A stretch of 45,262 bases of DNA, taken from assembly GCA_016871275.1 (NCBI GenBank), contig VFZG01000031.1, forward strand, positions 1-45,262, written 5' to 3'. The DNA is from Acidimicrobiia bacterium. GTDB taxonomy: Bacteria > Acidobacteriota > Vicinamibacteria > Vicinamibacterales > UBA2999. The position numbers were made by a program, and so were the translations under genes. Position 1 is the first letter of the stretch, and the number at the start of each line of letters is the position of its first letter. The notes under the pieces were generated by a model. The model did not search any database and was not told the origin of the DNA. It saw only the letters and a list, made by a program, of their open reading frames with translations. Shown here piece by piece: positions 1 to 45,262 of the stretch.

Positions 1-386
1 GGTTCTTCGTCGGTTTTGCGCGTTTTGCACGTAACCAGGGCGGCGCCGTTCGGTCTAAAATTCCAGGGCCGGATCGGACTCCCCCATACCGGCGATTACG
101 GATCCGTGAGCCTTTCCCATACAATCAGGGGCCGACGCGTGGCGCCCTGGTGGAGGCCAACGTCGGAAAGCGGTGCTGGCTGTATGTGGGCCTCGGGCTC
201 TGGCGCCAGCTTCCGGCAGGAACAGCTGGCGCATACCGCCTGCCGGCGAATTTACCGGGCCTGCCGTAGGCCGTTTCGTGGTTCTTCGTCGGTTTTGCGC
301 GTCTTGCACGTAACCAGGGCGGTGCCGTTCGGTGTAAAATTTTCGGGCGGGATCGGACTCCCCTATACCAACGAGTACGAATCCGT
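1..386. repeat. Non-coding region with a duplicated ~107-bp block
   Basis: Bases 1-107 and 280-386 align without gaps at an offset of 279 and are about 89% identical by eye. The first 50 bases differ at only two positions; most differences lie in the last third. The second copy ends exactly at the ATG of the DUF1800 gene (387). The 170 bases between the copies hold inverted repeats: CCGGCAGG (213-220) with CCTGCCGG (239-246), and the palindrome CTGGCGCCAG (200-209). One open frame from 16 to 591 crosses both copies, but no recognisable protein results. The block may be a duplicated promoter or leader region. Confidence 0.7.
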
Positions 387-1832
387 ATGTTGGAACACAT
401 TCTTCGGCGTATGGGTTTCGGGGCGAGCCCGGCCGAGCTCGCGGTCTGGAACAACCTGTCGGTCGATACGGTCATCGATCGCCTCCTCAACTACGAGTCG
501 CAGTCGACCGATCACGACTCGAAGATCGGGTTGCCGGAGTATGTCGGCATCACCACGCAGTCGGGCCGGCCGTTCTCGCCGAACACGCTAATCAATGACG
601 CGCGACAGCGCTGGCTGTTTCGCATGGTCCACTCGCTGCGCCCGCTCGAAGAGAAGATGGCGCTGTTCTGGCACAACCACTTCGCGACCGCCTACAGCAA
701 GCTCGCAGGCGCGGTGGGCCAGGAGCGCGCGACGCGCTTGATGGACAACGATCCGAACAGCCTGGCGGGCAGCCCGCCGGGGCAGATCCAGAAGCTCCGC
801 GAGCTCGGCACCGGCAACTTCGCGACGCTCCTCTGGGAGATGGCGAGAGATCCCGGGATGGTCTACTGGCTTGACAGCCAGCTGAACACGCGCACCCGGC
901 CGCAGGAGAATTTCGGCCGGGAGATCATGGAGCTGTTCAGCCTGGGCATCGGCAACTACACCGAGGCGGACGTGTACGCCGCGGCGCGGGTGTTCACCGG
1001 CTTCAATTGGGTGATCGCCGGCGATCGTGCGAATGTCGAAACCAGCTACTACGAGTATCAGTACCGGCCCAACGATCACGACACGGCGGCGAAAACGTTC
1101 ACGTTCGCGATCTATCCCGACGGCGGTCGCACGATTCCGGCGCGCTCGTCGGCGCAGGGCGAACAGGATGCGCTCGACCTGGTGCTGGCGCTGGTGCGGC
1201 ATCCCGCGACCCCCCATCGCCTGGCGGCGAAGCTCTACAAGTTCTTCGTCAACGAAATCTCCGAGCCGGATCCGGCGTTGGTCTCGGCCATGGCGAACGC
1301 CTACCTGGGGGGCAACTACAACATCAAGGCGATGCTGCGCACGCTGTTCACGTCGTCTCAGTTCCGTAATCCCGCCAACCTCTACCAGCGCTACTCCTGG
1401 CCGGTCGAGTACGTCGCTCGCGCCATCAAGGAAACCGGGTGGTCCGGGTTCACGGTGAACAGCGCCATGACGCCGCTGGTGAACATGGGGCAGCAGCTCT
1501 ACGAACCGCCCGACGTCAATGGCTGGGCGCTGGGCCCTGGCTGGATTTCCACGTCGTCCATGTTGATGCGCATGAATTTCGCGTCGACGCTGGCCGGGAA
1601 CCAGCGCTTCAATCTCGCCCGTGACGCGCAGCCGTACCGGCAGAGCCCCGAGCGAGTGCTCGAGTACATGTTGACACGCTTCCGGGCGATGCCGTTCAGC
1701 ACGGCGCAAACCACGGCGATGACGGACTATCTGCGATCGACCACGTGGTCGGGATCGGACGCGCAACTGCAGACCCGCATTCCCGGGCTGGCGAGACTGA
1801 TCGTCGGATCCGGAGAGTACCAGTTCAATTGA
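387..1832 (+). CDS. DUF1800 domain-containing protein
   Basis: A 481-residue DUF1800 protein. Family hallmarks are visible: an N-terminal HILRRMGFGAS motif (residues 4-14) and a central block near residues 171-205 reading REIMELFSLGIGNYTEADV followed by ARVFTGFN. The family's biochemical role is unknown; it is usually encoded directly before a DUF1501 protein, as here. ATG 387 is the only usable start in this frame after a stop at 333-335. No good Shine-Dalgarno site precedes it, and the protein has no signal peptide, so the N-terminus may be slightly short for the family. The start abuts the second copy of the duplicated block, which raises the chance that the original 5' end was lost or replaced. 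Confidence 0.9.
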   Translation: MLEHILRRMGFGASPAELAVWNNLSVDTVIDRLLNYESQSTDHDSKIGLPEYVGITTQSGRPFSPNTLINDARQRWLFRMVHSLRPLEEKMALFWHNHFATAYSKLAGAVGQERATRLMDNDPNSLAGSPPGQIQKLRELGTGNFATLLWEMARDPGMVYWLDSQLNTRTRPQENFGREIMELFSLGIGNYTEADVYAAARVFTGFNWVIAGDRANVETSYYEYQYRPNDHDTAAKTFTFAIYPDGGRTIPARSSAQGEQDALDLVLALVRHPATPHRLAAKLYKFFVNEISEPDPALVSAMANAYLGGNYNIKAMLRTLFTSSQFRNPANLYQRYSWPVEYVARAIKETGWSGFTVNSAMTPLVNMGQQLYEPPDVNGWALGPGWISTSSMLMRMNFASTLAGNQRFNLARDAQPYRQSPERVLEYMLTRFRAMPFSTAQTTAMTDYLRSTTWSGSDAQLQTRIPGLARLIVGSGEYQFN

Positions 1833-1833
1833 C

Positions 1834-1869
1834 AGGCCGTCGGACAGTCAGGCCACCAGGCAGTCAGGA
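1834..1869 (+). repeat. 8-bp tandem repeat that ends in a Shine-Dalgarno sequence
   Basis: Four consecutive 8-mers (AGGCCGTC, GGACAGTC, AGGCCACC, AGGCAGTC) start one base after the DUF1800 stop and run into AGGA, which lies six bases before the DUF1501 start codon. The junction therefore consists almost entirely of a degenerate RGGCNNNC repeat that also supplies the ribosome binding site. Confidence 0.75.
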
Positions 1870-1875
1870 TCGCTC

Positions 1876-3132
1876 ATGAATTTCTCGCGGCGTCAATTCG
1901 TCAAGGGCGGCGTCACGGCATTCACCTTCGGGTTCGCGGCGCCGCAGATGCTGTGCGACATGGCGTTCGCACAGGCGTCGGCGCGCAATCTCGTGGTGGT
2001 CTACCTCGGCGGCGGCAACGACTCGCTCAGCACCGTGATTCCGTACCGCGATCCGTTCTATACCAGCCGCAGGCCCACCATCGCGGTGCCCGCGGCGAAC
2101 GTGCTGCAGATCGGCACCGACGCGTCGAACATCGAGCTGGGATTGCATCCGCGGTTGACGGGCCTGCGCGCGATCTTCGACGCCGGCCGGCTCGCGATTG
2201 TGCAACGCACCGGCTATGCCAACCAGAGCCGCTCGCACTTCACCGGCTTCGACATCTGGGGCACGGCCAATCCCGGCAATACGTCCGGCACCGGGTGGCT
2301 GGGCCGCTACCTCGATTCGCTGAGCCCGCCGCTCGATCCGCTGGTCGCGTGGAACACCTCTCGCGAGACGCCGCGGCCGCTGATGGCCCGGACCGTCGGC
2401 GTGCCGGCGATCACCACCCCTGCGTCGTATTCGTTCTCGAGCCCGAACAGCGGCACGGAAGCGGGCTACGAGCGCTCGGCGCAGTTGCGCATCTCGTCGC
2501 ACGTCCCTGTCGATCGGCCGCACCTGGCGTTCGTGAACAGCACCACGCAGGCAGCGCTCGGCACGCTCGACCGGGTAGCGACCGTGGCCACCTATCGCCC
2601 GTCGCTGACCTATCCCACCAATGGATTCGCGCAGGCGCTGCAGGCGGTGGCCGGCGCGATGAATCGCCAGATCAGCACCAAGGTGTTCTGGGTGCAGACC
2701 GGCGGCTATGACACGCATGCGTCGCAGGGCGTCAACGCGGGCGCCTACGTCAACCTGATGGCGACGCTCGGTGACGGCGTGAAGGCGTTCTACGACGATC
2801 TCAGCAACCAGGGCCTGTTGAGCAACACGCTAATCGTCGTCTACTCGGAGTTCGGCCGCCGCATCAGCGAGAACGGCAGCCAGGGCACCGATCACGGTGC
2901 CGGCGCCAACATGATGTTGATCGGCGGGGGAGTGCGCGGCGGAATCTACGGGACGGCGCCGAACCTGAACACCGATCCCGCCAACCCGACGCTCGAGAAC
3001 AACGCCGGCGACGTGCGGTTCGAGACCGACTTCCGCAGCGTCTATGCCAAGGTGCTGGACTCGTGGCTGGGCAGCAACTCGGTCACGATCCTCGGCGCGA
3101 ACTATAGGGCGGGAGCGCCGAACGTGCTCTAA
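1876..3132 (+). CDS. DUF1501 domain-containing protein with Tat signal
   Basis: A 418-residue DUF1501 protein, a family distantly related to sulfatases and alkaline phosphatases. The N-terminus has a twin-arginine motif (SRRQFVKGG, residues 4-12) followed by a hydrophobic stretch, so export by the Tat system is expected. The conserved C-terminal block runs from DTHASQG through SEFGRRISENG and GTDHGAG to GGGVRGG (about residues 277-355). An AGGA Shine-Dalgarno sequence sits six bases before ATG 1876. It lies 43 bases after the DUF1800 gene and the two form the conserved pair. Function unknown; probably a secreted or envelope protein acting with its DUF1800 partner. Confidence 0.93.
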   Translation: MNFSRRQFVKGGVTAFTFGFAAPQMLCDMAFAQASARNLVVVYLGGGNDSLSTVIPYRDPFYTSRRPTIAVPAANVLQIGTDASNIELGLHPRLTGLRAIFDAGRLAIVQRTGYANQSRSHFTGFDIWGTANPGNTSGTGWLGRYLDSLSPPLDPLVAWNTSRETPRPLMARTVGVPAITTPASYSFSSPNSGTEAGYERSAQLRISSHVPVDRPHLAFVNSTTQAALGTLDRVATVATYRPSLTYPTNGFAQALQAVAGAMNRQISTKVFWVQTGGYDTHASQGVNAGAYVNLMATLGDGVKAFYDDLSNQGLLSNTLIVVYSEFGRRISENGSQGTDHGAGANMMLIGGGVRGGIYGTAPNLNTDPANPTLENNAGDVRFETDFRSVYAKVLDSWLGSNSVTILGANYRAGAPNVL

Positions 3133-3174
3133 GGGCTACGGGCTACGGAACGTTCGCCTATTCGCCCGTAGCCC
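3133..3174. terminator. Inverted repeat between convergent genes, likely bidirectional terminator
   Basis: GGGCTACGGGC (3133-3143) is the exact reverse complement of GCCCGTAGCCC (3164-3174), with a 20-base loop. It starts at the DUF1501 stop and lies before the converging SYLF gene. There is no strong T-tract. The arms are themselves 7-mer repeats (GGGCTAC twice), so the hairpin appears to be built from the junction repeat found elsewhere in this window. Confidence 0.6.
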
Positions 3175-3186
3175 ATTAGCCCGTCT

Positions 3187-3906
3187 TCACTTCGCGTATT
3201 TCGCAAGAGCCGCCCGCCAGTTGTTGACGGCGTCGGCCGCGGTCGGCGCGCCCATGCCTTCGAACACAATCTGGCCGGTGCGGTAGCCCACGCCGTAGAG
3301 TCGTTCATTGGCGTCGCGATCCTGGCGGATTGTCGAGCCGTTCAGCGTCACACCCGCGAACAGGCCGCGCGAGCGCGAGTAGCTGAGAATCTGGGCGCGC
3401 ATCTGGATGTCGGTGGCGGCGCTGGCTTCACGGCCGACCGGTCCGGCGGCGACGCCCGCATCCGCGCCAACCTTGAACTGGTTCTTCACGAGCTGCTCGA
3501 GACCGCGCTGGTTGTTGATCACCAGCACGAGGTCGATGGCCTGCAGGCCGAACTGCGCGCCGACACTGCCACCGGTGATCGTGAGGAACGCCGGATTCGA
3601 CCAGCCGCCGTTCTTCCTGTCACGCACGCTGAGGATGCCGCGCCCGCGCTGCCCGCCAATGCCGATGCCGCCCTTGATCAGCGACGGAAATACGGCAATG
3701 GCCTCGGCCTTTTCCATCACCGAGCGCGGCACCGCCTTGTCGGCGGCGCCCATGATCTCGTCGAGCACCGTCGCCGCTTCGCGGACCCGCTTTGCTTCGT
3801 CCTCGTTGTTCTGCGCGGCCAGGGGGTTCGTTTGTGAGAGCGGCCCGATCGCCGCGAGCGCGGCCACGACGGCGGCGACGAACAGCTTCTTCCTGCGTAG
3901 CTTCAT
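3187..3906 (-). CDS. Lipid-binding SYLF (YSC84-like) domain protein
   Basis: A 239-residue secreted protein: signal peptide in residues 1-31 (MKLRRKKLFVAAVVAALAAI, then a cleavage region ending LAAQ), then a SYLF/YSC84 domain. Family marks include AEAIAVFPSLIKGG, GIGGQRGRGILSVR, PAFLTITGGSVGAQFG and the C-terminal SRSRGLFAGVTLNGS. SYLF domains bind phospholipids in eukaryotes; bacterial members are secreted or periplasmic and of unknown role. Its start codon overlaps the stop of the upstream TIGR01777 gene (ATGA), so the two are probably translated as a coupled pair. Confidence 0.92.
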   Translation of the reverse strand: MKLRRKKLFVAAVVAALAAIGPLSQTNPLAAQNNEDEAKRVREAATVLDEIMGAADKAVPRSVMEKAEAIAVFPSLIKGGIGIGGQRGRGILSVRDRKNGGWSNPAFLTITGGSVGAQFGLQAIDLVLVINNQRGLEQLVKNQFKVGADAGVAAGPVGREASAATDIQMRAQILSYSRSRGLFAGVTLNGSTIRQDRDANERLYGVGYRTGQIVFEGMGAPTAADAVNNWRAALAKYAK

Positions 3907-4796
3907 AAGGTCAGACTCCTGAGCGCTGGCTCCAACGTGCGGTGCGCGAACTGAAATCCCAATTGTGCGGCGGCCGCGGGCACGACGCGCTGGCCGCTCA
4001 GGAGGATGGACGACATTTCCCCGAGCGCGGCCTGCAGCACGAACCCCGGTGCGCGCAGCAGCGCCGGGCGCCGTAACACGCGGCCCAGCGTCCCCGTGAA
4101 CTCGCGGTTCGTCACCGGTGTTGGCGCCGACGCATTGAATGTGCCGGATGCCCGATCGTTCCGGATCAGCCAGATGACCATCGACACCCAGTCGTCGGCG
4201 TGAATCCAGGGCATGAACTGATCACCGGAGCCGAGCGTCGCGCCGAGCCCGAGCTTGAAAGGCAACAGCATCTTGGCGAGCGCGCCGCCGTCTTTCGCCA
4301 TGACGAGGCCGGTTCGCACCAGCACCACGCGCGTTTGCGGCGATTCGGCCAAGCACGCTTCCTGCTCCCAGTCGATGGCCAGCCGTCCAAGAAAATCCGA
4401 GCCCGGCCCTGCCGATTCCGTGATCAGTTCGTCGCCGCGCGGCCCGTAGTAGCCGACCGCGGATCCGCTCACGAAGACTCGCGGCGGACGCCGGCACTCT
4501 GCCATCGCGCGCACCAAGGTGCGCGTCGGCAGCACCCGGCTGCTGCGCAACGTCTCCTTGCGCGCGTTCGTCCAGCGGCCATCGGCGATGCCCTCGCCAG
4601 CCAGGTTCACGACCGCATCCACGCCTTCAAGATGCGGTGGCAGCGAACCCGCCGATCCATCCGGCTCCCACCTGAGCACGTCGCCGACCAGCCCCGCGCG
4701 CCGCGTCAGTAGCAGGGCCCGATGGCCTTCGTCCGAAATGCGACCGGCCAGTTTCCGGCCCAAAAACCCGGAACCGCCCGCAATGACGATGGTCAT
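3903..4796 (-). CDS. TIGR01777 family NAD(P)-binding epimerase-like protein
   Basis: A 297-residue extended short-chain-dehydrogenase-like protein of the TIGR01777 (YfcH) family. It has the Rossmann motif GGSGFLG at residues 7-13, VVNLAGEGIADGRW near residue 65, FVSGSAVGYYG near residue 107 and the C-terminal DUF1731 helix region ending in LGFQFAHRTLEPALRSL. The substrate is unknown. ATG 4796 is placed directly after GGGAAG. The gene is divergent from the TetR gene across a 70-bp region and overlaps the SYLF gene by four bases. Confidence 0.93.
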   Translation of the reverse strand: MTIVIAGGSGFLGRKLAGRISDEGHRALLLTRRAGLVGDVLRWEPDGSAGSLPPHLEGVDAVVNLAGEGIADGRWTNARKETLRSSRVLPTRTLVRAMAECRRPPRVFVSGSAVGYYGPRGDELITESAGPGSDFLGRLAIDWEQEACLAESPQTRVVLVRTGLVMAKDGGALAKMLLPFKLGLGATLGSGDQFMPWIHADDWVSMVIWLIRNDRASGTFNASAPTPVTNREFTGTLGRVLRRPALLRAPGFVLQAALGEMSSILLSGQRVVPAAAAQLGFQFAHRTLEPALRSLTL

Positions 4797-4820
4797 CTTC
4801 CCATCTTACGGTCTGACGGG

Positions 4821-4851
4821 TTGACACGCAGCCGGGTCTGCGTGTTAACTA
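4821..4851 (+). promoter_or_regulatory. Putative promoter of the TetR operon
   Basis: A consensus -35 hexamer TTGACA lies at 4821-4826. A weak -10 candidate (TTAACT or TAACTA, 4845-4851) follows 18-19 bases later and lies inside the left arm of the palindromic operator. If this is the promoter, transcription would start about ten bases before the GTG start codon, giving a very short or absent leader. Confidence 0.5.
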
Positions 4852-4865
4852 ACTGGTTAGTTAAC
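4844..4865. promoter_or_regulatory. Palindromic TetR-type operator
   Basis: A 22-bp palindrome: GTTAACTAAC (4844-4853), central TG, GTTAGTTAAC (4856-4865). The ten-base arms are exact reverse complements. It lies one base before the GTG of the TetR gene and overlaps the predicted -10 region, as expected for an autorepressor site. Its AT-rich composition stands out from its GC-rich surroundings. Confidence 0.85.
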
Positions 4866-4866
4866 A

Positions 4867-5520
4867 GTGTCGCCGCGAAGCGCTCCAGCCGCTACCTCAA
4901 CCCGTGATGCTGTGTTCCACGCGGCCGCCACCCACTTCTCGTCGCGCGGTTTCGATGGCGTCAGCATGGACGACATCGCCCGCGCCGCCGGCGTCAACAA
5001 GGCGATGATCTACTACCACTTCGCCGACAAACTCGCCCTCTACCGCGCCATCGTCGGCGACGGCCTCATCAAGATGAGCGAGACCGTCGGCGCCATCGCA
5101 TCGGGACCGGCCACGCCGGATGCCAAGCTCGATGAGTTCATTGAAGTGTTCGTGCGCATGACGGAGACGCGCCCGTGGATGCCGGCGATGATGCTGCGCG
5201 AAGTCGCCGAGGGGATGCCTCGCCTCGACCCCGCCACGATGGTGCACATGCGGGGCATCATCCAGAGCTTCGCGGCCATTCTCGAGCAGGGCCGGCAGCT
5301 AGGCGTGTTTCGCCAAGTCCATCCAATCCTCGCCTACCAATCGGTGGTCGGCCCCATCGTCATCAACGCCGCGCGTGAGCGCGTCGCCGCACAACCGGAA
5401 CGAAAGAACCAGGACTTCCCGATGCTCGTCGCCATCTCGCGCGAGGACGTCATCGCCCACAACCGGCAAACCGCTCGACGGATGCTGGCCACAGAACGCG
5501 CAGAGAGCACAGACAAATGA
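4867..5520 (+). CDS. TetR/AcrR family transcriptional regulator
   Basis: A 217-residue TetR regulator. The helix-turn-helix is at residues 31-52 (GVSMDDIARAAGVNKAMIYY then HF), followed by a variable ligand-binding domain. The GTG start at 4867 directly follows the operator palindrome, and no Shine-Dalgarno site precedes it, so a leaderless or near-leaderless mRNA is likely. It is expected to repress itself and the overlapping efflux-adaptor gene (ATGA overlap at 5517-5520). The C-terminal tail (ATERAESTDK) is encoded by a CACAGA-rich repeat and is probably not part of the fold. Because the efflux genes downstream are truncated, the regulator may now control little beyond itself. Confidence 0.92.
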   Translation: MSPRSAPAATSTRDAVFHAAATHFSSRGFDGVSMDDIARAAGVNKAMIYYHFADKLALYRAIVGDGLIKMSETVGAIASGPATPDAKLDEFIEVFVRMTETRPWMPAMMLREVAEGMPRLDPATMVHMRGIIQSFAAILEQGRQLGVFRQVHPILAYQSVVGPIVINAARERVAAQPERKNQDFPMLVAISREDVIAHNRQTARRMLATERAESTDK

Positions 5521-6089
5521 AACGACTCGCCACTGCCATCGCCCTTGCCGCCGCTGCCGCATGCTCGGAACCACCGCCGTCAGATCGCATTTGCGTCCCG
5601 GGGCACGTCGACGCGACGGAGGCTCGAATCGGCCCCGACGCGGGCGGACGCATCCTGACGCTCACGGTGAAGGAGGGCGACCGCATCCAGCAGGGGCAGA
5701 CGATCCTGACCCTCGACACCCGCGACACGCAGTTGGCGATCGATCGCGCCAAGGCGGAGCAAGTCGCCGCCGAGGCGCAACTGCGGCTCGTCCGCGCCGG
5801 CTCTCGCATCGAAGACATACGCCAGGCGCAATCGCAGGTTGAAGCCGCCTGGGCCGACGGCCGGCTGGCGAGCAGCGGCCGTCAATCGGTGGAATCAGCG
5901 AAATCTGTGGGCTATGAAAGCGCCGCGCGGGCGCCGGCTTCTTCGTCGACCAGGCTCAATACGAACGCGCCGGCGACGAACAGGCCGATGATGGCGATGA
6001 TGGCGGACCGGCTCGAGCCGGTGACGAGCACGCTGATCGTGAACAACGCCGGGCCAAACACCGTGGCAAACCTCTCTGACACCGCGTAG
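5517..6089 (+). pseudogene. Truncated HlyD-like efflux adaptor (lipoprotein)
   Basis: The open frame encodes 190 residues, but only about the first 115 resemble a periplasmic adaptor (membrane fusion protein). That part has a lipoprotein-like signal ending in an Ala-rich lipobox with Cys16, a biotinyl/lipoyl-like block GGRILTLTVKEGDRIQQGQT, and the first coiled-coil helix (AIDRAKAEQVAAEAQLRLVR). Similarity stops near base 5865; the rest is antisense to the 3' end of the MFS gene, with which it overlaps 5912-6089. Intact adaptors are usually 300-400 residues and are followed by ABC ATPase and permease genes, all missing here. This is a remnant of a TetR-controlled efflux operon cut by a deletion or rearrangement. 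Confidence 0.8.
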
Positions 6090-7216
6090 AAGGCGAAGAA
6101 CTCCGACGTCCGGTCGTGCGGAATCAGGCGCGCGAACAGCGCGCGGCTCAGCGCCTGTGAGCCGCCCAGCACCAGGGCCACCAGGAACGCCAGCAGGAAG
6201 AAGTGGACGGCGGACGTCATGAAATAGGCCAGCCCGGCCGCGAGGATGTAAACGCCGATGGCGATGAAGATGCACTTCTTCGTGCCGATGCGCGCGCCGA
6301 GTGCTCCGAACAGGACGGCGCATGGAATGCCGACGAACTGGACCATGACGAATGCGGCAATCTGCGCGTTCTGGTCAATCCCGACCTCGGCGCCGAACAC
6401 GCTCGACATGCGAATCACCGTCTGAATGCCGTCCTGGTAGAGCAGCATGGCGATGAACAGCAGGAAGGCGTTTCGATACAGCCTGATCTCGCGAAACGTC
6501 CGCGCCAGCCGGCCGAACGCCACCGCGATCGCCGGGCCACCGCCGATCGATCGATCGGGGGCAGGTTCAGCGACGCCGCGAAACAGCGGAATCGAAAACG
6601 CCGCCCACCACAGCGCGACCGCGAGGAACGACGCCTTGATCGCCGACACCGTGTCGGCGAACCCGAACGCCGCAGGCTGCAGGATCCACGCGAGGTTGAT
6701 CAGCAGCAAGACGCCGCCGCTGAGGTATCCCATGGCATACCCGGCCGATGACACCCGGTCGGTATCGCGCGGCGCCGCCACGTGCGGCAACAGCGAGTCG
6801 TAGAACACCAGCGAGCCGGACACGCCGATGTTGCCGATGAAGAACAGCGCCGACGCCAGACCGATGTCGCCCTCGCCGATCAGCGCCATCGCTGCGCACG
6901 ACGTGACGCCGATCACCATGAAGATCGCGAGGAAGCGTTTCTTGGCGCCGCTGTAGTCCGCGATGGCGCCGAGGACCGGCGAAATGATGGCGATGATCGC
7001 CACCGAAACCGTGGTGATCAGGCCAAATCGTGCGGTCGCCTGCGCGGGCTCGAGGCCTCTGGCGGCGTAAGTCGCGAAGAAGCTGGGGAAGACCGCGGTG
7101 ATGACGGTGGTGAAGTAGACCGAATTGGCCCAGTCGTACCAGGCCCAGGCGCGCTGGTCAGGTGTGACCAGCCCGACGCGAGCCATGAGGCGCGCAATCA
7201 TGTGCGCGAAGAGCAT
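5912..7216 (-). CDS. MFS transporter, UMF1/Atg22-like family
   Basis: A multi-pass membrane protein of about 434 residues. It carries the family signature RAWAWYDWANSVYFTTVI close to the N-terminus, and ISPVLGAIADYSGAKKRFL after the second or third membrane segment. About 12 hydrophobic segments are visible. UMF1 members are permeases of uncertain substrate, related to the yeast vacuolar effluxer Atg22. A longer frame begins at GTG 7231, but those codons come from a CACGGAGGCACGG-type intergenic repeat, so ATG 7216 is preferred; ATG 7201 and ATG 7189 are alternatives. It is the last gene of the minus-strand run starting at the TonB receptor. Confidence 0.88.
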   Translation of the reverse strand: MLFAHMIARLMARVGLVTPDQRAWAWYDWANSVYFTTVITAVFPSFFATYAARGLEPAQATARFGLITTVSVAIIAIISPVLGAIADYSGAKKRFLAIFMVIGVTSCAAMALIGEGDIGLASALFFIGNIGVSGSLVFYDSLLPHVAAPRDTDRVSSAGYAMGYLSGGVLLLINLAWILQPAAFGFADTVSAIKASFLAVALWWAAFSIPLFRGVAEPAPDRSIGGGPAIAVAFGRLARTFREIRLYRNAFLLFIAMLLYQDGIQTVIRMSSVFGAEVGIDQNAQIAAFVMVQFVGIPCAVLFGALGARIGTKKCIFIAIGVYILAAGLAYFMTSAVHFFLLAFLVALVLGGSQALSRALFARLIPHDRTSEFFAFYAVSERFATVFGPALFTISVLVTGSSRSAIIAIIGLFVAGAFVLSLVDEEAGARAALS

Positions 7217-7268
7217 ACGCCACGCAGACACGGAGGCACGGAGAAATCTCTTCTAAACGCCAGTGCCG

Positions 7269-7978
7269 CTACGCAGCACCGGGGCCGCCGCCGTTCAGCG
7301 CGCCGCGGAAGTTCCGGCGGCTGCGGTTGCTCAGTGTCACGGGGAGGTCGCTTTCGAAGCGGCCGCTGAAGCTGTTGAAGTCGATGTTGCCGCGTGCGTT
7401 GGCGGGCAGCCGCAGGCGCACGTCGCCGCTGAAGGTGGTGACGCCGATCGAGCCATCCGCCCACTCGCTGCTCTCGATGATGATGTCGGAGCTGAAGCCA
7501 TCGATGTTCTGGCTGCCGGTCACGCCCATCACCGTGATCGGCGCGCTGAACGTCTTGAGGTCAAGGCGCGTCCGCGCCGGCAACTGGAGGTCGAAGTCGG
7601 TTTCGACGACGTTGTCGTTGCGACGCTCCACGATGCGATGGTTGGCGTCGATTTCAGTGGTGGTGCCGCTCTGCGTGATCTTGAGCTTGATGTCGTTGAG
7701 CCGCTCGCGCGTAGCGCGGCGAATGGCGTGCACGACCAGCTGGTTGCCAGTGCCGCCGGTGATCTTCACGTGGCCAGAGAAAGTCTTGAGCCGGAGCGTC
7801 CCGCCGGGGGCATTAGCAGGGCGCGATCGACGGTCTCGGTCTCGCGCGGTCCGCGCGAACGGTCGTCCCGGTCTCGCTGCCCTTCGGCTCGGTGGGTTTC
7901 GCGAGCGAAGCCAACCTCGCTCAGGGCAAGTGGGGCGGCGAGAACGGCCAAAAGGGCGGTGGTGGCTAGGCGCGTCAT
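7269..7978 (-). pseudogene. DUF4097 beta-strand repeat protein, frameshifted
   Basis: Two overlapping frames together make one protein. The first starts at ATG 7978 with a signal peptide (MTRLATTALLAVLAAPLAL) and reaches ETVDRALLMPP. The second continues from GGTLRLKTFSGHVKITGG to the stop at 7269, with the repeated F-S-G-D-V / L-K-T-F-S strand motifs typical of DUF4097 adhesin-like proteins. The switch lies at a run of five C on the coding strand (7806-7810); a sixth C would restore a smooth reading MPPGGTLRLK. It may be a real loss of function, a slippage-prone tract or a sequencing error. An in-frame palindromic repeat (7879-7930) lies between the signal peptide and the domain. Function unknown; envelope or secreted. 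Confidence 0.8.
7879..7930. repeat. Palindromic repeat of the CCTTCG...CGCTCAGGGCAAG class, inside a gene
   Basis: GCCCTTCGGCTCGG at 7879-7892 and CCTCGCTCAGGGCAAG at 7915-7930 form the outer parts, with inner self-complementary sequence between. On the coding strand it reads LALSEVGFARETHRAEG. The same class of element occurs at 38651-38699 and 44656-44690. Confidence 0.65.
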
Positions 7979-8020
7979 ATTTACATCGACTCGAATAGAC
8001 GAGGTCGGACATCCGAGGGT

Positions 8021-9607
8021 TTACCGCTTTTTGGCAATCGCCAGCTCCGGCAGGTCGGGATCGGCGTTTGCCCACCCTTTCACAGCCACATCGAACTCCC
8101 GGGCCGCCGTGGCCGTGTTCCCTGAGTTCTGGGCCACCAGGGCAAGGGCGAAATGAGTGCCGGCATAGTTCGGGTCGTGTTCGAGCATCAGCTGGGCCAT
8201 CCGGGCCGCGAATGACCAGTCGCCCACCTGCCGGGCCGCCTTGGCCAGCGCTTCCAGTCTGAACAGTGACTGCGTCCACGCATCCGGCCCCGGCAACGAT
8301 CGCCACTTTTGAGCGGCGCGTTCCATGACCTGGCGGCCCTTGTCTTTTTGCGCCGTCCGCAGCAGGAACTCACCCTGCAGGGCTTCGAGGGCGATCGCCG
8401 CCAGCCCCTGCGCGCCCTGTGCCGCGCGCAGCGCCTTGAGCGCGGCGTTGGAGGATGCGGCGCCGTCGGCGGGACGATTCATCGCCAGTTGCGCGAAGCC
8501 CAGCTCGATGTGACCGGTTGCCTGGACGACGAGGCTGGGATGCGACAGCAGTGTCTGCGCGGCTTTGGCGGCCTCCGGCAGCCGGTTGCGCGCGATCAGG
8601 AAGGCCGGCCACTCTCGCTTGTTGACCGCCTGCACCAGCAGGTTCGTGGGCAGATTGAATGACTGCCTCAGCAGCGCCTCGGCCTTCTTCATCTGGCCGA
8701 CGTACTGATACGACGCCGCGAGCAGGTCGAGATTGTGCGCGTGGTGCCAGTCGTATTCGGAGGAGACTCTCTCCCGCGCGAGGTAATCGCGCTGCAGCTT
8801 GTCGGCGGCCTCGAATCGGGCGATGGCCTCGTGGATGCGGCCGGCGCGCCGCAGCTCGTGGCCGTGCATGTGCACCGCGTGGGGCACGCTTGATGCCTGC
8901 GACGCGTATGCCGATGCGGCCGTGACCGCTTCCTTCGTCCGGCCGTTGTTCTCGTAGGCGTGCGCCAGGAAATGATGCGGGGCGAAATGTCCGGGCGCAG
9001 CCTTCAGCGCGCGTTCGAAGAACGGAATCGATGCCAGCACCGATCCCTGGCCGCGATCGGCGGGATCGGGTGACTCGGCGATGCCGCGCGCCAGCAGGAA
9101 CTCGGCGTCGTTCGGGAACGCCGCGATTGCCGCATCGAGGGCCTTGCGATACGCGGCGAGTTTCGCCGGGTCGCCGGGCGCATCCTCTGCGGCCATCTGC
9201 AACGCGCGCGCTTCGACGTGGCGCTTGACGTGATCGTCGGCAGTCGCGGCGAGCTGCTGCGCGGTGGCGATTGCCTGTCGTGAGGGAAGCGCCTTGTTCA
9301 GCTCGATGTATGCGATGCTCAGCCCGGCGTGCGCCAGTGCGAGATTCGGATCCAGCCGCAATGCCTGGTGGAAGGATCGTGCCGCCTCGATCCACACGTA
9401 GTTGTGCAGGTAGGCGAGTCCCTGATCGTAGAAGCGCTGCGCCTCCACCGACGTGGACCCCGCATCGTCATGCACGGTGCCAATGCCGGCGCGAAGCGTG
9501 ACCTGGCGCTCGAGCAGTTCTTGCGGAACGGAGGTGACCGCGTGCGGCGCGTGCTGTCGGAACGCGGCAGTCGAGGCGAGGAGTACAAGAAAAAGCGGGA
9601 AGCCCAA
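8021..9607 (-). CDS. Tetratricopeptide repeat protein, secreted
   Basis: A 528-residue protein with a short hydrophobic N-terminus (LFLVLLASTAAF), then many TPR helices. Clear repeat units include ARSFHQALRLDPNLALAHAG (residues ~75-95), FFERALKAAPGHFAPHHFLA, and the C-terminal AQLMLEHDPNYAGTHFALAL. The family is a scaffold type and gives no enzymatic clue. The start is probably TTG 9607: it is the only plausible start after the TonB gene's TAA stop (9638-9640), which lies in the same reading frame 30 bases upstream. The gene is therefore very likely cotranscribed with, and perhaps translationally coupled to, the TonB receptor. Confidence 0.85.
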   Translation of the reverse strand: MGFPLFLVLLASTAAFRQHAPHAVTSVPQELLERQVTLRAGIGTVHDDAGSTSVEAQRFYDQGLAYLHNYVWIEAARSFHQALRLDPNLALAHAGLSIAYIELNKALPSRQAIATAQQLAATADDHVKRHVEARALQMAAEDAPGDPAKLAAYRKALDAAIAAFPNDAEFLLARGIAESPDPADRGQGSVLASIPFFERALKAAPGHFAPHHFLAHAYENNGRTKEAVTAASAYASQASSVPHAVHMHGHELRRAGRIHEAIARFEAADKLQRDYLARERVSSEYDWHHAHNLDLLAASYQYVGQMKKAEALLRQSFNLPTNLLVQAVNKREWPAFLIARNRLPEAAKAAQTLLSHPSLVVQATGHIELGFAQLAMNRPADGAASSNAALKALRAAQGAQGLAAIALEALQGEFLLRTAQKDKGRQVMERAAQKWRSLPGPDAWTQSLFRLEALAKAARQVGDWSFAARMAQLMLEHDPNYAGTHFALALVAQNSGNTATAAREFDVAVKGWANADPDLPELAIAKKR

Positions 9608-9637
9608 GACTCGTATCTTAAGCTTCCCGCCTTGACC

Positions 9638-12600
9638 TTAGAACGATATGTGGCCCCCGAGCTTGAAGAACCGGTGCTGCAGCACGTTGGTCGGCCGCAG
9701 ATACGAGGACGTCGCCGCGGTCGTGTAGATGGTGTTCACCGTGTACGGCCAGCTGCTGTTGAGCACGTTGTAGAGGTCGAAGTCCACGCGCAGGCGCACC
9801 CGGTTCACGTTGAACCGCTTTCCCAAACGGATGTCGAGCTGGTTCAGGTTGTGCTTGCCGTAGTCCTTGCCTTCGCTGATCAGCTGCACGGTGCGCGAGG
9901 CGGCGTTGCTCTGCCAGTTCCGCCCGAGCTGCTGCTGTGCGACGGCGTTGACGACGGTCCACGAAGCGGTGATGCTCGGACCGGCGCCGCCGGTCTGCAC
10001 GCCACGCGTGAACTGGTAGGTGCCGGCGACCTGGATGTCCCACGGCAGCGTGTAGGAGGCCGACCACTTGGCGTCCGGCCGGTAGCCGTACTCGCGATGG
10101 CAGCCCTTGCTGTCCGGGTAGATCTCGTTGCTGCCCGCCGCGACGGCGTCCGCGCCCGCCTTCAGCAGGTTGCAGTTGTCGAACGTGCGTGAGGTCGCCG
10201 CAATGCCACCGCGCAGGAACGCGCCGTTCCGGAACCGCGCCTCGAGGTTGACGTCGAAGCCCTGAAACAGGTTGGTCTCGCCGCCGAAGTCCTTCGAGAA
10301 GCGGATCAGGGTGTTGGCCGGCTGGTTCAGGGCGAACACCGACTGCTTCAGGTCGGGAATGCCGCACACCTGGTAGCCGCCGCCGCCCGGCAGATCCGGG
10401 TCGGAGGGCGCCCTCAGACACACATAGTCATAGCTGCTCTCGTCGTAACGCAGGTCGTCGAAGATTACCTGGTTGCCGAACTTGCGGCGGTAGTAGCCGC
10501 CGTTCACCGAGATGCGATCCGCGAGCTGGTGCTGCGCCGCGACGGTGTATTCGTTGTTGTAGCCGCGCTTGCCCCAGCCGCGGAGCAGGTCGGGCGAATA
10601 GGTCGTGGTCGGCACCGTCAGGCGGCCGAACGTCGACGTCGCCGCTGAGTTGGTGAGCTCGTTGAACTGGATGTTGCCGTTGGCGTCGATCGGCAGGCCG
10701 TTGCCGTCGAGGTCGGTCCAGGCGCGCGTGTCGGCCGCGGTCAGCGCGCCGATCGGGTTCACCTGGTTGACGAACGCAATGTTCTGGCCGGCGACATAGC
10801 GCGCCCAGCTCGCCTTGATCGCCGTGCGGCCGTTGCCGAACACATCCATCGCGAAACCCACGCGCGGCGACAGGTCCTTCCAGTTCTGGACCTTGCCGGT
10901 GCAGAGTTCTCCCGGATCCCACTGCCCGTCCGGGCAGTCACCAAAGGTCGCGCCGGCCCCGTGGCGGCTCGGCAGCACCTTGCTCTCGCGCGTCTCGCCG
11001 ATGAACTGGTCGTAGCGCACACCGAGGTTCAGCGTGACGCGGCCGAGCGACCACTTGTCCTGCGCGTAGATGCCGAGGTCGCGATTGATGCCGTTGGCCC
11101 GATCGTTCGGGAGGCGCAGGGTGACGGACGTCGGCCGGCCGGCGTTGAACGTGATCGGCTGCACGTCGCCGGTCCACATCCGGAGCTCGCGCCAGTCGCC
11201 GTTGCTCCACGTCACCCCGCCGCGGAAGCTGTGCGCGCCAAGCACGTAGTTGGCTGCGCCCATGAACGTTCTCAGCACCGAGAAGTGATCCGCCGGGTTC
11301 GGCCACGCGTTGGCCTGCCGGGCGTTCGACGAGTCCACCACGTTGTAGACGCGCGAGTTGCGAATCGCTTCCTCGTCCCACACCTTGCGGTCGTGCCCGA
11401 CGACGCTCGGCTGGTAGAGCTCGGTGTATTCCTGGTTGTACATACCGAAACCGGCTTCGAGCAGCAGGTTGTTGGTGTGCGTCCGCGTCCACTTGCTGAC
11501 GTTGACGAAGCTGGTCGGCGTCACCTGCACGCCCGCGGCGTCGGGCGGAACCGTGGCCGCAATACCCCAGTGGTTGCGGTATTTGCGCTGGTTGTCGTGA
11601 TAGACCGACACCTTGTCCCGGCTGCTCACCTGCCAGGAAATGCGGCCGGCGTTGCTGGTGATGTGGCCGTCGTCAACGCCCGGCTTCGAGAAATCCGGAT
11701 CGTAGATGAACGGCGACGGGTTCCTGTCCTCGTAGGCGTCGGTCTTGGTCTTGGTCGAGCCCAGGTTGCGGAACGTGTAGTTGAACCAGATCTTGTTGCG
11801 CTTGATCGGGCCGCCGATGCTCGGGTTGACGTCCCAGATCTCCTTGATCACGTCCACGTTGGTGATGTGGTTGTTCGCATTGAAGGTCTTGCTGCCGCTC
11901 AAGTTGGAGCGGCTGCAGGCCTGACCAAGGCCGGGCGAGCCGCAGTTGTCCGAACCGAAGCGCTCGCCGGCGAAGTTGAAGATCACCGAGCCGCGGAAGG
12001 TGTTGCCGCCGTCCCGGGGCACCATGTTGACGCGCATGCCGCCCTGGCCCATCTCGGTGGAATCGGCGCCGGTCACATAGCTGAACTCCTCGAAGCTGGC
12101 GTCGTTCCAGTAGACACCGCTGTAGGCGCCCTGCGCGCACAGGTTGTTCAGGCGGATGCCGTCCACGGTCTGCACGGTGTCGCCCGAGCCGCGGTACTGC
12201 AGCGGCGACTGCTGGAGGTTGCCCGAGCCGCCGACGTCGCGCGACAGCGCGCCGCCGCCGCCCATCGCGATGGTGGTGCCGGGAATCATGATGCCGACCG
12301 CCTGGATGTTGCGGCCGGTCGGCAGCGCCTCGCGCACTTCCGCCGTCATCACCACGCGCTGCGTGATGCTCCGCGTGTCCACGATCGGCGACTCGCCGGT
12401 GACGGTGAGTGTCTCCTCCAGGGCACCGACCTTCAGATCGATGTTGATGGTCGCCGTGAAATCGGACGTCAGCTCAATGCCCTCGCGAATGACCGTGCTG
12501 AAGCCGGGCAACTCGAATTTCACCGTGTAAGTGCCGGGACGCAGCGCGACGATTGAATACGAGCCCGAGCCGCTGGTGACCGTCGAGCGCGCCTTTTCGA

Positions 12601-12757
12601 TCAGCGCCGGACTGGACGCTTCCACGGTGACACCAGGCAGCACGCCGCCGGATGAATCTCTCACCGTGCCCGAAATGGTGCTGGTCTGCGCCGACGCCAC
12701 GATTGGCGTGAGCAGGAACGTGAGCAAAGCAAAACAACCAACCGTCAGTAATCGCAT
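9638..12757 (-). CDS. TonB-dependent receptor with carboxypeptidase-regulatory-like domain
   Basis: A 1039-residue outer-membrane receptor. Signal peptide MRLLTVGCFALLTFLLTPIV, then a CarboxypepD_reg-like beta-sandwich (TISGTVRDSSGGVLPGVTVE, through LRPGTYTVKFELPGF), then the plug domain (ETLTVTGESPIVDTRSI, near residue 115), then a long beta-barrel ending in the aromatic residue expected of an outer-membrane barrel (LGGHISF). Such Oar-like receptors are abundant in acidobacteria; the ligand (oligosaccharide, peptide or metal chelate) cannot be read from sequence. ATG 12757 is chosen over an upstream GTG frame start at 12799 because the signal peptide starts there and GGGGAAGGA lies ten bases before it. 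A TPR gene follows. Confidence 0.95.
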   Translation of the reverse strand: MRLLTVGCFALLTFLLTPIVASAQTSTISGTVRDSSGGVLPGVTVEASSPALIEKARSTVTSGSGSYSIVALRPGTYTVKFELPGFSTVIREGIELTSDFTATINIDLKVGALEETLTVTGESPIVDTRSITQRVVMTAEVREALPTGRNIQAVGIMIPGTTIAMGGGGALSRDVGGSGNLQQSPLQYRGSGDTVQTVDGIRLNNLCAQGAYSGVYWNDASFEEFSYVTGADSTEMGQGGMRVNMVPRDGGNTFRGSVIFNFAGERFGSDNCGSPGLGQACSRSNLSGSKTFNANNHITNVDVIKEIWDVNPSIGGPIKRNKIWFNYTFRNLGSTKTKTDAYEDRNPSPFIYDPDFSKPGVDDGHITSNAGRISWQVSSRDKVSVYHDNQRKYRNHWGIAATVPPDAAGVQVTPTSFVNVSKWTRTHTNNLLLEAGFGMYNQEYTELYQPSVVGHDRKVWDEEAIRNSRVYNVVDSSNARQANAWPNPADHFSVLRTFMGAANYVLGAHSFRGGVTWSNGDWRELRMWTGDVQPITFNAGRPTSVTLRLPNDRANGINRDLGIYAQDKWSLGRVTLNLGVRYDQFIGETRESKVLPSRHGAGATFGDCPDGQWDPGELCTGKVQNWKDLSPRVGFAMDVFGNGRTAIKASWARYVAGQNIAFVNQVNPIGALTAADTRAWTDLDGNGLPIDANGNIQFNELTNSAATSTFGRLTVPTTTYSPDLLRGWGKRGYNNEYTVAAQHQLADRISVNGGYYRRKFGNQVIFDDLRYDESSYDYVCLRAPSDPDLPGGGGYQVCGIPDLKQSVFALNQPANTLIRFSKDFGGETNLFQGFDVNLEARFRNGAFLRGGIAATSRTFDNCNLLKAGADAVAAGSNEIYPDSKGCHREYGYRPDAKWSASYTLPWDIQVAGTYQFTRGVQTGGAGPSITASWTVVNAVAQQQLGRNWQSNAASRTVQLISEGKDYGKHNLNQLDIRLGKRFNVNRVRLRVDFDLYNVLNSSWPYTVNTIYTTAATSSYLRPTNVLQHRFFKLGGHISF

Positions 12758-12778
12758 CACCAGTATTCCTTCCCCTAA

Positions 12779-12797
12779 GCCCCGCCGCGTGCGGGGC
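12779..12797 (-). promoter_or_regulatory. GC-rich hairpin in the TonB receptor leader
   Basis: GCCCCGC (12779-12785) pairs with GCGGGGC (12791-12797) across a five-base loop. The hairpin lies in the 5' leader, just upstream of the Shine-Dalgarno sequence. It could influence translation or mRNA stability; there is no T-tract. Confidence 0.4.
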
Positions 12798-12857
12798 ACG
12801 TCAACACTACCGACGCCTTCAGAAGCAGGGGCGTGAAAGAGTCACTGCAAACAATCT

Positions 12858-12887
12858 CATTAGGCGGTAGCTTGCCAAACCAGTCAA
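12858..12887 (-). promoter_or_regulatory. Possible sigma-70-type promoter of the TonB receptor
   Basis: On the minus strand TTGACT (12882-12887) and CTAATG (12858-12863) are separated by 18 bases, about 100 bases upstream of the receptor start. The region is markedly AT-richer than its surroundings. Assigned by eye only. Confidence 0.4.
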
Positions 12888-12912
12888 CGTAAATGGGATA
12901 CGTAGATTTGGA

Positions 12913-13290
12913 TCATTTCCTGGTCGCGGTGAAGGTGCCGCTGATCATCCCGCCGATGTCGAGCTTCCCCTTCATGGTGTTCTTTTCGACCGTTCCCTCG
13001 TAGTTGACAGGTGCCGGCTGGCCCTGGGCGTCGATCGTGAAGGTGAACTTGATGGCATTGCCTTTCACGGTTCCTGTCAGATCAGCATTACCCAGCTGGC
13101 CGACGTACTTGCCCGTCAGCTTTTCGCCGTCCTGTTTGAAGGTGATGGTTGGCGTACCGCCGCCCTGATCGGTCTGAACGTCGAAGGCCCAATCACCCGT
13201 GACGTTCACGCCCTGGGCGGAAAGATGTGCAGTAGCGAGCAAGCCGACAGCCACACACGCGGCTGCCACAACGCGAAGTGAAGAGTTCAT
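12913..13290 (-). CDS. Small secreted beta-rich protein, unknown function
   Basis: A 125-residue protein with a signal peptide (MNSSLRVVAAACVAVGLLAT, cleavage after SAQ). The mature part alternates short beta strands and Gly/Lys/Thr turns (TGDWAFDVQTDQGGGTP, FKQDGEKLTGKYVG, LTGTVKGNAIKFTF, NYEGTVEKNTMKGKLD, ISGTFTATRK). This pattern suggests a small lipocalin-like or beta-sandwich protein, as often seen in acidobacterial secretomes, but no named family is recognised. GGAGG precedes the ATG by nine bases. It is divergent from the PQQ dehydrogenase gene. Confidence 0.8.
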   Translation of the reverse strand: MNSSLRVVAAACVAVGLLATAHLSAQGVNVTGDWAFDVQTDQGGGTPTITFKQDGEKLTGKYVGQLGNADLTGTVKGNAIKFTFTIDAQGQPAPVNYEGTVEKNTMKGKLDIGGMISGTFTATRK

Positions 13291-13369
13291 GTTGCGGAGC
13301 CCTCCTTGGGGGCAACGGATCCTATCAAAAAGAGGGTGGTGTTACGATGGCGCGTCCAGGGAACAATTC

Positions 13370-15205
13370 ATGAGCAAATTCGCTTGCATTCTATCTCTTG
13401 TACTTGTCAATCTCCCGATCTCGGCGGCGCATGCCCGGGCGCAGGAGTCGGGCCCGTCGCTCTTCGAACAACGCTGCGCCAGCTGCCACGTGAACCCCGC
13501 CCCGGCCACCCGCGCGCCGGCGGCCGAACAGCTGCGGGCGATGACGCCAGAGGCGATCTTCGCGGCGATCAGCACCGGCAGCATGGCGTCGATGGCGGCG
13601 GGGCTCGATGACGCGCAACGCAAGCTCGTGGCGTCGCATGCCGCCGGCGGGAAAGCCTTCGGCAACGTGTCGCCTGGTGACGCTGCCGCGATGCCCAATC
13701 GCTGCGCCGCGAGACCGCTTGGCGACCCCATGAGCGGCGCCGGCTGGAACGGGTGGGGCGTCGATCTCTCCAACACACGCTTTCAATCGGCCAAGGCTGC
13801 CGGCCTCAGCGCCGACAGCGTGCCCAAGCTCAAGTTGAAGTGGGCGTTCGGCTACGCCAACGGCCGCCAGGCCTGGGGACAGCCGACCGTGATGGGCGGG
13901 CGCATTTTCGTCGGCAGCGACAACGGCTACGTCTACGCGCTCGATGCCGCCACCGGCTGCGTCTACTGGTCGTTTCAAGCCAAGGGCGGCGTGCGAAGTG
14001 CCATCACCGTTGCGCCGGTCAAGACACCGAACACGAGCTTCGCGATCTTCTTTGGTGACGTTCGCGCCAACGTCTATGCCGTCAACGCCGACAGCGGCGC
14101 GCTGATCTGGACGGCCAATGTCGATGCACACCAGGTGGCCCGCATCACCGGCGCCAGCGCGTTTCATGACGGCCGGCTGTACGTGCCGGTGTCGTCGGTC
14201 GAGGAAGCGGTTGGCGGCAACGCGAAGTACCCATGCTGCACGTTCCGCGGCAGCTTGATTGCCTACGACGCCAACACCGGCGCCAAGCAGTGGCAGACCT
14301 ACACGATCAGCGAAGCGGCGGTGCCGCTTGGCAAGACATCGATCGGCACGCAGCTGTTCGGCCCCGCCGGCGCGGCGGTGTGGGCGGCGCCGACCATCGA
14401 TCCGGAGCGGCGGCGCATCTACATTTCGACCAGCAACGGCTACACCTACCCCGCACCCAACACCACCAACTCGGTCATGGCGCTCGACCTGGCCACCGGC
14501 AAGCGGATCTGGAATCGGCAACTGACGCCAAATGATGCGTTCTTGATTGGCTGCGGTCCCAAGAGCACATCGGAAACCTGCCCGCAGGAGGTCGGTCCCG
14601 ACTTCGCGGTCGGCACGTCGCCCATCCTCAAGACACTGAGCGGCGGGCGCCGCGTACTCGCCGTCGGCCAGAAGTCCGGCCTGGCGTGGGGCATCAATCC
14701 AGACGATGGCACGGTGCTGTGGCAGCATCGCGTGGGCCAGGGCAGCCCGCTCGGCGGCATTGAGTGGGGCGGCGCGGCCGACGATCGTCGCGTGTATTAC
14801 CCGAACGCCGATGGCCTGCTCGGCATCAAGGCGGCTGGTGGACTGGCGGCGATCGATCTGGCGACCGGCGAGCGCGTATGGTGGGCCCCACCCATCGCCA
14901 CCTGTCCTGACAACACGTCCAAGTGCATCCCGTCGCAGTCGGCGGCCGCGAGCGCGATCCCCGGCGTGGTGTTCTCGGGCGCGACCGACGGCATGATGCG
15001 CGCCTACAGTACGGCGGATGGCAAGGTGTTGTGGGAGTTCGCCACCAACCGCGAGTTCGAAACCGTGAATGGAGTGAAGGCGCGCGGCGGCTCCATCAAC
15101 GCCGGCGGCGCCACCATCGTCAACGGCATGATGTTCTTCTCGTCGGGGTACGGCGCATTCGGGCAGATTGCCGGGAATGTGCTGCTGGCGTTCGCGATCG
15201 AGTGA
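13370..15205 (+). CDS. PQQ-binding beta-propeller dehydrogenase with cytochrome c domain (polyvinyl-alcohol-dehydrogenase-like)
   Basis: A 611-residue periplasmic quinoprotein. Signal peptide in residues 1-25, then a short heme-binding domain with C36-x-x-C39-H40 (RCASCH), then an eight-bladed PQQ-type propeller with repeated GxxxALDxxTG blade motifs (VYALDAATGCVYW, LIAYDANTGAKQW, VMALDLATGKRIW, LAAIDLATGERVW). Vicinal cysteines C289-C290 (YPCCTFRG) match the disulfide that caps PQQ in alcohol dehydrogenases. The architecture is that of the polyvinyl alcohol dehydrogenase (cytochrome) group, which oxidises secondary alcohols; the true substrate is unknown. ATG 13370 follows AGGGA. Six bases separate it from the next PQQ gene. 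Confidence 0.9.
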   Translation: MSKFACILSLVLVNLPISAAHARAQESGPSLFEQRCASCHVNPAPATRAPAAEQLRAMTPEAIFAAISTGSMASMAAGLDDAQRKLVASHAAGGKAFGNVSPGDAAAMPNRCAARPLGDPMSGAGWNGWGVDLSNTRFQSAKAAGLSADSVPKLKLKWAFGYANGRQAWGQPTVMGGRIFVGSDNGYVYALDAATGCVYWSFQAKGGVRSAITVAPVKTPNTSFAIFFGDVRANVYAVNADSGALIWTANVDAHQVARITGASAFHDGRLYVPVSSVEEAVGGNAKYPCCTFRGSLIAYDANTGAKQWQTYTISEAAVPLGKTSIGTQLFGPAGAAVWAAPTIDPERRRIYISTSNGYTYPAPNTTNSVMALDLATGKRIWNRQLTPNDAFLIGCGPKSTSETCPQEVGPDFAVGTSPILKTLSGGRRVLAVGQKSGLAWGINPDDGTVLWQHRVGQGSPLGGIEWGGAADDRRVYYPNADGLLGIKAAGGLAAIDLATGERVWWAPPIATCPDNTSKCIPSQSAAASAIPGVVFSGATDGMMRAYSTADGKVLWEFATNREFETVNGVKARGGSINAGGATIVNGMMFFSSGYGAFGQIAGNVLLAFAIE

Positions 15206-15211
15206 CAACCC

Positions 15212-17167
15212 ATGAGCAAATTCGCCTGCGCGATCTCGCTAGTGCTGGTCGGCCTGCAGATGGCCGGCGCCCAGGGCCGGTCGGTGGAGTGGACGCACTA
15301 TTCCGGCAACGCCGCGAGCCACAAGTACTCACCGCTCGATCAGATCAACAAGGACACGATCGGCAAGCTGCAGGTCGCGTGGCGATGGACCTCGCCGGAT
15401 AATGCGGTCGTCGCGGCGAACCCGACCGCGCGTCCCGGCGGCTACGCGGACACGCCGCTGATGGTGAAGGGTGTGCTCTACACCGTCACGTCCCTGGGAC
15501 AAATCGCGGCGATCAACCCCGCGACGGGTCAGACGATCTGGGCGCTGGATCCCGGCAACTGGAAGACGGGCCGGCCCGGCAATCTGGGCTACGTGCATCG
15601 GGGTATCGCCTACTGGAGCGACCCTTCGACTCGCCAGAGTGGCGGCGGCGATCGCCTGATTCTCGGCACGCACGACGCCCACCTGATCTCCGTCGACGCG
15701 CAGACGGGCACGCTCGACAAGACGTTCGGCCAGGACGGGCGCGTCGATTTGATGGGCTCGCTGGCGAACGCGGTGCGCGCCACCAACTACTCCGTCACTG
15801 CGGCGCCCGTCGTGGTTCGAGACGTCATCATCGTCGGCGCGAGCATCCACGACGGCCCGACGCACAAGGAGTGGCCGCGCGGCGACGTCAGCGGCTTCGA
15901 CGTGCGGACCGGCAAACGGCTGTGGACGATTCGCTCGATCCCGCAGAAGGGCGAGTACGGCAACGAGACCTGGGGCGACGATTCGTGGACCTACACGGGC
16001 AGCACCAACGTGTGGACCAACATGTCGACCGACGAAGAGCTCGGCTACGTGTATCTGCCGTTCGGCACCCCGACCGACGACTTCTACGGCGGCCACCGCC
16101 CGGGCCACAACCTGTTCGCCGAAACGATCATGGCGGTCGATGCGAAGACCGGCAAGCGCGTGTGGCATTTTCAGGGCGTGCACCACGGCGTCTGGGACTA
16201 CGACTTCCCGGCGGCGCCCATCCTGGTTGACATCACCGTGAACGGCAAGCCGATCAAGGCGCTGGCACAGGTCAGCAAGCAGGGGTTCACCTACGTGCTC
16301 GATCGCCGCAACGGCTCGCCGGTGTGGCCGATCGAAGAGCGGCCGGTACCGCAGTCCACGGTGCCGGGCGAACGCACCTCGCCGACGCAGCCGTTCCCAA
16401 CCAAACCACCTGCGTACGAGCGGCAGGGCGTCACCGAGAGCGACTTGATCGACTTCACGCCGGAGTTGAAGGCCGCGGCACTCGAGGTGTTCAGGCAATT
16501 CGAGACCGGGCCGCTGTTTACGCCGCCGACCGAAAAGGGCACCATCGTCAATCCTGGATGGACCGGCGGAGCGAACTGGGCTGGCGCGGCGTTCGATCCG
16601 GAGACCAACACGCTGTATGTGCCGTCGATCACCAGCCCAATCGTCGTGCAACTCATCAAGCCAGACCCCGCGCGCAGCAATCTTCTCTACGTGCGCGGTG
16701 GCACGATGATGCCGCCGTTGATCGACGGGTTGCCGTTGCTGAAGCCCCCGTACGGCCGTGTGACCGCCATCGACCTCAACCAGGGGGAGACGAGGTGGAT
16801 GGCGGCGATTGGAGACGGTCCTCGCAATCACCCGCTGCTCAAGGACCTGAATCTTTCCCCGCTTGGGATGCCGATTCGCAACGCTGCCATGGTCACGAGG
16901 ACGTTGTTGTTCGTGGCGGCGGGCGCAGGCAATCTTGGCGGCGGAGGCAACCTGCCAGTCGGCGCACGGCCGCTCAGCAAGGTGGAGGTTGAGCCGACGA
17001 AGTTCCGGGTGCTCGACAAGGCGACCGGCGCCACCCTGTGGGAAGTGGACGCGCCCGGACGGCCGCTGGCATCGCCGATGACTTATATGTATCAAGGTAA
17101 GCAGTACATCGTCGTCGCCGCCGGCGGCGGCTTGAACGCGGAATTGGTGGCATATGCACTTCAGTAA
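15212..17167 (+). CDS. PQQ-dependent dehydrogenase (quinoprotein glucose/alcohol dehydrogenase-like)
   Basis: A 651-residue periplasmic quinoprotein related to the soluble domain of membrane-bound glucose and quinate dehydrogenases. Signal peptide MSKFACAISLVLVGLQMAGA. Family motifs: HKYSPLDQINKDTIGKLQVA near the N-terminus, GYVHRGIAYW near residue 128, VHHGVWDYDFPAAP near residues 323-336 with the catalytic-type Asp, and VSKQGFTYVLDRRNGSPVWP after it. No heme motif and no vicinal Cys pair. It lacks the transmembrane N-terminal domain of mGDH. The signal peptide nearly copies that of the preceding gene. The stop overlaps the next gene's start by 14 bases, so the three form an operon. Confidence 0.92.
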   Translation: MSKFACAISLVLVGLQMAGAQGRSVEWTHYSGNAASHKYSPLDQINKDTIGKLQVAWRWTSPDNAVVAANPTARPGGYADTPLMVKGVLYTVTSLGQIAAINPATGQTIWALDPGNWKTGRPGNLGYVHRGIAYWSDPSTRQSGGGDRLILGTHDAHLISVDAQTGTLDKTFGQDGRVDLMGSLANAVRATNYSVTAAPVVVRDVIIVGASIHDGPTHKEWPRGDVSGFDVRTGKRLWTIRSIPQKGEYGNETWGDDSWTYTGSTNVWTNMSTDEELGYVYLPFGTPTDDFYGGHRPGHNLFAETIMAVDAKTGKRVWHFQGVHHGVWDYDFPAAPILVDITVNGKPIKALAQVSKQGFTYVLDRRNGSPVWPIEERPVPQSTVPGERTSPTQPFPTKPPAYERQGVTESDLIDFTPELKAAALEVFRQFETGPLFTPPTEKGTIVNPGWTGGANWAGAAFDPETNTLYVPSITSPIVVQLIKPDPARSNLLYVRGGTMMPPLIDGLPLLKPPYGRVTAIDLNQGETRWMAAIGDGPRNHPLLKDLNLSPLGMPIRNAAMVTRTLLFVAAGAGNLGGGGNLPVGARPLSKVEVEPTKFRVLDKATGATLWEVDAPGRPLASPMTYMYQGKQYIVVAAGGGLNAELVAYALQ

Positions 17168-18704
17168 GCGATACCTCCTTCTTCTTGGCCTATTCGCCTG
17201 TTGGCCCATTGGCCCTGCGTACGGTCAGGCCCTTCCGAGCCTGAGTTCCCTCTCGGTGCGCTACAACTCGCAGAAGACGTCGGCGAAGCCGGACGGGGAG
17301 TTGAAAGCGCAGCTCGATGACGTGGACAAGGCGCTCGCGGATGCGCGGCGCAGCGGCAACGCCGCTGAACAGCGGCGGCAGATCGCCCGGGGCCTGGCGC
17401 TGCTCGACAAGCAGGCGTGGACGCCGCAGCTCGATTTCAGATCGTCGCTGGTTCTTCGCAGCGAACGCACCGTCGTCGATTCAACGGTGACCTATGCGCT
17501 TCGTCTTGAGCAGATCTATCGGCCGGCGATTGAGCTTACGCCGGCGCTTACCGCCAAGGTGACGATCCGCAAGCGCGTGCCCCTTGCTCGCCGCGGCGAA
17601 GCCGCCCCGCCGCCACCGCCTGCCCGCGACCTCGGGACGTTCGATGGCATCAGCCGCGACCTTCGCGAGTCACCGTACCCACTCGAGCTCGATCTGACCG
17701 GCGTCGAAGACGGCGCCATGGTGCTGCAGGCGGAAGTGTTCGACGGCGCCACGTCGCTCGGCGCCGCCACGCTCGGCGTGTTCGTCCAGAAGGGACTCGA
17801 TGCGCGATTGAAGGCGCTCGAGTCGGCCGCCGCAACCGTGACACCGGCCGTCAAGGACGACGTGCTGTTCCCGGGTGACTACATCAGGAACGTCAACCGC
17901 GGCCGCATTGAGCTGGCGGACTTCGCCGTTGCGACGGAGATCGCCAAGGCGGAGGCGATGGTCGCGGCCGCCAAGGGCGGCAAGGATCCTTTCAAGGGCA
18001 AGACCGGCGACTTCGAGCGGCACTACCTGCTGCAGGGCGCCAACGAGATCATGCCGTACCGCGTGTATGTGCCGAAGGCCTACGCCGCCGCGACGGCAAC
18101 GCCGCTGGTGATCGCGCTGCACGGCCTGGGCGGCAACGAAGACGGTTTCTTCGACAACTACGATCAGCTGCCGCCGAAACTCGCGGAGCGGCACGGTTTC
18201 CTGCTCGCATCGCCGCTCGGCTTCCGCCGGGACGGTTTCTACGGCTCGGGCATCATGGGCGCCCAGGATGCCGCGTCACGCCGCCGCAGTGAGTACAGCG
18301 AGAAAGACGTGCTCGAGGTGCTGCGGCTGATGAAGGCTGCCTACAACGTGGACGAGTCGCGCATCTACTTGATCGGACACTCGATGGGCGCCATCGGCAC
18401 ATGGGCGCTCGGCGCGAAGTACCCGAACACGTGGGCCGGGTTGGTCGCGTTTGCCGGCACCGGATCGCCATCGCTCGCCGACGCCATGAAAGGCATTCCG
18501 CAGTTCGTCGTCCACGGCGATGCCGATCCCACGGTGGCCGTGACGGGTTCGCGCACCATGGTCGGCGCGCTGAAGAAACTCAACGCGAACGTGACCTACG
18601 TGGAAGTTCCCGGCGGCGGTCACTCGGACGTCGTGGTGCCGAACCTGCCGAAGGCATTCGAGTTCCTGGCGGGACAGAGGAAGGCACCAGGAATGAGGAA
18701 TTAG
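17154..18704 (+). CDS. Secreted alpha/beta hydrolase (PHB-depolymerase/esterase-like)
   Basis: A 516-residue exported hydrolase. The signal peptide (about residues 1-25) is followed by a helical and beta-rich N-terminal region of ~280 residues with no recognised family. The catalytic domain begins near MPYRVYVPKAYA. The oxyanion motif is HGLGGNEDGF, the nucleophile is Ser410 in GHSMG, the acid is likely the first Asp of HGDADPTV, and the base is the His in GGGHSD. Such enzymes cleave esters or similar bonds in small or polymeric substrates. Coupled by overlap to two PQQ dehydrogenases, it could act on their oxidised products. The stop codon lies within a 7-bp tandem repeat. Confidence 0.88.
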   Translation: MHFSKRYLLLLGLFACWPIGPAYGQALPSLSSLSVRYNSQKTSAKPDGELKAQLDDVDKALADARRSGNAAEQRRQIARGLALLDKQAWTPQLDFRSSLVLRSERTVVDSTVTYALRLEQIYRPAIELTPALTAKVTIRKRVPLARRGEAAPPPPPARDLGTFDGISRDLRESPYPLELDLTGVEDGAMVLQAEVFDGATSLGAATLGVFVQKGLDARLKALESAAATVTPAVKDDVLFPGDYIRNVNRGRIELADFAVATEIAKAEAMVAAAKGGKDPFKGKTGDFERHYLLQGANEIMPYRVYVPKAYAAATATPLVIALHGLGGNEDGFFDNYDQLPPKLAERHGFLLASPLGFRRDGFYGSGIMGAQDAASRRRSEYSEKDVLEVLRLMKAAYNVDESRIYLIGHSMGAIGTWALGAKYPNTWAGLVAFAGTGSPSLADAMKGIPQFVVHGDADPTVAVTGSRTMVGALKKLNANVTYVEVPGGGHSDVVVPNLPKAFEFLAGQRKAPGMRN

Positions 18705-18716
18705 GAATCAGGAACG
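18689..18716 (+). repeat. 7-bp tandem repeat spanning a stop codon
   Basis: Four units AGGAATG, AGGAATT, AGGAATC, AGGAACG in a row. The hydrolase stop TAG (18702-18704) lies across units two and three, so the last codons of the hydrolase (MRN) are repeat-encoded. Confidence 0.75.
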
Positions 18717-18734
18717 AGCAAACACCTTCCCCTC

Positions 18735-19493
18735 TTGCAAGACCTCATCAAGCGACTGACGCCCGAGGCGCGCATCACGGTCCTGACCGGCGCGGGCGTG
18801 TCTGCCGCGAGCGGCGTTCCAACGTTCCGTGGCAACGACGGCCTCTGGAAAAACTTCCGCCCCGAGGCGCTGGCCACAGCCGACGCGTTTGGCCGCGACC
18901 CGAAACTGGTGTGGGAGTGGTATCACTGGCGGCGGTTCAGGATCTCGACGTGCGAGCCGAACGCGGCGCACCACGTGCTGGCGGAGTGGGGGCGCAGGTT
19001 CCCCAACTTCAAGCTGATCACGCAGAACGTCGATGGCCTTCACGAGAAAGCCGCTTCCGCGAAGGCTACGGTGGGCCAAGCGCCCGTGAACGATGTTATC
19101 CGCCTGCACGGGTCAATCTGGGAGGTGTCGTGCTGGGGAGGGTGCGCGAACTCGCCACGCCGATGGCGCGACGAGACGATTGAGTTCGCGGAGTTACCTC
19201 CCAAATGCCCGTACTGCGACGGGCTGATTCGTCCAAGCGTCGTGTGGTTCGGCGAGACGCTCGAGTCGAACGTCGTCGATCGGGCGATGCGCGCGGTGCA
19301 CTGCGACGTGTTCATGACGATTGGCACGTCGGCAGTGGTGTATCCCGCGGCGGCATTCGTGGAGCAGGCGCGGCGTCAGGGCGCGTTTACCGTGGAGATC
19401 AATCCCGAGGCGACCCCGGCATCCACCACGGTAGACCTGGTGTTGAAGGGGGGCGCTGAAACCGTGCTGCCCGACATCGCCGCCTGCCTATAA
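18735..19493 (+). CDS. cobB: NAD-dependent protein deacylase, Sir2 family (class III type)
   Basis: A 252-residue sirtuin. NAD-binding GAGVSAASG at residues 19-27, TFRG at 30-33, QNVDGLH, the catalytic His in RLHGS, a zinc site with two Cys pairs (CWGGC and CPYC), and GTSAVVYPAA. Residues Y63 and R66 within WYHWRR match the Tyr/Arg pair that in SIRT5-type sirtuins binds succinyl or malonyl groups, so desuccinylase activity is likely besides deacetylation. The likely start is TTG 18735, since the only upstream in-frame region after a stop at 18702 has no ATG or GTG. It may be cotranscribed with the upstream hydrolase but is functionally unrelated on its face. Confidence 0.9.
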   Translation: MQDLIKRLTPEARITVLTGAGVSAASGVPTFRGNDGLWKNFRPEALATADAFGRDPKLVWEWYHWRRFRISTCEPNAAHHVLAEWGRRFPNFKLITQNVDGLHEKAASAKATVGQAPVNDVIRLHGSIWEVSCWGGCANSPRRWRDETIEFAELPPKCPYCDGLIRPSVVWFGETLESNVVDRAMRAVHCDVFMTIGTSAVVYPAAAFVEQARRQGAFTVEINPEATPASTTVDLVLKGGAETVLPDIAACL

Positions 19494-19503
19494 TCAGGTT
19501 GTC

Positions 19504-19546
19504 GGGCCATCGGGCCATCAGGCAGTCGGGCTGTCAGGAATCAGGG
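19504..19546 (+). repeat. 8-bp tandem repeat leading into a Shine-Dalgarno sequence
   Basis: Units GGGCCATC, GGGCCATC, AGGCAGTC, GGGCTGTC followed by AGGAATCAGGG directly before ATG 19547. The architecture (four RGGCNNTC units, then AGGA, then the start) matches the junction at 1834-1875. Confidence 0.75.
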
Positions 19547-20740
19547 ATGAGGAACAGAACCACAATCGCGGGTGTTGCGGCCGCTGCCATCGGGCTGGGC
19601 AGCTATCTCATGCTTCGTCCGGAGATCGTCGAGACGCGGCACGTGCCGATCACGACCAAGATCGTCTTCAATCGTGAGATAGCCCAGATCTTCCAGAAGA
19701 AGTGCTTTCAGTGCCACACCGACGGCAATGTGTCGGTGCCGCTGACGACCTACAAGGAAGCGCGCCCCTGGGCCGTGGCGATCAAGGAGGAGATTCTCGA
19801 GCGGAAGATGCCACCCTGGGGCGCCGCGTCAGGGTACGGGCACTTCGCCAACGACATGAGCCTGACCGGCCGCGAGATCAGCCTGATCCTGTCGTGGGCC
19901 GACGGCGGCGCGCCGAGCGGTGTGCTGCTGGTCGATGAGGACAAGCAGCCTGTCTACGTGCCGTCGCTGACGGGATGGGAGCACGGCGAACCGGATGTCG
20001 TGTTGAAGGTGGCCGCCGACAAGAAGGTCGCGCCCGATGCGCCGTATCGCGTTGAGCGCTTCGATGTTGCGACCGGATTGAAATCCGCGAAGTGGTTGCG
20101 CTCGCTGCAACTGGACCCCGCCGACCGCCGCGGCATTCGCTACGCCGCCATCTACGAAGCGCGGAGCGGAAGATGGCTCGGCACCTGGACGCCGACCAGC
20201 AAAGTGAGCCCCATGCCGGCGGGTGCGGGCGTGCAGCTCGCTGCTGGAGCTCGGCTCAGCGTGGAAGTAGGCTACAAGGGAAACGTCGAAGCCGGCGAGG
20301 TGCCCGGCAGCGGTGACCTTGGCCTGTATTTCTACGAGAAGGCGCCTTCACAACCCGCGCAGTCGATCGAGATCGCCAGCGCCGCGGCCGTGAATGTCGC
20401 GCCGGCGAAGACCGGTGAGCGCGTCCGCGCCCAGACGACCATCAAGGCCGCGACCACCGTCGCGTCAATCTGGCCGCGGCCCGGCCAGGGCGCGCGATCC
20501 GTCGAAGTCACCGCCATCAGACCCGATGGCGTCGTCGATCCCATGCTGTGGGTGAACAACTACCGCGCGGACTGGCCGTCGGCGTACATCCTCAAGGAGC
20601 CGGTGTCGCTGCCCGCGGGAACGCGACTGGTGATGACGGCGTACTACGACAATGCCACCGACGCCGCGATTGCGGCCAGGCCGGCAGTCTCGATCACTGC
20701 TGTCCCGCCGTCTCGCCCGGCCGCAACACTCGAACGGTAA
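19547..20740 (+). CDS. Cytochrome c / copper type II monooxygenase-like protein
   Basis: A 397-residue membrane-anchored or secreted protein. After an N-terminal hydrophobic segment (residues 7-24) comes a heme c site C53-x-x-C56-H57 (KKCFQCH) with the distal MPPWGAASGYG region. This is the cytochrome-like module often annotated at the front of ascorbate-dependent-monooxygenase-like proteins. The rest is beta-rich with DPMLWVNNYRADWPSAYIL and a C-terminal MTAYYDNATDA, resembling the Cu2 monooxygenase C-terminal fold. Enzymatic activity is not assured. ATG 19547 is used because the upstream codons from 19499 are tandem repeat. Its last 47 bases overlap the convergent heavy-metal-binding gene. 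Confidence 0.8.
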   Translation: MRNRTTIAGVAAAAIGLGSYLMLRPEIVETRHVPITTKIVFNREIAQIFQKKCFQCHTDGNVSVPLTTYKEARPWAVAIKEEILERKMPPWGAASGYGHFANDMSLTGREISLILSWADGGAPSGVLLVDEDKQPVYVPSLTGWEHGEPDVVLKVAADKKVAPDAPYRVERFDVATGLKSAKWLRSLQLDPADRRGIRYAAIYEARSGRWLGTWTPTSKVSPMPAGAGVQLAAGARLSVEVGYKGNVEAGEVPGSGDLGLYFYEKAPSQPAQSIEIASAAAVNVAPAKTGERVRAQTTIKAATTVASIWPRPGQGARSVEVTAIRPDGVVDPMLWVNNYRADWPSAYILKEPVSLPAGTRLVMTAYYDNATDAAIAARPAVSITAVPPSRPAATLER

Positions 20741-21686
20741 ACGGCACCGTCGAGAGCACGTTGTTGCGCTGGAACTGCACCCAGACGCGGTAGTGGCCCG
20801 CCTTGGGGAAGAGCGCGTGGAAGGTCAGGTCCGGGCCGCCGCCTTCGGTGACGGCCGTGCCTTCCAGCATTTCCTCGGGATGTGCGTGCACGTGCTCGAC
20901 CATGTCTTCGCTGAGCATCATCGCGTGGCCGAAGGCACCGAGGTAGCGCTGCAGGTTGGTGACCGGCTGCCCGGTCTTCTCATCTTCGAAATGAATCGGC
21001 ACGTCGGCTTCTTCGCCGGCGATCAGCCGGCCGGGCTCGGCCTGCAGGGTCACCGTCACGCCGTTCACGGTTTTCACCATGCCATCCTGCTTCAGGTTCG
21101 GCTGGGAGGCCACGATGTCGCCGTCGAAGCCGGCGGTGACCAGCGGCGTCGCGATCATCTGCGGTCCGCCGCCAATCGGCATGAAGTCGCTGAACAGCAT
21201 GTACTGCCCGGCGGCCGGCACCACATGCTCGAGCGTGAATGAACCGTCCTTCTCGGGGACCGGGTGTTCGTGGAAGAACTGCTTCATGTCGCGGCTGATG
21301 ATGAAGAAATGGAACAGCCGATCGTGCACTTCGGCGAATTCCTTCACCTGTTCGCCGGTCAGCGGATGCTGCACGGTGATGCGGAACGTCGTTTTCTGTC
21401 CCGGCTTGACGGCGCGCGGCTCGGTGGTGACCTTGAGCGTGTAGTCGGCGGTCGCCATGGGATCGCCGGCGACCAGCGCCATGCCGCAGATGCTGCACGA
21501 GCCGGGCGCTGCCTTCACCTCGTTCGGATGCATCGGGCAGATGTATCCACTGGTGGTCGAGAGCATGTCCTTGAGCAGCGGACGCCCGGTGCCGGGCCTC
21601 ATTTCCTGGCTCGCCCTGAGCAGCGTCGAAGGGCCGGACACGCCAACCGTGAGGATTACCGCCAGCGACAGGCGCAGCACACGCAT
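20694..21686 (-). CDS. Secreted heavy-metal-binding-domain protein
   Basis: A 330-residue exported protein. Signal peptide MRVLRLSLAVILTVGVSG, then a heavy-metal-binding domain of the type found at the N-terminus of copper ATPases and CusB-like proteins (YICPMHP near residue 48, then GSCSICGM). Then two beta-sandwich-like segments with many His and Met residues (HDRLFHFFIISRDMKQFFHE; HAMMLSEDMVEHVHAHPEEM), which could bind copper. Family members are often near copper-handling or cytochrome proteins, consistent with the convergent cytochrome/Cu protein here. It lies 39 bases downstream of hisA on the same strand and may be read from the his transcript. Function inferred only. Confidence 0.8.
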   Translation of the reverse strand: MRVLRLSLAVILTVGVSGPSTLLRASQEMRPGTGRPLLKDMLSTTSGYICPMHPNEVKAAPGSCSICGMALVAGDPMATADYTLKVTTEPRAVKPGQKTTFRITVQHPLTGEQVKEFAEVHDRLFHFFIISRDMKQFFHEHPVPEKDGSFTLEHVVPAAGQYMLFSDFMPIGGGPQMIATPLVTAGFDGDIVASQPNLKQDGMVKTVNGVTVTLQAEPGRLIAGEEADVPIHFEDEKTGQPVTNLQRYLGAFGHAMMLSEDMVEHVHAHPEEMLEGTAVTEGGGPDLTFHALFPKAGHYRVWVQFQRNNVLSTVPFTVRVLRPGETAGQQ

Positions 21687-21725
21687 AGGTCCAGTTTAGC
21701 GCGGCCAGAACCGGGAATCACCCAA

Positions 21726-22424
21726 TCACCCAATTGACAGGTTTCCCGTGTAAATGGCCATCCCGACCACGGCGTCGATGCCCAGCTTGTCGAGGGCATC
21801 GATTTCCTCGCGCGTGGTGATGCCGCCGGCGGCGGTGAGCTTTCGCTCCGTCGCCTTCGCCACCGCCGTGATCGCCGCCATGTCGGTGCCCTGCATCAGT
21901 CCTTCCTTGTCCACGTGGGTGTAGAGGAATTCCTCGCAGTAGCCCTCGAGCAGCTGCACCGCTTGCACCGCTGTCAGCGGCAGCCTGGTCTTCCAGCCAT
22001 GGATGCAGACGCGCCCGGCCCGCGAATCAACCGCGGCGATCAGCCGATGCATGCCCACCGTCGAGGCCAGCGCGCGGGCGAAGTCGTGGTCGATCATCTG
22101 TGCCAGATCGCCCTCGGGGGAGCGGCGGAACAGCCCCGAACCGGCGATGACCGCCTGCGCGCCGGCGGCGATCAGCTCCTCGGCGCGGCGCACGCTCCGC
22201 ACGCCGCCGCCGACGCGGCAGGGCAGCTTCGAGGCGATCTGCTTGACGAGCTCGTCGTTGCTGCCGCGCGACATCGCGGCATCGAGATCGATCAGCTGCA
22301 CTTTCGGAAACGTCGCAAACCTGGCGATCCAGCCGTTGAGATCGTCAGTGGCAAGGGCGAGCTTCTCGCCCTGCACGAGTTGAACGACGCGGCCACCCTG
22401 AAGATCAATCGAAGGTATCAACAT
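21726..22424 (-). CDS. hisA: HisA, phosphoribosylformimino-AICAR-P isomerase
   Basis: Catalyses the Amadori rearrangement of ProFAR to PRFAR, the fourth enzyme step of histidine synthesis (EC 5.3.1.16). A 232-residue TIM barrel, slightly short for the family. Catalytic Asp8-equivalent in MLIPSIDLQGG, second catalytic Asp in AAVDSRAGRV, phosphate loops CRVGGGVRS and TAAGGITTREE. Two bases separate it from the hisF stop. The C-terminus (LSIG) and stop codon lie in an 8-bp repeat (ATTGGGTG on the coding strand). It is the last his gene of the operon; the order hisF before hisA is the reverse of the common arrangement. Confidence 0.95.
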   Translation of the reverse strand: MLIPSIDLQGGRVVQLVQGEKLALATDDLNGWIARFATFPKVQLIDLDAAMSRGSNDELVKQIASKLPCRVGGGVRSVRRAEELIAAGAQAVIAGSGLFRRSPEGDLAQMIDHDFARALASTVGMHRLIAAVDSRAGRVCIHGWKTRLPLTAVQAVQLLEGYCEEFLYTHVDKEGLMQGTDMAAITAVAKATERKLTAAGGITTREEIDALDKLGIDAVVGMAIYTGNLSIG

Positions 22425-22426
22425 GA

Positions 22427-23197
22427 CTAAAGACGCACCGGTATTTGGCGCTGAGCAAGAAACGTCTTCAGTTGGCCGACGCTGTGTTCCTGGAAGTGGA
22501 AGATCGAGGCTGCCAGGGCGGCATCGGCGCGACCGGCTTCGAATATTTCGGCAAAGTGTTCGAACGATCCGGCGCCGCCGGAAGCGATCACCGGGACGTC
22601 GACAGCGTCCGACACGGCCGACGTCATCTCGCAGTCGAAACCGGCTTTCGTCCCATCGCGATCGATCGACGTCACCAGGATCTCGCCGGCGCCCCGCGCC
22701 GTGGCCTCACGCGCCCACTCGACGGCATCGCGGCTGACCGCCGTCGTGCCGCTGCGCGCATACACTGCAAAGCTGATGGTGTCCGGCTTCAGCCGGACCG
22801 TCTTCGCATCAATCGCGACCATCACGGCCTGGCTGCCGTATCGCCTCGCGAGAGTCGTGATCAGGTCGGGGTTGCTCAACGCGGCGGTGTTCACACTCAC
22901 CTTGTCTGCACCCGCCTCAATCGCCGCCGCGGCATCGTCTTCGCTGCGAATGCCGCCGCCGACCGTCAGCGGCAGGAAGATCTCCTGCGCGACGGTGCGG
23001 ATGGTGTTGGCGCGCGCCTGCCGGCCTTCGAGCGTCGCGGTGACATCCAGGATGACAATCTCGTCGATGCCCTCCACGTTGTAGCGCCGTGCCAGCGCCG
23101 CCGGATCGCCGGCCTCACGCAGTTCCTCGAAGTTGACGCCCTTGACGACCTTGCCGTCACGGACGTCAAGGCAGGCGATGATGCGCTTAGACAGCAC
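22427..23197 (-). CDS. hisF: HisF, imidazole glycerol phosphate synthase cyclase subunit
   Basis: With HisH, makes imidazole glycerol phosphate and AICAR from PRFAR (EC 4.3.2.10). A 256-residue TIM barrel with catalytic D11 (ACLDVRDGK) and D130 (VAIDAK), VGGGIRS, GAGEILVTSIDRDGT and IASGGAG. Residues 133-140 (TVRLKPDT) are an extra loop right after D130 and are encoded by a perfect palindrome (GTCCGGCT-TC-AGCCGGAC, 22781-22798), which looks like an in-frame insertion of a dispersed repeat. Overlaps the hisH 3' end by 11 bases. Confidence 0.95.
   Translation of the reverse strand: MLSKRIIACLDVRDGKVVKGVNFEELREAGDPAALARRYNVEGIDEIVILDVTATLEGRQARANTIRTVAQEIFLPLTVGGGIRSEDDAAAAIEAGADKVSVNTAALSNPDLITTLARRYGSQAVMVAIDAKTVRLKPDTISFAVYARSGTTAVSRDAVEWAREATARGAGEILVTSIDRDGTKAGFDCEMTSAVSDAVDVPVIASGGAGSFEHFAEIFEAGRADAALAASIFHFQEHSVGQLKTFLAQRQIPVRL
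22781..22798. repeat. Perfect palindrome inside hisF (REP-like)
   Basis: Eight-base arms GTCCGGCT and AGCCGGAC around TC. A related copy (CCGGCT-GA-AGCCGG) lies at 37376-37389 between genes. In hisF it encodes an extra surface loop. Confidence 0.65.
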
Positions 23198-23807
23198 TGA
23201 ACCAGTTCCTCAGAATACGCAGTCCCGTGTCGCCGGATTTCTCGGGATGGAACTGGACCGCCGACACATGACCGCGCTCGACGGCAGCACTGAACGGCAC
23301 GCCGTACTCACACACGGCGGCGGTCTCGGCGGTCACCGGCGCTGCGAACGAGTGCGTGAAGTAGACCTGTGAGTCGTTGATCACGCCATGCATCAGCCGT
23401 GTCCGTCTCGGCATCGAGAGGGCGTTCCAGCCAACGTGCGGCACTTTGAGACGGCTTGCCGGCTCACGGCCTTGTGGGCCTGGGCAAGCCAGCTTGAAAC
23501 ACCGTCCGCTGAAAATGCGCAAGCCGCCGCAATCGGGAGCTTCCTCGCTGCCCTCGAACAGCCACTGCAGGCCGACGCAAATCCCGAGCAACGGTGTGCC
23601 GCTGTCGATCCTGGCCTTGATTGCCGTCCGCCACTCGGGCGTGATGGCTTTCGTAGAGTCGAAGTGGCCGACGCCGGGCACGACCACGCCCCGTGCCCGC
23701 GACAGTTCGGCCGGAATCGTCGGCGTCCATACGTCGGCGCCGATGGCCGACAAGGCCTTGCGCACCGACGTCAGGTTGCCGGCGCCGTAGTCGATCAGCG
23801 CAATCAC
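23187..23807 (-). CDS. hisH: HisH, imidazole glycerol phosphate synthase glutaminase subunit
   Basis: Class I glutamine amidotransferase that supplies ammonia to HisF. 206 residues from GTG 23807, which overlaps the hisB stop as GTGA; a longer frame from 23861 is rejected because the family starts at [10 protein letters not shown]. Oxyanion-region motif [10 protein letters not shown], nucleophile Cys in [10 protein letters not shown], catalytic His and Glu in VQFHPEKSG. Canonical length. Sits between hisB and hisF, both overlapping, so translation is coupled and subunits are made together. Confidence 0.95.
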
Positions 23808-24391
23808 AACAGGCCCTTGGTGCTCGGCAGCGTGCGGGCCAGACGCGTGTCTTTCGAGCACGCCATGCGCAGCGCGCGTGCGAACGCCTTGAAGCAGGCT
23901 TCGATCTTGTGGTGGTTCGACCGGCCGTAGATCACCTTGAGGTGCACGTTGGCGCGCGCCGCCATGGCGAAACCGTCGAAGAAGTCGTGCACCAGCTCGG
24001 ATTGCAGATCGCCGACCTTGTCAACCGTGACCTTGGTGTCGATGACGGCGTGCGGGCGGCCGCTGAGATCGATTGCCGCCACCGCCAGCGTCTCGTCCAT
24101 CGGCATGACGAAGTAACCGGCGCGATTGATGCCGCGCTTGTTGCCGATCGCGGCCGCGACCGCCTCGCCGAGCGCGATGCCGGTGTCTTCGACGGTGTGA
24201 TGCTGATCCACGTCCAGGTCGCCGGCGGCCTTTACCTTCAAGTCAAAGCCGCCGTGCCGCGCGACCAGGTCGAGCATGTGATCGAGAAAGCGGATGCCGG
24301 TCTGGTTCGCGAAACGCCCCTTGCCGTCGAGCGCCAGCGTCACCGTGAGCTGCGTTTCCGCAGTCCGACGATTGATTACAGCTTTGCGCAC
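23804..24391 (-). CDS. hisB: HisB, imidazoleglycerol-phosphate dehydratase
   Basis: Dehydrates IGP to imidazole acetol phosphate (EC 4.2.1.19). 195 residues, the single-function form without a phosphatase domain. Metal-binding motifs [41 protein letters not shown] and [19 protein letters not shown] are intact and the end PSTKGLL is typical. GTG 24391 is the natural start (VRKAVINR); it overlaps hisC by 16 bases, while the longer frame to 24457 runs through hisC. No histidinol-phosphatase gene is seen in this window. Confidence 0.94.
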
Positions 24392-25449
24392 AACGCCTCC
24401 AGCGTGTCGCAGGCCTGGCGCGTGTGTTCGACCACGCCGGTTGTGAGCCGGAAGCATGTCGGCGTCGAGGGATCGTTCGTCCGGTCGCGGACGAACACGC
24501 CGTTGGCAATCATGCCGTCGGCAATGTCCTTCACGCGGCTGCCGCCGTCGATCAGCACGAAGTTTGCGGCGCTCTTCCAGTACTTCAAGCCGGCACGCTC
24601 GCAGGCGGCATACACCAGCTCTTTCGATTCCCTCGCCTGCGCGACGTACCAGGTCCGAAACGAGGGATCGGCAATGGCGGCCCGCAGCGCCGCGACCGCG
24701 ACAACGTTGAGGTTGAACAACGGCATGCAGCGCCGAATCGGCGCGAGAATCGCGGGCGAGGCCACCATCACGCCCACGCGGATGCCGGCCAGGCCGAAGG
24801 CCTTCGAGAACGTACGGCCGATCAGCACGTTTGGATAGGCGGAGGCCTGGTCGAGAAAATGTTCGCCCATGAAGTCGTGATACGCCTCGTCCACGAACAC
24901 CAGCGCGTGGCCGGCTTCGCGGGCAAGCTGGTGGATTGCGTTCTTCGGAATCGGCTGACCGCTCGGGTTGTTGGGATTGTTCACGTAGACGATGCGGGTA
25001 TTCGGCGTGATGGCGTTCAGCATGGCGTCGAGTGGGAAGGCATAGTTCTCTCCGGGCGGCACGGCCACCACGTGCGCGCCCAGCGAGTGGGCGCCGTGCA
25101 GGTACGGCTCGAAGGCCGGCTGTGCCACCAGGATCTCCGCGGCGCCGGTCGTCGTGGTCGCCGGCGCACCCAGTTCGACCAGCGCCTCGGGCGTGCGGCT
25201 GCCGAGATACGCGATCGACACCAGCAGGATGCCTTCATCCAGTCCGTTGGTCAGAACCAGGCGATCGGGATCGACGCCGAGAAACGCCGCAGTCTCCACG
25301 ACGGCGTGCGTGAAATCCGGATAGCTGGCCAGCGCGGGACCGTCGAAGGCGCGGACCGCTTCGACCACCTTCGGCGAACAGCCGCCGGTGTTCTCGTTGA
25401 GATGGAGCCTCAGGCCAGGGCCGAGATCGGGAACGCCTTGGATGATCAT
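24376..25449 (-). CDS. hisC: HisC, histidinol-phosphate aminotransferase
   Basis: PLP enzyme converting imidazole acetol phosphate to histidinol phosphate (EC 2.6.1.9). 357 residues. Substrate arm [14 protein letters not shown] at the N-terminus, [26 protein letters not shown] lysine in [15 protein letters not shown], and the C-terminal FRLTTG. It has an extra segment after [16 protein letters not shown] ([20 protein letters not shown]) that is longer than in many HisC proteins. ATG 25449 overlaps the hisD stop (ATGA). Confidence 0.94.
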
Positions 25450-26714
25450 AGGGTGCAGTTGGCAGTCGGCAGTCGGCAGTTGCCAGTTCGAATGTCAATC
25501 GAGCGCGCGTGTTGTTCGAGGCCCTCGGCCCTTGCCAGCGCCGTTATGGTCTTGCCAATTCGATTCAGTCCCCGCTTGGTGACGCGCTGGACCGAGATCA
25601 GCTTCACGAAGTCGGCGGCGTTCAGTCCGCCACGGTAGCGTGCGGCGCCGGCGGTGGGTAGTACGTGATTGGATCCGATTGCGTAGTCGCCGGCGACCTG
25701 CGCGGTCCAGGCGCCAATGAACACCGCCCCGGCATTCAATACGCGCCCGGCGATGGCTTCGCTTCCGGCGACGACGTGCTCTGAGGCCGCCTGATTCACC
25801 AGCGCGATCGCCTCCGCCTGGCTGCGGCACACGATGGCTCCGCCGTGGCTGTTGATGGATTGGCGCGCCGGGCCGGTCTCGGGCATCTGCCGTTCGACCT
25901 CATCGGCGACCCGCTCGGCGAGGCGTCGATTCGTCGTGATCAGGACCGCGCGCGCGTCGGGATCGTGTTCGGCCTGCGCCAGCAGGTCGGCGGCGATCCA
26001 GTTCGCGGGTCCCGAATTGGTCACAATCAGAATCTCGGTCGGTCCCGCGTAGAAGTCGATGCCGCAGTCCGCGGCGACGAGCGACTTTGCGGCCGACACC
26101 CAGCGATTGCCGGGCCCAACGATCTTGTCCACGCGCGGCACCGCGCCCGTGCCGTACGCCATTGCCGCAATCGCGTGAGCGCCGCCGATGCGGAACAGGC
26201 GATCGATGCCCGCCTCGAGCGCAGAGGCATACACAGCCGCATCCGGTCGCGGGCAACACACCACGATTTGGTCGACACCCGCGGCCCGGGCCGGAATGGC
26301 GGTCATCAACAGCGACGACGGCAGTGGATACCGGCCGGCCGGCACGTAGCAGCCGACCCGGGCCAGCGGCACCACCCGCTGTTCCACGGTGATGCCCGGC
26401 GCCACTTGATGGCGCCAGCCTCTTGGCACCTGCTTCTTCGATACGGAGCGAATGTGCCGCGCGGCTCCGGCAATCGCCCGCCTCACCGATGGCGGCAGCA
26501 CCGACGCCTCATGTTCCCAGCCGGCTCTCGGCACCTCCAGCGGTCCGGTGAGGCCATCGAGATCGCGCGCGTATCGTCTCAACGCCGCATCGCCGCCGCC
26601 CCGCACGCGCTCGACGATGGCGGCGGCGGCGCGCTCGGTCACGCGATCACGAATGCGGGTCGCGGCCAAGAGGGCGGTGACGGCCCGGCGATTGCTGGAC
26701 GGAACGACTCTCAC
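25446..26714 (-). CDS. hisD: HisD, histidinol dehydrogenase
   Basis: Zinc- and NAD-dependent last step of the pathway, histidinol to histidine (EC 1.1.1.23). 422 residues. VGCYVPAGRYPLPSSLLM, VDKIVGPGNRWV, AAKSLV, IDFYAGPTEILI, LLAQAEHDPDA, GAVFIG and SNHVLPTAGAARY are all present. The native protein appears to end near SIDIRT; the last twelve residues ([12 protein letters not shown]) are translated from a 7-bp intergenic tandem repeat. The start is GTG 26714, 16 bases after hisG, preceded by GATCAGGGATCAG repeat sequence. Confidence 0.94.
   Translation of the reverse strand: MRVVPSSNRRAVTALLAATRIRDRVTERAAAAIVERVRGGGDAALRRYARDLDGLTGPLEVPRAGWEHEASVLPPSVRRAIAGAARHIRSVSKKQVPRGWRHQVAPGITVEQRVVPLARVGCYVPAGRYPLPSSLLMTAIPARAAGVDQIVVCCPRPDAAVYASALEAGIDRLFRIGGAHAIAAMAYGTGAVPRVDKIVGPGNRWVSAAKSLVAADCGIDFYAGPTEILIVTNSGPANWIAADLLAQAEHDPDARAVLITTNRRLAERVADEVERQMPETGPARQSINSHGGAIVCRSQAEAIALVNQAASEHVVAGSEAIAGRVLNAGAVFIGAWTAQVAGDYAIGSNHVLPTAGAARYRGGLNAADFVKLISVQRVTKRGLNRIGKTITALARAEGLEQHARSIDIRTGNCRLPTANCTL
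25455..25489. repeat. 7-bp tandem repeat at the hisD-hisC junction, translated
   Basis: Units GCAGTTG, GCAGTCG, GCAGTCG, GCAGTTG, CCAGTTC on the plus strand. It is read as the C-terminal tail of HisD and lies just before the hisC start. Confidence 0.75.
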
Positions 26715-26730
26715 AACTGATCCCTGATCC

Positions 26731-27618
26731 TCACACCACTATCTTATTGAGCGGATACTCGACGATGCCCTGACCACCGGCCATCTTCAGCCGCGGAATC
26801 AGGTCGCGCGCCGTCTTCTCTTCGAGAATCGTATTGATCGCCACCCAGTCCGGATCGCTGAGCGACGACACCGTCGGTCTCTGCAACGCCGGCAGCAGCA
26901 CGATCAGGCGATCCAGATCCTGGCGGCGAGCGTTCAGCATCAGGCCAACGCGTCCCTGTGCTTCGATGGCCGCTTTCAACAGCAGCGCCAGGTTTTCGAT
27001 CTTGGTCTTCTTCCGCTCGTCCGCCATTGCCGCCTGGTTGGCGATCAGCTGCGTGTTCGACTCCATGATCGTTTCCAGGATCCGCAGCCGGTTGGCGCGA
27101 AGCGTCGAGCCGGTTTCGGTGGCCTCGACGATGGCGTCGGCCAGCACCGGCGGCTTGACTTCCGTGGCGCCCCACGAGAACTCCACGTCGACGTCCATGC
27201 CCTTGCTCGTGAAGTAGTGCCGCGTCACCCGCACCAGTTCGGTGGCGATGCGTTTGCCATTCAGGTCGGCCGCCGTCGTGAAGGGTGAGTCTTCCGGCGC
27301 AGCGAGCACCCATCGCACCTTGCCAAAACTCTGCTTGGCGTAAATCAAGTCGCAGACGCGCGCGAGCTTTGCCTGTTCCGGGTGGCCAATTTCGTGCTCG
27401 GCGATCCAATCCTGGCCGGTCAGGCCGGCGTCAAGCACGCCGTCGGCGACGTAGCGCGCCATCTCCTGGGCGCGGATCAGCATGCAGTCGATTTCGGGAT
27501 CGTCGATTGACGGGAAGTAAGACCGCGAGTCGACGCGCAGGATGTAGCCGGCGCGCTGGAACAACTGGACGGTGGACTCCTGCAGTGAGCCCTTGGGAAT
27601 ACCAAGCCGGAGTTTCAT
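26731..27618 (-). CDS. hisG: HisG, ATP phosphoribosyltransferase (long form)
   Basis: First and committed step, joining ATP and PRPP (EC 2.4.2.17). 295 residues, the long form: catalytic periplasmic-binding-like domain ([61 protein letters not shown]) plus the C-terminal ACT-like regulatory domain (about residues 215-295, [20 protein letters not shown] to [11 protein letters not shown]), which should confer feedback inhibition by histidine. Hence HisZ is not needed. ATG 27618 overlaps the hisI stop (ATGA); the frame upstream to 27648 lies within hisI. Confidence 0.95.
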
Positions 27619-27935
27619 TTGGACGTGGCCTCCAATGGGACGAAACACGACACGCGATTCAGGTGGCAGACCTTGCCGTCGCCCTCACGGCGAACCTTGA
27701 TCAGGACGGTGTCCTCATCGCAGTCGATCAGCACGCTCCGCACCAGCAGCCGGTTGCCGGACGTCTCCCCCTTCATCCACAGCTTCTGCCGCGTGCGGCT
27801 GAAGAAGGTGACATAGCCGGACTCACGCGTGGACCGCCACGCGTCCTGGTTCATGAAGCCGACCATCAGCACTTCGTTGCTGATCTCGTCCTGCACGACC
27901 GCCGGCACCAAACCGTCCAACTTTGAAAAATCCAT
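27615..27935 (-). CDS. hisI: HisI, phosphoribosyl-AMP cyclohydrolase
   Basis: Opens the purine ring of PR-AMP (EC 3.5.4.19). 106 residues, single-domain form without the HisE pyrophosphohydrolase. Zinc/magnesium site: [11 protein letters not shown], then [11 protein letters not shown], giving the three conserved Cys; [20 protein letters not shown] and [15 protein letters not shown] complete the family pattern. First structural gene of the operon, 54 bases after the attenuator hairpin. No hisE is seen in the operon, so PR-ATP hydrolysis must be encoded elsewhere. Confidence 0.95.
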
Positions 27936-27937
27936 AT

Positions 27938-27973
27938 CAGCTCTCGGCGTCTCAGCCCTCAGCCTTCAGCTCT
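27938..27973. repeat. 7-8-bp tandem repeat between the his attenuator and hisI
   Basis: Units CAGCTCT, CGGCGTCT, CAGCCCT, CAGCCTT, CAGCTCT on the plus strand. On the coding strand it reads as GAGCTGA-like units and provides the only purine-rich sequence before the hisI ATG. Confidence 0.7.
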
Positions 27974-27979
27974 CAACGA

Positions 27980-28014
27980 AAAAGCAAAAGGCCCGCCGGT
28001 TTCCCGGCGGGCCT
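27980..28014 (-). terminator. his attenuator: intrinsic terminator before hisI
   Basis: On the minus strand AGGCCCGCCGG (28014-28004) pairs perfectly with CCGGCGGGCCT (27999-27989) across a four-base loop, followed by TTTGCTTTTTCG. This is a strong rho-independent terminator placed after the leader peptide and before the first his gene. Confidence 0.9.
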
Positions 28015-28047
28015 CTCGCGTGAAATCGATCCTGAATGGTTGTTCGT

Positions 28048-28167
28048 CTACGCGCAGGCTCCTGCCGGGCCGTTCGGGGAACGGTGATGCTGGTTATGGT
28101 GCGCATGATGCACGAACGACATGACCCTTACAGGGTAGTCAACCCGGCGACTTGGAGTCAAATCCAT
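28048..28167 (-). CDS. hisL: Histidine-operon leader peptide
   Basis: A 39-codon frame from ATG 28167 with GAGGAGG nine bases upstream. It contains HHAHHNQHH, six His within nine residues (codons at 28110-28084), and ends at TAG 28048, 33 bases before the terminator hairpin. A shorter version from ATG 28122 (MSFVHHAHHNQHHR...) would be 24 residues. The location, the run of His codons and the terminator match classical peptide-leader attenuation: ribosome stalling at His codons should allow read-through into hisI. The name is given by analogy with the enterobacterial hisL; no sequence homology is claimed. Confidence 0.88.
   Translation of the reverse strand: MDLTPSRRVDYPVRVMSFVHHAHHNQHHRSPNGPAGACA
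28056..28068 (-). promoter_or_regulatory. his antiterminator arm (region 2 of the attenuator)
   Basis: CCGGCAGGAGCCT on the minus strand mimics the terminator's right arm CCGGCGGGCCT with one mismatch and a two-base bulge, so it can pair with the left arm (28014-28004) and block terminator formation. It lies just before the leader stop codon, where a ribosome finishing the peptide would cover it. A small hairpin CCGTTC-CCC-GAACGG (28084-28070) directly after the His codons could act as pause structure. Confidence 0.7.
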
Positions 28168-28199
28168 CGGGTTCAGCCTCCTCAGCATGGCACGCCCCG

Positions 28200-29798
28200 T
28201 CATTTCGCCAGCGGTTTCCGGGGAAGCCGCTCGCTGGTGTTGGCGGCATACCACGCAAAAACGGCGGCGACGGCCCCTTGCTGAATGACATCGTCCTTCT
28301 GCACGTGATCGTAGGTGTCCATGTTCGAGTGATGGGTGCGCGAGTTGTATTCGAGGCGCTCCTGGATGAACTGGAAGCCCGGCAGGCCGGCGTTGTCGAA
28401 CGAGCCATGATCGGTGGACGTGACCGAACGCGGGCTCACGCTCCTCCAGCCCAGGTCTTTCAAGGCCACGCCCCACTGTTCGAAACTCTTCATGGCGCCG
28501 GTGTTGTTCTGGCCCCAGATGCCGCGGATGCGGCCGGTGCCGTTGTCGAGATTGAAGTAGGCCTGCACGTTGGCGTGCGCGGGCTTCGGCGTGCTGGTTT
28601 TCGCATCCCAGTAGTGGCGTGCCACGTACTCGCGCGATCCGATCAGCCCCTGCTCCTCGGCCGCCCACAGCGCGACACGAATCGTGCGGCGTGGCTTCAG
28701 ACCCAGCTGCTGGATCACGCGCACCGCTTCGATCATCGCCGTGGAGCCGGTGGTGTTGTCGGTCGCGCCAGTCGCGTACGGGTAGGTGTCGAAGTGCGCG
28801 CCCAAGATCACCACCTGGTCGGCGAGATCGCTGCCGGGAATGTCCGCGATGATGTTGAAGGCGTGGCCCGCCGGATCGGTTTCAGGGTGGAACCTCGTCT
28901 GGATGTTCAGTTCCATGCGCACCGGCTGGCCGTGCTCGATGAGCCGGACCAGGCGGTTGTAATGTTCGACGGCCAGTGTGGCCGACGGCACCTGCTGCGG
29001 CGCCTTGGGATCGCGGCTGCCGCCGTTGCCTGGGAATATCGTGCCGCCATCGACGCGTTGCGTCTGCCACGACAGATCGCTCCCGCCCGCCGACATGTCG
29101 GTGTCGCTGCCACGATCGAGCACCGCCGCCACGCCTTCAGCGACCAGGAAGCGCTGTAGCAGCGCCGCAAACTGCTGCGGGGTCATTGGTGGGGCGGATG
29201 AGGCTGGTGAGGCGGGTGAGGCAGGTGACGCCGCAGGCTTTGGATCGGGCAGCTTCATCGCCTCCGCCCAGTCCGCCTCGGTCATCTCAAGCACGATGCG
29301 GCCCTGCAGCATGCGAACCGGCCGGGCGGCCTGGAGGATGACGATCTTCCCGGTGAGCTGGCCCTTGTACTTCGCCAGCTCCGCTTCGCTCGCCGCCTTC
29401 ACGTAGACCACGTCAGACGTGATGGTGCCCTTGGTCGACGGCGAGTACCACCGCGGCATGCCGATCAGCGGCGCCGCGTTCGGTGTCAGCAGGTGCGCCG
29501 AGAAGCGATCGATCGACCAGCCCTGGCCGAACGGGAAGCGCTCGATGTGAATGTTCGCGAGCCCCCACTCGGCGAACTTCTTCATCACCCAGTCGGCGCC
29601 GGCCTGGTAGCCCGGCGTGCCGGTGGCGCGCGGCCCAATGGCTTCGGACAGCCACCAATGCGTCTCCATGGCCTGCGAGTTGGTGATCGCCTCGCCGCGA
29701 ATCCTGGCAATGGTGGCCTGGTCGACGCCCGGCACTTGCGCGCCGAGCGTCGCGGCGATGAACAGCAGAGCGATTACTGCAAGACCCGATCGTTTCAT
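28200..29798 (-). CDS. M28 family metallopeptidase, secreted
   Basis: A 532-residue exported zinc peptidase. Signal peptide MKRSGLAVIALLFIAATLGA, then a region containing a protease-associated-like insert (residues ~120-290). The M28 domain has GAHFDTYPYATGATDN (first His and bridging Asp), WAAEEQGLIGSREY (Glu pair), NLDNGTGRIRGIW and the last His in NSRTHHSNMDTYDHV. Probable aminopeptidase or carboxypeptidase on extracellular peptides. A low-complexity stretch ASPASPASPASSAPP (about residue 190-205) is encoded by a short tandem repeat. It lies 21 bases after the S9 peptidase gene; the his leader begins within 35 bases of its stop. Confidence 0.93.
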   Translation of the reverse strand: MKRSGLAVIALLFIAATLGAQVPGVDQATIARIRGEAITNSQAMETHWWLSEAIGPRATGTPGYQAGADWVMKKFAEWGLANIHIERFPFGQGWSIDRFSAHLLTPNAAPLIGMPRWYSPSTKGTITSDVVYVKAASEAELAKYKGQLTGKIVILQAARPVRMLQGRIVLEMTEADWAEAMKLPDPKPAASPASPASPASSAPPMTPQQFAALLQRFLVAEGVAAVLDRGSDTDMSAGGSDLSWQTQRVDGGTIFPGNGGSRDPKAPQQVPSATLAVEHYNRLVRLIEHGQPVRMELNIQTRFHPETDPAGHAFNIIADIPGSDLADQVVILGAHFDTYPYATGATDNTTGSTAMIEAVRVIQQLGLKPRRTIRVALWAAEEQGLIGSREYVARHYWDAKTSTPKPAHANVQAYFNLDNGTGRIRGIWGQNNTGAMKSFEQWGVALKDLGWRSVSPRSVTSTDHGSFDNAGLPGFQFIQERLEYNSRTHHSNMDTYDHVQKDDVIQQGAVAAVFAWYAANTSERLPRKPLAK

Positions 29799-29819
29799 TG
29801 GTGCTCCCAGAATGCGCCC

Positions 29820-31868
29820 TTACTCCTGCCGCTGAGCGGCGGTTGTGGTCGCCGGCGCGCCGCGCTTGTACTTGTCGAACCAGTAGCGCAGGTACAACTG
29901 CGTGCGCGCGAAGTTCGACGGCGTGCTGGTGGTGCCGTGCGCCTCGTTGTTGAAGCGGATCATCGCGGTCGGCACCTTGAGGAGTTTCAACGCGCTATAG
30001 AACTGCTCGGTCTGCGGCATCGGCGTGCGCAGATCGTTCACACCGGTCATCAACATCGTCGGCGTCTTGACGTTGCCCACGTAGCTGAGCGGCGAGCGCT
30101 TGAAGTGCTCGGACGGATCGTCCCACGGCAGTTTCGCGAAGTTGTGGTACCACCCGGCGCCGTCGGTGGTGCCGACGAAGCTCACCCAGTCAATCACCGG
30201 GCAGTTGGCAGATGCCGCCGCGAAGCGGTTGGTCTTGCCGACCGTCCACGCCGTCAGCACGCCGCCGCCGCTGCACCCGGTGACGAACATGTTGCGCTCG
30301 TCGACGAAGCCCTTCTTCAGCAGCTCGTCGACGCCCGCCATCAGGTCGTCGTAGTCCTGGCTGGGATACGCGTTGTTGATCTTGTTGCCGAACGCGCTGC
30401 CGTAGCCCGTGCTGCCGCGCGGATTGGTGTAGAGGATGACGTAGCCGTTGGCGGCCATCTCCTGCCATCCATAGTTGAACCCGACGCCGTACATGCTGTG
30501 CGGGCCGCCGTGGATGTGCAGCTGCATGGGGTACTTCTTGGTCGGATCGAAATCGGGCGGCGTGATGTACCAGCCCTGAATCTTCAGCCCGTCGACCGAC
30601 GTGTACCACATCTCCTTCACGTCACCGAGCTTCTTGCCCTTGAGAATGTCCTCGTTGACGGCCGTCAGCTGGCGGACCTGCGCCGGGCTGGCGACGTCGT
30701 AGGTGACGATGTCGGGCGGCGTCTGGAACGACGTCAGCACGCCGACCGCCGTGCCGGTCTTCGACACGCTGGTGGTCGTCAGCAGGTGCGTGCCCTTGGT
30801 CACCGGCTGCACGACATCAGCGCGCGTTCCCGCCATCGGCAGCACGTAGAAGTTCTGCACGCCGGCATCCTGCGCCGTGAAGTAGACGCCGTTGCCGTCG
30901 GACTTCCACTGGATGTTCTGCGGCGAGCGATCCCAGTTGCCGGACACCAGCCGGTGATCGGTGCCGTCGATGTTCATGACGTACAGCTTGCTGTCGGTCC
31001 AGGTGTTCCGCGATGCGTCAAGGCCGGTGTAGGCGACCAGCTTGCCGTCCGGCGATACGCGCGGGTTGTTGTCCGGACCCTTGCGGCTCGTCAGCTGCTT
31101 GATGGCGCCGGTATCGACGCTGACGGAGTAGATCTCCGATTCACGGAACGCGTATTCGGCGTCCGGAATGCGAAGCGAGGTGAACAGGATCTGCCTGCCG
31201 TCGGGCGTGAACTCGATGCCGTTGTGATCCCAGTCGCCGTTGGTCAGCTGGCGCGGCGTGCCGCCGGTGGCCGGCACCGTGAACAGGTGCCGATAACCAT
31301 CGTCGTTGAAGCCCTGACCGTCCTGGCGATAGTCGAGGCGCTCGACGATGCGCGGCGTCTCGACCCATTTGGCGCCTTCGGGCCGATCGGGCATTCGGAT
31401 CGACCAGACGTTCTTCTTTTCGACCTTCATGGCGAAGGCGATCGACTGGCCGTCCGGCGACCAGGTGACGTTACCCGGCCCCTCGGTGACGCGCGTGACC
31501 TGCGAGGTGGCGCCCTCGGCGTCCATGTAGCGCACGAAAATCTGCGAGCCGCGCGGTTCGCCCTGCGCGGTGTAGAGGATGCGATCGCCGCTCGGCGACC
31601 AGCGCGCGTTGCTGCCGCGCACCAGGAAGCGGTTCTTGCTGCCGTCCGCGTTCATCACCCACAGCGATGACTCGCGCTTGTCGTTGATCTTGTCGAGCCA
31701 GGTTCGCGTGTAGATGATTTGCGCCCCGTCGGGCGACAGCTGCGGATCCGCGACCGTTTCATATTCCCAGTAGAGATCGAGAGTCAGCCGATCGGCGGTT
31801 GCCGTGTTCTGGGCAGCCAGGACGGCGGGCAACGACGCCAGGGCAAGTGCAACGAGGATGCGACGCAT
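29820..31868 (-). CDS. S9 family peptidase (prolyl oligopeptidase type), secreted
   Basis: A 682-residue exported serine peptidase. Signal peptide MRRILVALALASLPAVLA. Residues ~30-400 form a WD40-like/TolB-like propeller with SPDG repeats (LSPDGAQIIYTRTW, WSPDGQSIAF, FTPDGRQILF, VSPDGKLVAY). The C-terminal alpha/beta hydrolase holds HIHGGPHSMYG, the nucleophile in TGCSGGG, the acid Asp in GVNDLRTPM and the His in NEAHGTT. Expected to cleave short peptides, as dipeptidyl or acylaminoacyl peptidase. GGAGGAAG precedes the ATG. First gene of the transcript that continues into the M28 peptidase. Confidence 0.94.
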   Translation of the reverse strand: MRRILVALALASLPAVLAAQNTATADRLTLDLYWEYETVADPQLSPDGAQIIYTRTWLDKINDKRESSLWVMNADGSKNRFLVRGSNARWSPSGDRILYTAQGEPRGSQIFVRYMDAEGATSQVTRVTEGPGNVTWSPDGQSIAFAMKVEKKNVWSIRMPDRPEGAKWVETPRIVERLDYRQDGQGFNDDGYRHLFTVPATGGTPRQLTNGDWDHNGIEFTPDGRQILFTSLRIPDAEYAFRESEIYSVSVDTGAIKQLTSRKGPDNNPRVSPDGKLVAYTGLDASRNTWTDSKLYVMNIDGTDHRLVSGNWDRSPQNIQWKSDGNGVYFTAQDAGVQNFYVLPMAGTRADVVQPVTKGTHLLTTTSVSKTGTAVGVLTSFQTPPDIVTYDVASPAQVRQLTAVNEDILKGKKLGDVKEMWYTSVDGLKIQGWYITPPDFDPTKKYPMQLHIHGGPHSMYGVGFNYGWQEMAANGYVILYTNPRGSTGYGSAFGNKINNAYPSQDYDDLMAGVDELLKKGFVDERNMFVTGCSGGGVLTAWTVGKTNRFAAASANCPVIDWVSFVGTTDGAGWYHNFAKLPWDDPSEHFKRSPLSYVGNVKTPTMLMTGVNDLRTPMPQTEQFYSALKLLKVPTAMIRFNNEAHGTTSTPSNFARTQLYLRYWFDKYKRGAPATTTAAQRQE

Positions 31869-31897
31869 GGGATCTTCCTCCGGGGGGAATTCTAATA

Positions 31898-31925
31898 GGG
31901 ATCAGGGATCGGGGATCGGGGATCA
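31898..31925 (+). repeat. 7-bp tandem repeat (GGGATCR)
   Basis: GGGATCA, GGGATCG, GGGATCG, GGGATCA in a row between the divergent S9 and PEBP genes. TACAAT (31937-31942), a good -10 hexamer for the PEBP gene, lies just downstream. Confidence 0.75.
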
Positions 31926-31964
31926 GGGTATTGATTTACAATCAGGTTCCCATTGAGAGGACCG

Positions 31965-32540
31965 ATGACATCACGCGCGATTGTGTTTACTGCACTGATC
32001 TTCACCGCCGCCTCAGCCGCAGCGCAGACCGCGCCCGCCCAGCCGCCGCGGCCAGCGATGGCGCTGACCACTCCGGCGTGGCCGGACGGGGATCCTATCC
32101 CGCTCAAATACACGCAGGCGGGTGAGCAAGTGTCGCCGGCGCTGAACTGGACCAACGTCCCGCCCGGCACGGTCAGCTTCCTGCTGCACATGCTGGACCC
32201 CGACGTGGCGCGCAATAAGACTACCGAGACGCAGGTGCACTGGCTGGTGTGGAACATCCCCGGGACGGCGACCGGGCTGCCTGAGGGCGTGCCCAAGGGG
32301 GAGAAGCTCGCCGACGGCAGCATGCAGATCAGTGCCAGCGGCCCGGTGTATCGTGGTCCCGGCGCGCCTGCGTCGGGGCCGGTGCATCACTACACCTTCG
32401 AACTCTACGCGCTCGATACGAAAATCGACCTGCCGCCGTCAACCGACGCCTTCGAGACCCGCGCCGCCGCAATGAAGGCGATCCAGGGGCACATCCTCGG
32501 CAAGGCGGTCTACGTGGGGCTGTTCAAGAGGCCGCAGTAG
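31965..32540 (+). CDS. YbhB/YbcL family (Raf kinase inhibitor-like, PEBP) protein
   Basis: A 191-residue exported PEBP-fold protein. Signal peptide MTSRAIVFTALIFTAASAAA. Family pattern: FTPDG-like start (LTTPAWPDGDPIPLKYTQ), EQVSPALNWTNVPPGTVSF, MLDPDVAR, VHWLVWNIPG, YRGPGAPASGPVHHYTFELY and the end ILGKAVYVGLFKR. The bacterial role is unknown; the fold binds anionic ligands. GAGAGG four bases before ATG 31965 fixes the start, rejecting TTG 31953. Single-gene unit between divergent S9 and convergent sugar dehydrogenase. Confidence 0.93.
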   Translation: MTSRAIVFTALIFTAASAAAQTAPAQPPRPAMALTTPAWPDGDPIPLKYTQAGEQVSPALNWTNVPPGTVSFLLHMLDPDVARNKTTETQVHWLVWNIPGTATGLPEGVPKGEKLADGSMQISASGPVYRGPGAPASGPVHHYTFELYALDTKIDLPPSTDAFETRAAAMKAIQGHILGKAVYVGLFKRPQ

Positions 32541-32550
32541 GAAGCGAGAA

Positions 32551-32569
32551 GTGAGAAGTACATTCTCAC
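32551..32569. terminator. Weak inverted repeat between convergent genes
   Basis: GTGAGAA (32551-32557) and TTCTCAC (32563-32569) with a five-base loop, just after the PEBP stop. No T-tract. It includes short 7-mer repeats (GAAGCGA, GAAGTGA). Confidence 0.4.
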
Positions 32570-32591
32570 ACTCACCTCAGCGAGTCTCCTT

Positions 32592-32623
32592 GACTGCCCG
32601 ACTGCCCGACTGCCCGACTGCCC
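32592..32623 (+). repeat. 8-bp tandem repeat (GACTGCCC x4)
   Basis: Four perfect copies of GACTGCCC end immediately before the sugar dehydrogenase stop codon (32625, minus strand). The minus-strand unit GGGCAGTC is the same type as at 1834 and 19504. Confidence 0.85.
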
Positions 32624-32624
32624 G

Positions 32625-33832
32625 CTACGGCACGAGTAGACGGATCACGCCGTCGCGCTTATTGAGCACGAAGATCTGGTTGCGGGGGCCGCGGCCCAGG
32701 CGCAGGTCCGCGCGCGCTGCGGCGGTCCTGCCTTGCGCGGCGTTCTTTTCACGGATTAACTGCAGCAGCGTCTTGTTGGTGCCCTGATCGTTGAACAGGA
32801 TGCGGCGAATCTGATCCTGGCCGCCGGCCGGCAGCTTGTCGGCGCTGACATAGAAGATCTCCCCGCTCGGGTTGTCGCCGAAGATGAGCAGGTTGTTCAA
32901 CGGCTTGATATCGCCGTCGCGATAGACGTAGACACCGGTGACGGCGGCACGTGTCACCAGCGGATCGGTGTGATCGTATTCGGCGACCGGCCAGGTCATG
33001 GCGGCGTCGCTACGGGGCTCGCTGAGGTCGACCTGGCGGGTGACGTACTTGTAGCTGCCCTCCCACTTGTTCCAGCCGAGGTTCGCGCCGGCGCTGACCG
33101 GGCTGATTTCTTCCACGACGTTCTGGCCGATGTCGGCGACATACATGCGTCCGTTCCTGCTGTCCCATGAGAAGCGCTGGGGATTGCGTACGCCGATTGC
33201 GTAGATCTCGGCGAGCACGTTGGGCGTGCCGGCAAACGGATTGTCCTTGGGGATGCCGTACTGCTTGTTCCCCCTGTTGTTGCCCAGCGGATCGATGCGG
33301 AGGATCTTGCCGAAGATCGAGGCGAGGTTCTGCGACAGGTTGAGCGGATCGCCGCCGCTGCCGCCGTCGGCGGAGCCGATGTAGAGCATGCCGTAGTCAG
33401 GCGCGCCGGGCCTGGCGAGCAGCGCGCCCCTTTCTGGGCGAACTCCGGGTGGAAGACAAAACTCTGCAGCCCGCGCTCGGAGCCCTGGAACTGCACGCCG
33501 ATGCTCCACTCCGGCGCGTGCACGTCCAGGTAGGGCACGACCGCCTTGCCGTCGTAGCTGACGCTGTAGATGGCGCCACGCATCGTGCTGACGAACATGC
33601 GGCTGGTGCCCGGCTCGTCCACCAGGTGCATCATGCGTGGCGCTTCGCCGCCGGCGGCATCTGGAATGGTGGCGAACTCGGTGAACTTCACGGCGATGAC
33701 ACCGGCCGCGCTTTCAATCGGCGTTGGGAATGGATTGGTCGACACCGCCGCAGAAGGCACCGGCGCCTGGGCCGCGGAAGGCACAGAAAACACAGAGATC
33801 AGGAACGCAATGCCGATCGCTCGTCTCGCCAT
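32625..33832 (-). pseudogene. PQQ-dependent sugar dehydrogenase (GSDH-like), internal deletion and frameshift
   Basis: The 5' half reads from ATG 33832 (signal peptide, then TEFATIPDAAGGEAPRMMHL, RMFVSTMRGAIYSVSY, SERGLQSFVFHPEFAQKG). The 3' half is in another frame from about 33422 (LLARPGAPDYGMLYIGSADG, GKILRIDPLGN, NPQRFSWDSRNGRMYVADIG, LGWNKWEGSY) to the stop at 32625. Both halves are clear soluble glucose/sorbosone dehydrogenase propeller sequence, but about 70-80 residues normally lying between FHPEFAQ and the LARPG motif are missing. A frame change alone does not explain this, so a deletion around 33422-33436 is inferred. Probably inactive. It lies 12 bases after the HTH-TOBE gene. Confidence 0.8.
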
Positions 33833-33844
33833 CCGCAGATCCTA

Positions 33845-34312
33845 CTACCGCCTGCGAGCCGGACGATCGGACGAGGTGCGGCCGATCATGACTTCCGTCG
33901 ATTTGATGATGGCCACGGCCTCGTCGCCGCGCTTCAGTGTGAGCTCGTCAACCGCGTCTCGGGTAATGACGGCCGTCAGGAACTGATCGCCGATGCGCAG
34001 GCGGACCTGCGCGAGCAGGCCGTCGCTGCGCACTTCATCGACCATCCCGCGCAGTTGATTCCTGCCGCTCAGCGCCACCAGCGCCACCGATTGTCCCAGG
34101 GCCACGGAAGGTTTTCCCAGGGCCACAGCAGGCACAGAATTCTTCCTGCCTTGCGACATCAGTTGGCGCTGTATCTCGGACTCGGAGATTCGGTGATGAC
34201 CGCCGCGGGTCTTCGTGGTGCGAATCGAGCCCTCGTAGATCCACTGCTTCAGCGTCGAATAGGCCACGCCCAGTCGATCCGCCGCGGCGCGAACGGTCAG
34301 CAGATCGCTCAT
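33845..34312 (-). CDS. Transcriptional regulator, BldC/MerR-like HTH plus TOBE (molybdate-binding) domain
   Basis: A 155-residue two-domain protein. Residues 3-50 are an excisionase/BldC-type winged helix (LLTVRAAADRLGVAYSTLKQ, then RTTKTRGGHHRISESEIQ). Residues ~78-145 are a TOBE/Mop-type domain (SGRNQLRGMVDEVRSDGLLA, VRLRIGDQFLTAVITRDAVD, LKRGDEAVAIIKSTEVMI), which binds molybdate or tungstate. The linker (VALGKPSVALGQSVALVAL) is repetitive. Next to modABC it is very likely the molybdate-responsive regulator, replacing ModE. It is in the same minus-strand unit as the Moco-domain protein (43-base gap). Confidence 0.88.
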   Translation of the reverse strand: MSDLLTVRAAADRLGVAYSTLKQWIYEGSIRTTKTRGGHHRISESEIQRQLMSQGRKNSVPAVALGKPSVALGQSVALVALSGRNQLRGMVDEVRSDGLLAQVRLRIGDQFLTAVITRDAVDELTLKRGDEAVAIIKSTEVMIGRTSSDRPARRR

Positions 34313-34355
34313 GATTCGACTCTGTTCTGCCGAACCCTGAAGGTCAATCGACGAA

Positions 34356-34844
34356 TCATTGGAGCTGTCTCACCTCGAGGGTCGTGACCTGCCGAATCCA
34401 CCTGGCGGCTCGCTTGTCCTGGGGGACGACGATCTGGAGCGGACCCGAGTCCGGAAGCAGCGGCTTGCCGTTGCGGGTGTCGGCGAGAAGGATCGTATGG
34501 TCGGTGAAGGCGGTGTCGACTTCAGCGATCGCGTAGGCGACCTGGTAACCATCGACTGCGGTCGCGATTACTACGCGCGCGAGCGCCTTGCCGCGCAACG
34601 CATCTCCCAGCGGCACCCCGGCGCTCTCCAGCACCGCCCTCACCGCCACGCCTTCGTGGGTGGTCTTGATGCCGGCGGCGTCCGCAGTCGCGAACGCCTG
34701 CCGCTCCAATCCGGCCAATGAAATCGCGCTCTTCTTGCCGTCGAGGCCGATGACGTCGATCGCCCCCTGGGCGGCGGATGGAGGTGCCGCAACCAGTGTG
34801 CAAGCGAGGAGGAGCAGCGCGCGTTGCGCGATTTGGCGTATCAT
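34356..34844 (-). CDS. Molybdopterin-binding-domain-like protein, secreted
   Basis: A 162-residue exported protein with signal peptide IAQRALLLLACTLVAAPPSA. The mature part resembles a shortened sulfite-oxidase Moco-binding domain (VIGLDGKKSAISLAGLERQA, HEGVAVRAVLESAGVPLGDA, VVIATAVDGYQVAYAIAEVD, LPDSGPLQIVVPQDKRAARW, IRQVTTLEVRQL). The Moco-ligating Cys of true sulfite oxidases is absent, so it may be a non-catalytic relative. ATG 34844 gives a good signal peptide; GTG 34856 is an alternative. Divergent from modA across a 60-bp region that holds the AATC array. Confidence 0.8.
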   Translation of the reverse strand: MIRQIAQRALLLLACTLVAAPPSAAQGAIDVIGLDGKKSAISLAGLERQAFATADAAGIKTTHEGVAVRAVLESAGVPLGDALRGKALARVVIATAVDGYQVAYAIAEVDTAFTDHTILLADTRNGKPLLPDSGPLQIVVPQDKRAARWIRQVTTLEVRQLQ

Positions 34845-34850
34845 GGCAAA

Positions 34851-34896
34851 AATCACCTTGAATCGTATCTAAAATCCTACAAAATCATACTAAATT
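34851..34896. promoter_or_regulatory. 10-bp-periodic AATC/AATT box array between divergent molybdate genes
   Basis: AATC at 34851, 34861, 34873 and 34883 and AATT at 34893, with spacings 10, 12, 10 and 10. The boxes are direct repeats on one face of the helix. BldC, the prototype of the HTH type in the adjacent regulator, is known to bind direct AATT-N6-AATT repeats cooperatively. The array fills most of the 60 bp between ATG 34844 (minus) and ATG 34905 (plus), so binding would block both promoters. The stretch is strikingly AT-rich in this genome. Confidence 0.65.
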
Positions 34897-34904
34897 ATCT
34901 GTCG

Positions 34905-35750
34905 ATGTCGAGCGAAACCGCCCGCGCCACGCTGTCGCGGCGCGGCACAAAGATGGTGCAATGGCTGAGCCTGGGCATTGCAGTGCTCGCGGCGTTCAGC
35001 ACGCCCGTTGCCGCGCAGCCCCCCGGCCTGGTGGTATCGGTCGCCGCGAGCGTGTCTGACGCGCTTGACGAGATCGGCCGCCTCTATCGCGCGGCAACGG
35101 GCGTGACCGTCGCCATCAACACCGGGGGCTCGCACACGCTGGCCCGGCAGATCGTTGAAGGCGCCGGCGCCGGCCTCTTTCTGAGCGCCGACGACATCCA
35201 GATGAACGTCGTGGAGAAAGCCGGGCGTTTAGTGCCCGGCACACGCACGCGGCTCCTCACGAATGAACTGGTCGTCATCGCGCCGACCTCGTCGACGGAG
35301 ATCTCGCTCGCGCAGGTGTTGCAAGGGCGGATCAGGCGGCTTGCGATGGGCGAACCCGCTGCGGTGCCGGCGGGTGTGTACGGACGGCGGTGGCTCGAGC
35401 ACGAGCAATCGTGGGCCCGATTGGAGAAGCTGATCGTGCCGTTTCCCACGGTCCGTGCGGTGCTGTCGGCGGTCGAAGCCGGCCGCGCTGACGCCGGCAT
35501 CGTGTACCGCACGGACGTGGCGGGCGCCTCAGTGCGCGTCGTGGCGGCGATCGCTGCCAATGAGCATCCGTACCTCGACATCTCCTACCCCGTGGCCGTG
35601 ATCCGAGGACCGGCCGAGAGCGAAGCGCGTCGCTTCCTTGACTACCTGAAGAGCCCGGCCGCGCGGGCGGTGTTCACCAAGCGCGGCTTCCGATTCGACC
35701 CGGCTCCCGCGCCCCAGCGCGAGAACCGCGCGTACGGGCAGCGGCGGTGA
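34905..35750 (+). CDS. modA: ModA, molybdate ABC transporter substrate-binding protein
   Basis: Periplasmic molybdate/tungstate-binding protein, 281 residues. After an n-region with RR and a hydrophobic segment (MVQWLSLGIAVLAAFSTPVA) the domain starts VVSVAASVSDALDEIGRLYR, with the oxyanion-binding SAS-like Ser residues, then INTGGSHTLARQIVEGAGAG and LFLSADDIQMN, then AVLSAVEAGRADAGIVYRTD and SYPVAVI. ATG 34905 has no Shine-Dalgarno site and directly follows the box array; ATG 34953 would give a shorter signal peptide and is an alternative. First gene of modABC. Confidence 0.93.
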   Translation: MSSETARATLSRRGTKMVQWLSLGIAVLAAFSTPVAAQPPGLVVSVAASVSDALDEIGRLYRAATGVTVAINTGGSHTLARQIVEGAGAGLFLSADDIQMNVVEKAGRLVPGTRTRLLTNELVVIAPTSSTEISLAQVLQGRIRRLAMGEPAAVPAGVYGRRWLEHEQSWARLEKLIVPFPTVRAVLSAVEAGRADAGIVYRTDVAGASVRVVAAIAANEHPYLDISYPVAVIRGPAESEARRFLDYLKSPAARAVFTKRGFRFDPAPAPQRENRAYGQRR

Positions 35751-36415
35751 GCGCCGAGACCTGGGCGATTGCCCGGTTTACCGTGTTGATGGCCTCGCTG
35801 GCGACGCTGCTGGTCTTGCCGCCTGCCATCGCCGTTGGATGGGTGCTGGCGCGCAGGCAGTTTCCGGGCAAGGCGCTGCTCGAAACGCTGGTCTCGTTGC
35901 CGCTGGTGCTGCCGCCGGTGGCGTCGGGGTTGCTGCTGCTCTGGTTCTTCGGGCGCCGCAGCCCGGTTGGCCAGGCGCTCGATGCGGCCGGCGTGGAGAT
36001 CATCTTCACGTGGAAGGCGGTGGTCATCGCGATGGCGGTGATTAGCTTTCCGCTGGTCGCGCGCAGCGTGCGGGCCGGCATCGAGCAGGTCGATCGGCGC
36101 TACGAACAGATTGCCGCCACTCTCGGTGCTGGGACATTCCGCATTCTTCGGACCATCACGCTGCCGCTGGCGGCCAAAGGCATTGCCGCCGGTGCGGTGC
36201 TGGGGTTCTCGCGCGCGCTCGGCGAGTTCGGCGCGACCATCATGATCGCGGGCGCGATTCCCGGGCAGACCCGCACCCTGGCGGTCGGCATCTATACGCT
36301 GGTCGAGATCGGCCGCGAAGACGAGGCGTGGGTGCTGGTAGCGGTGTCAGCGCTGCTGGCGTTCGGCGCCATCTACCTGTCCAACTACCTGCTCGATCGG
36401 AAGGGGGCGGTGTGA
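35747..36415 (+). CDS. modB: ModB, molybdate ABC transporter permease
   Basis: Inner-membrane permease, 222 residues, five or six membrane segments. The ModB pattern is clear: SLPLVLPPVASGLLLLWFFG after segment two, and the EAA loop TLGAGTFRILRTITLPLAA that contacts ModC, followed by FSRALGEFGATIMIAG. GTG 35747 overlaps the modA stop (GTGA), and the modC start overlaps this stop in the same way, so the three are translated as a unit. Confidence 0.95.
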   Translation: MSAETWAIARFTVLMASLATLLVLPPAIAVGWVLARRQFPGKALLETLVSLPLVLPPVASGLLLLWFFGRRSPVGQALDAAGVEIIFTWKAVVIAMAVISFPLVARSVRAGIEQVDRRYEQIAATLGAGTFRILRTITLPLAAKGIAAGAVLGFSRALGEFGATIMIAGAIPGQTRTLAVGIYTLVEIGREDEAWVLVAVSALLAFGAIYLSNYLLDRKGAV

Positions 36416-37044
36416 TCGCGCTGTCGATCGACATCACGTTGACGCAGGACACCTTCACGCTCGAGGTGCGCGAATCCGCCGCCGTCGAAGTGCTCGGGCT
36501 GTTCGGGCCGTCGGGCAGCGGCAAGACGACGCTCCTTGAAGCCATTGCCGGCATCCGCACGCCCGATCGCGGTGAGATTCGCGTCGGCGAGCGCACGCTG
36601 TTCTCATCCGCGCAGCGCATCGACCTTCCGGCACGGGAGCGTCACATCGGCTACGTGCCGCAGGACTCGCTGTTGTTCCCGAACCTCGATGTCACGGGCA
36701 ACATCAGGTATGGGGCGGGTCGGGCTGGTGGCGAGTTCGGGTCCCTGGTCACGATCCTCGATCTGCAGGCGCTGCTCGATCGGCGGGTGCCGATGCTGTC
36801 GGGCGGCGAGAAGCAGCGAGTGGCAATCGCGCGGGCGCTGATGACGCGCCCGTCGATCCTGTTGCTGGACGAACCACTGGCCGGCGTCGATCGCGAGCGC
36901 CGGGAGGTGATCCTCCCCTACATCCTGCGCATCAGGCAGGAGCTGCACGTGCCGTTGCTGTATGTGACGCACGATCGCCAGGAGCTCGATACGATCGCCG
37001 ACCGCGTGTTGCTGTTAGGTGGAGGGGTCGATCAATCCCGCTGA
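36412..37044 (+). CDS. modC: ModC, molybdate ABC transporter ATP-binding protein, C-terminally truncated
   Basis: ATPase subunit, 210 residues. Walker A GPSGSGKTT, Q-loop VPQDS, signature MLSGGEKQR, Walker B ILLLDEPLAG, H-loop YVTHDRQE. Typical ModC proteins are about 350 residues with a C-terminal TOBE domain; here the frame ends right after RVLLLGGG. From about 37015 the sequence is the reverse complement of another gene's 3' end, so modC has lost its 3' part by rearrangement. The ATPase core is nearly complete and may still work, but molybdate sensing through TOBE is lost. Confidence 0.9.
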   Translation: MIALSIDITLTQDTFTLEVRESAAVEVLGLFGPSGSGKTTLLEAIAGIRTPDRGEIRVGERTLFSSAQRIDLPARERHIGYVPQDSLLFPNLDVTGNIRYGAGRAGGEFGSLVTILDLQALLDRRVPMLSGGEKQRVAIARALMTRPSILLLDEPLAGVDRERREVILPYILRIRQELHVPLLYVTHDRQELDTIADRVLLLGGGVDQSR

Positions 37045-37359
37045 CGCGCCGACCCATTTGAGGCCCTTGTTGTGGTCGATGCCCATCTTGCCGCGGCCCA
37101 TTCTGAGGAGCGGCAGGACCGGCCGCAGCCCGCGTCCGCCTGCCGTATGCGGCGTCGCCGGGTCGCGCACGTCCATCACGCGGATTTCGACCCGGGTCGG
37201 TCCTTCCGGGGTATCGATCACCGGCGTGAGATCAATCCGTTCCTGCAGAATGTAGTTCTGTCGCTCGTTCAGCGGAATTGCCGCGATCTGCGCATCGGTT
37301 GGCGCGAACACGATGCCGCCGCCGGCGTATCCCGAAGACTCGCCAGGACGCCGGTCCAC
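37015..37359 (-). pseudogene. C-terminal fragment of an unrecognised protein (possibly ATP-grasp-like)
   Basis: An open frame of 114 residues without a credible start or promoter. It contains well-structured sequence (VFAPTDAQIAAIPLNERQNY, IDTPEGPTRVEIRVMDV, LLRMGRGKMGIDHNKGLKWV, GASAGLIDPST), reminiscent of the C-terminal end of circularly permuted ATP-grasp proteins, but this is a weak impression. Upstream it is cut by a REP-like palindrome (37376-37389) and the dedA gene; downstream it abuts the truncated modC. It is best read as the leftover 3' end of a gene brought here by the event that cut modC. Confidence 0.6.
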
Positions 37360-37375
37360 CCGAGCGGCTGGCCTG

Positions 37376-37389
37376 CCGGCTGAAGCCGG
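37376..37389. repeat. REP-like palindrome CCGGCT-GA-AGCCGG
   Basis: Six-base arms around GA, located between the gene fragment and the dedA 3' end. Same class as the palindrome inside hisF (22781-22798). Confidence 0.6.
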
Positions 37390-37392
37390 ATG

Positions 37393-38037
37393 CTACCGAG
37401 ATCGTCGCGCTTTCAACATCTCGAACGCGATCGGCAGCACCGACACGATGACGATGCCGAGGGCGACCAGTGAGAAGTTGTCCTTGATGATCGGCACGTT
37501 GCCGAACAGGTAGCCGGCGCCGGCGCAGACCACGACCCAGATGATGGCGCCGGTAACGTTGAAAAACACGAACTTCGACGCGGTCATTGACGCGGCGCCG
37601 GCCACAAACGGCACGAACGTCCGCACGATCGGCACGAAGCGGCCCGACACCACCGCCATGCCGCCGTGCTTCTCGAAGAAGGCGTGCGCCTTGTCGAGGT
37701 GATCCCGGTTGAGCAGCTTGTGCAGGAAGCCTTGATAGTCGTGGGCGGAAAAGACCTTGGGTCCGGCAAACCTCCCCACCGAGTAGTTGACCGCATCCCC
37801 GGCGATCGCCGCCGTGATCAGCAGCACCACGATCAGGCCGATGTCCAGGACCCCGGTGGCCGCCAGCGCGCCGGCCGCGAACAGCAGCGAGTCGCCCGGC
37901 AGGAACGGCCAGATGATCAGGCCGGTCTCGACGAAAATGATCGCAAACAGCATCGCGTAGACCCAGATGCCGTATTGCGCGACGAACTCCGCGAGATGCG
38001 CGTCGAGATTCAGAAAGAGATCGATCGCGTGTTCCAT
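37393..38037 (-). CDS. DedA family membrane protein
   Basis: A 214-residue inner-membrane protein of the DedA/VTT family, implicated in undecaprenyl-phosphate or phospholipid flipping and membrane homeostasis. Family motifs: FVETGLIIWPFLPGDSLLFA, AGDAVNYSVGRFAG, and FEKHGGMAVVSGRFVPIVRT followed by FVPFVAGAASM, with the key Arg residues. ATG 38037 is typical (MEHAIDLFLNLD). It lies 23 bases after the VanX-like gene on the same strand. Confidence 0.94.
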   Translation of the reverse strand: MEHAIDLFLNLDAHLAEFVAQYGIWVYAMLFAIIFVETGLIIWPFLPGDSLLFAAGALAATGVLDIGLIVVLLITAAIAGDAVNYSVGRFAGPKVFSAHDYQGFLHKLLNRDHLDKAHAFFEKHGGMAVVSGRFVPIVRTFVPFVAGAASMTASKFVFFNVTGAIIWVVVCAGAGYLFGNVPIIKDNFSLVALGIVIVSVLPIAFEMLKARRSR

Positions 38038-38060
38038 GAACCCTTCAAGCGTACTTCAAC

Positions 38061-38735
38061 TTACTTGATGTCGGAAAACGCGATGTCGAGAATCGGGTAG
38101 AGCTGCCAGTCCTTGAAGTTGAAGTGCCACCACTCGTTCGGTTCCACCGTGAAGCCGTGGCTCTCCATCGCCCTGCGCAGCAGGTCGCGCCGCTGCCGTT
38201 GTTCGGCGGTGCCGCCCTGGTAGTCGGGGTACGAACGCTCGGTCATCTCGTCGTAGCCGCCGGGCATTTCCACGGCGCGGCCGGTGTTCAGATCGTAGAG
38301 GGTCAGATCGACCGCGGCGCCGCGATTGTGTTTCGAGCCGGTCCTGGGATCGGCGACGAACTCCCGCTGCGAGCCCGACGTCATGTCCCAGAACAGCTTG
38401 GTGATGGCCCACGGTCGATAGCCGTCGTGGATCAGCAGCCCGTAGCCGCTCTTGGCGAGGTCGCGATGCGCCTGCAGCAGCGCCATCGCCGCCGGCCGCT
38501 GCAGGAAGGCGCGCGATTCCTTGTAGACCGGCTTGCCGAGAAAGTTGTTGGTGCCGGCGTAACGGATGTCGAGCTTGATCGTCGAGTCGAGCGTCACGAG
38601 CTCGACGAGATCCGGCCGCCGAGTGGCGTTGGCATCAATCGGCGGCCGATCCTGAGCGAGTCGAGCGGATGCGACGAATCCGCTCGAGACGTCGAAGGAG
38701 GCGGCCAGGACCAGGCTAACGGCGAGGAATCGCAT
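38061..38735 (-). CDS. M15 family D-alanyl-D-alanine dipeptidase (VanX/DdpX-like), secreted
   Basis: A 224-residue exported zinc peptidase. Zinc motif SKHNRGAAVD (SxHxxGxAxD) and EWWH near the C-terminus; LDIRYAGTNNFLGKPVY and DGYRPWAITKLFW are typical of the D-Ala-D-Ala dipeptidase subfamily. It probably recycles peptidoglycan dipeptide rather than conferring vancomycin resistance, since no VanH or VanA partners are present. Residues ~14-30 (SFDVSSGFVASARLAQD) between signal peptide and domain are encoded by a palindromic repeat (38651-38699). The start overlaps the upstream amidohydrolase by 20 bases. Confidence 0.92.
   Translation of the reverse strand: MRFLAVSLVLAASFDVSSGFVASARLAQDRPPIDANATRRPDLVELVTLDSTIKLDIRYAGTNNFLGKPVYKESRAFLQRPAAMALLQAHRDLAKSGYGLLIHDGYRPWAITKLFWDMTSGSQREFVADPRTGSKHNRGAAVDLTLYDLNTGRAVEMPGGYDEMTERSYPDYQGGTAEQRQRRDLLRRAMESHGFTVEPNEWWHFNFKDWQLYPILDIAFSDIK
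38651..38699. repeat. Palindromic repeat inside the VanX-like gene
   Basis: CCTGAGCGAGTCGAG at one end and GTCGAAGGA at the other, with an inner inverted repeat TCGAGCGGAT / ATCCGCTCGA. Same class as 7879-7930 and 44656-44690 but here in the opposite orientation relative to the gene. Confidence 0.65.
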
Positions 38736-40041
38736 CGGCAGGAAGGGTTATCGGACGGCCGTTGACGAACACGTGCTTGATGGCGGTCTTGTCATCGAGG
38801 AGGTCGCCATCGGTGACGATGACGTTGGCGATCTTGCCCCGGTCGAGCGATCCGAGACGGTCGGCCGCGCCGGCCAGCATGGCCGCATTGAGGGTCAGCG
38901 CCTTGAGCGCGGCGTCCTTCGACAGGCTGCCGCCCACCGTCTTCCGGGCGTTCTTCAGGAAGTCCTTCGGATCCTGCAGGCCGGCGGATTCGAACGCGAA
39001 CAACAGGCCGGCCTGGTCGAGCGCCGCCGGACCCTTCGGCGCATTGGCGCGAGCGCGCAGCGCGCGCAGCGGCTCGTCGGCATCGGGTGCGAGCGACCTC
39101 CGCCGTGTGGGGAAGTTGAGGCTGTAGATCACGCGCGCGTTGGCCGACTTGATCTCGGCGGTGACCTCGTCCACTTCACGAGCGGCGGTGATGATCGGAT
39201 CGAGCTTGAACATCTTCGCCATGTCGAGCGCGCGCAGCACGTCACGCGCGGTCGAGGCACGGAAGGCCACCGGCAGGCGGCCGGCAATGGCGGGCTGCAT
39301 GGCATCCAGAGCCGCCGAGTACGGTCGCGACCTGTTTCCCGGAACTGCCTGCTGATACCACTGCGCATCGAGGAACGCCTGGCGGTTGAAGGCCACGATG
39401 CCCATCAGCGAGTTCGGATACGCGTCGCCGCCGGCCGGACTGCCGGCAATGCCGACGTGAAGGGCGACCGGCGTGCGGACCACCAGCGGTCCGCGCCGGT
39501 CGTCGGCCAGCGCGCCGATTTGCGGCGCATCGCCACCAGGAGACGTGAGCACCAGCGCGCTCTGGCCGCGAACGCCGTCGCCGCCGGGCGTGGCCAGGAT
39601 CGCCGTGATACCGGCCTCCGCCGCGCGGGCCAGCGCGGCCGCCATTGGATTCATGTGATCGGCGGCGCGCAGGTGCGGCCGCAGCAGCGTGTCGCGCTTG
39701 ACGCGCTCGACATCTTCGGTCGTCTGAGGGTTGTCCGCGCGTGGCATGGCGGGCGGTTCAAGACCGGCGCCGCTGCCCATGTCGATCAGGCCGGGATAGA
39801 CGGTCAGCCCCTTGCCGGGAATCGCAATCGCACCCGGTGGAACGGGCACGTTCGCGCCGACCGCCGTGATCACGCCGCCTGAAAAGACCACCGTGCCGTT
39901 GTCGATCGGCACCGACGAGACCGGCACCACGCGCGCGCCGGTGATCGCATAGGTGAAGGGCGCCTCCTGCTGGGCGGACAACGCCACCACGAAGTTCACC
40001 AGGCATACGAACGCTGTGGCGGCCTGTGCAATCGGGCGCAT
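38716..40041 (-). CDS. Amidohydrolase-family protein, secreted, metal site not conserved
   Basis: A 441-residue exported protein. Signal peptide RPIAQAATAFVCLVNFVVAL, then the composite beta-sandwich of amidohydrolases (ITGARVVPVSSVPIDNGTVV, AIPGKGLTVYPGLIDMGSGA) and the C-terminal LKALTLNAAMLAGAADRLGS, LDRGKIANVIVTDGD. The HxH motif that should follow PGLID is replaced by MGSG, so classical metal-dependent hydrolysis is doubtful. ATG 40041 overlaps the upstream stop (TAATG) and follows GGGGTGA; a longer frame to 40290 lies within the upstream gene. It resembles the second half of the neighbouring 890-residue protein. Confidence 0.88.
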   Translation of the reverse strand: MRPIAQAATAFVCLVNFVVALSAQQEAPFTYAITGARVVPVSSVPIDNGTVVFSGGVITAVGANVPVPPGAIAIPGKGLTVYPGLIDMGSGAGLEPPAMPRADNPQTTEDVERVKRDTLLRPHLRAADHMNPMAAALARAAEAGITAILATPGGDGVRGQSALVLTSPGGDAPQIGALADDRRGPLVVRTPVALHVGIAGSPAGGDAYPNSLMGIVAFNRQAFLDAQWYQQAVPGNRSRPYSAALDAMQPAIAGRLPVAFRASTARDVLRALDMAKMFKLDPIITAAREVDEVTAEIKSANARVIYSLNFPTRRRSLAPDADEPLRALRARANAPKGPAALDQAGLLFAFESAGLQDPKDFLKNARKTVGGSLSKDAALKALTLNAAMLAGAADRLGSLDRGKIANVIVTDGDLLDDKTAIKHVFVNGRPITLPADAIPRR

Positions 40042-42713
40042 TATTTCACCCCCGCCGGACGGCCCGAGAAGCGATCGTTCAACTCGGTGTGTTTGCTCTT
40101 CAGGCCGACGTTGCGGCCGTTGATGAAGATGTGCGTGAACTGGGTCTGCATTTCCATCGGGTCGCCGGTGGCGACGAACAGGTTGGCCAGCTTGCCCGGC
40201 TCGAGTGAGCCGACTTTGTCGGCTACGCCCAGGATGGTCGCGGCATCGAGCGTGATGGCGCGCAATGCCCGACTGCGGTCGAGGCCCCACGCAACGGAGA
40301 TCGCCGCTTCATAGGGAATCAACCGGTTGTTCGTTGCGCCACCGGTGCCAAACGCGAACGTCACGCCGGCGGCGGCCAGTTCGCCCGCCGCCTTATAGGT
40401 GGCGGCGTGATGCGCGTCCTCGCGTGCCGGCAAGGTCAACACCGAGCCGAGGATGACCGGGATGTTCTTCTCCTTGAGAAGCGGCGCTACCAGCGGCGAC
40501 TCGAGGCCGCCGGTGATCACGATGCGGATGCCGGCGCGGTCGGCGAAGGCAATCGCCTCGCGGATGTCGCCTTCGCTGTTGGCGGCCACGAACATCGGCT
40601 GCTTCAGGTCGGCCACCGGCGCGAGCCCGGCGAGGTTCCAGTCGATGGCGCGACCGGCGGCCGGTGCACGGCTGTAGGCACGCGCGCGGGCGATCAGGTC
40701 CTCGACGCGCTTCACCTTCGCGTCGCGCTCCTGCTTGAGGTCTTCGTACTTCCGGTTCGCATCGATGGCGGCGCCCGGTCCCTGCGTGCGCGCGACGGGC
40801 GGGAACTGGAAGCTCACCCCGGCCACCGGCGAGAGCGTCGCCTCCTCCCAGGTCCAGCCATCGAGGTTCATCACGGCGATCTGGCCGCCGATCAAGCCGC
40901 CGGACGGAACGACCGCGGCGGTCGTGATGCCGTTGACGCGGGCGACCGGAATGGCGTCGCTGTCGCTCTGGTAGGCCACCTGCGCCTTGACCGACGCGTT
41001 GATCTCGAGCATCTCGTTGGTGTCTTCGAAGTTGCGCGGACCCGGTTCGTTCAGGCCAAGGGAGGTGCGCGCGTCAATGAAGCCGGGATAGACCTGGCCG
41101 CCCTTGGCATCGATCACCGTCGCGCCAGCGGGCACTGCGACGTTGGCGCCGAGCGCCTCGATGCGGTTGCCGCGGATCACAATCGTGCCCCGTTCGATCG
41201 GCGCGCCGCTGATCGGGAAGATGCGCGCGTTGGCAATCGCCGTCGCCGGCCCAGAGGCTGCTTGCTGCACTGCGATTGGAGCAACCGCGCCGAACGTCTC
41301 CTCAGGCAACGTCTGAGCCAGCTGCGCCTGCTGTGGCCCAGAAGTCTGCGGCGCTGAGGCCCGTGGCTGAGGCGTCTGTGGCGTCTGCGGCCCGGCGTTG
41401 CGTCCTTCTGCCGCGGCCAGCGTGGACTTCTCCTTGCCGGCATCGGTGAGCCGGCGCTCTTCTCCGCTGCGGTCGTAGTACTGCTGCCCGTCGATGTAGA
41501 CGCGATCGACGATCGCGTAGGTGCTGAGCGGATGCTTGTTCCAAATCACGACGTCGGCGTCCTTGCCGACTTCGAGTGAGCCGACGCGACGGTCGATCTT
41601 CAGCTGCTTGGCAGGATTGATCGTGACGAACGACAGCGCCTCGTCTTCGGTCACGCCACCCCAGTGCATGCTCTTGGCCGCTTCGGTGTTCAGACGCCGG
41701 GCGTGCTCGGCGCTGTCGGAGTTGATCGACACCAGCACGCCGCGGCGATGCATGATCGCGGCGTTGTAGGGAATCGCGTCCTCGGCCTCGACCTTGAAGC
41801 CCCACCAGTCGGAGAACGTCGATCCGCCGGCGCCGTGCTTCGCCATTTCGTCGGCGATCTTGTAGCCTTCGAGCACGTGCTGGAAGGTGGCGATCTTGAA
41901 GCCCATCTCCTCGGCGAGACGCATCAGCATCAGCGTCTCATCGGCGCGATAGGTGTGCGAGTGGACCAGCCGCTTGCCTTCGAGGATCTCGACCAGCGGC
42001 TCGAGCTGTAGGTCGCGGCGCGGCCCGTCGCCGGCCGCGCCTCCGGCGCGGCGGCGTTCGTCGTCCTGCCATTCCTGCTGATAGACCTTGGCGCGGCCGA
42101 AGGCGTCGCGAATCACGAACTCCACGCCGGGACGCGTCACCGGGTAGCGGCGCGGACCGGTCTGCCCGAACTGCCGCATGTCCTTCGGGTTCTCGCCGAG
42201 CGCGAACTTGATCCCCGGCGGCGCCCCCTCGAAGATCAGTCCGCGCGCGTCCTTGCCCCAGCGCAGCTTGATCACCTGGTTCTTGCCGCCAATCGGATTC
42301 GCGCTGCCGTGCAGCACGTTGGCAACCGTCAGGCCGCCGGCGAGATTGCGGTAGATCGACACGTCGGCAGGGTCGAGCACATCCTCGACGCCGGTCATCG
42401 AGCTCACCGTCGTGCCGCCCTCGTTGATCGACTCGGCGGCAATGTGCGAGTGTGCGTCGATGATGCCGGGCGTGACGAACCGGCCCTTTGCATCGACGAT
42501 CTCGGCGCCTTGCGGAACCGGCGTGCCGGATCCGCCGACCGCGGCGATCTTGCCATCACGAAGCACGACGACGCCGTTCTGGATCGTGCCGCGTGTGACG
42601 GTAAGTACCGTTCCGCCACGAATCGCCACGACTCTGCCCGCCTGTGCGATAGGCGTCGATTGCTGCAGCACCATCAGCGCTGCGACGACCACCCCGAAAC
42701 GTAGGACTGTCAT
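40041..42713 (-). CDS. Fused double amidohydrolase, secreted
   Basis: An 890-residue exported protein made of two amidohydrolase domains. Domain 1 (about 27-430) has the metal motif DAHSHI, further His ligands in LVHSHTYRADE and FQHVLEG, the SINSDSAEHARR region, and the end SLEVGKDADVVIWNKHPLS; it should be active, perhaps as an imidazolonepropionase- or prolidase-like enzyme. A Pro/Gln-rich linker (PQTPQTPQPRASAPQTSGPQ) leads to domain 2 (about 490-880; VYPGFIDARTSLGL, HAATYKAAGELAAAG, SLEPGKLANLFVATGDPMEM), whose HxH is lost. Together with the next gene there are three related domains in tandem. The substrate is unknown. Confidence 0.9.
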   Translation of the reverse strand: MTVLRFGVVVAALMVLQQSTPIAQAGRVVAIRGGTVLTVTRGTIQNGVVVLRDGKIAAVGGSGTPVPQGAEIVDAKGRFVTPGIIDAHSHIAAESINEGGTTVSSMTGVEDVLDPADVSIYRNLAGGLTVANVLHGSANPIGGKNQVIKLRWGKDARGLIFEGAPPGIKFALGENPKDMRQFGQTGPRRYPVTRPGVEFVIRDAFGRAKVYQQEWQDDERRRAGGAAGDGPRRDLQLEPLVEILEGKRLVHSHTYRADETLMLMRLAEEMGFKIATFQHVLEGYKIADEMAKHGAGGSTFSDWWGFKVEAEDAIPYNAAIMHRRGVLVSINSDSAEHARRLNTEAAKSMHWGGVTEDEALSFVTINPAKQLKIDRRVGSLEVGKDADVVIWNKHPLSTYAIVDRVYIDGQQYYDRSGEERRLTDAGKEKSTLAAAEGRNAGPQTPQTPQPRASAPQTSGPQQAQLAQTLPEETFGAVAPIAVQQAASGPATAIANARIFPISGAPIERGTIVIRGNRIEALGANVAVPAGATVIDAKGGQVYPGFIDARTSLGLNEPGPRNFEDTNEMLEINASVKAQVAYQSDSDAIPVARVNGITTAAVVPSGGLIGGQIAVMNLDGWTWEEATLSPVAGVSFQFPPVARTQGPGAAIDANRKYEDLKQERDAKVKRVEDLIARARAYSRAPAAGRAIDWNLAGLAPVADLKQPMFVAANSEGDIREAIAFADRAGIRIVITGGLESPLVAPLLKEKNIPVILGSVLTLPAREDAHHAATYKAAGELAAAGVTFAFGTGGATNNRLIPYEAAISVAWGLDRSRALRAITLDAATILGVADKVGSLEPGKLANLFVATGDPMEMQTQFTHIFINGRNVGLKSKHTELNDRFSGRPAGVK

Positions 42714-42723
42714 TCTCGTGTCT

Positions 42724-42748
42724 CCCGTAGCCCGCAGCCCCTAGCCCG
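42724..42748. repeat. 7-bp repeat-like junction (GTAGCCC, GCAGCCC, CTAGCCC)
   Basis: Degenerate tandem units fill most of the 35-bp gap between the S9 peptidase stop (42749) and the amidohydrolase start (42713). Confidence 0.6.
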
Positions 42749-44782
42749 TTACCGTTGTGTCCCTGCCGTCTCATTCCAGAGATGGCGGCTGAACCACTCG
42801 AGGTTCTGCGTCATCGCGGCGCGGTTGGCCTTCGGCTTGTTCAGGCCGTGGCCGAAGCCCTTGAAGATCGACAGCTGCACCGGCACGTTCTGGTCACGAA
42901 GGCCCTGGTAGAGCTGAAACGCGTTCGGAATCGGCACGCGCGCGTCCAGGTCGCCGTGCTGGATCAGCGTCGGCGTCTTCGCCTGCTTGATGTAGGTCAT
43001 CGGCGACGTGTCGGCGTAGATCTTCGAATCGTCCCAGGGATTGGCCTTGAGATACTGGCGCGTGAACGGGTGAATGTCGGTGTTGACGTAGTAGGTCATC
43101 CAGTCGGAAATGCCCGCGCCCACCGAGATGGCCTTGAATCGATCCGAGTGCCTGGTCGTCAGGAACGCCGAGATGTAGCCGCCCTGGCTCCACCCCATGC
43201 TGCCGACGCGGTCGCGATCGACCAGGCCCTGCTGCACGAGGGCGTCAATGCCCGACAGCACGTCCCAGGCGTCGCCGATGCCGAGGTTGCGCACGTTCAG
43301 CGAGCGGAACTTCTCGCCGTAGCCGGCGCTGCCGCGATAGTTCGGCTCGAGGATCAACGCGCCCTTCGACAGGAACAGATCGAGCGGGTAGGCGGTGGAA
43401 CTGCCGTACGGGCTCGGCCGCGACACCCCGGTGGGCCCGCCGTGGATGATCACCAGCAGCGGATAGCGCCGTCCCTGCTGAAAGTCCGCGGGCTTGTGCA
43501 GCACGCCTTCGATCTCCGCACCGTCCCGGCTCGTCCAGCGGATCACCTCACGCGCGTGCTTCGGCCACGACGCAATCTGCGCGCCCGCATCGCTGAGTTT
43601 CCTGGCCGTCATCGTCTGCAGGGGTGCCGCATAGACGTCCGGGAACTCGGCCGGCCCTGACGCCGTGAACGCCACCTGCGTGCCGTCCGGTGTCAGCGAG
43701 AAGCCGCTGCCAATCCAGTTGTCACGGACGGCGTGCCTGGTCACCTGCTTCGTCTGCGGGTTCAGCGTGAACAGATACGACCACGTGCGCTGCGAGGCGG
43801 CGAACTGAATGCCCGCCTGGGTCCACGCCACCAGGTTCGGATCTTCGTCGAATCCATCGGTGAGGCTGGCGATCGCCGGAGATCCCGGAGTGACCGTCGC
43901 GATGACGCTGTTCAGGTAGAAGAACGACGGCTTGGCCATCGCGGTCACGAACGCGATCTGTTTGCCGTCGGGCGACCAGCGCGGACCGGTATCGGGACCG
44001 TCCTGCTTGACGACGATGGTTGATTGGCCGCTGTCCTTCGCGACCAGCGAAATATCCGCGGTGTGGCTGTCGGCGGGATCGCTCGTGGCGCGATGGTCGT
44101 AGGCCAGCTGCGTGCCATCCGGTGACCAGTCGAAGCTGCCGACCACAAAGTTGCCGCTGGTGAGCCGCTTCGTCGAGCGCGACGCGATGTCGAAGACGTG
44201 AAGATGGGTGTAGCGCTGATCCTCGTCTTCGATCTTGACGTCGCCCCAGCGCTGCTCGCGCTCCTTCATCGCCGCCGTCTGCGGATCGATCATCGTCAGC
44301 GCGATCTCCGCCCCGCTCGGCGCCCACGCGAAGCTGTTCACGCCGTCGTCCACGCTGGTCAGTCGCTCTGCTTCTCCGCCGCGCAGCGCGATGCGATAGA
44401 GCTGCCGTTTGCCGTCGCGATCGGAAATGAATCCGAGCCACGCGCCATCAGGCGAGAACGCCGGCTGCGTGCTCGACGTGCGGCCGTTGGTGATCTGCCG
44501 TGACTGGCCGGTCGCCACGTCCGCGATCCAGATCTCGGTCTCGTAGGCGTTGTCATCCCAATTGGTTTCGCGAATCGTATAGGCGACCTGTTGGCCGTTC
44601 GGTGAAATGGCCGGCGAGCCAACCCGCTTCAGGTTGATGAGGTCGTCGATCGACGGCCCTTCGACTCGCTGACGCTCGCTCAGGGCAAGCCCAGCCGAAG
44701 CATTCGCTGAGGGCGATTCCATCGCCACAATCAGGCCAAGAATCGCGAACATGGTGACACTGCGGGAATGTGAGCGGCGCAT
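42749..44782 (-). CDS. S9 family peptidase (acylaminoacyl/dipeptidyl peptidase type), secreted
   Basis: A 677-residue exported serine peptidase. The hydrophobic signal (VTMFAILGLIVAM) is followed by residues 31-43 (GLALSERQRVEGP) that are encoded by a palindromic repeat, then the propeller (SPAISPNGQQVAYTIRETNW, FSPDGAWLGFISDRDGKRQL, WSPDGTQLAYDH, WSPDGKQIAFVT). The hydrolase domain has VIIHGGPTGVSRPSPYG, the nucleophile in GWSQGGYISAF, the Asp in HGDLDARVPIPN and the His in GFGHGLNKP. ATG 44782 is set by AGGGA upstream. First gene of the run into the amidohydrolases. Confidence 0.94.
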   Translation of the reverse strand: MRRSHSRSVTMFAILGLIVAMESPSANASAGLALSERQRVEGPSIDDLINLKRVGSPAISPNGQQVAYTIRETNWDDNAYETEIWIADVATGQSRQITNGRTSSTQPAFSPDGAWLGFISDRDGKRQLYRIALRGGEAERLTSVDDGVNSFAWAPSGAEIALTMIDPQTAAMKEREQRWGDVKIEDEDQRYTHLHVFDIASRSTKRLTSGNFVVGSFDWSPDGTQLAYDHRATSDPADSHTADISLVAKDSGQSTIVVKQDGPDTGPRWSPDGKQIAFVTAMAKPSFFYLNSVIATVTPGSPAIASLTDGFDEDPNLVAWTQAGIQFAASQRTWSYLFTLNPQTKQVTRHAVRDNWIGSGFSLTPDGTQVAFTASGPAEFPDVYAAPLQTMTARKLSDAGAQIASWPKHAREVIRWTSRDGAEIEGVLHKPADFQQGRRYPLLVIIHGGPTGVSRPSPYGSSTAYPLDLFLSKGALILEPNYRGSAGYGEKFRSLNVRNLGIGDAWDVLSGIDALVQQGLVDRDRVGSMGWSQGGYISAFLTTRHSDRFKAISVGAGISDWMTYYVNTDIHPFTRQYLKANPWDDSKIYADTSPMTYIKQAKTPTLIQHGDLDARVPIPNAFQLYQGLRDQNVPVQLSIFKGFGHGLNKPKANRAAMTQNLEWFSRHLWNETAGTQR
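44656..44690. repeat. Palindromic repeat (CCTTCGACTCGC...GCTCAGGGCAAG) inside the S9 gene
   Basis: GCCCTTCGACTCGCT and CGCTCAGGGCAAGC around a short centre. On the coding strand it reads LALSERQRVEG between signal peptide and first propeller blade. Same class as 7879-7930 and 38651-38699. Confidence 0.7.
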
Positions 44783-44842
44783 GGGATCCCTCGGCAATTA
44801 GGACGCGTCCACGAGAGGGCAGTATAGTGGTTTCGGTGGCCT

Positions 44843-44882
44843 GCTAGCCCGCTAGCCCGCTAGCCCGCTAGCCCGCCAGCCC
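44843..44882 (+). repeat. 8-bp tandem repeat (GCTAGCCC x4, GCCAGCCC)
   Basis: Four perfect copies of GCTAGCCC and one variant lie between the divergent S9 peptidase and the small secreted protein. The unit contains the palindrome GCTAGC, so the array could fold into several alternative hairpins. Confidence 0.85.
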
Positions 44883-44911
44883 GACGGCCTGTTGTCCAAG
44901 GAGTTCTGCCA

Positions 44912-45262
44912 ATGCGACAGTTGATTTCGATGATTGCCGGCGCGGCACTCGTCGCGGCCCTGGTCGCACCGGTGTTCGCGGCCGACCGGACGATTAAGGG
45001 CGAGGTCGTGGACGTTGCCTGCACGGTGGCGAAAAAAGAGGCCGGCAGGGGCGCGGCGCACGCCAACTGCGCCATGGTGTGCGCGAAGAAGGGCCAGCCG
45101 GTGGGCATCCTGACCGCCGATGCCATCTACACCGCCACCGGCGACTACGCCGCCAACAGCAACGCCAAGCTGCTCGACTTCGTGGCCAAGAACGTGACCG
45201 TCACCGGCGAGGTATCGGAGCAGGACGGCCAGAAGCTCATCAACGTCAAGTCGATCAGGCTG
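44912..45262 (+). CDS. Small secreted Cys-containing protein, unknown function (partial, runs off window)
   Basis: An open frame of 117 codons without a stop at the window edge. AAGGAG lies eight bases before ATG 44912. Signal peptide MRQLISMIAGAALVAALVAP, cleavage near FAA. The mature part reads TIKGEVVDVACTVAKKEAGR, then HANCAMVCAKKGQPVGIL, YTATGDYAANSNAKLLDFV, KNVTVTGEVSEQDGQKLI. The three Cys, the NCAMVCAKKG motif and the VTGEV strand suggest a small OB-like fold periplasmic protein, a type repeatedly seen in acidobacteria. No function is assigned. The repeat array lies in its upstream region. Confidence 0.85.
   Translation, partial: MRQLISMIAGAALVAALVAPVFAADRTIKGEVVDVACTVAKKEAGRGAAHANCAMVCAKKGQPVGILTADAIYTATGDYAANSNAKLLDFVAKNVTVTGEVSEQDGQKLINVKSIRL

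Follow-up and report, generated by a model that had tools for sequence, protein, structure and literature searches.

The hisI-G-D-C-B-H-F-A operon of contig VFZG01000031.1 is very probably controlled by a ribosome-mediated, histidine-sensing transcription attenuator, with a leader mRNA that appears to be almost leaderless. This reading of the sequence rests on the anatomy of the leader, its conservation, the covariation of its helices and the complementarity of its competing strands. A 1-2-3-4-type his attenuator in an acidobacterium had been proposed in a first-pass annotation of the window (the whole stretch of 45,262 nucleotides that was analysed), and conservation and covariation support it strongly.

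On the minus strand, the gap between the stop of an M28 peptidase gene at 28200 and the hisI ATG at 27935 contains, in the 5'-3' order, a His-rich ORF of 24 codons, 33 bases, a GC hairpin, a T-rich tract and hisI (Table 1). The six His codons within nine, and the distance of 33 bases between the leader stop and a perfect 11-bp GC hairpin with its T-rich tract, both claimed in the first-pass annotation, were confirmed in the sequence. The hisI start lies 53 bases past the end of the hairpin. The operon genes are all on the same strand; hisC, hisH and the hisF/hisA split were named from operon context, Pfam giving only the aminotransferase, GATase and His_biosynth families. Upstream, the operon is adjoined on the same strand by the M28-type peptidase (28200-29798, Pfam), itself preceded on that strand by a prolyl-oligopeptidase-like protein (29820-31868, named by eye).

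Table 1. Features of the his operon and its leader region, in coordinates of the window
Feature	Coordinates	Strand	Basis
Predicted -35 hexamer TTGACT, 18-nt spacer to the -10	28156..28161	-	Sequence; comparison of leaders
Predicted -10 hexamer TACCCT, 9 nt ahead of the leader ATG	28132..28137	-	TAnnnT conserved in 97/103 leaders
Leader peptide gene, 24 aa MSFVHHAHHNQHHRSPNGPAGACA and stop TAG (28050-28048)	28048..28122	-	Sequence; His-rich leader in 41/41 family genomes with hisI
Sensor, six His codons in nine, CATCATGCGCACCATAACCAGCATCAC	28084..28110	-	Sequence; enriched relative to shuffles
Region 1, ATGCGCA in His-Ala-His codons; partner TGCGCGT 28056-28050	28100..28106	-	Window fold; complementarity in 41 sequences
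Small hairpin CCGTTC-CCC-GAACGG immediately 3' of the His run; putative role in pausing	28070..28084	-	Family comparison
Region 2 CCGGCAGGAGCCTGCGCGT, switch strand pairing with region 1 or region 3	28050..28068	-	Folds, complementarity
Region 3 ACGCGAGAGGCCCGCCGG, contains terminator left arm 28014-28004	28004..28021	-	Folds, comparison
Region 4, terminator right arm CCGGCGGGCCT	27989..27999	-	Sequence, covariation
T-rich tract TTTTGCTTTTT, one-base overlap with the last stem base	27979..27989	-	Sequence
hisI (phosphoribosyl-AMP cyclohydrolase), first gene of the operon	27615..27935	-	Pfam PF01502 PRA-CH, E 2.8e-29
hisG, hisD, hisC, hisB, hisH, hisF, hisA, remaining operon	21726..27624	-	Pfam and operon context

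The His-rich leader upstream of hisI

HisI was found in 41 of the 43 genomes of the family, and each of the 41 has a His-rich ORF and a GC hairpin upstream of hisI. Beyond the phylum, the search for the leader consisted of a scan of named contigs by HisI, from which the best 80 of at least 584 hisI loci were taken, most of them titled Acidobacteria or Vicinamibacterales/Vicinamibacteria. Among these best 80, 35 repeat the family (one, L054, titled Vicinamibacterales) and 45 are other loci. When judged by eye, counting 3 or more His, a leader with 3 to 8 His is present at 40 of these 45. At four (L068, L069, L070 and L112) no convincing leader was found upstream of hisI, which suggests a probable loss, and one (L104) is truncated by the end of the contig. 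In the HisG tree, L069 and L070 group as sisters. The same hisI type and leader are carried by MAGs titled Cyanobacteria or Acidimicrobiia (L042, L050, L077, L083), titles that are probably wrong, since three of these loci repeat those of family f1.

A short leader ORF rich in codons for the end product, as an attenuator requires, was sought with a fixed rule: an ORF no longer than 60 codons, located in the 400 nt upstream of hisI and having four His or more in some stretch of ten codons. It was satisfied at 41/41 family loci compared with 11/820 dinucleotide shuffles, and at 36/45 of the other loci from the best 80 compared with 16/900, that is, at 77/86 hisI-selected loci compared with 27/1720. 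With the addition of phylum loci selected by a covariance model, R1, built on the family, the count reached 107/116 compared with 30/2320, a figure that includes 30 pre-selected loci, as 10 R1 loci without his genes had been left out beforehand. Thirteen of the 116 loci failed an automatic rule for leader plus terminator and were excluded from the promoter and 2:3 pairing counts given below, most of them having a His-rich ORF (L040, L048, L068, L069, L070, L075, L092, L098, L100, L104, L109, L167 and L183). L112 passed this rule despite the judgement by eye.

The gene upstream changes while the leader stays with hisI: the M28 peptidase was found at 12 family loci but at no locus among the other 45 named ones from the best 80. 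The idea that the hairpin merely terminates the peptidase gene, the His-rich ORF being incidental, would agree with its position between the peptidase stop and hisI, and with the presence of a peptidase close to hisI (within about 1.5 kb at 10 of 30 family loci, the 12 being reached with 3-kb flanks). It is exceedingly improbable in the face of the predicted promoter hexamers that separate the peptidase from the hairpin, of the leaders present without a peptidase at the other family loci and at the 40 of 45 further loci, and of the His enrichment over shuffles.

Start codon and predicted promoter

Translation of the leader had been assigned in the first-pass annotation to an upstream ATG at 28167, which is accompanied by GAGGAGG. 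The promoter hexamers are predicted downstream of this ATG, and only 3/39 family leaders have an upstream in-frame ATG with Shine-Dalgarno-like letters, at three different distances. The ATG at 28122-28120, the one that accompanies the conserved -10 box, is preferred instead, and the translated leader most likely begins at 28122.

The window has the arrangement TTGACT-N18-TACCCT-N9-ATG(28122). In 97/103 leaders, compared with about 10% of shuffles, a TAnnnT box precedes an in-frame start that lies ahead of the His run, its end being 6-13 nt from that start; the control figure is somewhat low, as any in-frame start before the His run was allowed in the real sequences and one in the shuffles. 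The spacing is 9 or 10 nt in 73 of the 97 leaders and 6-13 nt in all of them, which implies a predicted 5' UTR of a few bases at most. At a spacing of 16-19 from the -10 box, TTGACA is present in 43 of the 97 boxed leaders and 4 or 5 matches to it in 33 more, giving at least four matches out of six in 76/97 (counts without a shuffle control). A scan with the generic sigma-70 consensus listed no promoter here, and the hexamers emerged only through the comparison of leaders.

Shine-Dalgarno-like letters before the box-associated start are at background level, with 6/97 compared with 7.5% in the control. Since the TAnnnT box is close to the second ATG in 97/103 leaders and Shine-Dalgarno letters are not enriched, the mRNA translated into the leader peptide is probably almost leaderless. 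Transcription is predicted to start at about 28125-28122, within a few bases of the leader AUG.

Terminator and competing RNA pairings

Between the leader ORF and the first structural gene, where an attenuator has its intrinsic terminator, a perfect 11-bp hairpin, AGGCCCGCCGG-GAAA-CCGGCGGGCCT (28014-27989, minus strand), runs into the T-rich tract. With flanking pairs, the stem amounts to -29.8 kcal/mol. The hairpin by itself is unremarkable in this DNA, with one terminator-like site found for 0.6 expected. According to an automatic rule, a strong hairpin with a T-rich tail is present at 103/116 loci, with median ΔG of -20.6 to -23.3 kcal/mol depending on the set. Regions 3 and 4 covary: at one position of the stem, 23 of the 41 family sequences have C-G and 17 have the reverse, G-C.

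The T tract is missing after the hairpin at four loci (L048, L075, L092 and L109) that retain the His leader and the hairpin arms; termination there may be lost or may proceed by another route. Such loci would speak for a control of hisI through the leader by Rho or by translation instead of intrinsic termination. Such a control is very unlikely, given the strong hairpin and T-rich tail of the window and most relatives and the distance at which hisI starts past the hairpin.

A small hairpin of at least 5 bp follows the His run in 36/41 family leaders, with a mean stem of 5.3 compared with 3.2 in shuffles, and occurs in different members as CCGTTC/GAACGG, CCGCTC/GAGCGG, ACCATT/AATGGT, CGGCC/GGCCG or GGCGGC/GCCGCC. 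A formal covariation count was made on 15 of the 41 family sequences, selected for one type of small hairpin. Over the terminator and the small hairpin in these 15 sequences, 97.7% of cells are paired compared with 95.7 in shuffles, and there are 8 double changes compared with 2.8. The covariation score of both helices is 0.180 compared with 0.131, a value attained by none of 500 shuffles, and versions of the helices slid along the alignment score 0.017-0.119, all below the real one. One of the five covariation measures, the number of further pair types, was not above shuffles in the 15 sequences (9 compared with 9.1). The first-pass annotation had asked for conserved His codons and covarying arms in an alignment of hisI upstream regions from relatives; the His run is conserved and the hairpins do covary.

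Region 2 can pair with the left arm of the terminator, as had been noticed at the outset, and this was borne out by the folds and by complementarity above shuffles. The test was performed with RNA up to a ribosome stalled in the middle of the His run removed and region 4 not yet made. The left arm then pairs with upstream RNA to 0.79, 0.78 and 0.73 in 40 family, 35 order and 28 phylum sequences, respectively, compared with 0.52, 0.54 and 0.48 after shuffling of the upstream part, with mean energy z of -1.3, -1.7 and -1.8. In the window, the fold of the 2:3 state totals -32.4 kcal/mol, the small hairpin included, to be set beside the -29.8 kcal/mol of the terminator stem with its flanking pairs. 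In several members (L013, L014, L015, L026 and L038) the 2:3 pairing is no better than in shuffles. The case is also weakened by the small gain in stability, -22.1 versus -20.7 kcal/mol (mean rank 14/41), when region 2 is paired with its own region 3 instead of those of others.

Beyond the scheme of the first-pass annotation, region 2 has a second candidate partner, the His-Ala-His codons. Between the His-Ala/Val-His codons and the end of region 2, 7.15 of 9 positions are pairable on average in the 41 sequences, compared with 5.68 in shuffles (largest 5.98) and 6.98 with swapped partners (largest 7.10 of 200), and U-A replaces C-G at one position in six members. The leader thus contains an antiterminator that uses the left arm of the terminator and is exclusive of it, as well as a protector pairing, with complementarity above shuffles and a weak cognate preference. 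As the sequences are related, the shuffle scores overstate independence. RNAalifold applied to the 41-sequence alignment recovered only the terminator and four of the 1:2 pairs, since region 2 of genus g1 is shifted by two bases relative to the other members; the 1:2 pairing and the small hairpin were therefore counted in each sequence.

Across the family, region 2 retains the bases CGGCAGGACTGCGCG or close variants of them, yet their translation is PAGLRA or RQDCAR depending on the member, and the frames and lengths of the C-terminal part of the peptide vary among relatives while the nucleotides persist. The different reading frames over kept bases indicate that the RNA, rather than the peptide, is conserved. 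His-rich peptides can bind metals, and a peptide with a function of its own, for instance as a small metal-binding protein, with the RNA structure being secondary, could be imagined on this ground. The varying C-termini over constant nucleotides, the location of the peptide before his genes and its absence at the 10 of 40 inspected R1 matches that have no his gene make this hardly credible.

The start site, stalling, termination and histidine response of the attenuator are deduced from these features, and the following course of events is proposed. RNA polymerase would start a few bases before the ATG at 28122 and the ribosome would load at the 5' AUG. With ample His-tRNA, the ribosome would translate all six His codons, reach the stop at 28048 and lie over much of region 2, region 3 would pair with region 4, and transcription would end before hisI. 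With His-tRNA in short supply, the ribosome would stall in the His run, masking region 1 and freeing region 2, which would pair with region 3 before region 4 is made; no terminator would form and the operon would be transcribed. If the leader were not translated, region 1 would hold region 2 and the terminator would form. Against this scheme, a ribosome bound at the stop would cover on average only 43%, 38% and 20% of the pairing bases of region 2 in the family, order and phylum sets, respectively (71% in the window). The terminator is present in the predicted fold without translation in 95/103 leaders.

Distribution and relation to known systems

At a distance from the family, the covariance model R1 mainly recognises the terminator. 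Within the class it matches (E<=0.01) 120/193 genomes, every one of them from the order of the window, while HisI is found in 154/193; placement before hisI was checked for part of these matches, and some, such as those of G101, G140 and G141, lie on other contigs than HisI. One genome (G131) has an R1 match without a HisI match, and in families f16-f19 of the class there are members with HisI but without an R1 match. In the phylum sample, R1 matches 89/396 genomes, 34 in the order and 55 outside. Forty matches, mostly better-scoring, of the 55 matched genomes outside the order were inspected: 30 combine a His-rich leader with a closely following hisI or hisG, and 10 have neither a his gene nor a His-rich peptide.

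In scans independent of R1, a His-rich ORF was found at 12 of the 30 loci listed by HisG family, the window's own included (HisG in 35/60 genomes), and at 3 of the 30 loci listed by HisI family in the phylum sample, of which L204 is not a leader (HisI in 72/119 genomes). In the lineages covered by these scans, hisI probably often lies away from the place that a leader would occupy. By the R1 matches together with these scans, the leader is common in the order of the window and in a second large family, f26, is absent from many other lineages, and is not universal in the phylum. Family f26 probably belongs to the Terriglobia, judging from how its tree neighbours L113 and L120 are titled.

In a HisG tree (FastTree, 84 sequences), a single clade holds most of the leader-bearing operons; other leaders sit on remote branches (L158/L166/L170/L179/L253, L247/L251 and L225). 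In family f34 (L158, L166 and L170), whose hisG is about 34% identical to that of the window, this gene is preceded by a tandem of two dissimilar His-rich leader ORFs. Each ORF has a hairpin and a T-rich tract of its own behind it, which makes the pair a possible double attenuator. L247 and L251, on their distant HisG branch, have short ORFs ending in His runs (RHHHRHHHLV and RTHHHHHHVM) about 1.1-1.2 kb upstream of the HisG match, with GC-rich inverted repeats after them, seen by eye; these ORFs may have a separate origin. Upstream of trpE in 9 genomes of the genus, only two-Trp ORFs without a -10 box were found, judged by eye not to be leaders, and no such leader was found upstream of the best ilvB-like gene at 8 loci, this gene being picked as the best TPP-enzyme match, which may not be first in its operon.

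We consider it an evenly balanced proposition that the his attenuator of Acidobacteriota is a distinct one, leaderless in that ribosomes load at the RNA 5' end, old and widely kept on operons of the hisI-hisG type, that it arose apart from the proteobacterial His_leader, and that the phylum saw more than one origin or recruitment of the principle, in hisI-first operons, in tandem copies before a divergent hisG and in further hisG lineages. According to a 2010 survey, hardly any of the predicted acidobacterial attenuators was associated with a function (PMC2965389). A conserved amino-acid-specific attenuator is a concrete prediction of regulation for many uncultured genomes, and its leader is a candidate new RNA family for annotation. 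It would also offer a natural system for studying ribosome–polymerase coupling under leaderless initiation without an evident Shine-Dalgarno site.

The comparison with the Rfam His_leader model that the first-pass annotation called for was run, and RF00514 gives no match to the window, even with the threshold at E 10. At gathering scores, the whole window has no Rfam match, T-box included. At E<=10, ten weak matches were obtained in 27900-28250; the best (E 0.032) is to a plasmid antisense RNA, and neither His_leader nor T-box is among them. Above its gathering cut-off of 49 bits, RF00514 matches 0/60 phylum genomes and 1/14 control genomes, presumably E. coli; at E<=0.1, sub-cut-off matches occur in 8/60 phylum genomes, one of them overlapping the His leader of f34 (G232, 25.3 bits, E 0.096). 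A divergent member of the proteobacterial His_leader family, inherited or transferred, would share the logic and the amino acid sensed and could account for the f34 match, but the failure of RF00514 on the window and on all 60 phylum genomes, when a control passes, leaves such kinship only a slim chance. In view of the weak f34 match, the independent origin that had been suggested is plausible at most. T-boxes, which read tRNA without a peptide, are a further route to control. The likeness of His T-box riboswitches to the present leader is the histidine-dependent control of his genes (PMC9413887).

The enterobacterial hisL (RF00514), as described in PMC9413887, has in common with the present leader the His codons, the competing 1:2, 2:3 and 3:4 pairings and the intrinsic terminator before the his operon. 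Unlike hisL, the leader here precedes an operon that starts with hisI, is unmatched by the model, and has its start about 9-10 nt from the -10 box with no enrichment of Shine-Dalgarno letters. His attenuators have been predicted in three lineages of Firmicutes, namely the Bacillus cereus group, Peptostreptococcaceae with Lutispora, and Erysipelotrichales, where RF00514 is likewise stated to have found nothing (PMC9413887). Likened by their description there, they share a His-rich leader peptide with a terminator and antiterminator before his operons, and differ by three to five His codons in a row and by their phylum (PMC9413887). For Actinobacteria, PMC1262725 reports no conserved RNA structures before his operons. 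According to the account in PMC4833913, Lopatovskaya et al. 2010 described His attenuators in gamma-proteobacteria, Bacillus and C. difficile, Acidobacteria not being named in that account. The principle is known in Proteobacteria and Firmicutes; the literature search found no description for Acidobacteriota, with Lopatovskaya et al. 2010 as a possible place for an earlier one.

In three Acidobacteria genomes, the predicted share of leaderless genes averaged 13.3% (PMC3160421). Leaderless leader peptides have been described for trpL of Sinorhizobium meliloti (PMC7298713) and for trpL1, leuL and ilvL of Streptomyces lividans (PMC8079986). In these two reports, as in the prediction made here, the leader ORF opens at the very 5' end of the RNA or right beside it. 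They concern other amino acids, in Proteobacteria and Actinobacteria, and their 5' ends were mapped or obtained by RNA-seq, whereas that of the acidobacterial his leader is predicted.
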